Shown here: positions 1-64,000 of the stretch, one piece after another | Position numbering within the stretch: position 1 is the first letter of the stretch | Layout: each line of letters opens with the position of its first letter | Assembly: GCF_008630935.1 (NCBI RefSeq) | Contig: NZ_CP043908.1 | Coordinates: 868,001-932,000 of the forward strand | DNA: 64,000 bases | Reading direction: 5' to 3' | Origin: Thermodesulfobacterium sp. TA1 | Lineage (GTDB): Bacteria > Desulfobacterota > Thermodesulfobacteria > Thermodesulfobacteriales > Thermodesulfobacteriaceae | Position numbers and translations under genes: made by a program | Notes under the pieces: model-generated | Told to the model about the DNA's origin: nothing | Seen by the model: only the letters and a program-made list of their open reading frames with translations | Database searches by the model: none

Positions 1-577
1 TTCCCATCAGATTGTTTTTAGAAATATAATTTCTAAAATTACTTTCTACGTTGTTTTGGTTATCTATGATAAGGTCATAAAAATAAAGGTCTTTAAGGTC
101 TTGAGAAGAATTTAGGCTAAAGTTGCTTTCTCGTATCAAATAATATCCTTCTTCTAAGAACTTATTAAAAGCATGTTTATTTATTATCGACATAAAAACC
201 GGAATATTACCGGGTAGTTTAATCCTTTGATCATACCTAGGGGATAAAATTTCTATCTCTAAATAATTATTTTCTATTTTTTTGATTAAACATTGAAAAA
301 TATAGCGTTGCTGTCCATCTGGGAGAATCACCAAAATTATCTTTCCTAATTCAAAATGTGAAGGATCAGAAACTTCTATCACAAGGTTTTTATCATTTAT
401 TGGTTTTATAGTTAAGTATTCAACTTTATTTTGACCATAAAGAAGTACCGCTTTATTTAACCATTGGTCAAGTTGTGGTTTTATATGTTTAGGAAGATAA
501 TCTAAAGAACCTAAAGCTATGTTTCTTTGGAGTATACTAGTTTTAACCTTGGTGGCTAATTCTACCTTATCAAGCAT
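1..577 (-). CDS. Partial hypothetical protein, possible divergent YcgR/PilZ-like protein
   Basis: An uninterrupted reading frame runs from an ATG at 577 off the left edge (at least 192 codons), so the C-terminus is missing. It starts 5 bp after the helicase stop, so it is probably the second gene of that operon. No family is recognised firmly. Residues ~55-100 look like a small beta domain (PDGQQRYIFQ, then YLEIEILSP), followed by an Arg-containing stretch (RYDQRIKLPGNIPVFM) that loosely resembles the linker between a YcgR N-domain and a PilZ domain, which binds c-di-GMP. The usual PilZ motif (D/NxSxxG) is at best weakly present, so the c-di-GMP idea is a guess. Confidence 0.6.
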   Translation of the reverse strand, partial: MLDKVELATKVKTSILQRNIALGSLDYLPKHIKPQLDQWLNKAVLLYGQNKVEYLTIKPINDKNLVIEVSDPSHFELGKIILVILPDGQQRYIFQCLIKKIENNYLEIEILSPRYDQRIKLPGNIPVFMSIINKHAFNKFLEEGYYLIRESNFSLNSSQDLKDLYFYDLIIDNQNNVESNFRNYISKNNLMG

Positions 578-582
578 AAGAT

Positions 583-2745
583 TTAATTAATAATTTTTTC
601 TAATTTAGTATATTTTAGATTAAGAAGGGTAGGTCCTTTTTGAGGGAAGTTTATCCTAACTTTTTCTTCACCAACTACTTCCATCACCTCTCCTATCCCA
701 AAATGAGGGTGTTTTACTAAATCTCCTATTTTAAAACGGAAAAGATTTTTTGTAAAGCTGGGTTTAATGTCTTGACCACCGTTTTTAGAATCCTTTAAGG
801 AGAGTTTTTTTTCTTCTTTTTTATGGTAAACTTGAAATAAATTAAGGTCTAAATCTTTTATAAACTTAGAAACCTTGGCAAGGGTTTTTCCTTCTCCTCT
901 TACATAGGTAGTCATAGGAGAGATAAGGAAAAGTTCTTCTCTTGCACGGGTCACCGCTACATAAAAGAGCCTTCTTTCCTCTTCTAACTCTTCTTCATTT
1001 TCTAAACTGTAAACCGAGGGAAACCTACCATCTATAAGAGATAAAATAAAAACGGTATGCCATTCTAATCCTTTTGCTGAATGTACGGTTGATAGGACTA
1101 AATGGTCGTCAAGTTCAGCAGGCTTCTTTTCATAGATCTCTATGGGTTCTAACATTAGGTCTGTCAAAAACTCTTCCAAGGTCTCATATTTTTCTGAAAG
1201 GTCTAAAAGGGCCTCTATGTCTCTTTCTCTTCGGTGATAATCTTCGTAATATACTCTTTGAAAAATAGGTTGATAAAAGTCCCAGACTCTTAGAAGACAA
1301 TTAGAGGGTTTTTCTTTAAACTTAACTACCTCGGTTATTAAAGAAATAAGAGCTTTAAACTCTAAAAAAGAAAACCTATAGGTAAGTCTTTCTAAAGAAA
1401 AGAAAAAGTCATTATTAGCTTGTTTTAGAGTTTCTATTATCTTTTCTGCTGTTCTTGGACCTATACCTTCAAGCAGTAAAAGAACCCTGTTCCAAGACAA
1501 AAAGTCTTTAGGATTGCTAAGTATCCTTAAAATAGAAAGAAAATCTTTTATATGGGCCGCTTCTAAAAGTTTTAATCCCCCATATTTGATAAAAGGTATA
1601 CCTCTTTTGGTAAGTTCCATTTCTAAATCAAACGAATGAGAGGCAGACCTAAACAGCACCGCTATCTGAGAGAGTTTTATTCCCTTTTCTCGGAGTTCTA
1701 AAACCTTTTCTGCTACAAACTTGCTTGACTCTGTCTCGTCTTCAGCATAAAACAAAACAGGTTTTTTTCCGTCCTTTCGCAAGGTAAACAAGTTTTTGGT
1801 GTATTTTATTTTAGATTTAGCAATTATATGGTTGGCTAAGTCTAAAATAGGTTGGGTGCTACGGTAATTTTGCTCAAGTTTGATTATTTTAGTATTTGGA
1901 AAAAGCTTAGGAAAATCAAAAATGTTTTTATAATTAGCCCCTCTGAATCCATAAATGCTTTGAGAATCATCTCCCACAACCATTACATTTTGATGCCTTT
2001 CAGCCATATATCTGATGATTTCACCTTGAAGGGTATTGGTATCTTGATATTCGTCTACCATGATAAACTCAAAACGTTTTCCGATTTCTTCTCTTATTTG
2101 GGGATAAGTTTTTAAAATGCTAAGCCAATTGACTAAAAGGTCATCATAATCCATTAGATGATGTTCTTTCTTGTAGTTTTGATACTCTATCAAAAGCCTT
2201 TCTATCTCATAATAAAAATCTAAAAACTGAGGATAATAGGTTTTCAAAAGGTCTTCAAGAGTCCTTTGTTGGTTAACCATCTTGCTGTAAATGGTAGCCA
2301 AGGTTTCTTTTTTAGGAAACTTTTTTTTGGCATCGGCAAACCCTAAACTATTTCTTAAAAGATGTATCAAGTCTTCAGAATCGCTTCTATCAAGGATAGT
2401 AAAGTTAGACTGATAACCTAAAAGATATCCATAAAACCTAAGCATATATTGTGAGATAGAATGGAAGGTTCCTCCTATGATTTTATCACAATCAGTTTTT
2501 AAAAGAGCTCCTGCTCTTTGTATCATCTCTTTTGAAGCCCTTTTAGTAAAGGTTAAAAGTAATATCTTTTCAGGTGGAACCCCTTGGGCTACTAAATAGG
2601 CCATCCTTGAGGTAAGGGTTCTCGTTTTACCTGAACCTGCCCCTGCTATCACCAAAAGAGGCCCAAAAATCGTTTGGACCGCCTCAAGCTGAGCAGGATT
2701 TAACTCTTTTAAAAACTCTAACTGACTTACCGTAAACATTTTCAT
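583..2745 (-). CDS. uvrD: UvrD/PcrA-family superfamily 1 ATP-dependent DNA helicase
   Basis: A 3'-5' SF1A helicase of the UvrD/PcrA/Rep type, which unwinds DNA during nucleotide excision repair, mismatch repair and clearance of transcription or recombination blocks. At 720 aa it is full length. The Walker A motif GAGSGK lies at residues 35-40, the Walker B DEYQDTN near residue 230, QSIYGFRG follows it, and the later SF1 motifs include STVHSAKGLEW and VAVTRARE. The last ~50 residues form a KHPHFGIG...V-type Tudor-like tail, as in PcrA, which contacts RNA polymerase in characterised homologues. A promoter whose -10 lies only 6 bp before the ATG suggests a leaderless message. A second in-frame ATG is at 2739. 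Confidence 0.95.
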   Translation of the reverse strand: MKMFTVSQLEFLKELNPAQLEAVQTIFGPLLVIAGAGSGKTRTLTSRMAYLVAQGVPPEKILLLTFTKRASKEMIQRAGALLKTDCDKIIGGTFHSISQYMLRFYGYLLGYQSNFTILDRSDSEDLIHLLRNSLGFADAKKKFPKKETLATIYSKMVNQQRTLEDLLKTYYPQFLDFYYEIERLLIEYQNYKKEHHLMDYDDLLVNWLSILKTYPQIREEIGKRFEFIMVDEYQDTNTLQGEIIRYMAERHQNVMVVGDDSQSIYGFRGANYKNIFDFPKLFPNTKIIKLEQNYRSTQPILDLANHIIAKSKIKYTKNLFTLRKDGKKPVLFYAEDETESSKFVAEKVLELREKGIKLSQIAVLFRSASHSFDLEMELTKRGIPFIKYGGLKLLEAAHIKDFLSILRILSNPKDFLSWNRVLLLLEGIGPRTAEKIIETLKQANNDFFFSLERLTYRFSFLEFKALISLITEVVKFKEKPSNCLLRVWDFYQPIFQRVYYEDYHRRERDIEALLDLSEKYETLEEFLTDLMLEPIEIYEKKPAELDDHLVLSTVHSAKGLEWHTVFILSLIDGRFPSVYSLENEEELEEERRLFYVAVTRAREELFLISPMTTYVRGEGKTLAKVSKFIKDLDLNLFQVYHKKEEKKLSLKDSKNGGQDIKPSFTKNLFRFKIGDLVKHPHFGIGEVMEVVGEEKVRINFPQKGPTLLNLKYTKLEKIIN

Positions 2746-2751
2746 AACTCT

Positions 2752-2779
2752 ATTATAATGTTTTAAAAAGTTTTTACAA
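2752..2779 (-). promoter_or_regulatory. Sigma70-type promoter of the uvrD helicase
   Basis: On the minus strand TTGTAA (2774-2779) is followed after 16 bp by TATAAT (2752-2757). Only six bases separate the -10 box from the ATG at 2745, so transcription would begin at or next to the start codon. No Shine-Dalgarno sequence is present. Confidence 0.6.
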
Positions 2780-2784
2780 GAAGC

Positions 2785-3993
2785 TTAAAAGGACCTTAAA
2801 AGCACGATAGGATCTACCTTTGAGGCTTTATAGGAGGGATAAACTCCTGCAAATATCCCAAAAATAATGGTTAATCCGGTTGAAGTAAGGATAGGTGTAA
2901 TCGGAAATATCAGAGGGTAATTAAAGAGAGGTAACAAAATAAGGGTCAGGACTACCCCTAAACTTACACCTATAAAACCTCCTACTAAAGTAACCAGCAC
3001 ACTTTCTATCAAAAACTGTAAAAGAATATCCCATTCTTTAGCACCTACCGCCTTTCTTATACCGATCTCTTTTTTACGCTCGTTAACCGCAAGGGTCATA
3101 ATGGCAGTAACCCCTAAAGCCCCTACTACCAAACAAAGAATAGAAACACTTTTCACCAAAGAAGAAAAAAGGTTGGTTGTTTGGGTTTTAGCTTTGAGGA
3201 TGTCGTCAGCCTTAACAATGGTAAAATCTTTGTTTTTTTCTGTAACTTTGTGCCTTTTAGAAAGGATTGAATCGATTTGATTTTCAATAACAGGAAGGTC
3301 TAAAGGATTTTCTACAGAGATAAAAATACCTCTTATGTAGTCAACATTATAAACCGCAGAAATCGCTATGGTATAAGGTATGATGACTTGGTCGTCTTGG
3401 TCTGCGTTGCTTGCGTCTATCCCTATAGGGGCTAAAACACCGACAACCTTAAAAGGCAGTTTGTTTATCAATATCGTTTGACCTATCGGATTTTCTTTGC
3501 CAAAAAGTTGGTTTTTAACCTTGTTCCCTAAGATAACCACCTTTTTATAGCTTAATATTTCATCCTTAAAAAAATTTCTACCTTCCTCTAACGGAAATTT
3601 TCTTAGTTTTATGTACTCTTCGTTTACCCCGTTTAATATGGTGCTTACTGTATTTCCACTAAATCTTACGATCGCATCTCCGGTAAAGTATGGAGAGATG
3701 AACCTGATACCACTTATCTTTCTTAAAGCCTCTGCATCTTCTGGTTTAAGCGTAGTAGTGATTTCTGTTTGGATGGCCCTTCCTGCAGAAACTTTTACAT
3801 TTCCCGCAACCACCATAAAAACCTCAGGGCCAAAGGTTTCTATCTCTTTTAAGGTTCTAACCTTAGCAGCTTCTCCAAAGGCGTTCATCAAAAGTAAAGA
3901 AGATACCCCTATTATGATACCTATAATAGACAAAATAAGCCTTAATTTTTTATGAAACAAACCACCCCAAAGTAGTTTATACTTTAGTATCAT
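2785..3993 (-). CDS. MacB/FtsX-family ABC transporter permease (second permease of the operon)
   Basis: Inner-membrane permease of a MacB-like (type VII) ABC system. It has one N-terminal membrane segment near residues 15-40, a large periplasmic MacB_PCD domain, and three C-terminal membrane helices of the FtsX fold containing the conserved ERKKEIGIRKAVGA cytoplasmic loop. No ATPase domain is fused; that function is supplied by the gene at 5191. Its start overlaps the preceding permease stop by 4 bp, indicating translational coupling. In this family two permeases form a heterodimer that works mechanically on the periplasmic adaptor; the substrate cannot be told from sequence. Confidence 0.9.
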   Translation of the reverse strand: MILKYKLLWGGLFHKKLRLILSIIGIIIGVSSLLLMNAFGEAAKVRTLKEIETFGPEVFMVVAGNVKVSAGRAIQTEITTTLKPEDAEALRKISGIRFISPYFTGDAIVRFSGNTVSTILNGVNEEYIKLRKFPLEEGRNFFKDEILSYKKVVILGNKVKNQLFGKENPIGQTILINKLPFKVVGVLAPIGIDASNADQDDQVIIPYTIAISAVYNVDYIRGIFISVENPLDLPVIENQIDSILSKRHKVTEKNKDFTIVKADDILKAKTQTTNLFSSLVKSVSILCLVVGALGVTAIMTLAVNERKKEIGIRKAVGAKEWDILLQFLIESVLVTLVGGFIGVSLGVVLTLILLPLFNYPLIFPITPILTSTGLTIIFGIFAGVYPSYKASKVDPIVLLRSF

Positions 3994-5207
3994 AGGCTTT
4001 TTAATAAAATAGACGGTTCTATTTGAGTGGCTTTATAAGCAGGAATAAGACTAAAAATAACGGTGGTTAATGTTGAAAAACAAAGGCTTATAAAAAAAGT
4101 ATTCCAAGAAAATAAAGGTTTTAAAGGACTAAAGAAAGAAATAAGTTTCATCAACCCTAAGCTCAAAATCCAACCTATAACACCACTTATTAAGGCTATT
4201 ATAAGAGCAATGGTAAGGTAATGCTTGATGATGTGAGAGGGGGTTGCCCCTAAGGCTAATCTCAAGGCTATCACCGAAGACTTTTCCTCGATGTTAGCAT
4301 ACATTAGATTCATGATGATAACTCCACTTATTACTAAACTGATTACCGAAATAGCTAATAAAAACACAGTAAGAATTCTGGTAGCAGCAGTAAATCTTTC
4401 TATAGCCATGTCCGGAGTAATAAGCCTAAAATCATCTGGCTGTATCCCATAAAGATTGTGGTTTTTTCTCAAGAGGTTTCTTATGGCCTCTTGAGCAAGA
4501 TTAACGTCAGTATTTTCTTTAAAAAGAATTTTCATCGCATCTAAATGGTCTTTGTTAAAAACCCTTCTCATAGCGGTGGTTAAAGGAATTAAAATCCTTT
4601 CATCATGTCTAAAATGCCCAAAAGAAGGTTTTGGTTCTAAAATCCCTATAATCTCAAAATATTCTCCGCCTATCTTGATTTTTTCACCTATAAGTTGTTT
4701 TGTATTAAGTTTTTGAGGTATCTCAGCACCTAATACACAAACCTTAGCCATAGTTTTCAAGTCTTCTTCATTAAAAAACCTTCCTTCTTTGGGATACCAG
4801 TTGTTGGCTATGGTATAAGACGGTGTAACCCCTTCTATTCTTATTTTTTCAGAAAAACCTTTATAAGATACCTCAAGTATGCCTCTTGCCCAAGGTGAAA
4901 CTAATCTTACAAACTCAAGCTTTTCTATATCTTCTACGTCTTTCATTTTCATCGTATCTGCCCTGGTAGTTGTAACCCCTACAATTTTTCCTCCCCCTGC
5001 TATGACCAACATAGCATCTTTACCAAATTGAAGGTTGGCTAATACGTCTAAAACCTGTTTTTTGGCAGATTCTCCTAAAGAATAAATGGTGTTTAAGGCT
5101 GTCAAACTTATAACTAAAGCTAAAAGCATAAAAACTAAGTTGATTTTATTAGAAAAAAGTTCTTTTAAAACATCTTTTAAGAAAACCGATTCAAAATGTT
5201 TTTTCAT
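3990..5207 (-). CDS. MacB/FtsX-family ABC transporter permease (first permease of the operon)
   Basis: A 405-aa paralogue of the next gene with the same topology: N-terminal membrane segment, periplasmic domain of ~220 residues and three C-terminal helices, with an EEKSSVIALRLALGA loop in place of the usual ERxxEIGIRxAxGA. The start overlaps the ATPase stop by 17 bp and the stop overlaps the next permease by 4 bp. The divergence of the cytoplasmic loop from its partner suggests an asymmetric heterodimer. The product is an inner-membrane export component, probably for a drug, lipid or peptide. Confidence 0.9.
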   Translation of the reverse strand: MKKHFESVFLKDVLKELFSNKINLVFMLLALVISLTALNTIYSLGESAKKQVLDVLANLQFGKDAMLVIAGGGKIVGVTTTRADTMKMKDVEDIEKLEFVRLVSPWARGILEVSYKGFSEKIRIEGVTPSYTIANNWYPKEGRFFNEEDLKTMAKVCVLGAEIPQKLNTKQLIGEKIKIGGEYFEIIGILEPKPSFGHFRHDERILIPLTTAMRRVFNKDHLDAMKILFKENTDVNLAQEAIRNLLRKNHNLYGIQPDDFRLITPDMAIERFTAATRILTVFLLAISVISLVISGVIIMNLMYANIEEKSSVIALRLALGATPSHIIKHYLTIALIIALISGVIGWILSLGLMKLISFFSPLKPLFSWNTFFISLCFSTLTTVIFSLIPAYKATQIEPSILLKSL

Positions 5208-5880
5208 CTACAAAAATTCCGTCTTTTATAAACTTAATTTTTTTTCCGGTTTTAGCAATTTCTGGGTCATGGGTTACCATTATAATAGTTAGGCCTCCTG
5301 CGTTTAATTCTTTAAATATATTCATAACTTCTTTACTACTTGCACTGTCAAGGTTTCCAGTAGGTTCGTCTGCCAAAAGAAGTTTAGGGGAGGTTATCAA
5401 TGCCCTGGCTATGGCTACCCTTTGTTGTTGACCCCCTGAAAGCTCAGTAGGTTTAGCATAAATACGATCTGCCAAACCTAATCTTTCGAGCAAGGCAACA
5501 GCCCTTTCTTTATCTTTTTTAGAAATCCCTTCGGGCCTATAAAGTAACGGTAATAAAACGTTTTCTAAAGCATTAGCCCAAGGTACCAAGTGAAAGGCCT
5601 GAAAAATAAACCCAATCTTTCTATTTCTTATATAAGATAATCTTTTACTATCTAAATGGCTTACCTCTTCACCGTCTAAAAAATACTTGCCTGAGGTTGG
5701 TTTGTCAAGCAGACCGATGAGGTTTAAAAGGGTGGTTTTTCCACTCCCAGAAGCCCCCATAATTACTAAAAAATCTCCTTCCTCTACCTCTAAGTCTATC
5801 CCTTTTAACACTTGATAAAAGACTTTACCTATTTGATAGGTTTTTTGAATGTTTTCTAAGACTACTATCTTGTTTCCCAC
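5191..5880 (-). CDS. LolD/MacB-type ABC transporter ATP-binding subunit
   Basis: A 229-aa cytoplasmic ATPase with all ABC motifs: Walker A GASGSGKT at residues 42-49, Q-loop after IGFIFQAFHLVPWANALEN, signature LSGGQQQRVAIARAL, Walker B LLLADEPTGNLDS and switch His in VTHD. The LDSxxS and GLLDKPTSG features are those of the LolD/MacB/FtsE subfamily. It overlaps the adaptor gene by 16 bp and the following permease by 17 bp, so the operon order is tolC, adaptor, ATPase, permease, permease. It energises the export complex. Confidence 0.94.
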   Translation of the reverse strand: MGNKIVVLENIQKTYQIGKVFYQVLKGIDLEVEEGDFLVIMGASGSGKTTLLNLIGLLDKPTSGKYFLDGEEVSHLDSKRLSYIRNRKIGFIFQAFHLVPWANALENVLLPLLYRPEGISKKDKERAVALLERLGLADRIYAKPTELSGGQQQRVAIARALITSPKLLLADEPTGNLDSASSKEVMNIFKELNAGGLTIIMVTHDPEIAKTGKKIKFIKDGIFVDEKTF

Positions 5881-7067
5881 AAACCTACTTCCTCACCTTC
5901 TTTAAGTCCTTCTAAAATTTCGGTTTTTCCGCGGGATTCCCAACCTATTTTTACTATTCGTTTTTCCCATTTATCCCCTTTTTTTACCATTACATAATAA
6001 TTTCCCTGTGGGTCTATTTTTACTGCTTTAGAAGGAACTAAAAGCACATTTTCTTTTTTACCTGCTATTATGGTAACCTGGGCTGTCATCTCCGGACGTA
6101 GTAAATTTTCATAAGGGTCTAAAATTTCAAGCACTACATCATAAAAAACTACGTTATTCTTGATGATAGCTCCAGGATAAATGGTTTTTACCTTAGCTCT
6201 AAATACCTTATTAGGGTAACTGTCCACAGTAAAAGTAGCCTCTTGGCTTACAGCAATCCTTCCTATGTCTGTCTCATCTACATAACATTCTACCTGAAGC
6301 TTAGAGAGGTCCACCACGGTTATAAAAGTAGGGGCATTTAAACCAGCAACTACCGTTTCCCCTTGTTGGGTCGTAACCTCTGAAACCACACCTGAAATAG
6401 GAGAATAAATAAAGGCATAATTAAGTTTAACCTTAGCTGCATTCCAAGCACTTTTAGCACTCTCTGCTTGAGCTTTAGCTATTTCTGATTGTTTTTCGTA
6501 TTCAGACTTTAAGGCTTCAAGGTTAGCTTTTTCATATTCTAAGGTAGATTTTTTTACCTCATAATCCCTTTCTAATCTTTCTAAGTCGTTTTTTGAAATA
6601 AGACCTTCTTGAAAAAGAACCTTATTCCTTTTAAGCTCTCTTTCTATTTGAAGAAGTTCTGCTATAGCAGAATTAACCTTCTTGGTTTGAGCTGCAATCT
6701 GAGAAGGGTAAACTTTTTTAATCTTTTCTAAGTTAGCCAAGGCTTCTTTATACTGATTAAAAGTTCTATTCACCTCTTCTTGTAGGTCTTGATGTTCTAT
6801 GATAGCGATAAGTTGCCCAGCTTTAACCTTATCTCCTGTGGTTACCAAAAGTTTTTCAACCCTTCCAGAAACCCTTGAACCTACCTTTACCTGAGCACCA
6901 ACCTGAGGCTTTACCGCTCCTGTAGCAGTTACCTCTAAATAAATACTCCCTCTTTCTACCTTAGTAGAAGAAGATGGTAGGGCAACATCCTTTTTCTTTT
7001 TGTCTTTCTGACAACCTACTAAAAAAAACAAAAAAAAGATTAACCATAAAACGCAAAACCTTTTCAT
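5865..7067 (-). CDS. MacA/HlyD-family periplasmic adaptor lipoprotein
   Basis: A membrane-fusion protein that links the inner-membrane ABC permeases to the TolC-like channel. The N-terminus is a lipoprotein signal with lipobox LVGC (Cys19), so the protein is probably lipid-anchored. A split biotinyl/lipoyl domain (ATGAVKPQVG...KVKAGQLIAII and YSPISGVVSEV) flanks a long alpha-helical hairpin at about residues 95-205 that is rich in Lys, Glu and Ala. Beta-barrel and membrane-proximal domains complete the usual RND/MacA order. The length of 400 aa is normal. It overlaps the tolC-like gene by 4 bp. Confidence 0.92.
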   Translation of the reverse strand: MKRFCVLWLIFFLFFLVGCQKDKKKKDVALPSSSTKVERGSIYLEVTATGAVKPQVGAQVKVGSRVSGRVEKLLVTTGDKVKAGQLIAIIEHQDLQEEVNRTFNQYKEALANLEKIKKVYPSQIAAQTKKVNSAIAELLQIERELKRNKVLFQEGLISKNDLERLERDYEVKKSTLEYEKANLEALKSEYEKQSEIAKAQAESAKSAWNAAKVKLNYAFIYSPISGVVSEVTTQQGETVVAGLNAPTFITVVDLSKLQVECYVDETDIGRIAVSQEATFTVDSYPNKVFRAKVKTIYPGAIIKNNVVFYDVVLEILDPYENLLRPEMTAQVTIIAGKKENVLLVPSKAVKIDPQGNYYVMVKKGDKWEKRIVKIGWESRGKTEILEGLKEGEEVGLWETR

Positions 7068-8347
7068 AGGTCTAACTCCGGAATAGTCCCAGACATCCTG
7101 TAAAGCTCATAAAAAGAATAAATTAAATTATACTTAGAAATCGCTACTTTTGACCTTACCTCTGAAAGACGAGCCAAAAGGGTAGTTACGTCTACAATAC
7201 TTGCCAGTCCGGTTTCATATTTTTTTTGGACTACTCGGTAATCTTCTTCCATGCTTTTTAACCAAACAAGGGCACTTTCAAAACTCTCTTTTGTTGTCTG
7301 ATAGTTTTTATAGCTGGTAAATACCTCCTGTTTTATTTGAAGCTCAATGTTTGCCTTTTCTAACCTTTTTTGTTCTAAACCTACCTTTTCTTTGTTTAAC
7401 TCAGCCAAACGCTGAAAACCTGTAAAAATAGGAAAAGTCACCCTAAAACCTGCTACAAACTCGTTATTTTTGTCAGGAAAAAACTTATCGTCTACCTGAT
7501 AATAACTACTAAAAAGGTCTATGCTTGGCCAAAACTTTCCTTTTACACTTTTTACCCTTTCTTCCTGTGCAAAAACTTCGCTTTCTTTTGCTTTAAGCTC
7601 TGGTCTTTTTTCAATGGCGGTTTTGAGATAAAAATTAAAGTCTTTTACCTCTAAGTCTTCTTCTTGTAAAGGTAAAAATTCTATTTCTTCTATTCTGGTT
7701 ATGTCATAATTTATCAAGGTTAAAACCTGAGCTTTCGCTATGTCGGCTGTATATTTATAGTTAGTAACGTTAAACTCTGCCTGTTTTACCTTAGCCTCAG
7801 CATCAAGCACATCTGCATAAGGAGAAAGGCCTACCTCATATTTTTTTTTAGCTAACTTTAGAAGGATCTTAGCGTCTTCAAGGTCGGATAAAGCCGCTTC
7901 ATATAAAGCTTTTTGCTTAAAATACTCTAAATAAGCTCGGATAATGTTTAAAGAAACGTCTAAAATCGTCCTTTTTACCGCAAAATCTTGAGCAGAAATA
8001 AGTTTTAAAGTTTCTTGATAGGAATGCCAAGTAGAAAAACCAGAAAAAACATTCCAGTTTAGATAAGGACCAAAAGCATGGACCTCTCGGTTAGGAAGCC
8101 CTTTGCCTGGATCAGTTCTGTCAAACTCGTACTTTAAATAAAGAAAAGGAAAAAAACTTGACCTTACATAATCTTTTTGAAAAACATACTGTTCTTTACT
8201 TTTAACTGCAATCTGAATCTGAGGGTTGTTTTTTAGACCAGAAAGGATAAGATCTTTTAAAGATAAAACTTCTTTAGCAAAAACAGGAGGCTTAAACCCT
8301 AAGATTAAAAAAAATAAACAAAACAACACACAATTTACTCTTTTCAT
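7064..8347 (-). CDS. TolC-family outer-membrane efflux protein
   Basis: First gene of the export operon and the outer-membrane exit duct. A signal peptide ends after VFA (residues 22-24). The mature protein carries two OEP repeats, each with long amphipathic helices (for example YSFxELYRM near the C-terminus and the QAEFNVTNYKYTADIAKAQ region), as in TolC. The length of 427 aa is typical. A well-formed promoter and a 14-bp palindrome lie upstream, suggesting repressor control of the whole five-gene unit. The substrate is unknown. Confidence 0.92.
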   Translation of the reverse strand: MKRVNCVLFCLFFLILGFKPPVFAKEVLSLKDLILSGLKNNPQIQIAVKSKEQYVFQKDYVRSSFFPFLYLKYEFDRTDPGKGLPNREVHAFGPYLNWNVFSGFSTWHSYQETLKLISAQDFAVKRTILDVSLNIIRAYLEYFKQKALYEAALSDLEDAKILLKLAKKKYEVGLSPYADVLDAEAKVKQAEFNVTNYKYTADIAKAQVLTLINYDITRIEEIEFLPLQEEDLEVKDFNFYLKTAIEKRPELKAKESEVFAQEERVKSVKGKFWPSIDLFSSYYQVDDKFFPDKNNEFVAGFRVTFPIFTGFQRLAELNKEKVGLEQKRLEKANIELQIKQEVFTSYKNYQTTKESFESALVWLKSMEEDYRVVQKKYETGLASIVDVTTLLARLSEVRSKVAISKYNLIYSFYELYRMSGTIPELDL

Positions 8348-8387
8348 AAAACTATCCCTCTAAAACCATAAAATAATAATGTAAGTG

Positions 8388-8401
8388 CTTGCTTAAGCAA
8401 G
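8388..8401. promoter_or_regulatory. 14-bp perfect palindrome, putative repressor operator
   Basis: CTTGCTTAAGCAAG is a perfect dyad that abuts the -10 box and covers the predicted transcription start of the export operon. This placement is what a steric repressor such as a TetR/AcrR-type regulator would use. No such regulator is encoded next to the operon, so it would act in trans. The identification of the protein is inference. Confidence 0.55.
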
Positions 8402-8427
8402 TTATACCTAAATTTTTTATTTGTCAA
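8401..8427 (-). promoter_or_regulatory. Promoter of the tolC-macAB-like operon
   Basis: Minus-strand TTGACA (8422-8427) and TATAAC (8401-8406) are separated by 15 bp, slightly shorter than the 16-18 bp optimum. The predicted start near 8394 gives a leader of about 47 nt with a GAGGGATAG ribosome-binding region before the ATG at 8347. Confidence 0.6.
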
Positions 8428-8560
8428 CATTTACCTTAGATGCTCTAAACTTATTGTTCCTATTGCCCCAAATAATAGGTAAGATTATCCCAAAACAAAG
8501 AGCTTGGTTATCCCTGATAATATAATGAAAATTTTTCTCAACATACCACACTATTACATC

Positions 8561-9943
8561 CTAAGAGTTAGAGTTTATAGAACTATGTTTATAACCATAC
8601 AAAAAATAGACCAAAATCCCCAAGAAACTCCACAAAATAAACCTTATCCAGGTATCCATCGGTAACCCACTCATGATAAAAAGTAAAAACAAAAGATTAA
8701 TCGGGATTAAAATATGGGCCCAAGGAATCTTAAAGGCAGGTTGATAATCAGGGCGATACCTAACCAAATAAATGGCTACACCTACTATAAAGTAAGCAAA
8801 AAGTGTTCCGATGTTGATAAGCTCAGCTAAAATTTTTAGAGGGACAAAACCAGCAAAAAAGCAGAGAATAAGACCGCCGGTGATCGAGGCTTTGTAGGGG
8901 GTGTAAAATTTTTTATGAATTTCAGCAAAAGGCTTAAACAATAATCCATCTCTTGCTAACGCATAAAGGATCCTGGTAAAACCTATGGCCATAACCAACA
9001 TGACCGAAGTAATGGTAATCACAGCGCTTAAGGAAATAAAATCTGCTACCCACTTTTCATTTATTTTATACATGGCATAGGCTAAGGCATCAGGTTTTCC
9101 TTCATATTCCCAATAAGGTAAAACACCTACCAACACGAAGGCTACAGAAATGTAAAGTAAAGTTATGACCAAAAGAGAAAGGATTAAACCCTTAGGCAGT
9201 GTTCTTTTTACATCTTTGGTTTCTTCTGCCAGGGTAGCTAACGCATCAAACCCTAAATAAGCAAACACGATAAGCGCAGCACCTCTCCACACCCCCTCCC
9301 AACCAAAAGGCAAAAAGGGACGAAAATGTTCCCATCTAACATGCTTAAGTCCAAAAATTATAAAAACCAACAAGGTGATTATTTTTAAAACCACGACCAC
9401 GTTATTAAAAAGTGCGCTTTTTCTGATACCTATGGTTACTAAAAAGAAAATCAACAAAACCCCTAAAAGGGAAAAAAGGTCTACATATGTGCCTTGAGCA
9501 GGATTAAAAGGACCGGAAATAGCCTTAGGGATATGCACATGCAAATTGTTTTCTAAAAAAGCCCTTAAATATCCCGACCAACCGGTAGAAACTGCTGCCG
9601 TAGCTATTCCATATTCTAAAAGCACATTCCAACCAACCAACCAAGCCCAAAACTCTCCCAACACAAAATAGGCATAGTTGTAGGCACCTCCAGCTAACGG
9701 AAAGGCAGAGCAAAATTCAGCATAAACCAAGGCGGTGAGCCCAATCCCTATACCTGCAAGAATAAAGGAAAGTAGAATACCAGGACCTGCATAGGAGGCT
9801 GCTGCCTGTCCCGTTACTACAAAAATCCCTGCCCCTACTACCGCACCAATCCCTATTAAGACAATGTCTTTTAGTGTAAGGGCTCGTTTAAGTTTTGAGG
9901 TTTGTTTAACTGCATCAAAAGATTTTTTTCTAAAAATCTCCAT
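8561..9943 (-). CDS. APC-superfamily amino acid permease
   Basis: A 460-aa protein with about 12 hydrophobic segments and a typical cationic-amino-acid-transporter-like N-terminus: IGIGAVVGAGIFVVTG in helix 1, where the backbone binds the substrate amino group and carboxylate in APC transporters. It is likely an inner-membrane amino acid/H+ symporter or exchanger; the substrate cannot be assigned. It stands alone, with 213 bp before the tolC-like gene and 56 bp after marC. A TATAAT hexamer (minus strand, 9952-9957) is 8 bp before the ATG, though no good -35 box accompanies it. Confidence 0.9.
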   Translation of the reverse strand: MEIFRKKSFDAVKQTSKLKRALTLKDIVLIGIGAVVGAGIFVVTGQAAASYAGPGILLSFILAGIGIGLTALVYAEFCSAFPLAGGAYNYAYFVLGEFWAWLVGWNVLLEYGIATAAVSTGWSGYLRAFLENNLHVHIPKAISGPFNPAQGTYVDLFSLLGVLLIFFLVTIGIRKSALFNNVVVVLKIITLLVFIIFGLKHVRWEHFRPFLPFGWEGVWRGAALIVFAYLGFDALATLAEETKDVKRTLPKGLILSLLVITLLYISVAFVLVGVLPYWEYEGKPDALAYAMYKINEKWVADFISLSAVITITSVMLVMAIGFTRILYALARDGLLFKPFAEIHKKFYTPYKASITGGLILCFFAGFVPLKILAELINIGTLFAYFIVGVAIYLVRYRPDYQPAFKIPWAHILIPINLLFLLFIMSGLPMDTWIRFILWSFLGILVYFLYGYKHSSINSNS

Positions 9944-9999
9944 AGCTTTATATTATACAAAAAATTTTTTAAAAGAAAAAAGTTTTTTCTAAAATTTGG

Positions 10000-10614
10000 C
10001 TAAAAATTTTCTTTTAGTCCTGTGATGATGTATTCTATGGCAATACTTGCCAAAATAAGACCTAAAATTCTTACCACTGCCTTAGTTCCAAGTTCTCCAA
10101 GATGCTTAAAAATTTTGGTTGAGGCGCTTAATATAAAGTAGGTAATAAGTATTACCAGAAAAATTGTCCCCGAAAGGGCTAATTTTACGGAAAACTCAGG
10201 GCTTTCACCTAAAATAATAGCTGTAGTAATCGCACCAGGACCGGCTAAATAAGGAATACCTAAGGGGACTACCGATGGGTCTTCCAATTCTTTTACTTGG
10301 GTTGCCTCTTTTTCTGAAGTTTTTACCTGGGTAGTCTTACCAAAAAGCATCTCCAAAGCGGTAATAAAAAGAAGTGTCCCACCAGCAATCCTAAAAGAAG
10401 AAAGAGAAATTTGAAACAAAGCCAAAACATATCTACCTAACCAAAAAAAGATTAAAAGAGTAATCAAAGCTGTAAGGCTTGCTTTTAAGGCGATTTTTTG
10501 ACGTTCTTTTTCAGGATAGCCTGCGGTTATACTTAAAAAGAAAGGAGCCCCGGCAATCGGGTCTATGATGGTAAAAAGGGTGATAAAACTTTTAAACAAA
10601 AAACTTATTTCCAT
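10000..10614 (-). CDS. MarC-family (UPF0056) integral membrane protein
   Basis: A 204-aa protein with six predicted membrane segments and the MarC-family hallmarks FTIIDPIAGAPFFL near the N-terminus and LGIPYLAGPGAITT in the middle. The family is widespread, but its biochemical function is not established; the name from multiple antibiotic resistance has not held up. It overlaps the upstream flippase-like gene by 10 bp, so it is the last gene of the infB operon. Confidence 0.88.
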   Translation of the reverse strand: MEISFLFKSFITLFTIIDPIAGAPFFLSITAGYPEKERQKIALKASLTALITLLIFFWLGRYVLALFQISLSSFRIAGGTLLFITALEMLFGKTTQVKTSEKEATQVKELEDPSVVPLGIPYLAGPGAITTAIILGESPEFSVKLALSGTIFLVILITYFILSASTKIFKHLGELGTKAVVRILGLILASIAIEYIITGLKENF

Positions 10615-11492
10615 GATACCCTTGTTTTTAAATAAAAATATATCCCTGGAAGGGCAGAAATAAGGATTAAACTATAGCCTAACATACCTAAGGATATACC
10701 ATGTTCTATAGAAAAACCCAACAAAGATAAAAAATAACTTAAACTACCTTCTCTAACCCCTAATCCTGAAATACTAAGAGGCAAGGCTGCTAAAAAACTA
10801 ATAATAGGGATGATTACAAAAAAATACGAATAATTTATCTGTAAATGCAAAGCCAAACCTAAAAAAACGAACTGTAAGACAAATAAAACTTGGATTAAAA
10901 TCCCAAGTAGCACCGGAAAAAGATTATAAGGTAGACGAACAGGATTAAAATATTCCTTAGGATAAATCTTGGTAAAAAATAAAGAAATTAAGAAAAAACC
11001 TATGATTACTGAATAAGTAATAAAAATAATAAAGTAATAAAAGTTTATTGGTAAAAAACCTCCATATAGAGGAAGAGAGACAGAAAGGATAAAAAATATA
11101 CCTAAAAGTCCGTAAAAACGGTCTACCATAACGCTAAAGGTGGCCTTTTTAAAAGGAAGTCCTTTTTTTGTTAAAAGAAAGGTCCTTAGGATGTCGCCGC
11201 CTACTATCCCTGGCATAACGGTGTTTAAAGAAAATCCCATCAAATAACTTTTTAGAAAGAAGAAATAATTTTGTTTAAAACCCCAGCTTTCACAAAGTTT
11301 TTGCCATCTTAAGGCTACCATCAGTTGAAAACTGTTAAAACATAAAAGGGCTATTAGATAGGGAAAAAAGGAAAGGTTTTTAAAAATTTCCTTTAGCTTA
11401 GCAAAGTCTGTCTTTTTAAACAAAAAAAACAAAATACCAAAGGTAATCGTAAACCTTATAAGAATGCTTATAAGCTGTTTAAATTTTTTCAT
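10605..11492 (-). CDS. UPF0104/YbhN-type membrane protein (lysylphosphatidylglycerol synthase TM-region family)
   Basis: A 295-aa protein with around eight hydrophobic segments matching the flippase-like membrane domain of MprF/AglD/YbhN proteins. Visible family features are LRWQKL after the second segment, MPGIVGGDILRTFLL and LSISGLGVREGSL (the conserved GxGxRE loop). Some relatives move lipids or support lipid-linked sugar transfer, but no aminoacyl-transferase domain is present here. It begins directly after truB (no spacer) and ends inside marC, so it belongs to the translation-factor operon by position only. Confidence 0.82.
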   Translation of the reverse strand: MKKFKQLISILIRFTITFGILFFLFKKTDFAKLKEIFKNLSFFPYLIALLCFNSFQLMVALRWQKLCESWGFKQNYFFFLKSYLMGFSLNTVMPGIVGGDILRTFLLTKKGLPFKKATFSVMVDRFYGLLGIFFILSVSLPLYGGFLPINFYYFIIFITYSVIIGFFLISLFFTKIYPKEYFNPVRLPYNLFPVLLGILIQVLFVLQFVFLGLALHLQINYSYFFVIIPIISFLAALPLSISGLGVREGSLSYFLSLLGFSIEHGISLGMLGYSLILISALPGIYFYLKTRVSWK

Positions 11493-12443
11493 TTAGTCTT
11501 TAAAAACTCTGAAATATTTTATGTATTCATTAGAGAGGTTTTTTAATGGGTTTTCGATAATGGCTACTAACTTGCCTTTTGGGTTTAAAATCCTTATCCA
11601 TTCATGATAGGGGGATAGGGTAAGTTTCTGAAATTTGATGAAAGAAAGAAAAGAAGAAGTATGCATAGGTCTACCCTCTTGTATCCGTTGAGAAAAATCT
11701 TCACTCACTAATATTTTAGGTAAAAATTCAAGAGATTTTTCTACAGGAATTATTCTTTTTACCAAACCCTCGTAATCTTCCTGAACCAACCGAGAGATTT
11801 CTTCTAAGGTTAAGGCTTCTTCTATGGTAAAAATACTTTTTTTTAACCTTCTAAGTTTAGTTAGTGTAGCACCACACTCCAACCTCTCCCCAAAACTATT
11901 TACTATAGACCTAATATAAGTACCTTTAGAACAATGTATTTCAAACTTCACGTAAGGAAGGGTTATGTCTAAAATTTCAAACCGAAAGACCTTAACCTTT
12001 TTAGGTTCCTTTGGTATTAGAAGTCCATCCCTTGCGTATTTATAAAGAGGTTTTCCTCTAAATTTGGCAGCAGAAAAGGGTGGAGGAATCTGGTCTATCT
12101 CTCCTAAAAAGGTTTGAGCACCTTTTTTTAAATCTTCTAAGGAAAAATCTGGGATGGGTTTTTGTGCGACTACCTCTCCGGTAATATCAAAGGTAAGGGT
12201 ACTAATTCCTAATTGCATCTCCCCTTGATAAACCTTATCCCCTTCTAAAAATATTTGGGCTACTTTAGTAGCTTTTCCAAGTAATATGGGTAAAACTCCA
12301 GTAGCTATAGGATCAAGGGTCCCTCCATGGCCAGCTTTTTTAATTTTTAATATTTTTTTTACTTTTTCTAAGGTTTGAGTAGAGGTTAAACCTTCAGGCT
12401 TGTCAACCACAAGTATTCCGTTTAGCTGATTATCTTTTCTCAT
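11493..12443 (-). CDS. truB: tRNA pseudouridine(55) synthase TruB
   Basis: Converts U55 in the T-loop of tRNAs to pseudouridine. The N-terminal GILVVDKPEGLTSTQ and GHGGTLDPIATGVLP motifs are diagnostic, with the catalytic Asp at residue 44 in GGTLDP. A KAF-like PFSAAKFRGKPLYKYAR segment and a small C-terminal PUA-like region complete the protein (316 aa). It overlaps nrnA by 14 bp. The neighbourhood infB-rbfA-nrnA-truB is the classical bacterial arrangement. Confidence 0.96.
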   Translation of the reverse strand: MRKDNQLNGILVVDKPEGLTSTQTLEKVKKILKIKKAGHGGTLDPIATGVLPILLGKATKVAQIFLEGDKVYQGEMQLGISTLTFDITGEVVAQKPIPDFSLEDLKKGAQTFLGEIDQIPPPFSAAKFRGKPLYKYARDGLLIPKEPKKVKVFRFEILDITLPYVKFEIHCSKGTYIRSIVNSFGERLECGATLTKLRRLKKSIFTIEEALTLEEISRLVQEDYEGLVKRIIPVEKSLEFLPKILVSEDFSQRIQEGRPMHTSSFLSFIKFQKLTLSPYHEWIRILNPKGKLVAIIENPLKNLSNEYIKYFRVFKD

Positions 12444-13410
12444 AAACTCCTCTCATAAACTTTTTCAAATCAAAAAGAAAGGTTTGAAGGTCTTTTTCTT
12501 CAAGCTTAAAACCGCTGGCGTATCTGTGTCCTCCTCCACCAAAATGCTTAGCTATCTCTAAAACTTCAAAAGGCTCTCTGCCTCTTAAGCTTACCGCTAT
12601 TTTACCCTTTTCAAACTCTTTCACTAAAATAGCTATGTCTACCCCTTCTAAACTTCTTAAAAAATTAGCCAAATAACTAAGGTCTTCTACCGGGTTTTTT
12701 TCAAGGTCTTCAAAGGTAAGGTAAGACATCACACAAAAAGGATGCGTTTTTATCGTCTCTAAACGGTTAAGGATGGTTTTTAAAAGGTTTACCTCCTCTA
12801 TACTTATCTGCTCAAACAGATTTTTAGCTATGTAAGAGGGATTTGCCCCTTTTTCGCATAGTTCCTTAGCGATTTCAAAGGTCTGAGCCTTGGTGTTTTC
12901 GTATCTAAAGCCTCCGGTATCAAAATAAAGACCGGCTAAAAGATTTTCTGCCATCTCGTAGGTAATTTCTATCCCTAATTTTTTAAAAATCTCAAAAAGG
13001 AGGGCTGAAGTAGAAGGGGCATTGGGGTCGATGATAAAAAGCACATCTTCTTCAAAGAGATTTTCCTCTTTTTGATGATGGTCTATCACTACGTAATCTT
13101 TAAACGGGGTTAACCTTTGGGCTACGTTTGAAGCAAGTCTTTTAGGGGTTGAAGCATCGAACAAAACAACCAAAGCCTTCTCAAGATGAGGAAGCTGTTC
13201 CGGAAGGATAAACCATTCAAAACCTTTTAAAAATTCGGCTTTTTTAGGTATGCGTTCTATCACTGGATAAAAATTTTTCTTCAGGTGTTTTAAAAAAAAA
13301 CCAAAAGCTAACATAGAAGAAAGACCATCTATGTCAGGGTTAACGTGGGTTACTAAAATAAAGTCTCGGTTTTTGTCAATTTTTTGGAGGAGGATTTCCA
13401 GATTAACCAT
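12430..13410 (-). CDS. nrnA: DHH/DHHA1 phosphoesterase, NrnA-type nanoRNase / pAp phosphatase
   Basis: Degrades oligoribonucleotides of a few nucleotides and, in many members, dephosphorylates 3'-phosphoadenosine 5'-phosphate. Metal-binding motifs are THVNPDIDGLSS near the N-terminus, VLFDAST, VIDHHQKE (the DHH motif) and the C-terminal DHHA1 signature GGGGHRYASG. The frame extends upstream to a TTG at 13449, but the ATG at 13410 is preferred: it gives a normal N-terminus (MVNLEILLQK) and overlaps the rbfA stop by 8 bp, consistent with coupling. AAAGGAG lies unusually close to that ATG. About 326 aa. Confidence 0.9.
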   Translation of the reverse strand: MVNLEILLQKIDKNRDFILVTHVNPDIDGLSSMLAFGFFLKHLKKNFYPVIERIPKKAEFLKGFEWFILPEQLPHLEKALVVLFDASTPKRLASNVAQRLTPFKDYVVIDHHQKEENLFEEDVLFIIDPNAPSTSALLFEIFKKLGIEITYEMAENLLAGLYFDTGGFRYENTKAQTFEIAKELCEKGANPSYIAKNLFEQISIEEVNLLKTILNRLETIKTHPFCVMSYLTFEDLEKNPVEDLSYLANFLRSLEGVDIAILVKEFEKGKIAVSLRGREPFEVLEIAKHFGGGGHRYASGFKLEEKDLQTFLFDLKKFMRGVYEKR

Positions 13411-13756
13411 CTCCTTTGGATTTAGAAATCTTAGCAAACAAGCTATCAAGTTGCCTTTCTTTTTCTTCTCGGTCGTCTAACTTAAACTCAAGGTCCGGCA
13501 TGTATTTTAAAGTAATTTTTTCTCCTATCAGTTTTTTAATATAACCTTTAGCCCTGTTAAAGGCTTCTTTAACTTCTTCAGCTGGGATCTCACCATACAC
13601 TCTAAAGAACACTACCGCTTTTCTTAAATCTCCGCCTATTTTAACCTCGGTTATCGTGATAAGCTGCTTAAACACCGGGTCGCTTAGGTCATACATCAAA
13701 ATTTCTGTTATAACTTCTTGTAAAAGACTGCCTACTTTTTCTGGTCTGTATGACAT
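13403..13756 (-). CDS. rbfA: Ribosome-binding factor A
   Basis: A small KH-fold protein (117 aa) that helps mature the 3' and 5' ends of 16S rRNA in the 30S subunit. Typical features are RPEKVGSLLQEVITEILMYDLSDP at the start, split by ITEVKIGGDLRKAVVFFRVYG and the LKYMPDLEFKLDD strand near the end. It lies between the DUF503 gene and nrnA, in the expected operon order after infB. Confidence 0.93.
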   Translation of the reverse strand: MSYRPEKVGSLLQEVITEILMYDLSDPVFKQLITITEVKIGGDLRKAVVFFRVYGEIPAEEVKEAFNRAKGYIKKLIGEKITLKYMPDLEFKLDDREEKERQLDSLFAKISKSKGDG

Positions 13757-13769
13757 TAGATAAAAAACC

Positions 13770-14060
13770 TTAATAATTAATAAAATCTATTTCTGCGTTT
13801 ATGATTTCTAACCTTCCATCTTTTTGAATAAAGCTAAGAATATCATTTATTTTGCTATCAACCAATTTTTGATCCTTTCCTACCACACTTATCCCTAATA
13901 CCGCCCTCTGCCAAAGATCGTGCCCATCTACTTCTGCCAAGGAAACTTTTCTAAACTTAGCCTCTATTTTCTGGGTTAAGGCCTTTAGCACCTGCCTTTT
14001 AGCTTTTAAAGAATTGGGCTCAGGAATAAAAAGTTCTATTTTAGCTACTCCAACCACCAT
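13770..14060 (-). CDS. DUF503 family protein (YlxP-like)
   Basis: A 96-aa protein starting MVVGVAKIELFIPEPNSLKAKR, a hallmark of the DUF503/YlxP family: an N-terminal strand, then the conserved SLKxKR motif, and a VAEVDGHDLWQRA-type segment near the middle. Its gene is commonly found between infB and rbfA in bacteria, as here, pointing to a role linked to ribosome assembly. No biochemical activity is established for the family. Confidence 0.88.
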   Translation of the reverse strand: MVVGVAKIELFIPEPNSLKAKRQVLKALTQKIEAKFRKVSLAEVDGHDLWQRAVLGISVVGKDQKLVDSKINDILSFIQKDGRLEIINAEIDFINY

Positions 14061-14087
14061 TTACACACCTTTCAATTTATACAACTT

Positions 14088-16742
14088 TTAGAGTTCTTGA
14101 GTCACCTTTTTAAGCTCAAAAGTTTCCAAAAGGTCTCCTTCTTTTACGTCGTTAAACCCTTCTATCCTTACTCCACATTCATAACCGGCGGCTACCTCTT
14201 TGACATCCTCTTTAAACCTTTTAAGAGAGGCTATTTTACCGGTATAAACGACCACCCCATCTCTTATCACTCTTACTTGATGGTTTCTGTTGATAACTCC
14301 TTCTTTTACATAACATCCAGCAACTACCCCAACCTTAGGCACTTTAAATATAGCCCTTACTTCTACTAAACCTTTTATTTCTTCTATTATTTCAGGTTCA
14401 AGTAATCCAGCCATTGCTTTCTTTACATCGTCGATAAGTTGATAAATAACGTCATAAAACTTAATATCTACTCCCTCTTTTTTAGCTAAATCTCTTGCCT
14501 GAGAACTGGGTTTTACATTAAAACCGATAATGATAGCGTTAGAGGCAGAAGCCAACATAACATCGCTTTCAGAAATAGCCCCTATCCCTGCGCGGATGAT
14601 GTTAACTTTAACCTTATCAGTAGAAATTTTAAGTAGCGAAGCTTGTAAGGCTTCTAAAGTTCCCTGAGTGTCTGCCTTAAGCACGATGTTTAATTCTTTA
14701 AGTTCACCTTCTTTAAGTTTTTCGAAAATCTTTTCTAAAGAAATTTTAACTTCCTTGGCTGTCTCTGCTTCTCTTGCCTTTCTTTGTCTATACTCTGCTA
14801 TCTTTCTTGCTTTTTCTTCACTGTCTAAAACGATGAAATCATCTCCTGCCTGAGGTAAATCTTCAAAACCTAAAATTTCTACCGGGACAGAAGGGGTTGC
14901 CTCTTTAACCCTTTTTCCATAGCTGTCAAACATCGCCCTTACCCTTCCATGGGTAAGGCCGGCTACAAAGATATCTCCTTCTTTAAGTGTTCCTTCCTGA
15001 ACAAGCACTGTAGCTACTGGCCCTCTCCCTTTATCCAGTTTACTCTCTATAATCCTTCCTCTTGCAGGTCTATCATAAGCAGCTTTTAATTCTAACATTT
15101 CAGCTTGAAGAAGTACCAACTCTAACAGTTCGTTTATACCGATTTTATTTCTGGCAGAAATATTAGCCATTAGAGTATCGCCACCCCATTCTTCCGGAAC
15201 TAAACCTAACTCAGCCAGTTGAGATTTAACTCTATCAGGATTAGCATCAGGTTTGTCTATTTTATTGATGGCTACCACTATAGGTACTTTAGCTGCCTTA
15301 GCATGCTCTATAGCCTCTTTAGTTTGTTCCATCACACCATCGTCTGCTGCTACTACCAAGATCACTATGTCCGTAACCTGAGCACCCCTTGCCCTCATAG
15401 AAGTAAAGGCCTCATGACCTGGGGTATCTATAAAGGTTATTGTTTTTCCAGCCTCCAGTTTTACGGTATAAGCACCGATATGTTGGGTTATACCACCGGC
15501 CTCTTTACTGGCTACATCTGTTTTTCTGATGGCATCTAAAAGACTAGTTTTACCGTGGTCTACATGTCCCATAACTGTTATTACCGGAGGACGAGGTTTT
15601 AATTCTTCTGGTGAAGGAGGAGTGTATTGTAAAAGGATTTCTTCTTCAATAGGAGCTTTTTCTATTTGATAACCAAACTCATCGGCTAAAATGGCAGCGG
15701 TATCTGCATCGATAGATTGGTTAGCGGTAACCGGCATTCCCATCTGTAAAGCCTTTTTGATGAGTTCACCAACCTTTACCCCCATCATTTTAGCAAGCTC
15801 GCTAACCTGAATCGTTTCGTAGATTTTTATTTTCTTTTCCTTAGGAGGAAGGGTAGGGGGTCTTTCAGAAGTTTTTTCTTTCTTTTCCTTAGGCTTTAAA
15901 CCTTCGACTTCTTGCTTTTCTTCAAACAAGGCAACCGGTTCTTCTTCTATAAAAAATTCATCAAACCTTTCTTTTTTAACAAAACCACCTTTTTTCTTAG
16001 GTTTTTTCTTTTCTTCTTTAAATTCTCTGTCCTTTTTTTTCTTTTTGAAATCCTCTTTGTCTAACGGTTTAGGCTCTACAGGTACAACAACTTCTTCCTT
16101 AGAAGGGGTAGGGGGCACTGATGAATCTTTAGGCTTAAATCCTCTTTCCTTTCTTGGTTTAAACTCTGTAACCACCCTTTTTCCGTAAACTTCTTGAGGA
16201 GTTTCTGATTTTGGAGTTTCTGTTGGCGAAATTTTTGGTTGAGAAACTTCTGGTTGAGAAATTTGTTCTTGAGGAGTTTCTATTTGCGAAAATTCTTGAA
16301 AAGAGGTTTCAGTTTTTTCTGCTGGTTCTAACGGTTCTTCTTTATTAAACGGTTCAGCTTCTAAAGAAGCTTCTGGTGCTTTTTCTTCATCGAAGGCTTC
16401 TATCAAAGAAACCTTTTCATCTTTCTTAGGTTCCTCTTCTGTTTTTTTCTTTCTTAAAAAAAGTTTCTTTTTTTTAGGCTGCTCTTCTTCTATTTTAGGT
16501 TCTTCAACTTTTTCTTCTACTTTTATTTCCTCTTTATGTATTTCTTCAATCTCTTCTTTTCTAAAAACTATTATCTCATGTTTTTTTCCATGAAGCATTC
16601 TAATTTTTTCTGCTTCTTCTTCTGATATAGAGGACAAAGTAGTTTTAACCTGAAAACCTTCGGCTTTAAGTTTTTTTAACAACTCTTTAGGTTCTACATG
16701 AAGTTCTTCTGCTAATTCAATAATTTTAACTCTTTTGGCCAT
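14088..16742 (-). CDS. infB: Translation initiation factor IF-2
   Basis: GTPase that recruits fMet-tRNA to the 30S subunit and promotes subunit joining. Residues 1-50 form an IF2_N domain ([20 protein letters not shown]). A Lys/Glu/Pro-rich low-complexity linker follows to about residue 305, then a second IF2_N-like domain ([13 protein letters not shown]), the G domain ([20 protein letters not shown]) and the C-terminal beta-barrel and fMet-tRNA domains. Length 884 aa. It heads a seven-gene operon and is divergent from kdsB; nusA, usually just upstream, lies 17 kb away in this genome. Confidence 0.97.
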
Positions 16743-16883
16743 AACAACCTCTATTTAGATTTAAAAATACTTTGGCAAGTTAAAAGTTACCCATTTTATA
16801 AAAGATGACTTAAGTTTAATATTAAAGCGTGAAAATTCAAGTCCTTCTTTTATTTTTACAAATTTAGTTTAAATTATGAAACC

Positions 16884-17612
16884 ATGAGAAAGGTAATCAT
16901 CATACCAGCGCGTTACGGTTCTACTCGTTTTCCAGGCAAACCTTTAGTTTATATAGAAGGAAAACCTATGATCCAACATGTTTACGAAAGGGCTTTAAGT
17001 TCTGGTATAAAGGAAGTGTGGGTGGCTACTGATGATGAAAGGATTTTACAGGAAGTCTCAAGGTTTGGAGGTAAGGCCTTGATGACTGCAAACACTCATA
17101 TCTGTGGGACAGACAGAATAGCTGAGGCTTCTGACATCCTTGGTCTTGCCCCTGAAGATATAGTAATCAACCTTCAAGGAGACCAACCTTTTTTTCCTGC
17201 AGCCTATTTTCAACCTTTAATAGAGCCCTTAGTTTCTAAAAAGGCTAAAATGACTACCCTTGCTACTCCTATAAAACAAGATGAAGACCTTACCAACCCC
17301 AACAAGGTTAAGGTGGTTTTAGACCTTCAAGGCTATGCCCTTTATTTTTCAAGAAACCTTATCCCCTATTTTAGACCCCCAGGAGAACCTCCTTTATACT
17401 TAAAACATATAGGGGTTTATGCTTATACCAAAGAATTTTTAGACCTTTTTGTAAAACTCCCTCCAGGAACACTCGAGCTGACCGAAAAATTAGAACAGTT
17501 AAGAGCCTTAGAACATGGATATAAAATAGCGGTTAGTATAGTTTCTGAAGAGGTGCCTGAGATAGACACACCAGAAGATTTAGAAAAACTCAAAAAAATA
17601 AGAGGGTTGTAA
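16884..17612 (+). CDS. kdsB: 3-deoxy-manno-octulosonate cytidylyltransferase
   Basis: Activates Kdo as CMP-Kdo for lipid A core assembly. The nucleotide-binding N-terminus IIPARYGSTRFPGKPL is diagnostic, followed by VATDDERI, LQGDQPFF and LKHIGVYAYTKEFL. The C-terminus EIDTPEDLEKLKKI also matches. The length of 242 aa is normal. Its presence implies an LPS-bearing outer membrane. It is followed after 2 bp by the memo-like gene and appears to head a short operon with memo and gltX. Confidence 0.95.
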   Translation: MRKVIIIPARYGSTRFPGKPLVYIEGKPMIQHVYERALSSGIKEVWVATDDERILQEVSRFGGKALMTANTHICGTDRIAEASDILGLAPEDIVINLQGDQPFFPAAYFQPLIEPLVSKKAKMTTLATPIKQDEDLTNPNKVKVVLDLQGYALYFSRNLIPYFRPPGEPPLYLKHIGVYAYTKEFLDLFVKLPPGTLELTEKLEQLRALEHGYKIAVSIVSEEVPEIDTPEDLEKLKKIRGL

Positions 17613-17614
17613 AA

Positions 17615-18421
17615 ATGAAAAGAGAACCTGCAGTAGCCGGCTATTTTTATAGCAACAATCCTAAAGAATTAGAGAAACATCTTGCCGAGCTTATAAAATT
17701 TTCAGAGACTAAAATACCTGCTAAAGGTGGGGTGTTGCCTCATGCTGGGTATTTTTATTCAGGACATGTAGCCGGAGCTGTCTATGGAAAAATAGTCCCT
17801 CCTGATATTGCCGTTATCTTAGGTCCGAACCATACCGGTATGGGTAAACCCATCGCTGTTTTTAATGGAACTTCTTTTATTACTCCCTTAGGCGAGGCTA
17901 AAATAAACAAAACCTTTACTACCCGTTTTATAGAACTTTGTCCCTTGGCTTCAGAGGATTTTTTAGCCCATGCACATGAACACTCTTTAGAAGTTCAAGT
18001 CCCATTTTTGCAGTATATAAACCCAAAGGTAGAAATTGTGGCTATTTGTTTAAGATGGATTTCTCTTAAAGAAATAAGAGAGATTGGGATAGCCCTTGCT
18101 CAAACCATTAGTCTTTTTCCAGAAAAAAGGATTTTTATCGTTGCAAGCTCTGACTTTAGCCATTACGTGCCTCAAGAAACAGCTAAATATAAAGATTCTT
18201 TGGCTATCAAGGAAATTTTATCTCTTTCAGAAGAAGGACTTTTAAAAGTGGTGGTAGAAAACAACATAAGCATGTGCGGGGTTATTCCTGTAGCGATTAA
18301 TATAGTTGCCTGCAAGCATTTAGGGGCTACCAAAGGAGAACTCATCGCTTATGCTACCTCTGGAGACATAATCAGAGACTATTCTTCTGTCGTAGGATAC
18401 GGAGGAATAGTCATATATTAA
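17615..18421 (+). CDS. MEMO-family protein (AmmeMemoRadiSam protein B type)
   Basis: A 268-aa member of the MEMO family, structurally related to class III extradiol dioxygenases. Matching motifs are REPAVAGYFY at the N-terminus, LPHAGYFYSGHVAG, ILGPNHTG, EHSLEVQVPFLQ, and SSDFSHY near residue 185. In many prokaryotes the gene accompanies an AmmeMemoRadiSam radical-SAM protein; no such partner is in this window. Biochemical function is unresolved. It sits between kdsB and gltX with close spacing, so it is cotranscribed. Confidence 0.9.
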   Translation: MKREPAVAGYFYSNNPKELEKHLAELIKFSETKIPAKGGVLPHAGYFYSGHVAGAVYGKIVPPDIAVILGPNHTGMGKPIAVFNGTSFITPLGEAKINKTFTTRFIELCPLASEDFLAHAHEHSLEVQVPFLQYINPKVEIVAICLRWISLKEIREIGIALAQTISLFPEKRIFIVASSDFSHYVPQETAKYKDSLAIKEILSLSEEGLLKVVVENNISMCGVIPVAINIVACKHLGATKGELIAYATSGDIIRDYSSVVGYGGIVIY

Positions 18422-18471
18422 CCTCATCTATTAAGTTTTAAATTTTAAAATAGACAAAGGGAGGATGGTTG

Positions 18472-19878
18472 ATGGCTAAGGTAATTACTCGTTTTCCCCC
18501 AAGCCCAACAGGGCACCTTCATTTAGGCGGTGCAAGAACTGCCCTTTTTAACTGGCTTTATGCAAGGCATCATAAAGGTAAATTTATTTTAAGGTTAGAA
18601 GATACCGATAGAGAAAGATCTAAAGAGGAATATGTGGTCTCTATATTAGAGGCTTTAAAATGGCTTGGGCTTGACTGGGATGAAGGACCTTATTTTCAAA
18701 GTCAAAGACTCGAATTATATCAGAAGTATGCCCAAAAACTTTTTGAGGAAGGAAAAGCCTATTACTGTGAATGCCCTAAAGAGGTTTTAGAAGAGAAGAA
18801 GAAAAAAATGCTTGAAAGCGGACAAAAACCAAGGTATGACAAAACATGTAAAGATAAAAACTTAGGACCAGGCGAGGGTAGGGCTTTAAGGATTAAAGCC
18901 CCTGAATTTGGTGAAATCATATTTGAAGACCTTTTAAGAGGAAAGATTGTTTTTCCCGCAGAAGAAGTGGACGATTTTGTAATACTTCGCTCAGACGGTA
19001 CCCCCACTTATCAGTTTGCGGTAGTGATAGATGACATTACCATGGGTATAACCCATGTAATAAGAGGAGATGATCATATCTCTAATACCCCAAAACAATT
19101 AATTATTTATCAAGCCTTTGGGGTTGAACCTCCTAAGTTTGCTCATATTCCGATGGTGCTTGGACCTGACGGGGCTAAACTTTCAAAAAGGCACGGTGCT
19201 AAGTCTATTCTTGAGTATAGAGAAGCAGGTTTTTTACCTAATGCGTTGATAAACTATCTGGCAAGGCTTGGCTGGGGTTTTGGAGATCAAGAATACTTTA
19301 CCGTTGAAGAATTAATAGAAAAGTTTGACATCAAAAACGTAAACCTTTCTCCTGCAAGGTTTGACCCAGACAAACTTTTAGCAGTCAACGCCTATTGGAT
19401 AAAAGTTAGCAACAATCAATTTTTACTTGCACACCTAAAACCTTTCCTCTCAAAAAAATATGACCTTACTCGATTTCCTGAAGAATATTTATTGGAGGCT
19501 ATAGAGACCGTAAAAACCAGAGGAAAAACCTTAGTAGAACTTGCAGAGATGATGGATTTTTATTTAGTAGAAGAGATCTCTTATGACGAAAAAGGAGCCA
19601 AAAAGTTTCTCATACCTCAAATGGTTCCTGTATTAGAAAAGGTCTGTAAAGACTTGGAAAATCTACCTTTAGAAGATAAAACCTTAGAAGAATATTTTAG
19701 AAGTTTAGCAGAAGCCTATGGTTTTAAGTTAAAAGACATAGCTCAAGCCATCAGAATAGCCCTTACTGGAAAAACGGTAAGCCCAGGACTTTTTGAAATC
19801 ATAAGAGTTTTGGGAAAGGAAAGAACAATTTCTCGTATTAAGAAAGCTTTAAATTACATTTTTGAAAATAGTTTTTAA
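18472..19878 (+). CDS. gltX: Glutamyl-tRNA synthetase
   Basis: Class I aminoacyl-tRNA synthetase charging tRNA-Glu. The HIGH-type motif appears as PPSPTGHLHLGGAR near residues 9-22 and KMSKS as KLSKRHG near residue 245. An alternative TTG precedes the ATG by one codon; the ATG at 18472 is preferred because AAAGGGAGGA (18456-18465) is then optimally spaced. The product is 468 aa, normal for bacterial GluRS. The stop is only 2 bp from the stop of the convergent DUF3108 gene, leaving no space for a terminator. Confidence 0.97.
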   Translation: MAKVITRFPPSPTGHLHLGGARTALFNWLYARHHKGKFILRLEDTDRERSKEEYVVSILEALKWLGLDWDEGPYFQSQRLELYQKYAQKLFEEGKAYYCECPKEVLEEKKKKMLESGQKPRYDKTCKDKNLGPGEGRALRIKAPEFGEIIFEDLLRGKIVFPAEEVDDFVILRSDGTPTYQFAVVIDDITMGITHVIRGDDHISNTPKQLIIYQAFGVEPPKFAHIPMVLGPDGAKLSKRHGAKSILEYREAGFLPNALINYLARLGWGFGDQEYFTVEELIEKFDIKNVNLSPARFDPDKLLAVNAYWIKVSNNQFLLAHLKPFLSKKYDLTRFPEEYLLEAIETVKTRGKTLVELAEMMDFYLVEEISYDEKGAKKFLIPQMVPVLEKVCKDLENLPLEDKTLEEYFRSLAEAYGFKLKDIAQAIRIALTGKTVSPGLFEIIRVLGKERTISRIKKALNYIFENSF

Positions 19879-19880
19879 AT

Positions 19881-21032
19881 CTATTTTACTACCTCTTTAA
19901 GTTTACCGACTAAGCTGCCTAAAAGGGGGAGTTTCCCCCTTATTTCTAAAGGATATCTTTCGTCTTTTAACAGATAGACCCGAACTTCTCTATTTCTGCT
20001 TAAAAGCTCGCTGGTTTCTGGAAGTCTAACCTTTAATTCTAAACAAATTTTTTCTTTATTTTGATAAGCACATTGGATTTCCTTATAAGAAGAAACCTTT
20101 ACCAACTTCCTTTCTTCTTTTACATAGATTGGGAACTCTACTCTGGGTTGGCTTAGATAATCGTTTAACCAAGATTTTATAAAAGAGGAAAGTTCATCAT
20201 AAATAGGATAGGCTAAGTTAAAGGTTTCTCCTGGTTTATCTGATTTTAAATCTTTTTTTACTAAAACTATTCCTTTTTCTTTTTCAAAAAAGATAAGTTT
20301 TTTCCTTTCCTTTTCTCGGTCCTTTGAATAAACGATTGTTTTCCATGGATTACCTTGTTCATCTACCCAGGTTTCCCATTTGGCATAATAAGGATAGATG
20401 GTATTTCCTAAACCAGTAGTGTAAACAACCGCCGTATATTTAGCCCCTTCTATCTGGATAACCGTTTCTCCTAACTTAAAAGGTCCGTAGAAAATCTCGT
20501 AAACAAGTCTTTTAGGTAAAGACACATTTTCTTTAGAACCAATGGGTGAAGAAGGTTCTAAGTTTTGGGTTTGTGAAGAAAGCCCTTCTTCAGAAGGGCT
20601 TTTGGCAAAACCAGATTGAATTTGAGACCCATTAGATGGTTCTGAGTTTTGGGCTTCCAATCCAATTTTTTCTTCAGAAGGATTTACGAAAGGATTAGAT
20701 TGAGGCGGGGACGAAGACTCTTGAGAAGAGGCGGGGAAGGCTTGATTGAAGGATTCAGGTTCATGGGTTTTAAGCTCACTCTTAGGGGTAGGTGTTGCAG
20801 TTTTTTTAGAAAATTCCTTTTTAGCTAGTTTTTGTTTATTTTGAAAAGCGTATCTATCCTCTTTAGAAAAAGATATGTTTTCTAAGTTAAAAAATTCTTC
20901 TAAATAAAAATTGAAAAACTCCTTAGTATTAGGGGTTAACACTAAAAAAATAAAGAAAAATGTATGAAATAACAATGACAAACTAAATGCAGAAACAAAA
21001 GGTTTAAATCTTTTTTTTATGTAAGCACTCAT
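19881..21032 (-). CDS. DUF3108-domain protein with TonB-like N-terminal anchor
   Basis: A 383-aa envelope protein. Residues ~15-35 are a single hydrophobic segment after a basic start, as in TonB-like anchors. Residues ~75-165 are a Ser/Pro/Gln/Asn-rich linker with imperfect short repeats (QNSEPS, QNLEPS; EEKIGL, SEEGLS). The C-terminal ~220 residues fit DUF3108, a beta-rich periplasmic domain of unknown function: LVYEIFYGPFKLGETVIQIEG followed by YTTGLGNTIYPYYAKWETWVDE. It is divergent from rpsT. A role in lipid or envelope handling is only inferred. Confidence 0.75.
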   Translation of the reverse strand: MSAYIKKRFKPFVSAFSLSLLFHTFFFIFLVLTPNTKEFFNFYLEEFFNLENISFSKEDRYAFQNKQKLAKKEFSKKTATPTPKSELKTHEPESFNQAFPASSQESSSPPQSNPFVNPSEEKIGLEAQNSEPSNGSQIQSGFAKSPSEEGLSSQTQNLEPSSPIGSKENVSLPKRLVYEIFYGPFKLGETVIQIEGAKYTAVVYTTGLGNTIYPYYAKWETWVDEQGNPWKTIVYSKDREKERKKLIFFEKEKGIVLVKKDLKSDKPGETFNLAYPIYDELSSFIKSWLNDYLSQPRVEFPIYVKEERKLVKVSSYKEIQCAYQNKEKICLELKVRLPETSELLSRNREVRVYLLKDERYPLEIRGKLPLLGSLVGKLKEVVK

Positions 21033-21062
21033 CGATTTTTAGCAAAAGTTTTTATACAAACC

Positions 21063-21090
21063 TTGACAAAATTATATTTTACTATAAATT
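21063..21090 (+). promoter_or_regulatory. Probable promoter of rpsT and tRNA-Ala(CGC)
   Basis: TTGACA at 21063-21068 is a perfect -35 box. The -10 is less certain: TATAAA (21083-21088) gives a 14-bp spacer, TAAATT (21085-21090) a 16-bp spacer. The rpsT start follows at 21130 after a strong GGAAAGGGAGGGG ribosome-binding region. Confidence 0.5.
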
Positions 21091-21129
21091 TTAATCCAAA
21101 ACTTAACAAAGGAAAGGGAGGGGAATAAA

Positions 21130-21411
21130 GTGCCACATCACAAGTCTGCTAAGAAGGCTTTAAGACAGAGCGAAAAAAGAAGGCTAAGAAACAAGGCCTT
21201 TAAAAGTAGGGTTAAAACTGAGATTAAAAAGTTTTTAAACTATTTAAACTCCAAAGAATTAGAAAAAGCTGAATCGCAATTAAGAGGCGTTCAAAGTTTG
21301 ATTCATAAAGGGGTCTCAAAAGGAATTTTTCATTGGAAAAAGGCTGCTAACAAAATTTCTAAGCTTTTTAAAAAGTTTGAATCAGCCAAAATCAAAGCTA
21401 CTACCCACTAA
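21130..21411 (+). CDS. rpsT: 30S ribosomal protein S20
   Basis: A 93-aa very basic helical protein binding 16S rRNA in the body of the 30S subunit. The start HKSAKKALRQSEKRRLRNKA, the RVKTEIKKF segment and the C-terminal KGVSKGIFHWKKAANKISKL are S20 hallmarks. Translation starts at GTG (21130), supported by the GGGAGGGG sequence 6-12 bp upstream and by the family N-terminus. A tRNA-Ala gene starts 6 bp after the stop, so both are probably on one transcript. Confidence 0.96.
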   Translation: MPHHKSAKKALRQSEKRRLRNKAFKSRVKTEIKKFLNYLNSKELEKAESQLRGVQSLIHKGVSKGIFHWKKAANKISKLFKKFESAKIKATTH

Positions 21412-21417
21412 AGATAA

Positions 21418-21494
21418 GGGGATGTAGCTCAGCCTGGGAGAGCGCCGGAATCGCACTCCGGAGGTCGGGGGTTCGAATCCCCTCATCTCCACCA
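21418..21494 (+). tRNA. tRNA-Ala (anticodon CGC)
   Basis: A complete cloverleaf: acceptor GGGGATG/CATCTCC, D arm GCTC/GAGC, anticodon stem CCGGA/TCCGG around loop ATCGCAC (anticodon CGC, codon GCG), T arm GGGGG/CCCCT with TTCGAAT, and an encoded ACCA end. The G3-U70 pair that defines alanine identity is present. It follows rpsT by 6 bp. Confidence 0.97.
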
Positions 21495-21804
21495 GGAGAA
21501 TCAAATAATTTGGTTGTTTAGTAATCTTATTATAAAAGTTTATAATCATAAGTCTTTTAACTAAGTTTCTTGTTTTTTACAACCTCTTTAACCTTTTTAA
21601 ATCTCCTTCAAATTGTTTATAAAACTAAGTTGTCCTTTTTACGTTTTACAGGTTAAAAAATGTTAAAAACTCTCTAGTAGAAAAGAGCTACTTGTTACAT
21701 TTTAGTTTTTTCCATTAGTTTTAAAAATACAAACACCGTTTAAAAAGTTTTTGACAATTTAAAAAATTTTTGGTATATTTATAAAAACTTATTAAGGTGT
21801 TTTT
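21495..21804. other. 310-bp intergenic region between tRNA-Ala and the ppiD-like gene
   Basis: Strongly AT-rich and without a convincing reading frame on either strand. The only clear element is the promoter at 21751-21779. No good hairpin followed by a T-tract was seen after the tRNA, so the terminator of the rpsT-tRNA transcript was not located. Confidence 0.6.
21751..21779 (+). promoter_or_regulatory. Strong sigma70-type promoter of the ppiD-like gene
   Basis: TTGACA (21751-21756), a 17-bp spacer and TATATT (21774-21779) give a near-consensus promoter. The start codon at 21805 is 25 bp downstream, with AAGGTG as a modest ribosome-binding site. Confidence 0.75.
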
Positions 21805-23613
21805 ATGTTTGATTTTTTAAGAAAAGGCGCTACTTCAGTTTTTGCTAAAACTTTTTTAGCTGTCATTATCCTCGTTTTCGTTTTTTGGGGTATCGGAAGT
21901 TTTGTTACTTCCGAAAGAGACTTAGTCGCTAAGGTGAACGGAATCCCTATTACCGCTAAGGAATTTCAAGAATTTTATAATTTCCAGTTATTTCGTTTAA
22001 AGCAGGCCTTTGGTGAAATCAACGAAGAAGACCTTAAGAAATTAAACCTTAAAAAACAAGTCCTTGACGAACTTATCAAGATGAAACTTTTAGAAGACTA
22101 TGCTAAGAAATTAGGAATAAAAGTTTTACCAGAAGAGGTTAGTCTTAGTATAGCTCAAATACCTTCTTTCCAAGAAAACGGAAGGTTTAGCCCTCAAAAA
22201 TATCAGATGGTCTTAAAAGAATTAGGCACAACCCCTAAATTTTTTGAAAAATTAATTTATTATGACATCGTGCAGCAAAGATTAGAATTAGTTCTTACTA
22301 CCCCTATCGTAGTCTCTGACGAAGAAGTTAAGGATTATTTAACCTTTTCTAAACAAGAATTAGACCTGTTAGAAGGGGTTTTACCTTTAAAAACCTGCAT
22401 AGAAAAGATAAGTTATACAGAAAAAGACTTAGAAAACTATTATCTTGCCCATAGAGATATTTATAAAGAAGAAGAAAAGGTTAAGCTGATTTATTTGGTT
22501 GTGCCTTATGAAACCTCGGTTGAGGTAACCGAGGCTGAGGCTAAGAGGTTTTATGAACAAAATTTAGACCGGTTTAGAAAGCCTTTTAGGGCTAAGATTA
22601 AAACCTTGATAGTTGAAGGTACAGATGACGCTTCTTTAAAAAAAGCACAAAAGCTTAAAAGTGAGATAAAAAGCCTAAACGACCTTAAGATTGAAGCTAG
22701 ATGGGTAGAAGAGGGTGCTCTACCAGATGAGATCAAATTAGTCCTTAAGCAGGCTAAGGAAGGTCAAATTTTAGGGCCTTTCAAAGTTTCTTCAGGTTAT
22801 ATAATAATAGGGGTTGAGGCTGTCAAGCCAGAAGGGGTGGCCTCTTTTGATGAGGTAAAAGGAGATATCTATAAGTTTCTTAAAACTGAGAAAATAAGAA
22901 AAGTTACCCAAGAAAAGGTTAACAAAATTTATTCTGAAATCATGAAGGAGAATGATCTAAAAGTATGGGCTGAAAAAAATAAAATAAAACTTTTAGAGAC
23001 CGATTGGCTTACTAAAAAAGACTTTTTAAATCTTTTTCAAAATCCCCAAGTAGCTAAAAAGGTATTTGAAGCTCCCAAAAGGGAGTTTTTAGCCCCTTTT
23101 GAAACTTCTAAGGGTTTTGTTATTTTAGAGGTTTTTGACAAAAAACCTGCAAGGTCTTTAGAGTTTGCCGAGGTAAAAGAAAAGGTTAAACAGGACTATC
23201 TGGCTAATAAAGGTAAAGAGCTTTGTGAACAAAAGGTTAAATCCTTTTTAGAAAAAGCTAAAGCTCAAAAAGAGATTGCCAAAGAAATTTTTGAAAAAGA
23301 AGGTTTTACAGTAAAAGAACACCGTTTAACCAGGTTGCAGGCCTCTCAACTATTTTCTCCTAACGTAGCTCAACTTTTTGCTACTGTAGGTGCTCCAAAG
23401 TTGATAGAAAGTTTTACTTGGGAAAAAGATGAGCTCAAAGTTTTTGCCGTAAAAGCCATTAAAAACTTTAATGGAACGATTTCTAATATAGAAATCCAAC
23501 AAACGGGTTCAACCCTTTTAGCCCAAAAAAGAGACAAATGGTTTAAAAATTGGTATCAAAATCTTTTAAAGGCTTCTAAAATAAAAACTTATTCTCTATT
23601 TGAAAAGTTTTAG
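21805..23613 (+). CDS. PpiD/SurA-type membrane-anchored peptidylprolyl isomerase / chaperone
   Basis: A 602-aa periplasmic folding factor. The N-terminus MFDFLRKGATSVFAK followed by one transmembrane helix (residues ~16-35) and SFVTSERDLVAKVNGIPIT is characteristic of PpiD. A SurA_N-like helical chaperone region runs to about residue 200, then a parvulin-like rotamase domain at about 225-345 (FRKPFRAKIKTLIVEG ... VSSGYIIIGVEAV) and a second, more diverged repeat near 375-450 (APFETSKGFVILEVFDKKPA). It probably assists outer-membrane and secreted proteins. The gene is monocistronic or weakly linked to carB (47-bp gap). Confidence 0.87.
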   Translation: MFDFLRKGATSVFAKTFLAVIILVFVFWGIGSFVTSERDLVAKVNGIPITAKEFQEFYNFQLFRLKQAFGEINEEDLKKLNLKKQVLDELIKMKLLEDYAKKLGIKVLPEEVSLSIAQIPSFQENGRFSPQKYQMVLKELGTTPKFFEKLIYYDIVQQRLELVLTTPIVVSDEEVKDYLTFSKQELDLLEGVLPLKTCIEKISYTEKDLENYYLAHRDIYKEEEKVKLIYLVVPYETSVEVTEAEAKRFYEQNLDRFRKPFRAKIKTLIVEGTDDASLKKAQKLKSEIKSLNDLKIEARWVEEGALPDEIKLVLKQAKEGQILGPFKVSSGYIIIGVEAVKPEGVASFDEVKGDIYKFLKTEKIRKVTQEKVNKIYSEIMKENDLKVWAEKNKIKLLETDWLTKKDFLNLFQNPQVAKKVFEAPKREFLAPFETSKGFVILEVFDKKPARSLEFAEVKEKVKQDYLANKGKELCEQKVKSFLEKAKAQKEIAKEIFEKEGFTVKEHRLTRLQASQLFSPNVAQLFATVGAPKLIESFTWEKDELKVFAVKAIKNFNGTISNIEIQQTGSTLLAQKRDKWFKNWYQNLLKASKIKTYSLFEKF

Positions 23614-23660
23614 CTAAAAATTTTTTAAGTTTTAAACGATAAAGATAAAAGGGGAGGAAT

Positions 23661-26600
23661 ATGCCTAAAAGAACAGACATAAAAAAGATTTTAATTATAG
23701 GTTCAGGGCCTATTGTCATAGGTCAAGCTTGTGAGTTTGATTATTCAGGAAGTCAGGCATGTAAAGCTTTAAAAGAAGAGGGTTATGAAATAGTTTTAGT
23801 TAACTCCAATCCAGCAACCATCATGACAGACCCTGAAATGGCAGATCACACTTATATAGAGCCATTATGTCCTGAGGTAATAGAATATATCATAAAAGAA
23901 GAACGGCCTGATGCGTTGCTTCCTACCTTAGGTGGACAGACAGGTTTAAACATTGCTTTTGCTTTAGCCAAGAAAGGGGTGCTTGAAAAATACAAAGTCG
24001 AATTAATAGGAGCTAACGCTAAAGCTATAGAAAAGGCTGAAAGTCGAGAACATTTTAGAAAGGCGATGGAAAACATCGGACTAAAGGTGCCTAAGAGTTT
24101 AATCATCACTTCCTTAAATGAAATAGAAAAAGCCGTTAAAGAACTTGGTTTTCCGATCATCGTAAGGCCTAGTTTTACCTTAGGAGGAACAGGAGGAGGA
24201 GTAGCTTATAACATAGAAGAGTTAAGAGAAATCACAGAAAAAGGCTTAGAGATGTCCCTTATCCATCAGGTGATGTTAGAGGAGTCAGTGCTTGGATGGA
24301 AAGAGTTTGAGCTTGAAGTTATGAGAGATTTTAAGGATAATGTGGTTATCATCTGTTCTATAGAAAACTTTGATCCCATGGGGGTTCATACCGGCGATTC
24401 TATCACCGTAGCACCGGCTCAAACCCTTACAGATTTAGAATACCAGAGGATGAGAAGTGCTGCTCAGGCTATCATTCGAGAGATAGGGGTAGAAACAGGA
24501 GGGTCAAACATTCAGTTTGCGGTTAATCCTAAAAACGGAGACATGGTTGTTATCGAGATGAACCCCAGAGTTTCCAGGTCTTCGGCTTTAGCCAGTAAAG
24601 CTACCGGATATCCTATAGCTAAAATCGCTGCTAAACTGGCGATAGGTTATACCTTAGACGAACTACCTAATGATATAACCAAAGAGACTAAAGCTGCTTT
24701 TGAGCCAACCATAGACTATGTGGTGGTTAAGATTCCCAGGTTTACTTTTGAGAAGTTTTCAGAATCTCCAGATGAACTTACTACTTCTATGAGGTCTGTA
24801 GGAGAGACGATGGCCATAGGTAGGACCTTTAAAGAGGCTTTGCAAAAGGCTATTGCAGGTCTTGAGATAGGAAGATTTGGGTTTGGAGCCGACGGAAAGT
24901 CTCCTTCAGATCAAGGAGTAGTCCTTCCTAAGGAGGTTATTAAAGAAAAACTGGTTAAACCTAACAGTCAAAGGTTGTTTTATATAAGAGAGGCTTTTAA
25001 AGCCGGATTTAGTGTTGAAGATATCTATAATCTTACCTACATAGACCCATGGTTTCTTTATCATCTAAAAGAAATTTTTGATAAAAGCGAAGAGATAAAA
25101 GGTAGACCTTTAGAAACTTTAACCGTAGAAGAGATTAGAGAACTGAAACAAATGGGATTTACAGACTATCAAATAGGTTTTCTCACCAACACTGACCCTC
25201 ATAAAGTAAGACAATATAGACAATCCTTGGGAGTAAAATCGACTTTTAAACTTATAGATACTTGTGCTGCTGAATTTGAAGCCTATACCCCTTATTTTTA
25301 TTCTACCTATGAGGTAGAAAACGAAGGTAGGGCTACTAAAAACAAAAAGGTCCTAATCATAGGAGGAGGGCCTAATAGAATAGGGCAAGGTATCGAATTT
25401 GATTATTGTTGTGTGCATGCCTCTTTAGCCTTAAAAGAAAAAGGGGTTGAAGCCATAATGGTAAATTCAAACCCTGAAACCGTTTCCACAGATTATGACA
25501 TTTCAACCAGGCTATACTTTGAACCCCTGACCTTAGAACATATTCTTAACATCTATGAAGAAGAAAATCCTGATGGAGTAATCGTTCAGTTTGGAGGACA
25601 AACTCCTTTAAACCTTGCAGTACCTCTTTATAAACATGGTGTAAAGATCTTAGGTACTTCTCCGGAAAACATAGACAGGGCAGAAAATAGAGAAAAATTT
25701 GAGCAGCTTTTAGAAAAGTTAAACCTAAAAAGACCTAAAGCAGGCACCGCTTATAGCGAAGAAGAGGCCATCAAAGTAGCTAATAGCATTGGATATCCTT
25801 TACTTGTTCGTCCTTCTTATGTATTAGGTGGTAGGGCCATGCGAATAGTCTACTCTGAAGAAGATCTTAAAGATTTTATCTCTGCTGCGGTCAAGGTAAA
25901 CCCTGAACATCCTATTTTAATCGATAAATTTTTAGAAGATGCTATAGAGATAGACGTAGATGCTATTTCAGATGGGGAAACCGTGGTAGTAGCAGGTATC
26001 ATGGAGCATATAGAAGAAGCAGGCATTCATTCCGGAGATTCTGCCTGTATCCTACCCCCTCTTCACATAGCCCCAAGACTTTTAAACGAGATAAAGGAAG
26101 CCACCAAATTATTAGCTAAAGAGTTAGAAGTAAAGGGACTCATAAACATTCAATTTGCCATCAAAGATGATGAACTTTATGTGTTAGAGGTTAATCCCAG
26201 AGCCTCAAGAACTGTGCCTTTTGTATCTAAGGCCATCGGGGTTCCTTTAGCCAAACTCGCAACCTGGATCATGTTAGGATACTCTTTAAAAGACATCGGA
26301 TTTACTAAAGAGGTTATACCACCTTATTATTGCGTAAAAGAGGTGGTTTTTCCTTTTAAAAGGTTTCCTAAGGTTGATGTAATACTTGGCCCTGAGATGA
26401 AGTCTACAGGTGAGGTAATGGGTATAGATTGGGACCCAGCTTTAGCCTATGCCAAAGCTCAACTTGCCGCCGGGATGAAACTTCCTGTCTCTGGAACGGT
26501 TTTTATTTCAGTAAAAGATGAAGATAAACCTCTTGTCATCCCAATAGCTAAAACCTTACAAGAATTAGGGTTTAATTTAATAGGTACAGAAGGAACCTGT

Positions 26601-26915
26601 AAGTTTCTCTCATCCTTTGGAATAAAGATAAAAGAGGTTCCTAAGATTTCTGACCTTAAAAGGCCTAATATCTTAGATCTTATCAAAAATAAAGAAATAG
26701 TTCTTGCCATCAATACAGCCAAAGGTAAGGAAAGTAAAGAAGATGCCTATCTTATCAGAAGATATACCATGGAGTTAGACATACCTTATGCTACTACCCT
26801 TTCTTGTGCAAGGGCTATGGTTGAAAGCATTAAACGTCTAAAGATGAAATCTCTCTCTTTCTCATCTCTACAAAAATACTACAACTATCTTGATTATAAA
26901 TTTTATAAAAGATAA
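23661..26915 (+). CDS. carB: Carbamoyl-phosphate synthase large subunit
   Basis: Makes carbamoyl phosphate from bicarbonate, ammonia (supplied by CarA) and two ATP, for arginine and pyrimidine synthesis. The 1084-aa protein has the two homologous halves expected: [19 protein letters not shown] and [19 protein letters not shown] open the preATP-grasp domains, each followed by an ATP-grasp domain ([24 protein letters not shown]) with [18 protein letters not shown] and [16 protein letters not shown]. The C-terminal ~130 residues are the MGS-like allosteric domain. No carA is in the window. A GGGGAGG site precedes the ATG. The last 13 bp overlap birA on the other strand. Confidence 0.97.
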
Positions 26916-27703
26916 AGAATTTCTCCTGTTGAAACTTCTATAGGACCTTCTTCTGAAATTAGGACTAATTTCCCTGAAGAGGTAATGTCTATAGCTTGGG
27001 CTATCAAATAATCATCCCGATCTATGTTATACCCATAGGCTACACACCTTCCCAAGGTATCAGAAAAGTTTTTAAAATCTTCTATAATCAAATTAGGTAA
27101 GTGCTCTTCCTCAAGGTGCTTTTGTTCAAACCACCTTAAAAATCCAAAATAATACCTTAACCAATGGATTAAGACTTCTAAAACTTCTAAAACAGGTATT
27201 TCTTTTTTTAACAAATTTCTAAAACTTTCAGAAGGTATACCTTTGGGAAGAGGATTGTTAATGTTTAATCCTATACCTATAATATACCAATCGTTAAATC
27301 TTTCGATCAATACCCCACCGATTTTTTTACCGTTTACATGTAGGTCGTTTATCCACTTAACTTTAGCTTGATAAATACCAAAATATCGAGCACATCTTAC
27401 CATGGCAAGTCCAGGTATGAATGACACTAAAGAGGCATGATTTTCTAAAAATTCATCATATAAACTTAAGGCTACCCAAAGCCCACCTTTTTCCGCAAAC
27501 CATTTTCTGTCAAACCTACCTTTAGCCTCTAAAAGAAGATCTCCTCTTACTATCCTTCCGTTAGCTGTTCTTGGATACAATTTAATAAGGTCTTTAGAGG
27601 TTTGGATAGCCCGTGAAAGGGTAGGGAAATGCCAAACTTCTCTACCTATTTCTGGAAAAAATTCTGAAAAGTCTAAATTTAAAAATGAGGTTAAAGAGGC
27701 CAC
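26903..27703 (-). CDS. birA: Biotin--[carboxyl carrier protein] ligase (class I, no HTH domain)
   Basis: Attaches biotin to the acceptor lysine of carboxyl carrier domains. The 266-aa protein lacks the N-terminal DNA-binding domain of E. coli BirA, so it is a simple ligase and not a repressor. Recognisable pieces are [15 protein letters not shown], a diverged form of the GRGRxGRxW biotin-binding loop, [19 protein letters not shown], and [11 protein letters not shown]. It is the last gene of the purA-acc operon and overlaps the biotinyl-like gene by 13 bp, next to its probable substrate. Confidence 0.9.
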
Positions 27704-28350
27704 TCTTCTTTGATACGAGAAACTATCTTTTCTAAATAGGGAAGTTGTTCCTCAGGACAGAGTCCAAGCAAAGGTTGTTCCCTTTCAACCAGTTGAAAGG
27801 GTTTGAAATAAACCCGATAAATAAGAAAAGTGCCTTCCGCATTTAGGAAAATAGGGGTTTCGCGTTTCATAAACGTCATAATCAAGAGTTCATCCCCTTT
27901 TTTGACTTTTACTTTGTGTAGTCCTTCTTTTTCTATCTTAGCTGTTAACAAAGGGCTTAAAACATACTTTGCTGTTTCTGGAGCCTTGATGATGTAAAGA
28001 GCTGACATTAAAACTTCGGAAATTACCTCTTCTTGAGAAAGAGGATGTTTAATTTCAAGTATCGTTTCTTCAGCTTCAACAAACCTTCCCAGAAGGTCTG
28101 TTCTTAAATTTTGCACCCAACCATCGATATAGGCCCTTATAGTTTTTAAATTTTTCTCTCTTTCCAACACAAAAAGGGGAGTTCCTGGTTTTTCTAACCA
28201 TTTACCTGAAGGACCTTTTACTTCATCTCCTTCTTTAACCAAAAATTCTCTGATATAACCAGTATGTATCGTATTCACTTTAAAAATTTTATATGGATTA
28301 CTTTTAAATTTTTGAAGCATACGATTTAAATGTTCATATTCTATCCTCAT
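27691..28350 (-). CDS. Two-domain biotinyl/lipoyl-like carrier protein, candidate BCCP
   Basis: A 219-aa protein located between the carboxyltransferase and the biotin ligase. The C-terminal part (about 130-197) fits a biotinyl domain: VKKGDELLIMTFMKRE, with Lys162 at the position of the biotinyl lysine, then AEGTF and EREQPLLGL spaced as in carrier domains. The usual AMKM is changed to FMKR. Residues 25-100 look like a second, more decayed copy (VKEGDEVKGPSG, RAYIDGWVQNL, EETILEI). By position and shape this is the likely carboxyl carrier of this acetyl-CoA carboxylase, but the family is not one I recognise with certainty. Confidence 0.65.
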   Translation of the reverse strand: MRIEYEHLNRMLQKFKSNPYKIFKVNTIHTGYIREFLVKEGDEVKGPSGKWLEKPGTPLFVLEREKNLKTIRAYIDGWVQNLRTDLLGRFVEAEETILEIKHPLSQEEVISEVLMSALYIIKAPETAKYVLSPLLTAKIEKEGLHKVKVKKGDELLIMTFMKRETPIFLNAEGTFLIYRVYFKPFQLVEREQPLLGLCPEEQLPYLEKIVSRIKEEWPL

Positions 28351-28377
28351 GGTTTAATCCTTGTTGTTTAGCATTTT

Positions 28378-30594
28378 TTATCTATAGTATAGATTTTTAC
28401 CACCCATCGTGAGCAAAGCAGTAAAAAGTTTTTTCCGAAGTTCTCGTCTGTCCCAAATACCTTGGATGTGTCCTCTTTTTAAGGCGTTTTCTGCACTGTG
28501 ATAATCAGGAGGAATGTCTTGTCCTGTAGTCTCTTTTATCACACGAGGACCAGCAAAGCCCAACCGGGTAGACTTTAAGGCAAACTGATAAGGTGCAGAC
28601 CCTAAAAAACTGGCTATAGGTCCAGCATAAGAATTGTTGTCATACACAACGATGTAAAGCCCTCCTTCATCTACATAGTCTCTTACAGCCATCGTGCACC
28701 TTGGCATTTGAACTACACCTAACGTGCCTTCGTGTATTCTTATACCCCCAGTAGTATGAACTAAAGCTAAAAACGGGCGCCTGGTAAGCTTAGCCAGTTC
28801 TATTGCTCTTATAAATTTCTCCCCTTCGGCTACTCCTACTGTTCCTTGCCTAAACTCTGCTACTAACATCACTGCTATAAGCGAAATTCCACCTATTTTA
28901 GCCTCAAAGGATATAAGGCTTGAGTTAAGTCCGGTTTTTTTTCTTGCTGCCTTTAGTTTTTCTGCATAACCTTCAAACTCTAAGGGATTGGTGGAAAAGA
29001 CTTCATCGTTAAACGTGCGAATGCTGTTTTTGTCAAAAATGTTGTTTAGGTACCACTTATATTCTAAGGGAAAATGATAGCCACAATTAGGACAAACGCC
29101 ACAAAATTCTCCGTAAAGGTCTGGTACCCAAAGGTCTGGACATCCATGTTTTTCAGCCTGAGGACAAGTAACCGTTTTATCTTCTAACGCTAAAGGGCTT
29201 ATATAAGTAGGGATGTCCTCATCTTGTAAAGAAGGGGTGACAACCTTAGTGCTTATTTTTTTACCTACAATAAGATTATAGACCGTTTTTATCGGGTCAG
29301 AAACAGGTTTCAAAAGAAGGGTAGATTCACTGGTTAATTCGTCCAAAAACTTCTTAAAGGTTTTTTGTCCTTGTCTTAAAATTTTATACTTTAGTTCGTT
29401 TTTAAATTTAACGCTAACATTATGTCCCAAGTCAAAAAAGGATTTAATCAGACTTTTGCTTTCATAAATCGCCCATTGGGTCATCTTTCTGTATTTTTTA
29501 TAGCGATTTTCTATTAAAATTTCTACTTCATCTTCGTCTAAATCCCAGTTTACATAGTATTTAAAATTTTCTGTTTCTTGTTTAGAAACGGCATATTTTC
29601 TTAAAAATTTTATACTTCTTGTTCGAAGGACAACCTCATCTGTAGCTTTTATCAATTCTATTTTTAATCTTTTAAAGAATTCATAATCTTTTTTTCTGGC
29701 TCCAAGTGGTGGTTCTGGTATAATTCTGTCTATCGTTCCAAATTGGAGGTTATCTTTTGCGGTAAGTTTAAGTGCTTTAGCACATTTTTCTACCAATTCT
29801 CTTGGAGGGCGGCCATCTCTTATTTTGGCCTCTATAGCAGCTGCCCCTTCAGGACTTATTACAGAATAATATCCTTTTTCTGCCATAAGTCTCATGTCAG
29901 CTAAACCTATAGCTTCAGCCCCTCCAGACCCTCCTTCAGAGATAAAAGATATTATAGGGACTTTTAATTTAGCCATATAATAAAGATTTCTTGCGATCTG
30001 TTGCGCTGCTCCTGGATAATCTTCTATAGGATAAGCCCCAGGAGTAAAAATAAAAAAATGTATTGGAATCCCTTCGGTTTCTGCCATTTTCATATAACGC
30101 AAGGCTTTTTCATTACCCCAAGGTTTAGCACTTCCTCCTTCTCTAAACTCTTCTCCATGTCCTTTTTCATGACCTATAACCATTACCTGATGAAAAAATA
30201 TTTCGTCTCCTACCTTTCTTACGATCATAGCTTTAGCACAAACCACAGCAGGGTCTATATTAAGCTCTCCTTCACCCCCAAGCTCCATATAAGAGTCGTA
30301 AACATTTTCTAAAATATCCTGAAGGGTAAACCTTTGAGGATGCCTGGTGATTTTTACTATCTCATAAGGGGTTAATGTTTTTTCTCCTTGTTCTAAAAGC
30401 ACTTCAAGCTGTTTTTCTGTTTTTTGGATAAAATCTTCTAAATAAACTTGCTCGTACTTATAAAAATTGTCATAAACTTCTGAGATTTTATTTATCAAAG
30501 AACTTATATCAAAAAACTCTTCTCCTTTAATATCTCTAATATAGGTAGCGGTTTCTAAAAGGTTTTTTAATTTTTTATGTAGTTCCATTTGCAT
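28378..30594 (-). CDS. Acetyl-CoA carboxylase carboxyltransferase, fused alpha-beta (AccA-AccD order)
   Basis: Transfers the carboxyl group from biotin to acetyl-CoA, giving malonyl-CoA for fatty acid synthesis. The 738-aa chain joins an AccA-like half (about 1-330; FTPGAYPIEDYPGAAQQIARNL, SFISEGGSGGAEAIGLADM, SVISPEGAAAI) to an AccD-like half (about 470-738). The beta half begins with a Cys-rich zinc-ribbon region (CPQAEKHGC ... CGVCPNCGYH) and contains FLALVHTTGGIRIHEG and FAGPRVIKETTGQDIP. Alpha before beta is the reverse of the order in many fused carboxyltransferases. It starts 5 bp after accC. Confidence 0.9.
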   Translation of the reverse strand: MQMELHKKLKNLLETATYIRDIKGEEFFDISSLINKISEVYDNFYKYEQVYLEDFIQKTEKQLEVLLEQGEKTLTPYEIVKITRHPQRFTLQDILENVYDSYMELGGEGELNIDPAVVCAKAMIVRKVGDEIFFHQVMVIGHEKGHGEEFREGGSAKPWGNEKALRYMKMAETEGIPIHFFIFTPGAYPIEDYPGAAQQIARNLYYMAKLKVPIISFISEGGSGGAEAIGLADMRLMAEKGYYSVISPEGAAAIEAKIRDGRPPRELVEKCAKALKLTAKDNLQFGTIDRIIPEPPLGARKKDYEFFKRLKIELIKATDEVVLRTRSIKFLRKYAVSKQETENFKYYVNWDLDEDEVEILIENRYKKYRKMTQWAIYESKSLIKSFFDLGHNVSVKFKNELKYKILRQGQKTFKKFLDELTSESTLLLKPVSDPIKTVYNLIVGKKISTKVVTPSLQDEDIPTYISPLALEDKTVTCPQAEKHGCPDLWVPDLYGEFCGVCPNCGYHFPLEYKWYLNNIFDKNSIRTFNDEVFSTNPLEFEGYAEKLKAARKKTGLNSSLISFEAKIGGISLIAVMLVAEFRQGTVGVAEGEKFIRAIELAKLTRRPFLALVHTTGGIRIHEGTLGVVQMPRCTMAVRDYVDEGGLYIVVYDNNSYAGPIASFLGSAPYQFALKSTRLGFAGPRVIKETTGQDIPPDYHSAENALKRGHIQGIWDRRELRKKLFTALLTMGGKNLYYR

Positions 30595-30599
30595 AGGCT

Positions 30600-31991
30600 T
30601 TACGCCTCTAAAAATTTATATAAAAGCTCTGTTTTTTCCTTTAAAAAGGAAATGTTGGTTTCTAACTTTTCTCCGTTAGGGGTAACCCCTTCTATGATGA
30701 GTTGGTCTAAGAAATCTAATCCTTTCTTTTTAGCTTCTTCAAAAGTTTCGCCATAGATAATAGCTAAGGCAAGGTTGGGATCAAACTGAGTAGGAATGGT
30801 ATAAGGTTTATCCTGAGGAACATGAGTTCTCATCGTAAGCCAAGGCACTTTTGGCCAACTAAACTTGTTTATAGTTCCACTTAAAGGCACAAACCCTCTT
30901 TTAGTGTCTTCAGCAATCAGACGATATTCTATGCTTGTCCCTTTAAATTTTATGTCTTTTTGAGAATAACCTAACTTTTCCCCAAAGGCTATCCTTATTT
31001 GTTCTTTTATAAGGTTTACCTGTTTATTATGAATAAAAGAAATTTTAGCAGATATTTCGTTTTCTACTTGGATCCTGGTGTTAACCTCCATTAAATAAAA
31101 CTTTCCGTCTGGGGTAACCAGCCATTCCCAGGTGCCTACACTGTCATAATTAAAGTTTTTGGCAAGTTTTATCGAATAGTTTATAATCTCTTCTTCCACT
31201 TTTTGGGGATCAAAGTTGTAGGTTTGTTGAGAAGAAAAACCAGGGGCTATCTCTATTCTTTTTTGTTTATGTGGACTCTGGATAGTACAATTCCTGGTTC
31301 CAAAATGTACATATTCTCCGTGCTTACTGCCCAAAATCTGTACTTCTAAATGTTGAAAAACTGGGATTTTGCCCTCGATAATTACCCCTTCATCTCCAAA
31401 AAGTCTTTTAGCGTAAGCCCTAATTTTTCTAAAAGTAGGCCTTAGTTCATCTAAGTTTTTAACCTCTTCAATACCCATCCCACCGCCGCCAGCTACAGCC
31501 TTTACCAGAAGAGAAGGCTTTTGAATCCCTAAAGAAGAAAGTTCTTCCAAAAGTTCTTCTGCTTTTAGTTCAGCCTCTATTTCGTTGTAAACAGGCTCTG
31601 TAGTCCCAGGGATAACAGGAATACCGAGATCTTTAGCAAGTTTTTTCATAAAAAGTTTATTTCCTAAATCTCTTATAGCCTCCCAAGAGGGCCCGATAAA
31701 AACCAGAGGTCTTGACCTCTTAACTACCCTCCTGGCAAAACGATAATTTTCTGAAAGAAAACCATACCCTGGGTGTACTGCGGTACAACCAGATTCATCA
31801 GCCACGGCCAAAAGGTCATTCATATCTCGGTAATCACAAATACGATATTTTTTTTCTGCAAGCCTTACATGCAAAGACTCCTCATCTTCTTTGGTATAAA
31901 CTACCACATAATCAACCCCTAATTCTTGACAGGCTTCCATGATGCGAAGTGCAATCTCCCCTCTGTTAGCGATTAAGACCCTTTCTTTCAT
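30600..31991 (-). CDS. accC: Acetyl-CoA carboxylase, biotin carboxylase subunit
   Basis: ATP-grasp enzyme that carboxylates carrier-bound biotin. The protein (463 aa) starts ERVLIANRGEIALRIMEA, the biotin-carboxylase N-domain. The ATP-grasp glycine loop is KAVAGGGGMGIEEV, and the catalytic core includes EVQILGSKHG, RNCTIQSPHKQKRIEIAPG (SxQRR region variant), EVNTRIQVENEIS and the C-terminal EYRLIAED. HKQKR replaces the usual RRHQK spacing, a small peculiarity. The gene follows purA by 7 bp and precedes the fused carboxyltransferase by 5 bp. Confidence 0.94.
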   Translation of the reverse strand: MKERVLIANRGEIALRIMEACQELGVDYVVVYTKEDEESLHVRLAEKKYRICDYRDMNDLLAVADESGCTAVHPGYGFLSENYRFARRVVKRSRPLVFIGPSWEAIRDLGNKLFMKKLAKDLGIPVIPGTTEPVYNEIEAELKAEELLEELSSLGIQKPSLLVKAVAGGGGMGIEEVKNLDELRPTFRKIRAYAKRLFGDEGVIIEGKIPVFQHLEVQILGSKHGEYVHFGTRNCTIQSPHKQKRIEIAPGFSSQQTYNFDPQKVEEEIINYSIKLAKNFNYDSVGTWEWLVTPDGKFYLMEVNTRIQVENEISAKISFIHNKQVNLIKEQIRIAFGEKLGYSQKDIKFKGTSIEYRLIAEDTKRGFVPLSGTINKFSWPKVPWLTMRTHVPQDKPYTIPTQFDPNLALAIIYGETFEEAKKKGLDFLDQLIIEGVTPNGEKLETNISFLKEKTELLYKFLEA

Positions 31992-31998
31992 AAGTAGC

Positions 31999-33342
<1,344 letters not shown>

Positions 33343-33429
33343 CTAAAGCAAATCCTATCAAAGTTATATCCAAAAGTTTCATGGTTAAAACAAAATACCT
33401 CAAACATTTCTAATTTTTTAAAAACAAAC

Positions 33430-33457
33430 TTGTCAAACTGAAGAAATAATTTATAAT
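33430..33457 (+). promoter_or_regulatory. Promoter of tRNA-Gly, probably reading into rimP-nusA
   Basis: TTGTCA (33430-33435), a 16-bp spacer and a perfect TATAAT (33452-33457), 24 bp before the tRNA. No terminator was seen between the tRNA and rimP. Confidence 0.7.
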
Positions 33458-33481
33458 ATTTTTTATTAAAAAGTTTAAAAA

Positions 33482-33553
33482 GCGGGCGTAGCTCAGGGGT
33501 AGAGCACCAGCTTCCCAAGCTGGGGGTCGCGGGTTCGAATCCCGTCGCCCGCT
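33482..33553 (+). tRNA. tRNA-Gly (anticodon CCC)
   Basis: Cloverleaf: acceptor GCGGGCG/CGCCCGC with T as discriminator base, D arm GCTC/GAGC, anticodon stem CCAGC/GCTGG around loop TTCCCAA (anticodon CCC, codon GGG), T arm GCGGG/CCCGT with TTCGAAT. No encoded CCA follows, so the end is added post-transcriptionally. It lies 23 bp upstream of rimP. Confidence 0.96.
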
Positions 33554-33576
33554 CTTATTTTATTTTTAAGGCTATT

Positions 33577-34044
33577 ATGATAGAAAAAGACTTAAAAGAA
33601 AAGATTAGGGAGCTGGTTGAGATACCTATTATAAAAAAAGGTTTAGAATTGGTAGACCTTGAATGGAGAAGGGAAAGAAACGGTTGGGTTTTAAGGTTGT
33701 TTATAGACAAACCTGGAGGGGTTACGATAGGAGATTGTGCCAAAGTTAGTGAAATGGTTGGTAAAATTTTAGATAAAGAAGACCTTATTCATCGTTCATA
33801 CAATTTAGAAGTCTCTTCTCCAGGGATAGAAAGACCGTTGGTCAAAAAAGAGGATTTTGAAAGATTTCGAGGAGAAAAAGCTAAGGTGGTCCTCAAAACC
33901 CCTTTAGAAGGGCGTAAAAATTTTTCAGGGATTATTCTAGGAATAGAAGAAGACTTTTTATTGTTAGAAATAGACCAAAAGGTTTGGAGGTTGCCTTTAA
34001 ACGAGGTTAAAAAAGCTAATCTCCAGCCAGAGTTAAAATTTTAA
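33577..34044 (+). CDS. rimP: Ribosome maturation factor RimP
   Basis: A 155-aa two-domain protein needed for 30S subunit assembly. Diagnostic segments are GLELVDLEWRRERNGWVLRLFIDKPGGVTI, CAKVSEMVGKILD and the LEVSSPGIERPL motif, followed by a small SH3-like C-terminal domain. It stands directly before nusA, as in most bacteria, and follows a tRNA gene just as metY precedes rimP-nusA in E. coli. The weak AAGG ribosome-binding site overlaps the end of the tRNA leader region. Confidence 0.94.
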   Translation: MIEKDLKEKIRELVEIPIIKKGLELVDLEWRRERNGWVLRLFIDKPGGVTIGDCAKVSEMVGKILDKEDLIHRSYNLEVSSPGIERPLVKKEDFERFRGEKAKVVLKTPLEGRKNFSGIILGIEEDFLLLEIDQKVWRLPLNEVKKANLQPELKF

Positions 34045-34061
34045 AAAAGGAGTACACCTTT

Positions 34062-35327
34062 ATGCAGCAGGGAGACCTTAAAAAGGTTATAGAGGCTTTA
34101 AGTAAGGAAAAAGGACTTTCTAAAGAGGTATTGATTGAAGCTCTGTTAGAAGGTATAAAGACAGCAGCGAAAAAGAAATTCGGCAACAAAGTTAAAATAG
34201 AGGTAAAATACGACGAAGAGACCGGAACGATAGACATTTACAAGCTAAAAGAGGTAGTATCCCAAGTCTCTAATCCGGAAACAGAAGTAGCTTTAGAAGA
34301 TTTACAAAAAATGGGAATAGAGGCTAAGATAGGAGACCTTATAGGAGAAAAAATAGAACTGCAAGAACTTGGAAGGATCGCTGCTCAGATAGTAAAGCAG
34401 CTTTTTTCCCAAAAAGTAAGACTGGCGGAAAAACAGATTGTTTATGAAGAGTTTAAGCATAAACTTGGAGACATTGTAAGTGGATATGTTCACAGGTTTG
34501 ACAAAAGAGGGGTAATTTTGGCTGTAGGCAGAGCAGAGGCCCTTCTTCCTGAAGAAGAACAAGTTCCTGGAGAAAAATACATTAGAGGAAACCGTCTAAA
34601 AGCTCTGTTGATAGAGGTTTACAGACAACAAGAACCTCAGTTGGTAGTTTCTCGTTCTCATCCTGCCTTTGTAAAAAAACTTTTTGAAAAGGAGGTCCCT
34701 GAAATACAAGAAGGGATTGTAAAAATCGTATCTGTAGCCAGAGAACCTGGTTCAAGGACAAAAATAGCGGTTACCTCTAATAACCCAAACATAGACCCTG
34801 TAGGAGCTTGCATAGGAGTTAGAGGTTCTCGTATTTCGATAGTTTTAGAGGAAATAAACTTGGCTTCTAAAGCCGATAAAAGAGAATATAGAGAAAAGAT
34901 AGATGTGGTGCTGTGGGACCCTGACCCAGCTAAGTTTGTTTACAACGCCTTAGCCCCTGCGGAGTGTAGCAAGGTAATAGTAGATGAAAAAAGCAAGTTG
35001 TTAGAGGTAGTAGTCCCTGATGACCAGTTATCCCTTGCGATAGGAAAAAAAGGAGAAAACGTTAAGCTTGCATCTAAGCTAGTAGGTTGGAAAATAGACA
35101 TTTTAAGTGAAACCCAATTTTTAAGAAGGCAAGAACCGGAGTTTTTGAAACTTATTAAAGTAACAGGTCTTTCAGACGAAGTAGCCGGCTATTTATACGA
35201 AGCAGGTATAAAAGACCTAAAAACTCTCTTAGAAACCCCTGCCGAAAAAATAGCAGAACTTACCAAATTAAGTTTAGACCAGGTAGAGCAAATTTTAGAA
35301 AAAGCTAAAAAAGAACAAGTTGGTTAA
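34062..35327 (+). CDS. nusA: Transcription termination/antitermination protein NusA
   Basis: Binds RNA polymerase and modulates pausing, termination and antitermination. Domains in order: NusA_N (about 1-125), S1 (about 130-200; GDIVSGYVHRFDKRGVILAVG), tandem KH domains (about 200-340; REPGSRTKIAVTS, GACIGVRGSRI, LSLAIGKKGENVKLASKL), and a short C-terminal helix-hairpin-helix-like segment (about 365-415; KVTGLSDEVAGYLYEAGIKD). The length of 421 aa fits a NusA with one small C-terminal module. ylxR overlaps its stop by 8 bp. Confidence 0.96.
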   Translation: MQQGDLKKVIEALSKEKGLSKEVLIEALLEGIKTAAKKKFGNKVKIEVKYDEETGTIDIYKLKEVVSQVSNPETEVALEDLQKMGIEAKIGDLIGEKIELQELGRIAAQIVKQLFSQKVRLAEKQIVYEEFKHKLGDIVSGYVHRFDKRGVILAVGRAEALLPEEEQVPGEKYIRGNRLKALLIEVYRQQEPQLVVSRSHPAFVKKLFEKEVPEIQEGIVKIVSVAREPGSRTKIAVTSNNPNIDPVGACIGVRGSRISIVLEEINLASKADKREYREKIDVVLWDPDPAKFVYNALAPAECSKVIVDEKSKLLEVVVPDDQLSLAIGKKGENVKLASKLVGWKIDILSETQFLRRQEPEFLKLIKVTGLSDEVAGYLYEAGIKDLKTLLETPAEKIAELTKLSLDQVEQILEKAKKEQVG

Positions 35328-35556
35328 AAAAGGACATATTCCTGAAAGAACCTGTGTTTTTTGTAAAAAAAGGGCGCCTAAGACCGATTTTTTTAGGTTT
35401 ACAAACCAAAAAGGCAACCTTGTTTTTGACCCAGAGCAAAAGCTCGAAGGTAGAGGTGCCTACTTATGTAAAGAATGTTTTGATAAAAAAGACAACCTTA
35501 AAGTTAGGGCTAAACTTTTAAGGGCTTTAAGATTAAATCTTTCTTCAGATGAATAA
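35320..35556 (+). CDS. YlxR/DUF448 family RNA-binding protein
   Basis: A 78-aa basic protein with the YlxR signature PERTCVFCKKRAPKTDFFRF, LEGRGAYLCKECF (two Cys pairs that may hold a metal) and a helical C-terminus. Family members bind nucleic acids and almost always sit between nusA and infB; here infB is absent and pheA follows instead. No ATG is available: the start is probably TTG at 35320, coupled to the nusA stop (TTGGTTAA). Its own stop overlaps the pheA ATG. Confidence 0.88.
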   Translation: MVKKGHIPERTCVFCKKRAPKTDFFRFTNQKGNLVFDPEQKLEGRGAYLCKECFDKKDNLKVRAKLLRALRLNLSSDE

Positions 35557-36625
35557 AGAAGACCTTAAAAAACTAAGGCATAAGATAGATAAAATAGACG
35601 ACCAGATTCTTTTCCTGTTAAAAAAGCGTTTAGAATTAGCCAAAACCATAGGTAAGCTAAAAGAGGAACTTGGGTCCCAAAGTTTAGACCTTATTAGAGA
35701 AAGAGAGGTTTTAACCAGAGTTCTTAAACAGAATCAAGGACTTTTCCCAGAAGAAGCCTTAAAGGTTATTTATTCTGAAATTATAAAGGCTTGTAGAAGC
35801 GTTCAAGAAAAGATTAAAGTAGCCTATCTTGGACCTGAAGCTACCTTTAGCCATATAGCAGCCTTAGAATATTTTGGGACTTCTGCTGAGCTTATTCCAG
35901 TAGAAACCATATTAGATGTTTTTGAAGAGGTTTCAAGTGAGAGGGCTAAGTTTGGTGTGGTGCCGATAGAAAACTCTATCGAAGGGGTTGTGGCTACCAC
36001 CCTTGATGCTATTTATGAGTATGGATTAAAGGTCTGCGGAGAGATTTACCAGTCTATTTCTCACCATTTGTTAAATCAAACAGGTAGGCTTGAGGATATA
36101 AAAAAGGTGCTTTCTCATCCACAGGCTATAGCTCAATGTAGAAAATGGCTAAGAAAAAAGCTACCTAATGTGCCTGTGGATACAGTGCCTTCAACCGCGC
36201 TTGCGGCTAAATGGGCGGCGGTAGATGAAAAGGTGGCTGCTATCTCAAGCCTTATGGCAGCTAAGCTCTATCATCTTCAGGTGGTGGCTAAAAACATAGA
36301 AGACATAAAAGGCAATTCCACCAGATTTTGGATTATAGGAAAAGAAGAAATGCCTTTTACTGGTAAAGATAAAACTTCTCTTATTTTTAGTGTTTCAGAC
36401 AGACCAGGTGCTTTGTTTGAGGTTTTAGGTTGTTTTGCCAAAAGAAAGATAAACCTTACTAAAATAGAAAGTAGACCTTCTAAAAACGAACCTTGGAAAT
36501 ACATTTTCTTTCTTGATTGTGAAGGTCATATTGAAGAACCGGCGGTTAAAGAATGTATAGAAGAGATGAAAAACCACTGTCTGCAGGTAATTTGGTTAGG
36601 CTCCTATCCGAAAGGGCAAGCTTAA
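35549..36625 (+). CDS. pheA: Bifunctional chorismate mutase / prephenate dehydratase
   Basis: Converts chorismate to prephenate and then to phenylpyruvate for phenylalanine synthesis. Residues 1-85 are an AroQ-type chorismate mutase (LRHKIDKIDDQILFLLKKRLELAKTIG). Residues ~90-270 are the dehydratase: VAYLGPEATFSHIAAL, VPIENSIEGVVATTLD and GNSTRFWIIG with the catalytic Thr-Arg-Phe. Residues ~278-358 are the regulatory ACT domain (SLIFSVSDRPGALFEVLGCF, LTKIESRPSK). The gene overlaps ylxR by 8 bp, a coupling unusual for an amino-acid gene after nusA. Confidence 0.96.
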   Translation: MNKEDLKKLRHKIDKIDDQILFLLKKRLELAKTIGKLKEELGSQSLDLIREREVLTRVLKQNQGLFPEEALKVIYSEIIKACRSVQEKIKVAYLGPEATFSHIAALEYFGTSAELIPVETILDVFEEVSSERAKFGVVPIENSIEGVVATTLDAIYEYGLKVCGEIYQSISHHLLNQTGRLEDIKKVLSHPQAIAQCRKWLRKKLPNVPVDTVPSTALAAKWAAVDEKVAAISSLMAAKLYHLQVVAKNIEDIKGNSTRFWIIGKEEMPFTGKDKTSLIFSVSDRPGALFEVLGCFAKRKINLTKIESRPSKNEPWKYIFFLDCEGHIEEPAVKECIEEMKNHCLQVIWLGSYPKGQA

Positions 36626-37858
36626 GTGTTTTATGAAGACCTTATCTATCTTTGGGTAGGATTTCTTCTTTTTGAACTTTTTCCTGAAACCTCCTTTAGT
36701 TTTCCTATTTCTTTTTTAGTTCTCAAAGAAATTTTATTTGTTTTAACCCTTCTATTTTGTAAAAAATTTTTGAGGTCTAAAGAATTTTCTATTGTGATGT
36801 TTAATTTTTTTAATCTTTTAGTAATGGGTTTATTTGTGGTTGACCTTGGTCTGTTTGGGGTTAAATCGTGGTTATCTCGATATTATTTTTCATCTTTTTT
36901 AGGGTTTTTGTGGTTTTTACATTACGTAGTTTTTGTAAGAGTTTTTCTTTTTGAATTTTCTTTGACCTATTTAAAAATACTTCTTGGTATGATGAGCCCG
37001 ATCCTTTTTTTGGTCTTCACCGAAGAAGTTTTAGCCATTTTTAACCTTAGGTTAGAAAGTTATACTTATCCTTTGTTGTTAATAGTGGCATTGTTTCTTT
37101 CTCCGGTAATGATGATAAAATTTTTTCCGGTAAAAGTGTTAACCAACTTAAAGGCCAGAGAATTGGTTTTAGGGTTTTTTAAAACCTTTAAGGTTACGAT
37201 AAGAGAGATTTATGTGCTTCAAGACTTTGGAAAAAAGGTTTATACCGCCGGGGTTATAGGTTTTTTCCCTAAGTTTAGGTATATCTTTTTCTCTCAGCCT
37301 TTATTAGACCTTTTAGACGAAGAAGAACTTTTAGGGGTTTTAGCCCATGAACTTGGACATATAAAAAATAGACATGGATTATGGTTGCTTTTGGTTTTGA
37401 TAGGACTTCCTTTGTTTTTAACCTCAATTTTTTTTATACTTTTATTTTTAAATCAATTTTTAGGATTGGGTTTTGAAGCCTATTTAAAAAGGCTACCTCC
37501 TTATTTTGTAGAGACCTTAGGAGTTTTGGGAATAGTTTTTTTGGCTTACCTTTATGTAAGGTATGTTTTTGGTTATTTTTTAAGGCAGTTTGAGAGAGAG
37601 GCTGATTTTTATGCCTTAAAAATTCTTGGAAATCCAAAAGGGATAATCTCTTCTCTTATAAAAATAGGTGAGGTTTCTGGGCAACTCTACCGAAAAAGCT
37701 GGCATCATTATGGTATTTTTGAAAGGGTCTGTTTTTTGCAGGAGGCGTTCTCAGGAAGGTATGTTTTTAAAAAACATTGGTTAAAAATTAGGTTAACGCT
37801 AATCACTTTCTTGATGCTAAACCTGGTGGTGATTTTGTTTTTTGAATTTTTAGGTTGA
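36626..37858 (+). CDS. M48-family membrane zinc metalloprotease
   Basis: A 410-aa integral membrane protein with at least six hydrophobic segments. The zinc motif HELGHIKNRH (HExxH) lies near residue 240, and the third ligand is probably in the conserved ERE ADFYAL segment near residue 325, giving the M48 architecture (Ste24/HtpX-like). A VLQDFGKKVYTAGVIG region before the HExxH matches family strands. The GTG start at 36626 directly follows the pheA stop. Role likely in membrane protein quality control; substrates unknown. Confidence 0.85.
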   Translation: MFYEDLIYLWVGFLLFELFPETSFSFPISFLVLKEILFVLTLLFCKKFLRSKEFSIVMFNFFNLLVMGLFVVDLGLFGVKSWLSRYYFSSFLGFLWFLHYVVFVRVFLFEFSLTYLKILLGMMSPILFLVFTEEVLAIFNLRLESYTYPLLLIVALFLSPVMMIKFFPVKVLTNLKARELVLGFFKTFKVTIREIYVLQDFGKKVYTAGVIGFFPKFRYIFFSQPLLDLLDEEELLGVLAHELGHIKNRHGLWLLLVLIGLPLFLTSIFFILLFLNQFLGLGFEAYLKRLPPYFVETLGVLGIVFLAYLYVRYVFGYFLRQFEREADFYALKILGNPKGIISSLIKIGEVSGQLYRKSWHHYGIFERVCFLQEAFSGRYVFKKHWLKIRLTLITFLMLNLVVILFFEFLG

Positions 37859-37919
37859 TAAGGATAAAAAGGTTCTTAAAATACAAATTTAAAATTTTAG
37901 GGAAAGATTTTAGATAAAC

Positions 37920-38741
37920 ATGCTAAAAGGCAAACATAAGATCTACAAAGACCTTTATGTATACGTTTTAAAACCTGCGCATCCCAAATTAACCCAACTC
38001 GAAGATGAAGATTTTATAGGTCTTTGGGAAGAAGACGGGATGGCGATTCTCTTTTTTCACTGTCCTAAAGACGAGCTGATAGAAAAGCTTATTAATCGGT
38101 ACAGTTTGAAAGTTTATGCAAAAGATGTTATCCCTTATAACCAATGGATTGAAAACAGATTCCCCCAACCTATTAAAATAGGTAATCTTACTATAGCACC
38201 TGTTTGGGTTGAAGGAAACTGGGATTTAGTATTTGACCCAAGCGTGGTTTTTGGGGAAGGGAGACATCCTACAACCTCTATGATGCTTGAGTTGAGTTGG
38301 GAGCTTTATGATCGCTTTGACAGACCTAAAACCGTGTTAGACATAGGTTGTGGAAGCGGGATTTTAACCCTTTTTTGGGCAAAGCTTGGTGCTAAGGTCT
38401 TTGCGGTTGACTTAAACCCTCTTTGTGTAAAGGTTACCCAACACAATCTGCGCTTAAACAATCTGTTAGACCAAGCCACACTAAAACAAGGGAACATCTT
38501 AGACCTTTTACCGATAGAGTCTGAAGTAGTCCTTGGAAACCTTTACCGCCTTCTTTTGCTTAAACTTTTTGAAAACCAACATTTTTGGCAGGCAAAGTAT
38601 TATCTCCTTTCAGGGTTTAACGAAGAAATGGAAAAAGAACTCTTAGAAAAGGTTGCAAACCTTCCTTTACAATTACTTATAAGGAAAACTTCTCAAACCT
38701 GGGTTTGTTGGCTGTTAAAAAACCTGGCTAAAGGAGGTTAG
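37920..38741 (+). CDS. prmA: Ribosomal protein L11 methyltransferase PrmA
   Basis: SAM-dependent methyltransferase acting on L11 lysines. The C-terminal two thirds is a Rossmann fold with DIGCGSGILTLFWAKLGAKVFAVDLNPLCVK and FGEGRHPTT, the PrmA-specific segment preceding it. The N-terminal ~80 residues are the short L11-recognition domain, more diverged than in E. coli. In the catalytic loop the usual NIxxxPL is replaced by GNLYRLLLL. The length of 273 aa is slightly short for PrmA, so the exact substrate is probable, not certain. Confidence 0.8.
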   Translation: MLKGKHKIYKDLYVYVLKPAHPKLTQLEDEDFIGLWEEDGMAILFFHCPKDELIEKLINRYSLKVYAKDVIPYNQWIENRFPQPIKIGNLTIAPVWVEGNWDLVFDPSVVFGEGRHPTTSMMLELSWELYDRFDRPKTVLDIGCGSGILTLFWAKLGAKVFAVDLNPLCVKVTQHNLRLNNLLDQATLKQGNILDLLPIESEVVLGNLYRLLLLKLFENQHFWQAKYYLLSGFNEEMEKELLEKVANLPLQLLIRKTSQTWVCWLLKNLAKGG

Positions 38742-38748
38742 AAAGGCT

Positions 38749-39519
38749 ATGCTTCTTACTGTTGACATAGGCAACACCGCTACCACCTGTGGTTTTTTTG
38801 CAGAAAACGGACAGCTAAAAGCCCTTTTTAGTTTTAAAACCGAAGTTCCCGTTTCAGCTGAAGAATTATTGGTAAAACTAAAAGCCTATTTAGACCTCTA
38901 TCAGATACCCCTTAAAGACATAAAAGGTTTATCGATAGCCTGTGTGGTTCCTCCTGTTTTAAACTGGTGGGTTGAATTAGGTAGAAGATGGTTAGCTAAA
39001 GAGGTATTGATAGCAAATCATGAGACCGTAAACATTCCTTTAGACCTCCTTTATCCTTGCGAGGTTGGGGCAGACCGATTAGTTAATGCGCTTTCAGGAT
39101 GGGAAAAATATAAAGGTCCTTTGATTATAGTTGATTTTGGTACAGCCATAACCTTTGATTGTATCTCTTCTACCGGGGTCTACCTTGGCGGTGCAATCGC
39201 TCCAGGAATTTTTATCGCTACCGAGGCTTTATTTAAAGGCACAGCTAAACTTCCCAAAATAGACCTAAGCGAGCCTCTTTCACAGGTTATCGGCAAAGAT
39301 ACTGTCTCAGCCTTAAAAAGCGGGCTTTTAATCGGTTTTGCCGGGCTTACTGATACCTTAGTAAAAAAACTTTCTGAAGAAATGGGTAGCAATCCTAAGG
39401 TTATAGCTACTGGAGGTTTAGCTAAGTTTTTAGTTCCTCTTACTACCACGATAGAAAAAATAGACCCCTATCTTACCCTGGAAGGGCTTTATTTTCTATG
39501 GAAAAATCGGTTAAAATAG
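38749..39519 (+). CDS. coaX: Type III pantothenate kinase
   Basis: Phosphorylates pantothenate, the first step in coenzyme A synthesis. The ASKHA-fold motifs are clear: VDIGNTATTCGF at the N-terminus, GADRLVNALSG (catalytic Asp), IIVDFGTAITFD and GGAIAPGIFIATEALFKGTAKLP. A length of 256 aa is normal. AAAGGAGG precedes the ATG. The 3' end overlaps ldcA by 22 bp. Confidence 0.95.
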   Translation: MLLTVDIGNTATTCGFFAENGQLKALFSFKTEVPVSAEELLVKLKAYLDLYQIPLKDIKGLSIACVVPPVLNWWVELGRRWLAKEVLIANHETVNIPLDLLYPCEVGADRLVNALSGWEKYKGPLIIVDFGTAITFDCISSTGVYLGGAIAPGIFIATEALFKGTAKLPKIDLSEPLSQVIGKDTVSALKSGLLIGFAGLTDTLVKKLSEEMGSNPKVIATGGLAKFLVPLTTTIEKIDPYLTLEGLYFLWKNRLK

Positions 39520-40355
39520 CCATTTTTGCTCCGGCAAGTCTTCCTGACCTCGAAGAATACGAAAAAGCCTTAGCATTTCTTAAAAACGCTGGGCTTGAAG
39601 TTTTTTCCTTGGTTGAGTTTACCTCAAAAACCCCCTATCAAAAAGCTAAAGAACTTTTTTCCCTGCTAAAAGATACCTCTTTGGACTATCTGTGGGCAGT
39701 AAGAGGTGGTTTTGGGTGCGTTAAGCTTTTTCCTTATTTAGATGGGTTTTTAGAAAAGGATGTTGAGTTTTATCCTAAGCCTTGTTTGATAGGTTTTAGC
39801 GATATCACTGCCCTTCATCTTTATTTATATAAAAGGTTTAAAAAAACTGGAATACATGCTCCTAATGTGGTTAGTCTAAACTATTTAAAAGAAAAGGCTT
39901 GGAAAGAGCTTTTAGGTTTGATTTTAAGAAAAAAGAAAGAAAGAATTTTAGAAGGAAGGGCTTTAATCGAGGGGGAGGCAGAAGGCTTGATTTTAGGAGG
40001 AAACTTAATTACTTTAGCCAGCCTGTGCGGGACCCCTTATTTTTCTGTAGATGAACCTTTTATTCTTTTTATAGAGGAAACTAAAGAAAAACCTTACAGG
40101 ATAGAAAGGGCGCTTCTTCAGATAATTTTTACGGTTGGGGCCGAAAAGATCAAAGGTTTGGCTGTAGGAGACTTTGGAATATCAGAAGTCAAACCCCTCT
40201 TAGAAAAAGTTTTACCCTATTTAAAGAAAAATCTCCCAGTAGGGTATGGGTTTCCTGTAGGACATACCTCAAACAACCTTCCTTTCTTTTTAGGAAAACG
40301 GGGATGTTTAAAAATTTTTAAAAATAGGGCACTTTTTTCTCAAAAAGTAGGTTAG
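39498..40355 (+). CDS. ldcA: Peptidase S66 family LD-carboxypeptidase
   Basis: Murein tetrapeptide LD-carboxypeptidase for peptidoglycan recycling. S66 features include IAIFAPASLP at the N-terminus, WAVRGGFGCVKLFPYLD with GFSDITALHLYLYK (the nucleophilic Ser lies in the GFSDIT strand region of the family), EGLILGGNLITLASLCGTPYF, FIEETKEKPYRIERAL with the catalytic Glu, and GFPVGHTSNNLPF with the catalytic His. It overlaps coaX by 22 bp. It has no signal peptide, as expected for a cytoplasmic recycling enzyme, and fits with the MurU/AmgK-like gene at 53900. Confidence 0.88.
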   Translation: MEKSVKIAIFAPASLPDLEEYEKALAFLKNAGLEVFSLVEFTSKTPYQKAKELFSLLKDTSLDYLWAVRGGFGCVKLFPYLDGFLEKDVEFYPKPCLIGFSDITALHLYLYKRFKKTGIHAPNVVSLNYLKEKAWKELLGLILRKKKERILEGRALIEGEAEGLILGGNLITLASLCGTPYFSVDEPFILFIEETKEKPYRIERALLQIIFTVGAEKIKGLAVGDFGISEVKPLLEKVLPYLKKNLPVGYGFPVGHTSNNLPFFLGKRGCLKIFKNRALFSQKVG

Positions 40356-40404
40356 AAACAAACTATAACAAGCTAACAATTAAAAATTAAATAATCCTTA
40401 AAGT

Positions 40405-40432
40405 TTGACAAAAAAATTTTTTCAAATAAAAT
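40405..40432 (+). promoter_or_regulatory. Promoter of the chemosensory operon
   Basis: TTGACA (40405-40410), a 16-bp A/T-only spacer apart from one C, and TAAAAT (40427-40432). It lies 44 bp before the preferred cheA ATG. The first TTG of the open frame is the -35 box itself, which argues against the longer start. Confidence 0.7.
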
Positions 40433-40476
40433 TTTTTTATAAGTTATTTACGGAAACTATCTACGGAGGTAAGACG

Positions 40477-43179
40477 ATGGTATTTGATGAAGATATTTTA
40501 CAAGATTTCTTAGTCGAAGCAAAAGAGGCAATAACTAATTTAGAAGAAGGTTTTCTTGAATTAGAGAAAGATAAGGAAAATTTAGAGGTCATTCGTTCTC
40601 TTTTTAGGTCTATGCATTCGCTAAAAGGGGCTTCAGGGTTTTTTGGTTTTAAATCTCTGGAATCTATCGCCCATTTTTCAGAAGATATCCTTTCTAAAAT
40701 CAGAGATGGTCTTCTCAAACCCGAAGAAGATATAATCGATATGTTGCTTAAGGCGGTTGACTGGATAAAGTTTATCGTTCAACATTTAGAAACCCAAAAA
40801 GAAGAACCTATAGACGATAATCTACTTGAGTTTTTAGTAAGCTTATCTAACTTTACAGAAAAGCTTAAAAAAAGGATAGAAGGTAAAGAAGAACCTATGC
40901 AAAAGGCCTCTCAAGAACCTTCTCAAGAAACAACCCAAGAACCTAACGCACAAGAACCTACCGAAGAAGTCCCTCAAGAAGTTGAAAAGGTTGAGGTTAA
41001 AGAAGAAACAGATAAGGAAGAAGAAGAAGAAAAGAAAAAAGAGGAAGAACCTAAAGCGGTTGCAGAAAAAGCAGTTGCGGAAAGAGTTGTCAGCGAAAAA
41101 GAGAAGAAAGAAATCCCTCAAACTGCAACCCCCCATGTTGAGCTAACAGAGACTCATATCAAGGTAGACGTAAAACTTCTTGATACCCTTATGAATTTAG
41201 CAGGAGAGTTGGTGTTAGCCAGAAACCGCGTGGTTCAGCTTGCACAAAAAATACTGGATGATGACCTTACCAGAAGCGTTCAGGCTCTTTCCATGATTAC
41301 TACTGAGATACAAGAAACCATCATGAAAACGAGAATGCAGCCTATAGGTATGGTCTTTAACAAGTTCCCAAGGATTGTAAGGGATCTTGCTAAATCCTTA
41401 GGAAAAAAAGTAAACCTTCATCTTGAGGGAACAGAGACCGAGTTAGACCGTTCAATCATTGAATCCATCAAAGATCCTTTGACCCATTTAGTTAGAAACG
41501 CTATAGACCATGGTATAGAGCCCCCTGAATTAAGGGTTCAAATGGGGAAAAGAGAAGAAGGAACCCTGTATTTAAGGGCTTATCAAGAAGGCGGACAAGT
41601 GGTCATAGAAATAGAAGATGACGGAAGAGGAATAGATGTTGAAAAAATCCGCAAGAAAGCGGTAGAAAAAGGCTTTTTAACCTTAGAAGAAGCTCAAAGA
41701 GCTCGAGAAAGCGATTTACTGCAGCTTATTTTTAAGCCAGGCTTTTCTACCGCTGAAAAGGTTACCCAAGTCTCAGGTCGTGGCGTCGGGATGGATGTAG
41801 TTAAAACAAACATCGAGAAATTAGGAGGAACGATCGAAATAAATACCATCTATGGTAAAGGCACTACGGTTAGGATTAAAATACCTCTTACCCTTGCGAT
41901 TATCCCTGCTTTAATCGTTACTTCTCATGGTTGGCGCTATGCTATTCCGCAGGTTAATTTAAAAGAGCTGGTTAGCATTGACCCTGAAAAAGACCTTCTT
42001 AAGGTAGGAGATACAGAGTTTTATAGACTAAGAGGAGAAATCATACCAGTCTTAAAATTAACCGAAATCTTAAAACAAGGGTCTCGTGATGGGGTATCTA
42101 AAGATGGATTATCTAAAAATTTAGTTATTTTAACCACTGGAGAGAGGGTGTTAGGACTGCTGGTTGATGAAATCTTAAACTCTGAAGAAATCGTGGTAAA
42201 ACCCTTAGGAAAATGGTTTAAAGATATACCGGTTTATTCAGGTGCTACCATCATGGGTGATGGTGCATTGGCGTTAATACTTGATGTGGTTGGACTTTCT
42301 AAATATATAGGATTAAGTGTAGAAGAGGTAGAGAAACGTCATGACATGAAAGGTGTCACCATCAAAACCTCTAAAGAAGAAACCTATTTCTTACTTCTCT
42401 TTGACGTAGGACCTGACCGTTTGGCATTACCTATAGCCCTTATTTCAAGGCTTGACAAAGTAAAAGCAGAAGAACTACAGATTGTAGGAGGAAAAGAGGT
42501 TATTCTTTATGAAGAAAAGGTGGTTCCAGTTATCAGACTTGAAAACTACCTACCTTTGCAAGGACTTCCTTATCAAGACCAGTATACCGTCCTTTTCTTT
42601 ACCGAAAGAGACAAGACTTGTGCTATCCTTTGTTCGGCTGTAGTTGATACTTTTGAAACCACCCTTGAAATAGAAGAAGGTTTGTATAACCATCCTGGGA
42701 TATTAGGACATAAGATTATAGACGGAAAAACCGTTCTTTTTATAGACATTTATAAAGTTATAGAAATGTATGATCCAGAGTGGTTTATCGTCAAAATAAA
42801 AGAAGAGGAAATACATGTTAAGAGGATTTTATTGGCAGAGGATTCACCTTTCTTTAGAAATATGATGAAAAATTACCTTTCTGCTATGGGGTTTGAGGTG
42901 GTTTGTGTAGAAAACGGACGCGAAGCTTTAGAAAAATTAAACATTGACCCACACTTTGATTTAATAATAACAGACATTGAGATGCCTGAGATGGACGGCT
43001 TTGAGCTGTTAAAAGAACTAAGGGCAAATCCACAGTTTAGCAAACTTCCAGTAATCGTAGTTACCGCCCTTGCAGGAGAGGACATTAAGAAGAAGGTGTT
43101 TGAACTCGGTGCAAACGGTTATGAAGTAAAACTTCAAAGAGACCAGGTGCTTGAAAGGATTAATCAGCTTTTAAGCTAA
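40477..43179 (+). CDS. cheA: Hybrid chemotaxis histidine kinase CheA with C-terminal receiver
   Basis: Signal-transducing kinase of a chemosensory array. From the ATG at 40477 (GGAGGT 8 bp upstream) the protein is 900 aa: HPt domain (1-110, His47 in SMHSLKG), acidic/basic Glu-Lys-rich linker (~145-240), dimerisation helices (~250-310), HATPase_c (~315-490; NAIDHG, DDGRGID, GRGVGMDVV), a first CheW-like domain (~490-625), a second CheW-like domain (~655-780), and a receiver (~785-900) with Asp in IITDIEMP and Lys in YEVKLQRD. Tandem CheW domains plus a fused receiver resemble alternative-function chemosensory kinases, not E. coli CheA. Confidence 0.94.
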   Translation: MVFDEDILQDFLVEAKEAITNLEEGFLELEKDKENLEVIRSLFRSMHSLKGASGFFGFKSLESIAHFSEDILSKIRDGLLKPEEDIIDMLLKAVDWIKFIVQHLETQKEEPIDDNLLEFLVSLSNFTEKLKKRIEGKEEPMQKASQEPSQETTQEPNAQEPTEEVPQEVEKVEVKEETDKEEEEEKKKEEEPKAVAEKAVAERVVSEKEKKEIPQTATPHVELTETHIKVDVKLLDTLMNLAGELVLARNRVVQLAQKILDDDLTRSVQALSMITTEIQETIMKTRMQPIGMVFNKFPRIVRDLAKSLGKKVNLHLEGTETELDRSIIESIKDPLTHLVRNAIDHGIEPPELRVQMGKREEGTLYLRAYQEGGQVVIEIEDDGRGIDVEKIRKKAVEKGFLTLEEAQRARESDLLQLIFKPGFSTAEKVTQVSGRGVGMDVVKTNIEKLGGTIEINTIYGKGTTVRIKIPLTLAIIPALIVTSHGWRYAIPQVNLKELVSIDPEKDLLKVGDTEFYRLRGEIIPVLKLTEILKQGSRDGVSKDGLSKNLVILTTGERVLGLLVDEILNSEEIVVKPLGKWFKDIPVYSGATIMGDGALALILDVVGLSKYIGLSVEEVEKRHDMKGVTIKTSKEETYFLLLFDVGPDRLALPIALISRLDKVKAEELQIVGGKEVILYEEKVVPVIRLENYLPLQGLPYQDQYTVLFFTERDKTCAILCSAVVDTFETTLEIEEGLYNHPGILGHKIIDGKTVLFIDIYKVIEMYDPEWFIVKIKEEEIHVKRILLAEDSPFFRNMMKNYLSAMGFEVVCVENGREALEKLNIDPHFDLIITDIEMPEMDGFELLKELRANPQFSKLPVIVVTALAGEDIKKKVFELGANGYEVKLQRDQVLERINQLLS

Positions 43180-43196
43180 AAAGGAGGTAAATAGAT

Positions 43197-43679
43197 ATGG
43201 ATATTGTAAAAAAAGAAGATGAAAAAGTTCTTTTATCTAAGGAAAAAGATCAAAAGTTGGCGGTAAAAGAAACGATAACCTTTGTTACCTTTTATTTAGG
43301 CAACTTTTTGTGCGGAATCCCAGCAGAATTAATCATGGAGATAAACAAAGATACTGAAATAACCCCGGTTCCTTTAGCAGATGATTATATTTTAGGGATT
43401 ATGAATTTAAGAGGCCAAATAGTAACGGTGATGGACCTTGCTAAAAGGGTTAACTTAAAAGAACAGATTAAGCCTACGATTAACCTTATCATAAAAAACG
43501 AAGGAGAGGCCCCAGTATCTTTTGTAGTAGAAAGGATAGGAGACATTTTAGAAGTCCCCTTTGATAAGGTAGAAAAACCACCAGAAAAAGTGGAAGGTAT
43601 TTCTAAGGAATACATAAAAAACGTATATCAACTTCCTGATAAGATATTACTTATCTTTGATGTAGATAAACTGCTTTAG
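43197..43679 (+). CDS. cheW: CheW-like coupling protein
   Basis: A 160-aa scaffold that links the MCP to CheA. After a charged N-terminal extension of ~25 residues, TFVTFYLGNFLCGIPAELIMEI, PLADDYILGIMNLRGQIVTVMDL and FVVERIGDILEVP are canonical CheW strands. AAGGAGG lies 11 bp before the ATG. It is the second gene of the operon, 17 bp after cheA. Confidence 0.93.
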   Translation: MDIVKKEDEKVLLSKEKDQKLAVKETITFVTFYLGNFLCGIPAELIMEINKDTEITPVPLADDYILGIMNLRGQIVTVMDLAKRVNLKEQIKPTINLIIKNEGEAPVSFVVERIGDILEVPFDKVEKPPEKVEGISKEYIKNVYQLPDKILLIFDVDKLL

Positions 43680-43730
43680 CTTTAAAAGTTTAAAAAATTA
43701 ACCAATCCTAATAACAGGAGGGCTTAAAAG

Positions 43731-44204
43731 ATGAACGCTCAGGCTATCGCAGATTGTGTAAAAAAGGCTGTAGAAGAGGTTATCGGAATGTATCTCATGA
43801 AAACACCGGTTTTAAAAGAGACCAAAGTAAGGCAGGACAACGAAGGCTTTAAGGATGTTTCAGTAATCGTAGGGTTAGCCTCAGACAAGCTCGAAGGGGT
43901 TCTTATCGTGAGCTACAACAAGGGCATCATCTTTGAGTTTATGAAAAACATCTTAGGGGAAGAAACCACAGACCTTAACAAAGAGGCGGTTGACGCCGCC
44001 GGTGAGCTTACCAACCAGATAAGCGGTGTTTTTAGAAGGGAACTTGAAAAGTTTGGATTAAAGCTTGAAGGATCCACCCCTTCTATCGTTACCGGAGTAG
44101 ACCATAAAATAGAAATACCAAGCAAAATCCCCAGGGTTTCCTTCTTGTATAGCTTGGGAGATGGGCTTGACCTTATCGTTGAGTTTGGTTTAGGAAAAAA
44201 ATAA
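43731..44204 (+). CDS. cheX: CheX/CheC-family chemotaxis phosphatase-like protein
   Basis: A 157-aa CheX-like protein; the family dephosphorylates response-regulator receivers. The single phosphatase helix ExxN is visible in AAGELTNQISGVFRREL (Glu and Asn three apart). The beta strands SVIVGLASDKLEGVLIVSY and IPRVSFLYSLGDGLDLIVEF match the CheX fold. No separate CheY is encoded nearby, so the receiver on CheA is the likely target. GGAGG precedes the ATG. It sits between cheW and the mcp gene. Confidence 0.85.
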   Translation: MNAQAIADCVKKAVEEVIGMYLMKTPVLKETKVRQDNEGFKDVSVIVGLASDKLEGVLIVSYNKGIIFEFMKNILGEETTDLNKEAVDAAGELTNQISGVFRRELEKFGLKLEGSTPSIVTGVDHKIEIPSKIPRVSFLYSLGDGLDLIVEFGLGKK

Positions 44205-44239
44205 GTCTTTTAACAATTTAATGAAAAGGAGGGAAACCT

Positions 44240-45862
44240 ATGTTTAAGAACTGGAGTATCACTAAAAAATTGATTGCTGGTTTTGGAATTATTTTATTAA
44301 TCGTAGGCTGTATTTCTTTTTTTACCTTGTATTCTCTTTATATCATAAATAAAGACGTAAAGGATTTAGACGAAAGGGCTGATAAAATCACTGCAGCCGC
44401 TAAGGTAAGAAGAGAAGCCATGGTAGGAGTTCATTATAATATAACCAAACTTTTTTTAGCAAATAATCCTGAAAAAAGAAAAGAGTATTATAACGCTATA
44501 CTTAAAGCCCGGGAAGAATATAAAAAAGCCATAGATTTTCTCAAAGCCACTACCCGTTCAGAGGAGGGAAAAAAACGTTTAAAAGCCGTAGAAGATGCTA
44601 TAGTTTCTGCCAGAGAGGTCACCAACAAAGCGCTTGAGCTTGTCTTAGCAGGCAATACAGCAGAAGCTATAGCTTTTTATGAAAAAGAAGTAATACCCAA
44701 AACCCATGTCATAGAAAAAAGCCTTGACGAATTGGTTAAATTTTACGGCGATGCTGCTGAAGAAGGAGCATCTGAAGTTTTATCTATAATAAAAAGACTT
44801 TTTGTAGTTTTGGTTGTTTTTGGTATAGTTTTTGTACTAATTTCTATAACAGTTGTATTTGGGGTTACTACTTCTATCAGAAGGTCTATCGATAAGCTTA
44901 GGCAAGCTCTTTCTCGGGTTAGAGAAGGAGACCTTGCGGTTGAGGTTGCTGTGGACAGCCGTGACGAAATAGGACTTATGAGTGCAGACTTAAAAGAGTC
45001 TCTTTTAGCCATTCGTAACCTTATCGAAGAGGTTAAGCATGTATCGGTTGCCCTTGCTGGCTCAAGCGAAGAGCTTTCAGCCATAACCAAGCAGTTTAAG
45101 TCAAGCATTGAGCACCAGACCCAAAAGGCAACCCAAATCGCCTCTGCCGCCGAAGAGATGAGCATAACTGTGGTTGACATCGCTAAAAACACAACCAACA
45201 TCTTAGAAGAATCTAAAAAAACCGCCGAAATTGCAAAAGAAGGAGAAAACTATACCTTAAAAACCGCCTCTGAAGTAAAGATTATCGAAAAAACCGCAGA
45301 TAAGCTTAAAGAGGTTATGTATACCTTAGAAGAAAGAACCAAAGCCATTGAAAACGTAATAGAGTTTATAAAAGACGTAGCCGAACAAACAAACCTTCTT
45401 GCCTTAAACGCAACGATTGAAGCGGCAAGGGCTGGGGAACACGGTAAGTCTTTTGCTGTGGTTGCAGGAGAAATAAGAAAGCTTGCTGAAAGAACCAACA
45501 AGTCTACCGATGAGATAGCAAATACGATAAGAGAGATAAAAAGTGTGGTTTCTGAGGTTAAAAGAGAGGTAGATGAAATCGGTGAAAAGGTAGAGACCGG
45601 GGCTAAGCTTTCTGAAGAAGCTGCCAATATCTTAGCTAAGATAGCAGATGCCGCCGAGAGGCTGCAAGAGATGATACAGAGCATAGCCTCTGCAACAGAA
45701 GAGATGAGTGTAACGGCTGAGGCTATGGCAAAGGATGTAGGAAGCGTTGCTGATGCTACTAAAGAGTTAGAGGCTGGAGTAGAACAGGTGGTTGCTACCA
45801 CCGAAGAGGTTGCCAAACTGGGTAATGAACTTAAGGCCTCTGTAGAAAAGTTTAGGGTTTAA
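44240..45862 (+). CDS. Methyl-accepting chemotaxis protein
   Basis: A 540-aa transducer. One transmembrane helix near residues 10-31, a helical periplasmic four-helix-bundle sensor (4HB_MCP type, ~32-185), a second membrane helix (~188-212), a HAMP domain (~213-265) and a long cytoplasmic coiled coil with the hairpin tip [38 protein letters not shown]. No C-terminal CheR-binding pentapeptide is present. Being in the operon with its own CheA and CheW, it probably serves a dedicated array. Its ligand is unknown. Confidence 0.93.
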
Positions 45863-45878
45863 AACTAAAAGATTGATT

Positions 45879-45915
45879 GGGTTGGCTGCTTAAAAGGTTA
45901 TAAAGCAGTCAACCC
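45879..45915 (+). terminator. Intrinsic terminator after the chemosensory operon
   Basis: A 13-bp stem (45879-45891 GGGTTGGCTGCTT with 45903-45915 AAGCAGTCAACCC, one G-U pair) around an 11-nt loop, followed by TCTTTAGGTTTTT. It ends 13 bp before the rnhA ATG, so it also forms part of the rnhA leader. Confidence 0.82.
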
Positions 45916-45928
45916 TCTTTAGGTTTTT

Positions 45929-46366
45929 ATGGTTAAGGTTTATGTAGATGGTGCTTGTTTAGGGAATCCTGGGCCTGGAGGCTGGGCGGTTTTGATTTTA
46001 GAAGATGATAAAGAACATATTATTACTGGAGGGGCTTTTTTTACTACAAACAATCAAATGGAGCTTGAGGCAGTAATTCAAGGTCTTTCAGTTTTTAAAG
46101 AGCCTACAGAGATTACGATTTTTTGTGATTCAGAGTATGTAATCAAAGGAGCTACAGAATGGCTTCCTAACTGGAAAAAAAGAGGTTATAAGACATCAGA
46201 CGGAAAACCGGTTAAAAACAGAGAACTCTGGGAAAGGCTTGATGCCCTTCTTCAAAAACACAAGGTTTCTTTTAAAAAAGTTTTAGCCCACAGCGGAGAC
46301 CTTTTTAACGAAAAAGTAGACCAAATAGCCAAAAAAAGTGCGGAAAAATGGAAAAAAAATACTTAG
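45929..46366 (+). CDS. rnhA: Ribonuclease HI
   Basis: Cleaves RNA in RNA-DNA hybrids. The four acidic catalytic residues are visible in VKVYVDGACLGNPGPGG (Asp7), NNQMELEAVIQG (Glu), IFCDSEYVIKG (Asp) and FNEKVDQIAKK (Asp). The usual GHxG motif is AHSGD here. 145 aa, normal length. Its ribosome-binding sequence (TTTAGG) lies within the T-rich tail of the preceding terminator. ubiX overlaps its 3' end by 19 bp. Confidence 0.95.
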   Translation: MVKVYVDGACLGNPGPGGWAVLILEDDKEHIITGGAFFTTNNQMELEAVIQGLSVFKEPTEITIFCDSEYVIKGATEWLPNWKKRGYKTSDGKPVKNRELWERLDALLQKHKVSFKKVLAHSGDLFNEKVDQIAKKSAEKWKKNT

Positions 46367-46923
46367 TAGGGATAACAGGGGCAAGTGGAGCGGTTTATGC
46401 CAAGGTTTTTCTTCAAGAATTAAGGACCTTAGGGGTTAGGGCAGAGGTTATCATTACCGAGGCAGGAAAAAAGGTTTGGGAGACAGAGCTGAACACTTCT
46501 TGGCAGGAACTTAAAAACTTAGCCTCAAGAGTATATCAAGAGACAGAAATTACCGCAGGTCCTGCGAGTGGGTCTTCTATGTATTCTGGGATGGTTATCA
46601 TACCTTGTAGTATGGGCACCCTTGGGGCTATTGCCCATGGTGTTTCAAGAAACCTGCTTCAAAGGGCGGCAGACGTTATGCTTAAAGAAAAAAAGACCTT
46701 GGTTCTGGTAGTAAGAGAGACCCCTTTAAACCTAATCCATTTAAAAAACATGGAAGTTTGTCTACAAGCAGGGGCGGTCATTTTTCCGGCTATGCCCTCA
46801 TTTTATCAAAGGCCTAAAACCTTAGAAGAGTTGCTTAGGTTTTTTGTTAAAAGACTGCTTTTATTTTTAGGATTTAAACCACAGGGTTTTAAAGGTTGGG
46901 AAGATATCTGCGAGGAAGAATAA
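46348..46923 (+). CDS. ubiX: UbiX-family flavin prenyltransferase
   Basis: Makes prenylated FMN, the cofactor of UbiD-type decarboxylases. Motifs are VGITGASGAVYAKVFLQEL (FMN site), SSMYSGMVIIPCSMGTLGAIAHGVSRNLLQRAADV and LVVRETPLNLIHLKNM. A length of 191 aa is normal. No ubiD is in the window. The last 35 bp overlap the 3' end of the convergent lnt gene. Confidence 0.94.
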   Translation: MEKKYLVGITGASGAVYAKVFLQELRTLGVRAEVIITEAGKKVWETELNTSWQELKNLASRVYQETEITAGPASGSSMYSGMVIIPCSMGTLGAIAHGVSRNLLQRAADVMLKEKKTLVLVVRETPLNLIHLKNMEVCLQAGAVIFPAMPSFYQRPKTLEELLRFFVKRLLLFLGFKPQGFKGWEDICEEE

Positions 46924-48487
46924 CAACCAATCCCATCAAAGCCAAGATCCCAAAACCGACTATGCCAAGGATGGGTCCGGTCTTGGTGAAAAGGGTAGGT
47001 TGATAAAGAGGTTTTACGGTATGGGTAATCACAGCTTCTTTTTCAAGGGGGGTTTGGGTAAGGATTTTGCCGGTTGGGTCTATTATTCCTGAGATGCCAG
47101 AGTTGGCTACTTGAACGGTAAACCTTCTTGCCTCTACTGCTCTAACTACTGCCATCTGAAAATGTTGATAAGGGGCTGAAGTTTGACCAAACCAGGCATC
47201 ATTGGTAGCGATATAGACCAACTGGGTGTTTTCTTTTAGCCTTTCTCTTAAAATCTCACCAAAGGCACTTTCAAAACAGATAAGAGGGGTGGCCTTGATG
47301 AACCCATTATCTAAAGGTAGATACAGATTTTTTGAAAAACCTGGTTTTAGAACATCGGTTACTACAGAAATCTTTTTTAAAAACGGGAAATATTCTAATA
47401 AAGGAACATATTCACCAAACGGTACAAGCTTTACCTTATCATAAAAGTCTACAAAATCCTTACCATCCCAGACGATAAGACTGTTATAAGCCTTAGGTTG
47501 ACCTTGGGTATAGCTTAATCTAAAAGTTCCAAAAACCACCCGAGGGACCAAGTTAAACTTTTTCCCCTCATTTTTAAGTTCATCAAGGAAAAGAAGAAGT
47601 TCAGCGGTAGGTTTGGTTTCATAGGGAAAATAAAAATTAAAAGCTGTTTCAGGAAACAAAATCAAGTCTGGTTTTTCTTTAAGGACATTTAAAGCTAAGT
47701 TTCTGTAAACCTGAAACGAGATTTCTATCTGTTTAGATTCCTTTATTTCTTGAGGAATGTTTCCTTGAAGAAGGGCTATTTTAAACTCTTTAGTCTCTTC
47801 TTTAACCAGTTTTTCCCAGCGTACCTTTAGATAAAAACCAGAAAACAAGAGCAAAACAGTTAAGAAACAAAAGGCCAAGGTATGCGGGTTTATCAAAACC
47901 TTAAAACAATTCTTAGTTTCTGTAGTTTTGGTTAACAACAAAAAGCCAAAGTAATTAACCCAAACCAGAAAAAAACTTAACACCCAAACTCCGCCTACTT
48001 CAGCCAGTTGTAAAAGAGGAGAAAAATTAGCAGCCACATAACCTATCTGACCCCAAGGGAAACCGGTTAAAAGGTTAGCCCTAAGCCATTCTATACCTAC
48101 CCAGACAAAACTTACTAAAAAACCTTTTACCAACGTAGGCTGGTTAAAAAGCTGACATCTATAGGCTATGCTTAATCCCAAGGCATAAAAAAGGGCAAGA
48201 TAAGCCGACACAATAAGGAGTAAAAACATAGAAAAAAAAAGGTTCAGTCCTCCGTACTTAGTTAAAGTATAGACTATCCAGTAAAGCAAAGTGGTAAAAT
48301 GAAAAAAACCAAACCCAAAACCATAGATAAAGGCTTTAATAGAACTTTTAGCTAAGCTTAAACTCCAAAAAAGAGGTATCAACCCCAAAAAAGCTACCAG
48401 CCAAAGATTCCATTTAGGAAAAGCTAAGGTAAGAAAAATTCCTGAAAGAAAAGACAAAAGCAGATTAAGATCCAGCAGGGTTTTCAT
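46889..48487 (-). CDS. lnt: Apolipoprotein N-acyltransferase
   Basis: Adds the third acyl chain to the N-terminal Cys of lipoproteins in the inner membrane. About six N-terminal helices (1-215) precede a periplasmic carbon-nitrogen hydrolase domain with the catalytic triad in LILFPETAFNFY (Glu), YDKVKLVPFGEYVP (Lys) and TPLICFESAFGE (Cys), plus a final membrane helix. 532 aa. Consistent with the MacA-like lipoprotein in this window. Its start overlaps the corC-like gene by 23 bp. Confidence 0.95.
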   Translation of the reverse strand: MKTLLDLNLLLSFLSGIFLTLAFPKWNLWLVAFLGLIPLFWSLSLAKSSIKAFIYGFGFGFFHFTTLLYWIVYTLTKYGGLNLFFSMFLLLIVSAYLALFYALGLSIAYRCQLFNQPTLVKGFLVSFVWVGIEWLRANLLTGFPWGQIGYVAANFSPLLQLAEVGGVWVLSFFLVWVNYFGFLLLTKTTETKNCFKVLINPHTLAFCFLTVLLLFSGFYLKVRWEKLVKEETKEFKIALLQGNIPQEIKESKQIEISFQVYRNLALNVLKEKPDLILFPETAFNFYFPYETKPTAELLLFLDELKNEGKKFNLVPRVVFGTFRLSYTQGQPKAYNSLIVWDGKDFVDFYDKVKLVPFGEYVPLLEYFPFLKKISVVTDVLKPGFSKNLYLPLDNGFIKATPLICFESAFGEILRERLKENTQLVYIATNDAWFGQTSAPYQHFQMAVVRAVEARRFTVQVANSGISGIIDPTGKILTQTPLEKEAVITHTVKPLYQPTLFTKTGPILGIVGFGILALMGLVVILPRRYLPNL

Positions 48488-49283
48488 CTCTTTTTCTAAC
48501 CTTTAAAAGTTCTATCTTTTTTCCGTCTGATTGAATGATTTTTACTTCTAAAGAGGGAAGTAAAATTCTTTCTCCTGAGGTTGGAATGCGCTTAAGATGT
48601 TCTATAATGAGCCCGGAAATGGTTTCAAAATCCCCTTTAGATAATTCTATCCCAAAGCACTTTTCTATTTCTCTTATCTTAAAAGTGCCCGGGACTAACA
48701 ACCAGCCTTGAGAGTCTGGTAATGGACAAGAAGGTGAGGGCTTTATGATTTCATACAAAATGTCTTTTAACCTTATCATTCCGGTTATCTCTGAAAGCTC
48801 GTCTACTACAAAAGCTACTTCTTCTTGTTTTTCCACCATTTTTTCTATAGCCTGCATAAGCGAGAGGGTTTCAGGTATGATAAGAGGCTTTTTGATCCAG
48901 TCTTGCCAAATATAAGTTTTTTGTTTAATACCTCTTACAAGGTCTCTTAGAGATACATATCCTACCAAATGGTCTAAAACGTTCTGATATACTGGATAAA
49001 AAGAAAAAGGATGACGAGAAAGAATCTCTAAGATTTCTTCCCAGCTATAAGATAGATCAAACCCTATCAGCTCTTGTCTGTTAATGACGATTTCTCTTAC
49101 CTCTATGACTTTAAGGTTTATGAGGTTTAAGAAAAGTCTTTCTTCAAACTCAGAAACAACCTTTTCTTCCTTATAGTCTTCAAGAACCTCTTTGATGTCT
49201 TCTTCTATTTCAGATATTTTAGAGGATCTTGAAGGAATACGAAAGATTTTTTTTAAAAACTCTGATAGATAGTCTATCCCCAT
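48465..49283 (-). CDS. CorC/HlyC-type CBS-pair protein
   Basis: A 272-aa cytoplasmic protein. Two CBS domains (~60-175) read VREIVINRQELIGFDL ... HPFSFYPVYQNVLDHLVGYVSLRDL and PLIIPETLSLMQAIEKMVEKQEEVAFVVDE. They are followed by a CorC_HlyC domain (~190-265; GWLLVPGTFKIREIEKCFGI, TISGLIIEHL). The N-terminal membrane domain of larger YfjD/CorB proteins is missing, as in CorC. Family members are implicated in Mg/Co efflux. Neighbouring lnt is also the usual corC partner in proteobacteria. Overlaps hldD by 10 bp. Confidence 0.88.
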   Translation of the reverse strand: MGIDYLSEFLKKIFRIPSRSSKISEIEEDIKEVLEDYKEEKVVSEFEERLFLNLINLKVIEVREIVINRQELIGFDLSYSWEEILEILSRHPFSFYPVYQNVLDHLVGYVSLRDLVRGIKQKTYIWQDWIKKPLIIPETLSLMQAIEKMVEKQEEVAFVVDELSEITGMIRLKDILYEIIKPSPSCPLPDSQGWLLVPGTFKIREIEKCFGIELSKGDFETISGLIIEHLKRIPTSGERILLPSLEVKIIQSDGKKIELLKVRKRDENPAGS

Positions 49284-50260
49284 AGGCTAAAAAGGTTTTG
49301 TCGTTCTAGCCAAGAAACGTAGCTTTTTACTGCCTCCTCAAGGGTATACATTTCTTTATTATAACCTACCTTTCTTAATTTGGTAATGTCTGCTTGAGTA
49401 AAATATTGATATTGTTTTTTCAAATTTTCTGGCATGTCTATGTATTCAATATTAACCGGAAGGTTTAAAGCTGAAAACACAGCGGTGACTAAATCTTTAA
49501 AAGAACGAGCCTTACCAGTTCCTACGTTAAAAATTCCCTTTATTTTTGGGTTTTCTAAAAAGAAAAGGGTAACTTCTACTGCGTCTTTTACATAAATAAA
49601 ATCCCGTAGCTGTCCTCCATCAGGATAGTCAGGATGGTAAGACTTAAAAAGTCTTACCTTTCCTTCTTTTTTAATCTGTTCGTAAGCCTTTAAAACAACG
49701 CTTCTCATCTGTTCTTTATGAAACTCCTTTTCCCCAAAAACGTTAAAATATTTTAGGCCAACCACCTGGTCAGTAAGTCCATTATAGTAAACCCAAAGGT
49801 CAAACAGCTGTTTAGAAAATCCGTAAGGGTTTAAAGGCTTTAACTTAGGGATAAGGTCTTCGTTATCAGAAAAGCCAAGAGAACCATCACCGTAGGTAGC
49901 GGCAGAAGAGGCGTAGATAAAGGTTATCCCATGTGATAAAGAAAAAAGGGCTAATTTTTGGGAATACAGGTAGTTGTTTTTATAGAGGAAGTCAAAATCA
50001 TTAACGGTTGTGTCGCTACAGGCACCTAAATGAATGATAGCCTTAACTTCTTTAAAATGGTTTCGTTCAATCCGGGTTAAAAATTCATCTTTCTGGATAT
50101 AGTCTAAAAATTTAAGCCCTAAGAGGTTTTTCCACTTAGGGCTTTCTTTTAGATGGTCGACTATAAGGATACGGTCTTCTCCTTTTTGATTTAAGGCTTC
50201 CACCAAATTAGAACCTATAAAACCAGCGCCGCCGGTTACTATTATGCGAGGTGTTTGCAT
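49274..50260 (-). CDS. hldD: ADP-L-glycero-D-manno-heptose 6-epimerase
   Basis: Converts ADP-D,D-heptose to ADP-L,D-heptose for the LPS inner core. A short-chain dehydrogenase fold with NADP site VTGGAGFIGSNLVEAL, substrate site YASSAATYGDG and catalytic Tyr-x3-Lys in NPYGFSKQLFDLWVYY; VVGLKYFNVFGE is HldD-typical. The frame extends to a TTG at 50272, but the ATG at 50260 (MQTPRIIVTGG) is preferred because it gives the normal N-terminus and follows the permease stop by 2 bp. About 328 aa. Confidence 0.93.
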   Translation of the reverse strand: MQTPRIIVTGGAGFIGSNLVEALNQKGEDRILIVDHLKESPKWKNLLGLKFLDYIQKDEFLTRIERNHFKEVKAIIHLGACSDTTVNDFDFLYKNNYLYSQKLALFSLSHGITFIYASSAATYGDGSLGFSDNEDLIPKLKPLNPYGFSKQLFDLWVYYNGLTDQVVGLKYFNVFGEKEFHKEQMRSVVLKAYEQIKKEGKVRLFKSYHPDYPDGGQLRDFIYVKDAVEVTLFFLENPKIKGIFNVGTGKARSFKDLVTAVFSALNLPVNIEYIDMPENLKKQYQYFTQADITKLRKVGYNKEMYTLEEAVKSYVSWLERQNLFSLWG

Positions 50261-50262
50261 GT

Positions 50263-51861
50263 TTATCCCCAAAGTTTTATAAAGATTAACGTTAAAATAC
50301 CAGAAACTAAAGTTATTGCAAGCACTGGCAGAATGACCGCTTTGATAAACTGTCCTTCTTCTTTACCTTTTACACCGATGGTAGCGGCTGCGTTGGTTAT
50401 CTTAGCAGGAGTTATGGCTGAAGCAATTCCACCTCCTACTGAATGGGCTGCGTAAATCCACATAAAGGCTCCGGCTCCTACGGTAGAAAGGGTTGCCTCC
50501 CACTGAATTTTGGCAAAAAGAACGTTAGAGGCAGTAGAACTTCCTCCTACAAAGGTCCCCAAAACTCCCAAAAAAGGTGCAGAAATTGGATATAAATCAC
50601 CTAAGGTGTTTGCAAGAAAAAGGGCTATCAACCGGTCCATGTTGTAGTCCTTAAAATAAGGTGTAGGAACGAGTTTTCCATCGATTACATCCATAGCAGA
50701 CCAGGCCATTATAAAGGCTACGGCAAAAAACAAAGAATAGGCTAAAAACGGACCCCAAGAACGTTTCATCCAGAGAAAAAAGGCGTTTTTAAGTTGAGTT
50801 GAAGAAGGCCTAAGTATAAAAATAGAAAAGATAGAAACCACCATAATCCAAAACCATACATTGCTAAGGATGTTTAAGTCTTCTTTTTTATCTGCAAAAA
50901 CATGTATTACCTCTGCATCTCCTAAGGCTGAGGCAAGCTTTGCTTTTATAGGAGCAAGGTTTACAATAAAAGAAAAGATTATAAGCAGGATAAAAGGGGA
51001 AACCGATTTTAGAATACCTAAACTAAAACGTACCCTCTCTTCGCTACTTGGTCCGTTTACGTTTTTCAGCCTATAATAAAAATATACAAAAACCATCGTA
51101 GCTAAACCAGAAATTACTCCTATGATTTCTACAGGAAAAATTCTGGTATAAGCACAGAAGAGGGCAGAAAGGGAAAGGACAAGTCCAGATAAAAATCCAG
51201 GTAAAAAGTTTTTCCTAAGGGCACCCCAACCTCCCACAGTATAAATCATAAGAAAGGCAAAAAAAGGAGAAATTATAGGTAAAAAAAGACTGATTTTAAA
51301 CGTAAAATCCCAGATAAATTCCTCAAGCCCATTTATACCAGGAGGATTAATCCCAAAAGAAAGGGCTACTTTAGCAGGTAAGGTAATCGGGATAGAAAAC
51401 AAGGCAAAAGAAGTAAGCGGGTCATAACAAAGGATGCTGATAGCTATGGCAGCTACTGGAGAAAAACCTAAAATCCTGAAAATCGGGGGGAACATCGCTG
51501 GGGTAACCATTCCAAGGGCAGTACTAAGGGACCCAAAACCCATTCCCAAAAAAAGGGTTTGTTCTTCCTTGGTTTTTACTATTCCTTTAATATAGTCTAT
51601 TAAATTTTTGAGGTCCCCTGTTTCTCTCATTAAAAAGATGAGAAACATCGTAAAAAGCACGGCTAAGGTTATGCCCAAGGCCTTGACAATACCCATATAA
51701 GTAGCCCCTAAAGCCACAAAAAAAGGGGTCTTAAAGTAAACAACCGCTACCAAAACCGCAAGCACCCATCCAAGGATAGAAACAAAGGTTCCAGAGCGAT
51801 GAAAAAAGACCATCCCTAAAAAAACCACCAAAAGAGGAAAAACCGCTAAAAACACCTCCAT
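50263..51861 (-). CDS. lctP: L-lactate permease family transporter
   Basis: A 532-aa transporter with 12-14 hydrophobic segments and LctP-family patterns such as FGSLSTALGMVTPAMFPPIFRILGFSP, CYDPLTSFALFSIPITLPA, APFLGVLGTFVGGSSTASNVLFA and SVGGGIASAITPAKITNAAATIG. Members carry L- or D-lactate and glycolate with protons. Lactate would suit a sulfate-reducing lifestyle, but substrate is inferred from family. AGGGGG precedes the ATG, and two TAGTTAACC repeats overlap the start region. It heads a unit continuing with hldD. Confidence 0.9.
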   Translation of the reverse strand: MEVFLAVFPLLVVFLGMVFFHRSGTFVSILGWVLAVLVAVVYFKTPFFVALGATYMGIVKALGITLAVLFTMFLIFLMRETGDLKNLIDYIKGIVKTKEEQTLFLGMGFGSLSTALGMVTPAMFPPIFRILGFSPVAAIAISILCYDPLTSFALFSIPITLPAKVALSFGINPPGINGLEEFIWDFTFKISLFLPIISPFFAFLMIYTVGGWGALRKNFLPGFLSGLVLSLSALFCAYTRIFPVEIIGVISGLATMVFVYFYYRLKNVNGPSSEERVRFSLGILKSVSPFILLIIFSFIVNLAPIKAKLASALGDAEVIHVFADKKEDLNILSNVWFWIMVVSIFSIFILRPSSTQLKNAFFLWMKRSWGPFLAYSLFFAVAFIMAWSAMDVIDGKLVPTPYFKDYNMDRLIALFLANTLGDLYPISAPFLGVLGTFVGGSSTASNVLFAKIQWEATLSTVGAGAFMWIYAAHSVGGGIASAITPAKITNAAATIGVKGKEEGQFIKAVILPVLAITLVSGILTLIFIKLWG

Positions 51862-51891
51862 AGTTAACCCCCTTAATGATTTTAGTTAACC
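51861..51891. repeat. Two TAGTTAACC direct repeats at the lctP start
   Basis: TAGTTAACC occurs at 51861-51869 and again at 51883-51891, a 22-bp period, about two helical turns. Each contains the palindrome GTTAAC. This spacing on one DNA face suggests a regulator site, though the proximal copy overlaps the start codon. A role is speculative. Confidence 0.4.
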
Positions 51892-52222
51892 AAATAACAA
51901 GTTAAATCTTTAGCATTTTTTGCTAAAAAATCAACCTTAAAGGACTTTTTTTTAAAGTAATCTTATTACTATTGAAATCCATATAAATGAAACTTTTTTC
52001 ACAAAAAAAATGAAACCTAAGAGCTCTTATTTCAAGTATGGTTAAGATATTTTCATACATGTATTTTTTTCTCTTTAGGTTTTAAGAGGTACCACCAGAT
52101 GTCCCCAAAGATTTTAAAAATTTCTATTTTCTGCTATTTTCTTAGCTAAATAAGTTTTTTCTTTCTTGAAAAAGAATAATATAAAACTTATTTTTTTATA
52201 AAAACCGGTAAGGAGTTAAAAG
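51862..52222. other. 361-bp divergent intergenic region, lctP to the KaiC-like gene
   Basis: No gene is supported. It holds the TAGTTAACC pair, a 7-bp-arm hairpin TTTAGCA/TGCTAAA (51909-51927), two ATGAAAC repeats (51987-51993 and 52010-52016) and the large inverted repeat at 52148-52193. Promoters for both flanking genes must be here, but none has a convincing -35/-10 pair. Confidence 0.6.
52148..52193. promoter_or_regulatory. 11-bp inverted repeat around the probable KaiC-like gene promoter
   Basis: AAATAAGTTTT (52148-52158) is matched exactly in inverse by AAAACTTATTT (52183-52193). Inside it a second hairpin, TTCTT-GAAA-AAGAA (52163-52176), and the sequence TATAAA are found. The upstream gene is divergent, so this is not its terminator; an operator or a leader structure for the gene at 52223 is more likely. 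Confidence 0.45.
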
Positions 52223-53110
52223 ATGGAAAAGACCCAAGAAAAAAAGGAGAATCTCTACGGAATAGGGGAACCTGATCTAAAATCCATCTATAAGGGTGGA
52301 GAGGCTTTAAAAAAGGCACCTAAACTTTACGGTGTTCCTACAGGAATAGAAGGGCTTGACCCCCTTTTTTATATAGTGGTTTCAGAAAACGGCAAGTTGG
52401 TTAAAAAACATTTAGGAGGAATTCCTGCTTATTCGGTTTTTAACATCACCGGGGTCTCTGATACAGGGAAGTCTTTAATGGTAGAACAATTTGCTGTCAA
52501 ACAAGCTTCTAAAGGAGAAAAGGTAGCTTTTATTACGGTAGAAACTCCGGCTAATTTTTTAGCCGCTTCCTTAGAGCTTAGAGCTAATGCTATGGGCCTA
52601 AATTTTAAGGATTTTGAGGACAATCTCATTCTTATAGACGCTGCTTCTTCAACCAAACTTAGGGAAAGCCTCCCTGACCTTTTAGCTACCTTAGCTTATG
52701 CCATTCAAACCTATAAAGCCAACTTTACGATCATAGACTCAGTAACCGGTCTTTTTGAGACGAAAGAAATGTTAGCCAGAAATGTGGTGAGAAGGCTTTA
52801 TAATTTTATGAAAAAGTGGTATCAAACAGCCCTTTTTGTATCTCAAAAAAGAAGTGGACATGAAGAACTTACCGCTGAGGCTGCCGGTGGATATGCCGTG
52901 GGTCATATAGTTGATGGAACGATGGTTTTAGCTAAGGAGCTTATCGATTCGGGTTTTAAAGCCAAAATGTATAAAAAAGAAATAGGAGAGATAGTAAGAC
53001 TGTTTAGGATAGATGGTTGCAGGATGTGTGGTCATGACACCAAAACCCGGTTTCTTGAAATTACTGAAACCGGGTTGGTGGTAATAAAGGAACCTATTTC
53101 TCAAAAATAA
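52223..53110 (+). CDS. Single-domain KaiC-like RecA-superfamily ATPase (thermophile/archaeal type)
   Basis: A 295-aa RecA-fold ATPase. GVPTGIEGLDPLF is the KaiC-type entry motif, GVSDTGKS the Walker A, KVAFITVETPANF the following strand and FTIIDSVTGLFE the Walker B. The C-terminal part carries a short Cys pair (CRMCGHDT) near residue 272. From memory it fits the thermophile KaiC-domain families of archaea and a few bacteria that are encoded beside a partner regulator, as here. No cyanobacterial kaiA/kaiB is present. GTAAGGAG precedes the ATG. Function probably regulatory; unproven. Confidence 0.85.
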   Translation: MEKTQEKKENLYGIGEPDLKSIYKGGEALKKAPKLYGVPTGIEGLDPLFYIVVSENGKLVKKHLGGIPAYSVFNITGVSDTGKSLMVEQFAVKQASKGEKVAFITVETPANFLAASLELRANAMGLNFKDFEDNLILIDAASSTKLRESLPDLLATLAYAIQTYKANFTIIDSVTGLFETKEMLARNVVRRLYNFMKKWYQTALFVSQKRSGHEELTAEAAGGYAVGHIVDGTMVLAKELIDSGFKAKMYKKEIGEIVRLFRIDGCRMCGHDTKTRFLEITETGLVVIKEPISQK

Positions 53111-53126
53111 AAAAGGGGGGGAAACG

Positions 53127-53792
53127 ATGGTTATACAAATAAGTAGTCCTACCGTTTCAGAGGCAGAGTTAGAGCATTTGGTTAGTCGTGTGTTTTTTAA
53201 AGCCATAGACCTTTTAGGTGGTCTTAGCAAGCTTGCTGAGTTTAGAACCCTTACTTGGTTACCCTCTTTAGCCAGGGCTGCCTTTGTGGTGGTCTTAAAA
53301 GAAGAATACGTAAAAACCGACGAAGAAATCGCAGAAAAGGTAGGGCTTACTAAAAACACCGTAAAAAATATCTTAAGGGCAGACCCAGAGCTTGCTTTAC
53401 AAAAAATAAAAGCCTTTGAGGAATTGGTTAACGAAGAGGTTAAAGAGTTAAAGGTTCACACCGCAGGAGGTATCGCTAAATTAGCTTACAAAGAGATTAA
53501 ACAAGGTCATGAAGCCCAAACCTTGCTACATTATTGTTCTGTGGTGGCAGAAGACATAGCCAAAACTTTAGAAATCCCTTGGGCTTATTTAGTACTTAAA
53601 AAATCTAAAGGACTAAAATATCCTATAGAAACCCCGGAGGTATTAAAAGAAAAGTTTGCCGGACTTTCGGTAAAAGGGGTCTCTTTAGAGGAAATTATAA
53701 CCCATATCCAATACCCTATTAAAAATCCTGCCCAACTTTTAAAGGAGATAAAGGACTATTTAACCTTAAAAAAAGCCCAGAATGAGGAATAA
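53127..53792 (+). CDS. KaiC-partner protein with helix-turn-helix region (probable regulator)
   Basis: A 221-aa soluble protein starting 17 bp after the KaiC-like gene with a strong GGGGGG site. Residues ~62-95 (KTDEEIAEKVGLTKNTVKNILRAD) form a good helix-turn-helix, while the rest is mixed alpha. It resembles the near-KaiC probable regulatory domain that recurs beside thermophile KaiC homologues; this assignment is from memory and not from a search. The C-terminal helix (NPAQLLKEIKDYLTLKK) is charged. It may bind DNA and be controlled by the ATPase. No enzymatic motif is visible. Confidence 0.65.
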   Translation: MVIQISSPTVSEAELEHLVSRVFFKAIDLLGGLSKLAEFRTLTWLPSLARAAFVVVLKEEYVKTDEEIAEKVGLTKNTVKNILRADPELALQKIKAFEELVNEEVKELKVHTAGGIAKLAYKEIKQGHEAQTLLHYCSVVAEDIAKTLEIPWAYLVLKKSKGLKYPIETPEVLKEKFAGLSVKGVSLEEIITHIQYPIKNPAQLLKEIKDYLTLKKAQNEE

Positions 53793-53812
53793 AAATTTTA
53801 AAAGATTAGATA

Positions 53813-53840
53813 TTGACAAAACACACAAACAGGTTATTTT
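53813..53840 (+). promoter_or_regulatory. Promoter of tRNA-Ala(GGC)
   Basis: TTGACA (53813-53818), 16-bp spacer and TATTTT (53835-53840), 22 bp upstream of the mature tRNA. The -35 box is perfect, the -10 moderate. Confidence 0.6.
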
Positions 53841-53862
53841 ATAAAAAGTTTCAACCTTATCT

Positions 53863-53937
53863 GGGGCCGTAGCTCAGAGGGAGAGCGCGTGAATGGCATT
53901 CACGAGGTCGTGGGTTCAAGTCCCACCGGCTCCACCA
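53863..53937 (+). tRNA. tRNA-Ala (anticodon GGC)
   Basis: Acceptor GGGGCCG/CGGCTCC with the alanine-specific G3-U70 pair, D arm GCTC/GAGC, anticodon stem CGTGA/TCACG with loop ATGGCAT (GGC), T arm GTGGG/CCCAC with TTCAAGT, and an encoded ACCA end. Its 3' half overlaps, antisense, the 3' end of the gene at 53900-55753. Confidence 0.97.
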
Positions 53938-55753
53938 TTTCTTTTTCTAAATCCTTAAGCGTGTTTTCCAACTGAAAAAGTCTTAATAGTTTTACTTCTT
54001 CTTTTAGGTATTCAAGGGTTTGAGGAATAAATTTTAAAAAATATTTTTTTCCTTTAAACAAGGCTAAATTGGCATAGGCCCCCAGGGCTTGTAGATGCCT
54101 TTGCACTCTTAAATAGGGTAAGCTGGCTAAAAATATGTCTTTTTCAAAGGTTGGGTCTTTTTTCTGGCGAGTCTCTATATAGTATTCCAAAAGCTCCTCT
54201 CTGAGTTGTTTTTCAAGTCGATAATAAGGGTCCCAAAGAAGAGAAGCTATGTCATAACCAGCAGGGCCTATCCTTGCTCCTTGATAATCTATAAGATAGG
54301 GAAGACCTTTTTTGATCATTATGTTTTGAGATTGTAAATCTCGGTGTATCAGATTTTTAGGGAAACTATCTGATGTTTTTGCTAACCGTTCGAACTCTTC
54401 CTCTAATTTTTGGTTAACCGAAATTTTTGCCAGAGCCTCTAAAAACTTTTCCTTAAAATAATTGGTTTCCCATCTGAAATAAGCATAATCAAAAACCCTA
54501 AACATTTTTAAGCAAGAACGGTCTAAAGGAATGGTATGAAGCTTTACCACCTCATCGAGCACGGCTTGATACATATTTTTTATTAGATTTAGGTTTTTCT
54601 TGCCTTTTAGCCAAGTATAAAGGGATAGATCTCCTAAATCTTCAAAAATTATCTCTTTTTTCTCTGAATAAACCCCTAAAATGGAAGGGACCCTTACTCC
54701 ATTTTTCTTTAAAAACTTTTGGTATTCTACCGTTCTAAAAAAATCATCGTCTATATGGTCTACCTTCATCTTAATTAAACCGTTTTTTCGATAAAATCTT
54801 CTGTCAGAACCTCCATATCCTATCAAAAACCCTTCTTCAGAAGGTTGTAAAAATGCTTCCCTTGGGACCGAGATAAAGAAATCTTTCCCTAAAATTCCAT
54901 CTTTAAAACTTCCTGAAACTTTACCCCCAGGGAAGATTACTGCCACGTTTTCTAAAAAACTTCCTTCTTTAAGCTGATAAGCCTCTTCTATCGAAACATA
55001 GCCTTGAAACTCAACCCCGTCTGTATTTATCCCTGGACAAAGATATAAGTTTTCTCCTTGGATTCTTAAGAGATGTACAAGGGCTTTTAAATAAGAAGCA
55101 GGGTTACCTATGTCAAACCATACCCCTTTTAATTCGTAGGTATAAACAGGCCAGCCTTTTTTTAAGGCTTCTATCCATCCGTCTAAAACCGAAGACGGAC
55201 CTTCAGGCAAGCAATCTAAAAACTTAGAACTATAAACAGCTATACCGGTAAACCCGGTTTTTTGATAAAACTTTTGAGGGGGATAAAAGGGTTCAACCCC
55301 TAAAAACCTGCCTTCTTCGTCTATGAAAACTTTATTCGCTAAAGGATTAGGTTTTACCACTAAAGTAGCTACAGCCTCTTTTTCTAAATGAAACTTAACA
55401 ACCTCTTTTAAATCTATTTCTGCAAGGATGTCGGCGTTATGCACTACAAACAAGGCATCCTTTAAAAATTTGCTGGCTTTTTTTAAACCTCCTCCGGTAC
55501 CTAAAATGCATTCTTCATAAGAAAAACATAACCATCCTTTATAAGGAAACCTTTTTGCCCAATCTAAAATTTTATCTGGTTTGTAATGTAGGTTTATCCC
55601 CACAGCTTCAGGGTTTAGCTTAATTATATTATTAAATACGTATTCGATGATAGGTTTTCCTAATAAAGGAATAAGAGGCTTAGGTAGTTCTTCAGTGAGG
55701 GGACGGAGTCTTGTGCCTAAGCCTGCTGCAAGAATAAAGGCTTTAATTTTCAT
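53900..55753 (-). CDS. Fused sugar nucleotidyltransferase-kinase, MurU/AmgK-like
   Basis: A 617-aa two-enzyme fusion. Residues ~1-240 are a nucleotidyltransferase of the MurU/GlmU-N type (ILAAGLGTRLRPLTEELPKPLIPLLGKP, LGTGGGLKKA, VHNADILAEID, GVWFDIGNPASYL). A short linker region is followed by an aminoglycoside-phosphotransferase-type kinase (~310-600) with NLIHRDLQSQNIMI and YLIDYQGARIGPAGYD. The two activities match AmgK and MurU, which turn MurNAc into UDP-MurNAc during peptidoglycan recycling in some Gram-negatives. The last ~12 codons lie in the antisense of tRNA-Ala, so the native C-terminus may end earlier or be accidental. Confidence 0.85.
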   Translation of the reverse strand: MKIKAFILAAGLGTRLRPLTEELPKPLIPLLGKPIIEYVFNNIIKLNPEAVGINLHYKPDKILDWAKRFPYKGWLCFSYEECILGTGGGLKKASKFLKDALFVVHNADILAEIDLKEVVKFHLEKEAVATLVVKPNPLANKVFIDEEGRFLGVEPFYPPQKFYQKTGFTGIAVYSSKFLDCLPEGPSSVLDGWIEALKKGWPVYTYELKGVWFDIGNPASYLKALVHLLRIQGENLYLCPGINTDGVEFQGYVSIEEAYQLKEGSFLENVAVIFPGGKVSGSFKDGILGKDFFISVPREAFLQPSEEGFLIGYGGSDRRFYRKNGLIKMKVDHIDDDFFRTVEYQKFLKKNGVRVPSILGVYSEKKEIIFEDLGDLSLYTWLKGKKNLNLIKNMYQAVLDEVVKLHTIPLDRSCLKMFRVFDYAYFRWETNYFKEKFLEALAKISVNQKLEEEFERLAKTSDSFPKNLIHRDLQSQNIMIKKGLPYLIDYQGARIGPAGYDIASLLWDPYYRLEKQLREELLEYYIETRQKKDPTFEKDIFLASLPYLRVQRHLQALGAYANLALFKGKKYFLKFIPQTLEYLKEEVKLLRLFQLENTLKDLEKEMVEPVGLEPTTS

Positions 55754-55772
55754 CTACCTGTCTTTTACCCTA

Positions 55773-57353
55773 TTAAAGGACCCGTGCAGGATAATAGTCT
55801 CCATGCCCCGGGAAAATAATAAGGCCTCTACCTTGGGTTTTAAGTTTTTCATCAAGGTTTTTTGCCAAAACTTTCAAAAGTTCCATCTCTTTTTTAAAAA
55901 GAGATGAGTTAGCGTTGGTGCTTGTCATCAAAAATTTAGGTATGTTAAGCACCTTTTTTTCTTCTTCTGTAAGACTGGGGACATAAAGAAGGTAGTCTGC
56001 AGTAAAAAGAAGGCCAAATTCTTCACATAAGAAAAACACCTGTCCTGGGATGTGCCCACCTAAACTTTCTATAACCTTAAACTTTAGACTTCCTATATTA
56101 AAAAAATCTATCACCGGAAAACCGTTTAAAGTTTCATAAACCTTTTGATGGTTAAACACCTTAGGATTTTTAGGAAATTTAGTCTTGGTAAAATAGTTTA
56201 CCAAAATGGTAAAATAATGATTAAGCTCATAAAGCGGGGTAGGGACCCCATAAACTCGATTTTCCTTTTCCATAACCCCTAAGGCATCTTTATGACACCA
56301 TACTTCGGTCTGAAACTCCTCTTCAAAATGTCCTGTAAGTCCTACATGGTCTGCGTCAGCATGAGAAAGATAAATTTTTTTGATGTTTTCAGGATCTATC
56401 CCTTGCTTATAAAACATGTCCTTTATGTCTTGATAGTAAATACCGTAGCAGGTGTCTATCAGATAATATTCATGGTCTACTTGAAATACATAAAGGTTTC
56501 CTCCAGTAGGAGGTTTAAAGGTGTGTAGGATGGCGTCTCCTAAAGGGATGCTGGGTAAACGTGTAAAAGAAAAGTTAGGACCTATCTTTGTCCTTGAGTA
56601 AATGGCAAAGTTAAGGATGTTTCCGAAAACTTCACCGGCTTCCAAGTTTTTTCCAGCCTCTTTATTAAAGTTAATCAAACTTTCAGAAAGATACTTAGAA
56701 GCCTCTATCAATCTTTTTATTTCTGCTACCTCTTCTTCTGAAAGGACTTTTCTTAGGTTAAAATAAAACCTTTCAAGAAGGTTTAATCCTAAAAGCCTAT
56801 TGGTTTCTTCTTCTTTCCCTAAATACTCTAAGCTATAATGGTAACCTGCTTGGTTTAAAGAATATAAAAGTTCCTGTGCCTTTTGTTTTTCTGAAAGATA
56901 AAAAGCAATAATAGCCTTGTTTTCAGAAAGATATTCATTAAAGGTCATGTAAACCACATTAGCCTGGTATTCTTTTAGCAGTTTAGCGATGGTTGCTAAG
57001 GTGCCTGGCTTATTTTCTACAAATATAGCCAGTTTAAAAACCCCTTCGGGCTCGGTAATCTCAAAATTTTCTTGATAGATTTCTTCAAAAAAGCCTTGCT
57101 CTGCTAAACTTTGATAAACTCTATCCCAGGAACTTATATCCTTAAACTTACCTTCTATGATAACCCTGTTAGGATGTTCAGACCGGTTGTAGTAGAAATA
57201 AACGATGTTTATCTGGTTTTTGCCAAAAAGCTCAGCAAGCCTTGCCAAAGAGCCTGGTCTGTCTGGAACAAATACTTTCATTTTTATAAAAAAAGCTTGT
57301 TCATCTAAGCCTTTATAAAGTTCAAAAGCCTTAGGAATTGAAGCAATCTCCAT
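55773..57353 (-). CDS. Tandem-ACT / metallo-beta-lactamase-fold fusion protein
   Basis: A 526-aa protein. Two ACT domains (~22-95 and ~105-180; MKVFVPDRPGSLARLAELFG and KLAIFVENKPGTLATIAKLL) probably bind a small ligand such as an amino acid. Residues ~275-526 are a metallo-beta-lactamase fold: DTCYG, LSHADADHVGLTG, LGGHIPGQVFFL, LFTADYLL and IIFPGHGDYYP supply ligands. The first motif is HxDxDH in place of HxHxDH, a variant seen in diiron members of the superfamily. Spacing to the MurU-like gene is 19 bp, so they may be cotranscribed. No specific function can be assigned. Confidence 0.75.
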   Translation of the reverse strand: MEIASIPKAFELYKGLDEQAFFIKMKVFVPDRPGSLARLAELFGKNQINIVYFYYNRSEHPNRVIIEGKFKDISSWDRVYQSLAEQGFFEEIYQENFEITEPEGVFKLAIFVENKPGTLATIAKLLKEYQANVVYMTFNEYLSENKAIIAFYLSEKQKAQELLYSLNQAGYHYSLEYLGKEEETNRLLGLNLLERFYFNLRKVLSEEEVAEIKRLIEASKYLSESLINFNKEAGKNLEAGEVFGNILNFAIYSRTKIGPNFSFTRLPSIPLGDAILHTFKPPTGGNLYVFQVDHEYYLIDTCYGIYYQDIKDMFYKQGIDPENIKKIYLSHADADHVGLTGHFEEEFQTEVWCHKDALGVMEKENRVYGVPTPLYELNHYFTILVNYFTKTKFPKNPKVFNHQKVYETLNGFPVIDFFNIGSLKFKVIESLGGHIPGQVFFLCEEFGLLFTADYLLYVPSLTEEEKKVLNIPKFLMTSTNANSSLFKKEMELLKVLAKNLDEKLKTQGRGLIIFPGHGDYYPARVL

Positions 57354-57470
57354 AAGGTAACACCCTTAACCTGAATTTCTTTTCTAAATTTTTATTAATT
57401 TATCACAACTTTTCTATTCTTCTACCAAAAATCATCGACAATAAAGTTCAATAACTATTAGAAAGCCAAG

Positions 57471-57490
57471 AAAAAATAAAAAAGGGCTTG
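57471..57490. repeat. Left copy of a ~20-bp direct repeat flanking the transposase remnant
   Basis: AAAAAATAAAAAAGGGCTTG. The right copy at 57842-57862 differs only by one inserted T. The copies are 371 bp apart and bracket the remnant. Confidence 0.6.
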
Positions 57491-57559
57491 TTATTACTAA
57501 AGATATATCACATTTTATTCCCAGTCTGAAATGTTACATCTTTAGTTTTCAGTTTTTTA

Positions 57560-57577
57560 GTTTCAATCCCCTTCTCC
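57560..57577. repeat. Solitary CRISPR-repeat-like sequence
   Basis: GTTTCAATCCCCTTCTCC resembles the conserved GTTTCAATCCC... end of many thermophile CRISPR repeats (reverse complement ends in GATTGAAAC). There is only one copy and no array, so it could be coincidence. Confidence 0.25.
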
Positions 57578-57825
57578 ATGAAATCTATCATAGCAACAAA
57601 CCAACAGGGCTCACTTATATGCTCAAGCCATCTATGTTGAGAAGAATCCATCTAAACAAGAAGTTCAGCCTTTGGCATCCTTCTCTTTCTGCGGTATAGC
57701 CTTCTTTTATTCCTTGGTTCGTGTAAACCGCCTTTAATAAGTATTTGTCTTAAAGTCTCTTAACTTAAACGGATTCCATGAATTTCTTTTAGCTTTTCTC
57801 TAAGATGAGAAACATTAAAGTCATA
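57568..57825 (-). pseudogene. Remnant of an rve/DDE-type transposase (ISNCY-like)
   Basis: Conceptual translation on the minus strand gives a continuous match in style to an IS transposase N-terminal region: YDFNVSHLREKLKEIHGI, then an internal stop where a Tyr is expected (RLS-stop-ETLRQILIKGG), RRLYRRKRRMPKAELLV, a second stop where Gln is expected (TAG for CAG), and MDSSQHRWLE, which corresponds to the MDGSxHxWLE motif carrying the first catalytic Asp. Homology-like text ends near MIDFMEKG. Two nonsense codons, no start and no C-terminal core show a dead fragment. Confidence 0.75.
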
Positions 57826-57841
57826 TCAAAATAGTAACCAC

Positions 57842-57862
57842 AAAAAATATAAAAAGGGCTTG
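57842..57862. repeat. Right copy of the ~20-bp direct repeat
   Basis: AAAAAATATAAAAAGGGCTT followed by G. It also contains the start of the -35 box of the downstream gene, so the repeated segment may be an old promoter-proximal duplication or part of the element. Confidence 0.6.
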
Positions 57863-57888
57863 ATAAACTTTAAATTTAAGCTTAATAT
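57860..57888 (+). promoter_or_regulatory. Promoter of the coiled-coil repeat protein
   Basis: TTGATA (57860-57865), 17-bp spacer, TAATAT (57883-57888), 32 bp before the ATG. It begins at the edge of the right direct repeat. Confidence 0.5.
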
Positions 57889-57920
57889 TTACTATGAGAT
57901 AAACTTGAGGACCAGATAAA

Positions 57921-58925
57921 ATGCAAGTAATACCGATTGACCTTTACGAAACCTTAGAAGAATTAGACCCTAAAACAAAAACCGCCTTTATTAAACTTGT
58001 TAAATTCCTTGGTGAAATCGTAAAAAGGGAAGATTTCCTTGAACTCAAAGCAGAAATAGAAAAACTAACAAAATCGGTAAATGATCTTGCTGAAGCCCAG
58101 AAAAAAACTGAAGAAAGACTAAATCAGCTTGCTATCAGGGTAGACCAGCTTGCTGAAGCCCAGAAAAAAACTGAAGAAAGACTAAATCAGCTTGCTATCA
58201 GGGTAGACCAGCTTGCTGAAGCCCAGAAAAAAACTGAAGAAAGACTAAATCAGCTTGCTATCAGGGTAGACCAGCTTGCTGAAGCCCAGAAAAAAACTGA
58301 AGAAAGACTAAATCAGCTTGCTATCAGGGTAGACCAGCTTGCTGAAGCCCAGAAAAAAACTGAAGAAAGACTAAATCAGCTTGCTATCAGGGTAGACCAG
58401 CTTGCTGAAGCCCAGAAAAAAACTGAAGAAAGACTAAATCAGCTTGCTATCAGGGTAGACCAGCTTGCTGAAGCCCAGAAAAAAACTGAAGAAAGATTAA
58501 ACTGCCTTATAAAAGAACACAAGATTACAAGGGAACAACTCGGTGGTTTGAGCCATGCTATTGGCTATTCCTTAGAAGACAGAGCCTACAAGGCCCTCCC
58601 CAGACTTCTCAAAGAAAACTTCGGAGTCGAAATAGAAGGACGGCTTGTAAGAAAGTTTGTCGAAATTAGTCCTCAACATTATGAAGAGGTAAACATCCTT
58701 GGCAGGGCAAAAATAAGAGATAAAAAAATCGTCATTCTGGGTGAAGCAAAAACCCAGTTGAAAAAATCAGACATAGATGCCTTCTTGAAAAAAGTTGAAC
58801 GCCTCAAAAAAATATTTCCAGAAGAAAAACTCCTTCTCTGCGTAACCTATCAAACCTCACCTCAAGTAGAGGAATACGCTAAAGAGAAAGGAATTAAAAT
58901 CTATTTCTCCTACGACTTCGACTAA
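57921..58925 (+). CDS. Coiled-coil repeat protein with PD-(D/E)XK nuclease-like C-terminal domain
   Basis: A 334-aa protein in three parts: an N-terminal helical segment (~1-55), a coiled coil made of six identical 21-residue repeats plus a partial seventh (~56-198), and a C-terminal alpha/beta domain (~200-334). The last contains EEVNILGRA and VILGEAKTQLKKSD, the spaced acidic residue and ExK pair of PD-(D/E)XK nucleases. This matches DUF3782-type proteins common in thermophiles, whose function is unknown. Each repeat is exactly three heptads (Q/L/V and L/T/L core positions). AGGA lies 11 bp before the ATG. Confidence 0.75.
   Translation: MQVIPIDLYETLEELDPKTKTAFIKLVKFLGEIVKREDFLELKAEIEKLTKSVNDLAEAQKKTEERLNQLAIRVDQLAEAQKKTEERLNQLAIRVDQLAEAQKKTEERLNQLAIRVDQLAEAQKKTEERLNQLAIRVDQLAEAQKKTEERLNQLAIRVDQLAEAQKKTEERLNQLAIRVDQLAEAQKKTEERLNCLIKEHKITREQLGGLSHAIGYSLEDRAYKALPRLLKENFGVEIEGRLVRKFVEISPQHYEEVNILGRAKIRDKKIVILGEAKTQLKKSDIDAFLKKVERLKKIFPEEKLLLCVTYQTSPQVEEYAKEKGIKIYFSYDFD
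58086..58496 (+). repeat. Six perfect 63-bp tandem repeats plus a partial copy
   Basis: Copies start at 58086, 58149, 58212, 58275, 58338 and 58401, each 63 bp; the partial copy at 58464 stays identical to 58496. Each encodes LAEAQKKTEERLN + QLAIRVDQ. No base differences were seen among the copies, so the array expanded recently or is kept uniform by recombination. Confidence 0.95.
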
Positions 58926-59112
58926 CTCTCAATATTATTTAGATTGTGAAGACCAAAAAAAAACACTGGAAAATATCATAAAATGGGCAAATAAAACGCT
59001 TCTTAAAACCAGCCGAAATATTTGTATTGTTGAAGGAAACAAGTATTTTAAAACAACATTGCAAACCAATCACGGAGTTATAACCATAAAAAAGGATTTT
59101 AGGGGATGTTAA
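58926..59112 (+). other. Open fragment without a start codon, possible gene remnant
   Basis: A frame with no stop for about 62 codons ends at TAA 59110-59112. It reads SQYYLDCEDQKKTLENIIKW, then KTLLKTSRNICIVEGNKYF and GVITIKKDFRGC. The composition looks protein-like, but there is no ATG and no ribosome-binding site. It overlaps the stop of the coiled-coil gene in another frame. It may be the 3' end of a lost gene; family not recognised. Confidence 0.3.
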
Positions 59113-59134
59113 AGAATTTATTTACCAAAAAACA

Positions 59135-59208
59135 TCGGGGCGACAGGATTTGAACCTGCGACTCCCGGCTCCCGAAGCCGGTGCTCTACCAAGCTGAGCT
59201 ACGCCCCG
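59135..59208 (-). tRNA. tRNA-Pro (anticodon CGG)
   Basis: On the minus strand: acceptor CGGGGCG/CGCCCCG with discriminator A, D arm GCTC/GAGC, anticodon stem CCGGC/GCCGG around loop TTCGGGA (anticodon CGG, codon CCG), T arm GCAGG/CCTGT with TTCAAAT. The unusual C1-G72 pair is the bacterial tRNA-Pro hallmark. No encoded CCA. Confidence 0.96.
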
Positions 59209-59378
59209 AAATTTTATCATTTGTTATATTAAAAACCCTTTAACAAATTTTTCAAGATTTTACCGACCGAGTTCTCACCTCTTATCTTCTTAGGCTAAGT
59301 AATTTTTTCAAAAAAACATTTCTGTGGTTTCCCTCGGCTAATCCGAGATTAATTTTAGAGTTAATAAATTTTTGGAAC

Positions 59379-59407
59379 TTAACTAACTGCAATTAATATT
59401 GTATAAT
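59379..59407 (+). promoter_or_regulatory. Probable promoter of the hemerythrin-EAL gene
   Basis: A perfect TATAAT (59402-59407) with a weaker TTAACT (59379-59384) 17 bp upstream. The ATG is at 59450, preceded by AGAGGG. A small CTCGG-CTAAT-CCGAG hairpin lies further upstream (59333-59347). Confidence 0.5.
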
Positions 59408-59449
59408 AAATTTTTAAATAATTTATAAAATCTTTAAAAGAGGGTTTTT

Positions 59450-61156
59450 ATGGATTATATAGAATGGAATTCTGATTTTGAAATAGGGATCAAGTTTATA
59501 GATAATCAACATAAAATGCTTGTGCATATTATCAATAGATTGTATACTACCTTATTTTTAAAACCAAAGTTCCTTAGAGAGAATATCTTGGAAATATTAC
59601 AAGAGTTGCGCGATTATACTCAATATCATTTTGAGGCTGAAGAAGCCTTTATGGAAAGTCATGATTATCCCAAACTTTCTCAACATAAAAGGGCTCATCA
59701 GGATTTTATCAAAAAAATCGAAGAGTTTTATGCCAAGCTTCCCCAAGAGGACTTAAAAGCTTTTGGATTGGAGCTTCTCAGCTTTCTAAAAAAATGGCTT
59801 TTATCTCATATCTTAACCTTAGACAAACACATAAAAACTTACCTTACAGGACTTCCGATTGAAACACCCTTAGACCTTTATAAGGTATATGGATTTTTCT
59901 CTAAAGAAGAACTTTTAGAAAAATTTACCGAACTCATAAACCACAGGAGAGAGGTTATTTCTTTTATGATTTTTGACATAGACGATTTTTATTTTATAAA
60001 CCTTAGGTATGGATTCGATGTAGGAGACCTGATCTTAGAAGATTTTGCTAAACATCTCTCTAACAAACTAAAAGAGCCTAACCTTTGGTTAGGTAAATTT
60101 GAAGGAGACAGATTTGCTATCCTTTTGACAGATAATGAAAGCTTTTTAAGGACATTTCAAACCATAGAAAAGGTTTTTAAGGTCGTAGAAAACTATAGGT
60201 TTGAACTGTTAGAAGAAGAAAGGTTTGAGTTTATAAAGTTTAAAATTTCCTTAGGAGTAGTTTTGTATCCTAAGCATGGAACCGACCCAAAAGACCTTTT
60301 GATCAAGGCTGAGATAGCTCTTAAAAAGGCTAAAGAAGAAGGTAAAAACCGCTGGATAATGTTTACCGAACAGGACTATCTTGAGATAAAAAAAACTGAT
60401 GAAGTGAAAAGCATTTTAGACGAGGTGTTAGAAAAGGAGTTGGTCTTTCCTTTTATTCAACCCATCTTTTCAACCAAACACAAAAAGGTGGTGGGGGGTG
60501 AGGTTTTACTTAGGATCTATTCAGAAAAAGAGAACAGGGTTATTTCAGCAGGAGAATTTGTTAAAGTTGCTTTAAATTTAGGCTACTTAGACCGTTTAGA
60601 GGAGATAATGTTTAAAAAGTTGAAAAACCATCCAGAACTTCCCAAGTTTAAGGGTTATATGCTATTTATCAACAGAGCTATTACCTCTTTTGAAAAGTTT
60701 GAGCGATTGATTTACGAAATAGAAGATTGGATAACCTTAACCCAAAAGGTTGGATGTAAAATGGTGTTAGAGGTTACTGAGGTTTCGCTTATTAATTTTG
60801 TAGACCTTGTGCCTCTTATCAAAGAAAAAACGAGACAAAACAACATCTTTTTAGCGGTAGATGACTTTGGGGCTGGTTATGCCTCATTTAGCTATCTTTT
60901 AAAATTTAAGCCTGATTTTATCAAACTTGACGGAGATTTTGTTAAAGAATGTCTACAAACAGAGGATAACCTAAAGGTACTTAGGGGTATCGTAAGATTA
61001 GCTAAGGATTTAAAGGTTAAAACCATAGCCGAATTTGTAGAAAACCAAGAGATAATGGATATGTTGGTAAAGTCTAAGGTAGACTTGCTTCAAGGATACC
61101 ATCTTGGAAAGCCCATGCCTGTAGAGGATTTTGTAAAAATTTACTTAACCAAGTAG
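59450..61156 (+). CDS. Bacteriohemerythrin-GGDEF-EAL protein (c-di-GMP phosphodiesterase candidate)
   Basis: A 568-aa cytoplasmic signalling protein. Residues ~1-135 are a bacteriohemerythrin: DNQHKMLVHII, YHFEAEEAFME, QHKRAHQDF and SHILTLDKHIK hold the diiron ligands. Residues ~155-310 are a GGDEF domain whose signature is degraded to FEGDRF and whose NDxxGH is INLRYGF, so cyclase activity is unlikely. Residues ~325-568 are an EAL domain with EVLLR (EAL variant), FINRA, LEVTE, DDFGAGYASF, FIKLDG and LLQGYHLGKPM, which look catalytically competent. An oxygen- or redox-controlled c-di-GMP phosphodiesterase is the likely function. Overlaps hisC convergently by 12 bp. Confidence 0.9.
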   Translation: MDYIEWNSDFEIGIKFIDNQHKMLVHIINRLYTTLFLKPKFLRENILEILQELRDYTQYHFEAEEAFMESHDYPKLSQHKRAHQDFIKKIEEFYAKLPQEDLKAFGLELLSFLKKWLLSHILTLDKHIKTYLTGLPIETPLDLYKVYGFFSKEELLEKFTELINHRREVISFMIFDIDDFYFINLRYGFDVGDLILEDFAKHLSNKLKEPNLWLGKFEGDRFAILLTDNESFLRTFQTIEKVFKVVENYRFELLEEERFEFIKFKISLGVVLYPKHGTDPKDLLIKAEIALKKAKEEGKNRWIMFTEQDYLEIKKTDEVKSILDEVLEKELVFPFIQPIFSTKHKKVVGGEVLLRIYSEKENRVISAGEFVKVALNLGYLDRLEEIMFKKLKNHPELPKFKGYMLFINRAITSFEKFERLIYEIEDWITLTQKVGCKMVLEVTEVSLINFVDLVPLIKEKTRQNNIFLAVDDFGAGYASFSYLLKFKPDFIKLDGDFVKECLQTEDNLKVLRGIVRLAKDLKVKTIAEFVENQEIMDMLVKSKVDLLQGYHLGKPMPVEDFVKIYLTK

Positions 61157-62233
61157 GTCTTTTATAGCCTCAACCAAAATTTTGTTTTGTTCTGGAAGTC
61201 CTATAGTAATCCTTAAAGCATTTGGAAAGCCATAAGGTTTAAGCGGTCTAAGAAGAAGTCCCTTTTTTAACAAGCTCTGGTAGATGGTTTCACAAAACTT
61301 GCCAAAATCGACCATGATAAAATTGGCTTCTGAAGGATATACCTTAAAACCAAGGGCTGAAAGCTCATAGGTTAGGTATTTTCTACCTTCTTTTACCACC
61401 TTTTGGCTTTTTTTTAGATAAGCTTGGTCGTTTAAGACTGCTAAACCAGCCTTGTAAGCAAAAAGGTTTAGGTTAAAAGGTTGTCTTAGCGCATCCAAAA
61501 CTTTAACTAAGTTTTTTTCAGCCATACCATAACCTAACCTCAAACCTGCAAGGCCATAGGCTTTAGAAAAAGTCCTTAAAACCAGCACGTTAAAACCGTT
61601 TTGCAAAAATTCTATACCTATAGGGACTTCTGGGTTTTCTATAAACTCTCCGTAAGCTTCATCTATTACCACCAAAACGTTTTCTGGTAGGTTTTTAAAC
61701 AAAAGTCCCCAATCCTTTGGTCCTAAAACGCTTCCTGTAGGGTTGTTTGGATGGTCTAAAAAGATAACCTTGGTTTTTCTAGAGAGTTTTTTTAATAGAC
61801 CAGGTATATGATGCTTTAGGTCTTTATCAAGAGGGACTGTCTTAACCTTAGCCCCATAGATTTGAGCAAACTTTTCATACATCAAAAAGCTGGGTTGACT
61901 TACCAAAACCTCATCTCCTGGGTTTACTAACGCCTTAAAAACCAGTTCGATAACCTCGTTAGACCCATTTCCTAACACGAAATTTTCCGGAGAAAGCCCC
62001 CATTTTTCGGCAAGAGCTTTTTTTAGCTCTATATAGCTTGCCTCTGGGTATAGATGGACTGTTTTAGCAAGTTCTTTTATTACCTTAACCACTTTGCGAG
62101 ATGGACCTAAAGGGTTTTCGTTTGAGTTAAACTTATAAACCGGGCCTTCTATTGCTAATTCTCTTCTTATCTCGTCAACGGTTTTTCCAGGAGGGTAGGG
62201 GGTTAGTTTTTTTAAATAAGGTTTAAATTCCAT
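61145..62233 (-). CDS. hisC: Histidinol-phosphate aminotransferase
   Basis: PLP-dependent class I/II aminotransferase of histidine synthesis. Visible: FNSNENPLGPSRKV, VLGNGSNEVIELVFKAL, LDHPNNPTGSVL, VVIDEAYGEF and the PLP lysine in LRTFSKAYGLAGLRLGYG. 362 aa, normal length. The enzyme may also act on aromatic amino acids. It follows the sufB/D-like gene by 2 bp, so it is transcribed with the suf genes. Confidence 0.93.
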   Translation of the reverse strand: MEFKPYLKKLTPYPPGKTVDEIRRELAIEGPVYKFNSNENPLGPSRKVVKVIKELAKTVHLYPEASYIELKKALAEKWGLSPENFVLGNGSNEVIELVFKALVNPGDEVLVSQPSFLMYEKFAQIYGAKVKTVPLDKDLKHHIPGLLKKLSRKTKVIFLDHPNNPTGSVLGPKDWGLLFKNLPENVLVVIDEAYGEFIENPEVPIGIEFLQNGFNVLVLRTFSKAYGLAGLRLGYGMAEKNLVKVLDALRQPFNLNLFAYKAGLAVLNDQAYLKKSQKVVKEGRKYLTYELSALGFKVYPSEANFIMVDFGKFCETIYQSLLKKGLLLRPLKPYGFPNALRITIGLPEQNKILVEAIKDLLG

Positions 62234-62235
62234 AG

Positions 62236-63390
62236 CTAAAACCCCAGTTTAGCGGTTTCAAGGACTTTATCTATCTGTTTTTGTAGCATGGGGGGAATAC
62301 CCTCAACCTTAACGGTTAAAAATCCTTTTACTATAAGTGAGGTTGCCTCATCTTCGCTTAATCCTCTTGCCATAAGGTATTCTACTTCATCCTTAGCTAT
62401 CTTACCTACTGCTGCCTCATGGGTTAGCTCTACGTCATAAAAATGACTGTCAAGCTGAGGTATAGCCCTCATGATGCCTTGGTCAGATAGCATCAGTCCC
62501 TGACACTCTAAATGCCCTTTAACCTTAGGTGCCTTAGCCACAATTTTACCTCTGGCTATGTTTTCTCCTCCATAAACCACCGTCCTTGAGATGATTTCGG
62601 TCCTGGTGTTAGGGGCTTCTAACCACACTTCTCCACCTATGTCTATTTTAGAACCAGGTTGGTTGGCTATGATACTTACAAAAGAAGCCTTAGCTCCCTC
62701 ACCTACAAGCCTACAAACCGGAGAGGTTTGTATGTCTTTTACCGGATAAAGGCTTACGTAAGTAGAGATGTAAGACCCTTCTTCTTCTACCAAAACCCCG
62801 GTCCTTGGTCTAACCATGGTTTGTTCACCCCAAACGTGAAGCATGCTAAAGGTAAGCTTAGCTCTCTTTTTAACAAAGAATTCGGAAACACCTATATGAA
62901 AAGCAGAATCCACATGAGGATGAACCGAACAAGAGGTAATCAAGTTTAACTCTGCTCCTTCTTCTACTATAACGATGTTATGAACCTTTTGGGCCACCTT
63001 TTCAGTCCTTATATAAAGGCAGGTTTGCACAGGATATACTATTTTATAACCTGGAAGAACCCTTATAAAATAGCCATCGTCAAGGTCCTTAGCCGTAGCC
63101 TTAGTAAACTCGTCTTTGTCAGGAGAAAGAAGTTTCCAGTAGTAATCTGAGATCCAATCGTATTTTTTCAAAGCTTCGGTTATCGGAAGGATTTCAAGGC
63201 CTTCTACCTGTTTTTTACATAAAACCGGTTTAGCGTCTATTTGGACATATTCTCCTTCTCGTTTTAAAGAAGAATCAAGCCCTAAAAACTTTAGTCTTTC
63301 TTTTTCTTCCTCGGTAAGCTCAGAAAGGTCTTTAGGAATATTACCTTCCTTAGCGGATTTAAATTCTTTGAGAAGGTTATCTTCAGCCAT
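62236..63390 (-). CDS. SufB/SufD-family Fe-S cluster assembly scaffold
   Basis: Part of the SUF machinery that builds Fe-S clusters. The 384-aa chain has the SufBD beta-helix core: RVLPGYKIVYPVQTCLYIRTE, VIVEEGAELNLITSCSVHPHVDSAFHIG, IISRTVVYGGENIARGKI, HLECQGLMLSDQGIMRAIPQL and DVELTHEAAVGKIAKDEVEYLMARGLSEDEATSLIVKGFL, the conserved C-terminal helix pair. It is shorter than a typical SufB (~470 aa), and only this one scaffold is seen beside sufC, as in minimal SufBC systems. 14 bp from sufC; GGAGG precedes the ATG. Confidence 0.88.
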   Translation of the reverse strand: MAEDNLLKEFKSAKEGNIPKDLSELTEEEKERLKFLGLDSSLKREGEYVQIDAKPVLCKKQVEGLEILPITEALKKYDWISDYYWKLLSPDKDEFTKATAKDLDDGYFIRVLPGYKIVYPVQTCLYIRTEKVAQKVHNIVIVEEGAELNLITSCSVHPHVDSAFHIGVSEFFVKKRAKLTFSMLHVWGEQTMVRPRTGVLVEEEGSYISTYVSLYPVKDIQTSPVCRLVGEGAKASFVSIIANQPGSKIDIGGEVWLEAPNTRTEIISRTVVYGGENIARGKIVAKAPKVKGHLECQGLMLSDQGIMRAIPQLDSHFYDVELTHEAAVGKIAKDEVEYLMARGLSEDEATSLIVKGFLTVKVEGIPPMLQKQIDKVLETAKLGF

Positions 63391-63404
63391 GTTTTTTCCT
63401 CCTT

Positions 63405-64000
63405 TTATGCCAGTCTTTTCAAACAGTTTTTACAACCTTCATATCCAACTTTTTGTATACCTTCAAAGATTTCTATTGGGTTGCCAGTACAGTAGATTTC
63501 CCCATCCATGATCACATAACCCAGGTCTGCCGCAACATGCTGTAAAATAAACCCTGTATGGGTGATGATTAAACCACTTTTGGTCCTGGGTTTGTGAGGG
63601 GTATCTTTTTGCAATAACTTTTTTATCATCTGACCGATAAGATTTAGGTTTTCTACGTCTACCCCAGATTCTGGCTCATCAAGTAAGACTAAGTCTGGGT
63701 TTTGGACCAGTAATTGCATGAGTTCGCTTTTTTTTATTTCCCCTCCTGAAAAACCTTTGTTTACCTCTCTGTCTAAAAAGGCTTCAAAGTTAAAACTTCT
63801 GGCAAGTTCTTCTATTTTAACGTTGTTCTCTTTAGCACAAAGTTTTAAAATATCTCTTAGTTTTACTCCTCTAATGGTAGGTGGTCTTTGAAACATAATT
63901 CCTATTCCTCGCTTAGCCCTTTCATAAGGAGGTAGGTTGGTTATATCCTCTCCTTTAAAGTAGATTTTACCATGCTTTACCTTATAAGTAGGAAAACCCA
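63405..64000 (-). CDS. sufC: SufC ABC-type ATPase, truncated by the window edge
   Basis: Energises the SufB(D) scaffold. The frame is open through the right edge, so the N-terminus with Walker A is outside the window. Visible parts are KIYFKGEDITNLPPYERAKRGIGIMFQRPP (the SufC Q-loop), FSGGEIKKSELMQLLVQNP (signature), LVLLDEPESGVDVENL (Walker B with the SufC-typical SGVD) and IITHTGFILQHVAADLGYVIMDG (switch His). The C-terminal CKNCLKRLA carries two Cys. An internal ATG at 63896 is not the true start. Confidence 0.92.
   Translation of the reverse strand, partial: GFPTYKVKHGKIYFKGEDITNLPPYERAKRGIGIMFQRPPTIRGVKLRDILKLCAKENNVKIEELARSFNFEAFLDREVNKGFSGGEIKKSELMQLLVQNPDLVLLDEPESGVDVENLNLIGQMIKKLLQKDTPHKPRTKSGLIITHTGFILQHVAADLGYVIMDGEIYCTGNPIEIFEGIQKVGYEGCKNCLKRLA

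Follow-up and report, generated by a model that had tools for sequence, protein, structure and literature searches.

Two adjacent genes in the stretch of Thermodesulfobacterium DNA that was analysed here (64 kb, referred to as the window) encode a KaiC-like ATPase and a helix-turn-helix (HTH) protein. What might such a pair do in a thermophilic bacterium, and does it act alone? A preliminary description of the locus pictured a self-contained regulatory module, whose HTH protein may bind an inverted repeat ahead of the two genes. We found that the pair itself is ordinary and that the inverted-repeat operator story is wrong. The association of the pair with reverse gyrase is a worthwhile lead.

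A catalogued pair of thermophile genes

The window comes from a complete 1.83-Mb genome. On its plus strand, the gene kai (52223..53110) was recognized by its open reading frame and by Pfam and NCBIfam matches. It encodes a single-domain KaiC-family ATPase of 295 aa, assigned to TIGR03878 (thermo_KaiC_2). The gene hth (53127..53792, same strand), recognized by its open reading frame, an NCBIfam match and helices in a structure model, encodes a partner protein of 221 aa, assigned to TIGR03879 (near_KaiC_dom), with the helix-turn-helix at about residues 65-83. Both open reading frames have a ribosome-binding site. The preliminary description had already placed an HTH gene downstream of kai; its presence there holds, and the spacing is 16 bp rather than 17 bp.

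The kai product matched the Pfam KaiC ATPase profile with E = 3e-55 and TIGR03878 with 465.6 bits over profile positions 1-259 of 259, where the curated cut-off is 232.2 bits. The hth product matched TIGR03879 with 125.6 bits (cut-off 65.1 bits) over profile positions 1-91 of 91, corresponding to residues 28-127 of the protein. This score, together with the position of the gene just 3′ of kai, places it among the near_KaiC_dom proteins. As both proteins are far over the cut-offs, the pair is one that the databases describe without a known function. Its earlier identification as a known but uncharacterised thermophile pair, with a single-domain thermophile-type KaiC, was thus correct. In cut-offs, gene order and co-occurrence in thermophiles, the window pair is the same as the catalogued TIGR03878/TIGR03879 pair, and there is no difference in kind. 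What is new relative to the catalogued pair is the association with reverse gyrase, the frequent unlinking in Aquificota and the history of transfer.

Among 61 orthologs of KaiC, D80-T-G-K83 (Walker A), E107 (catalytic Glu) and D172 (Walker B) were conserved, which identifies the protein as a KaiC/RecA ATPase. These strongly conserved orthologs also share the segment R-x-F-R-x-D-G-C-R-x-[CSA]-G-H-D. For the HTH protein, almost every one of 69 sequences from across phyla has a recognition helix of the form [KR]-[NQ]-T-V-[RK]-[NS]-I-L-[RK]-A-D-P, so the presumed DNA-facing chemistry of this protein is constrained. The helix-turn-helix was predicted and its helices were present in the structure model; fold matches were weak (best Z 5.4), and no relative of the HTH protein could be named with confidence from fold searches of the PDB. 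The AlphaFold model of KaiC (pLDDT 62.6) was too poor for detail.

To the left of kai lies a divergent gene starting at 51861. A tRNA-Ala (GGC) gene is found directly 3′ of hth, at 53863-53937, and a promoter-like site TTGACA-N16-TATTTT stands ahead of it at 53813. Elsewhere in the window, an open reading frame at 57921-58925 contains a near-perfect 63-bp tandem repeat (58086-58501, 6.6 copies, 99% match), which encodes a recurring 21-residue coiled-coil-like unit.

Distribution and linkage of the pair

Across 30 loci taken from GTDB genomes, the usual position of hth was directly 3′ of kai. The two families were found together in an identical set of 8 genomes among 148 Desulfobacterota and an identical set of 10 among 249 Campylobacterota. 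Among 121 Aquificota, hth was present in 106 genomes, kai in 103 and both in 96. In 37 of these 96 genomes the two genes were close together; in at least 28 they were clearly not linked (12 with both genes on one contig, and 16 with the genes on different contigs and away from the low-coordinate end). In genome G128, for example, kai and hth are unlinked, and unrelated complete neighbours surround each of them. That they continue to co-occur despite unlinking argues for a joint function. The frequent unlinking and the association with reverse gyrase make it doubtful that the module is self-contained.

Five Aquificota genomes (G177, G178, G216, G233 and G237) encode, at an unlinked locus, an additional TIGR03879 protein that is more diverged and scores 78-95 bits. 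No relatives were found in viral contigs. In the plasmid search, the only match was the megaplasmid of Thermomicrobium roseum (L329 11986-13265), where kai and the HTH gene share 4 bp and a divergent thyX adjoins them. The HTH protein encoded there is shortened to 127 aa, and its C-terminal part is missing.

Co-occurrence with reverse gyrase

Reverse gyrase is the hallmark protein of hyperthermophiles. We counted its gene (rgy) and the pair at profile cut-offs in 397 genomes (the 148 Desulfobacterota and 249 Campylobacterota) and in the 121 Aquificota. In Desulfobacterota, rgy was over the cut-off in exactly the 8 genomes that have the pair. In Campylobacterota, 13 genomes have rgy, including all 10 with the pair, and three have rgy only. 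Outside Aquificota, therefore, all 18 pair-bearing genomes also carry rgy; none has the pair only, three have rgy only and 376 have neither. A Fisher test that treats related genomes as independent gave P = 2e-28. This value is too extreme, since relatedness reduces the sample to about two lineages of Desulfobacterota and two of Campylobacterota. In Aquificota, rgy was found in 109 of the 121 genomes: 106 of the 113 that have kai, hth or both (it was missing in the other seven) and three of the eight with neither gene. Some of the absences in Aquificota are probably assembly gaps.

Shared thermophily is the main confounder of these counts, since thermophily itself could drive the co-occurrence. 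The pair might then be a general thermophile regulator or core function that is not specifically tied to reverse gyrase, thermophiles simply keeping both and passing them to one another. Several observations agree with this alternative. The pair and rgy are both near-universal in Aquificota, where they are mostly unlinked from each other, and the pair is not beside rgy in most genomes. In the genome of the window, rgy (G000:C1:1808264-1811707) is unlinked from the pair. The two also occur separately: Thermus plasmids carry rgy without the pair nearby, and a search of the T. roseum megaplasmid showed the pair without rgy nearby.

Gene neighbourhoods speak against it. When neighbouring genes were clustered, reverse gyrase (TIGR01054, 1166-1258 bits) turned out to be the product of the gene that follows hth in the Aquificota genus Persephonella and in Campylobacterota of the Nitratiruptor type. 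The order kai-hth-rgy recurs in nine Persephonella-type genomes, with 50-64 bp between hth and rgy, and in seven Campylobacterota loci, where the gap is 0 to -4 bp, so that the two genes either adjoin directly or share 1-4 bp. In another Aquificota genome, G169 (L233 6208-11298), an rgy of the Thermodesulfobacterium type is adjacent in a different orientation, being divergent from kai-hth and 80 bp away. A large gene 3′ of hth in T. hydrogeniphilum was considered as a further reverse gyrase and rejected, as its sequence looks SMC-like. If placement were random, two or more independent adjacencies among 20-40 lineages would have a probability of roughly 0.0003-0.001, by an approximate calculation. 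We regard a general thermophile function without the specific tie as a real possibility, though one that we lean against.

Evolutionary history of the three genes

Trees of 30 genomes were built with FastTree, and ultrafast bootstrap values (UFBoot, IQ-TREE) were used only to support the FastTree results. In the rpoB tree, G169 grouped with the Aquificota genomes G188 and G197 (support 1.0), and the family of the window grouped with its own order. The trees of kai, hth and rgy each joined G169 to the family of the window, with FastTree supports of 0.87, 0.94 and 1.0, respectively, and UFBoot values of 88 for kai and 95 for hth. At the protein level, the reverse gyrase of G169 is 57% identical to that of the window's genome and about 41% identical to those of its own relatives. 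Thus, kai, hth and rgy have a common history at odds with the species tree.

The placement of the joint group differed among the genes. In the kai and hth trees, it nested next to G188/G197 (FastTree 0.98; UFBoot 100 and 98), pointing to an origin in Aquificota. In the rgy tree, it nested next to G128, pointing to an origin in Thermodesulfobacteria. Genes thus moved between the lineages of G169 and of the window's family, perhaps in both directions. The reverse gyrase tree also joined Persephonella with Campylobacterota (1.0); the hth trees hinted weakly at the same grouping and the kai tree did not. Judged from these trees, the two arrangements beside rgy look independent.

The inverted repeat upstream of kai

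The spacer between kai and its divergent neighbour contains an exact 11-bp inverted repeat with the arms AAATAAGTTTT (52148-52158) and AAAACTTATTT (52183-52193) and a loop of 24 nt. The repeat is real and, as had been noted before, cannot be a terminator of the upstream gene because it sits between divergent genes. It also lies close to a promoter-like site, TTGAAA-N17-TATTTT (52166..52194, plus strand), whose -10-like TATTTT (52189-52194) is overlapped by the right arm, and an HTH protein is encoded in the same unit as kai. From these features, the pair could be read as a self-contained module that regulates itself through binding of its HTH protein to the repeat.

The comparative evidence contradicts this reading. 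The repeat was absent upstream of all 26 kai orthologs compared, which is the result that the preliminary description had itself named as fatal to the operator. Alignment showed that the kai 5′ spacer exceeds that of three congeners by about 150-170 bp, and that the repeat lies inside the extra stretch (about 52045-52215), of which no strong copy was found elsewhere in the window. Two congeners, L007 and L008, whose KaiC is 95% identical, keep a sequence like the right arm and have nothing resembling the left arm. Their similar site reads TTGAAA-N16-TATTTT, and the retained sequence fits the -10 element of TTGAAA-N16/17-TATTTT; in a promoter-motif scan, the TTGAAA-N17-TATTTT site itself scored no better than chance. 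In addition, the window contains nine inverted repeats with arms of at least 11 bp and loops of up to 40 nt, and when the spacer (361 bp, 76% A+T) was dinucleotide-shuffled, such a repeat arose in 7.2% of the shuffled sequences. The repeat is therefore probably due to chance. We rejected it as an operator, and consider the autoregulated module very improbable.

Visual inspection and alignment revealed no conserved operator ahead of rgy or ahead of the kai genes of Campylobacterota and Persephonella, nor one that the kai and rgy promoters share. A candidate, TGCAA-N6-TTGCA near the -35 region, was present in only three of the seven Campylobacterota loci and was discarded as too weak.

Comparison with known systems

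A KaiC-type timing or clock system is extremely unlikely, since the window KaiC shares the RecA/KaiC fold and ATP-binding motifs with the cyanobacterial clock KaiC but has a single domain and an HTH partner whereas the clock protein has two fused domains, the positions matching the clock autophosphorylation sites S431/T432 seem to read G/H (by hand alignment, as profile alignments stop short), and neither kaiA nor kaiB was noticed in the vicinity.

A closer parallel is found in archaea. In Pyrococcus furiosus, PF1931 and PF1932, a KaiC-domain protein and a predicted regulator, are targets of Phr and are strongly induced by heat shock (PMC10746257). Like the window pair, they are a KaiC-domain protein and a predicted regulator named together in a hyperthermophile host; unlike it, they are archaeal and were reported under the heat-shock repressor Phr. 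By analogy, they are probably the archaeal counterpart of kai and hth. We assume that their KaiC protein is probably of the sister, PH0284 type (TIGR03877).

Reverse gyrase has itself been studied in vent Epsilonproteobacteria, and the enzyme and the habitat are the same as for the reverse gyrases considered here. In Nautilia profundicola, rgy rises more than 100-fold at 65 °C (PMC2628731). This species differs in that the pair appears to be absent: genome G314, which we take to be N. profundicola, has rgy without the pair. Thus, the pair does not seem to be needed for heat induction of rgy everywhere, which speaks against its being a plain activator of rgy.

A possible role with reverse gyrase

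That the pair travels with rgy and sometimes adjoins it in other thermophiles points to a function in DNA handling at high temperature. We give an even chance to the proposal that kai and hth form a DNA-binding/ATPase module of thermophilic bacteria that works with reverse gyrase in the heat adaptation of DNA. The heat-shock induction of the probably analogous Pyrococcus genes lends this proposal support from outside. In such a module, the HTH protein would most likely bind DNA, and the KaiC-like ATPase, probably as a RecA-type ring, would set the state of the HTH protein on a nucleotide or temperature cue. The two proteins may form a complex, which under heat would control either how much reverse gyrase is made or how the enzyme is used on DNA. 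A narrower version makes the pair dedicated to reverse gyrase, as its regulator or partner: an ATP-driven KaiC switch would be coupled to positive supercoiling at heat, and the pair would cross phyla together with rgy. We hold this version only tentatively, at somewhat below an even chance.

The link between the pair and reverse gyrase was not described in the open-access literature that we searched. Such a link would assign to these orphan genes a role that can be tested directly, and would supply reverse gyrase with a candidate partner or regulator.
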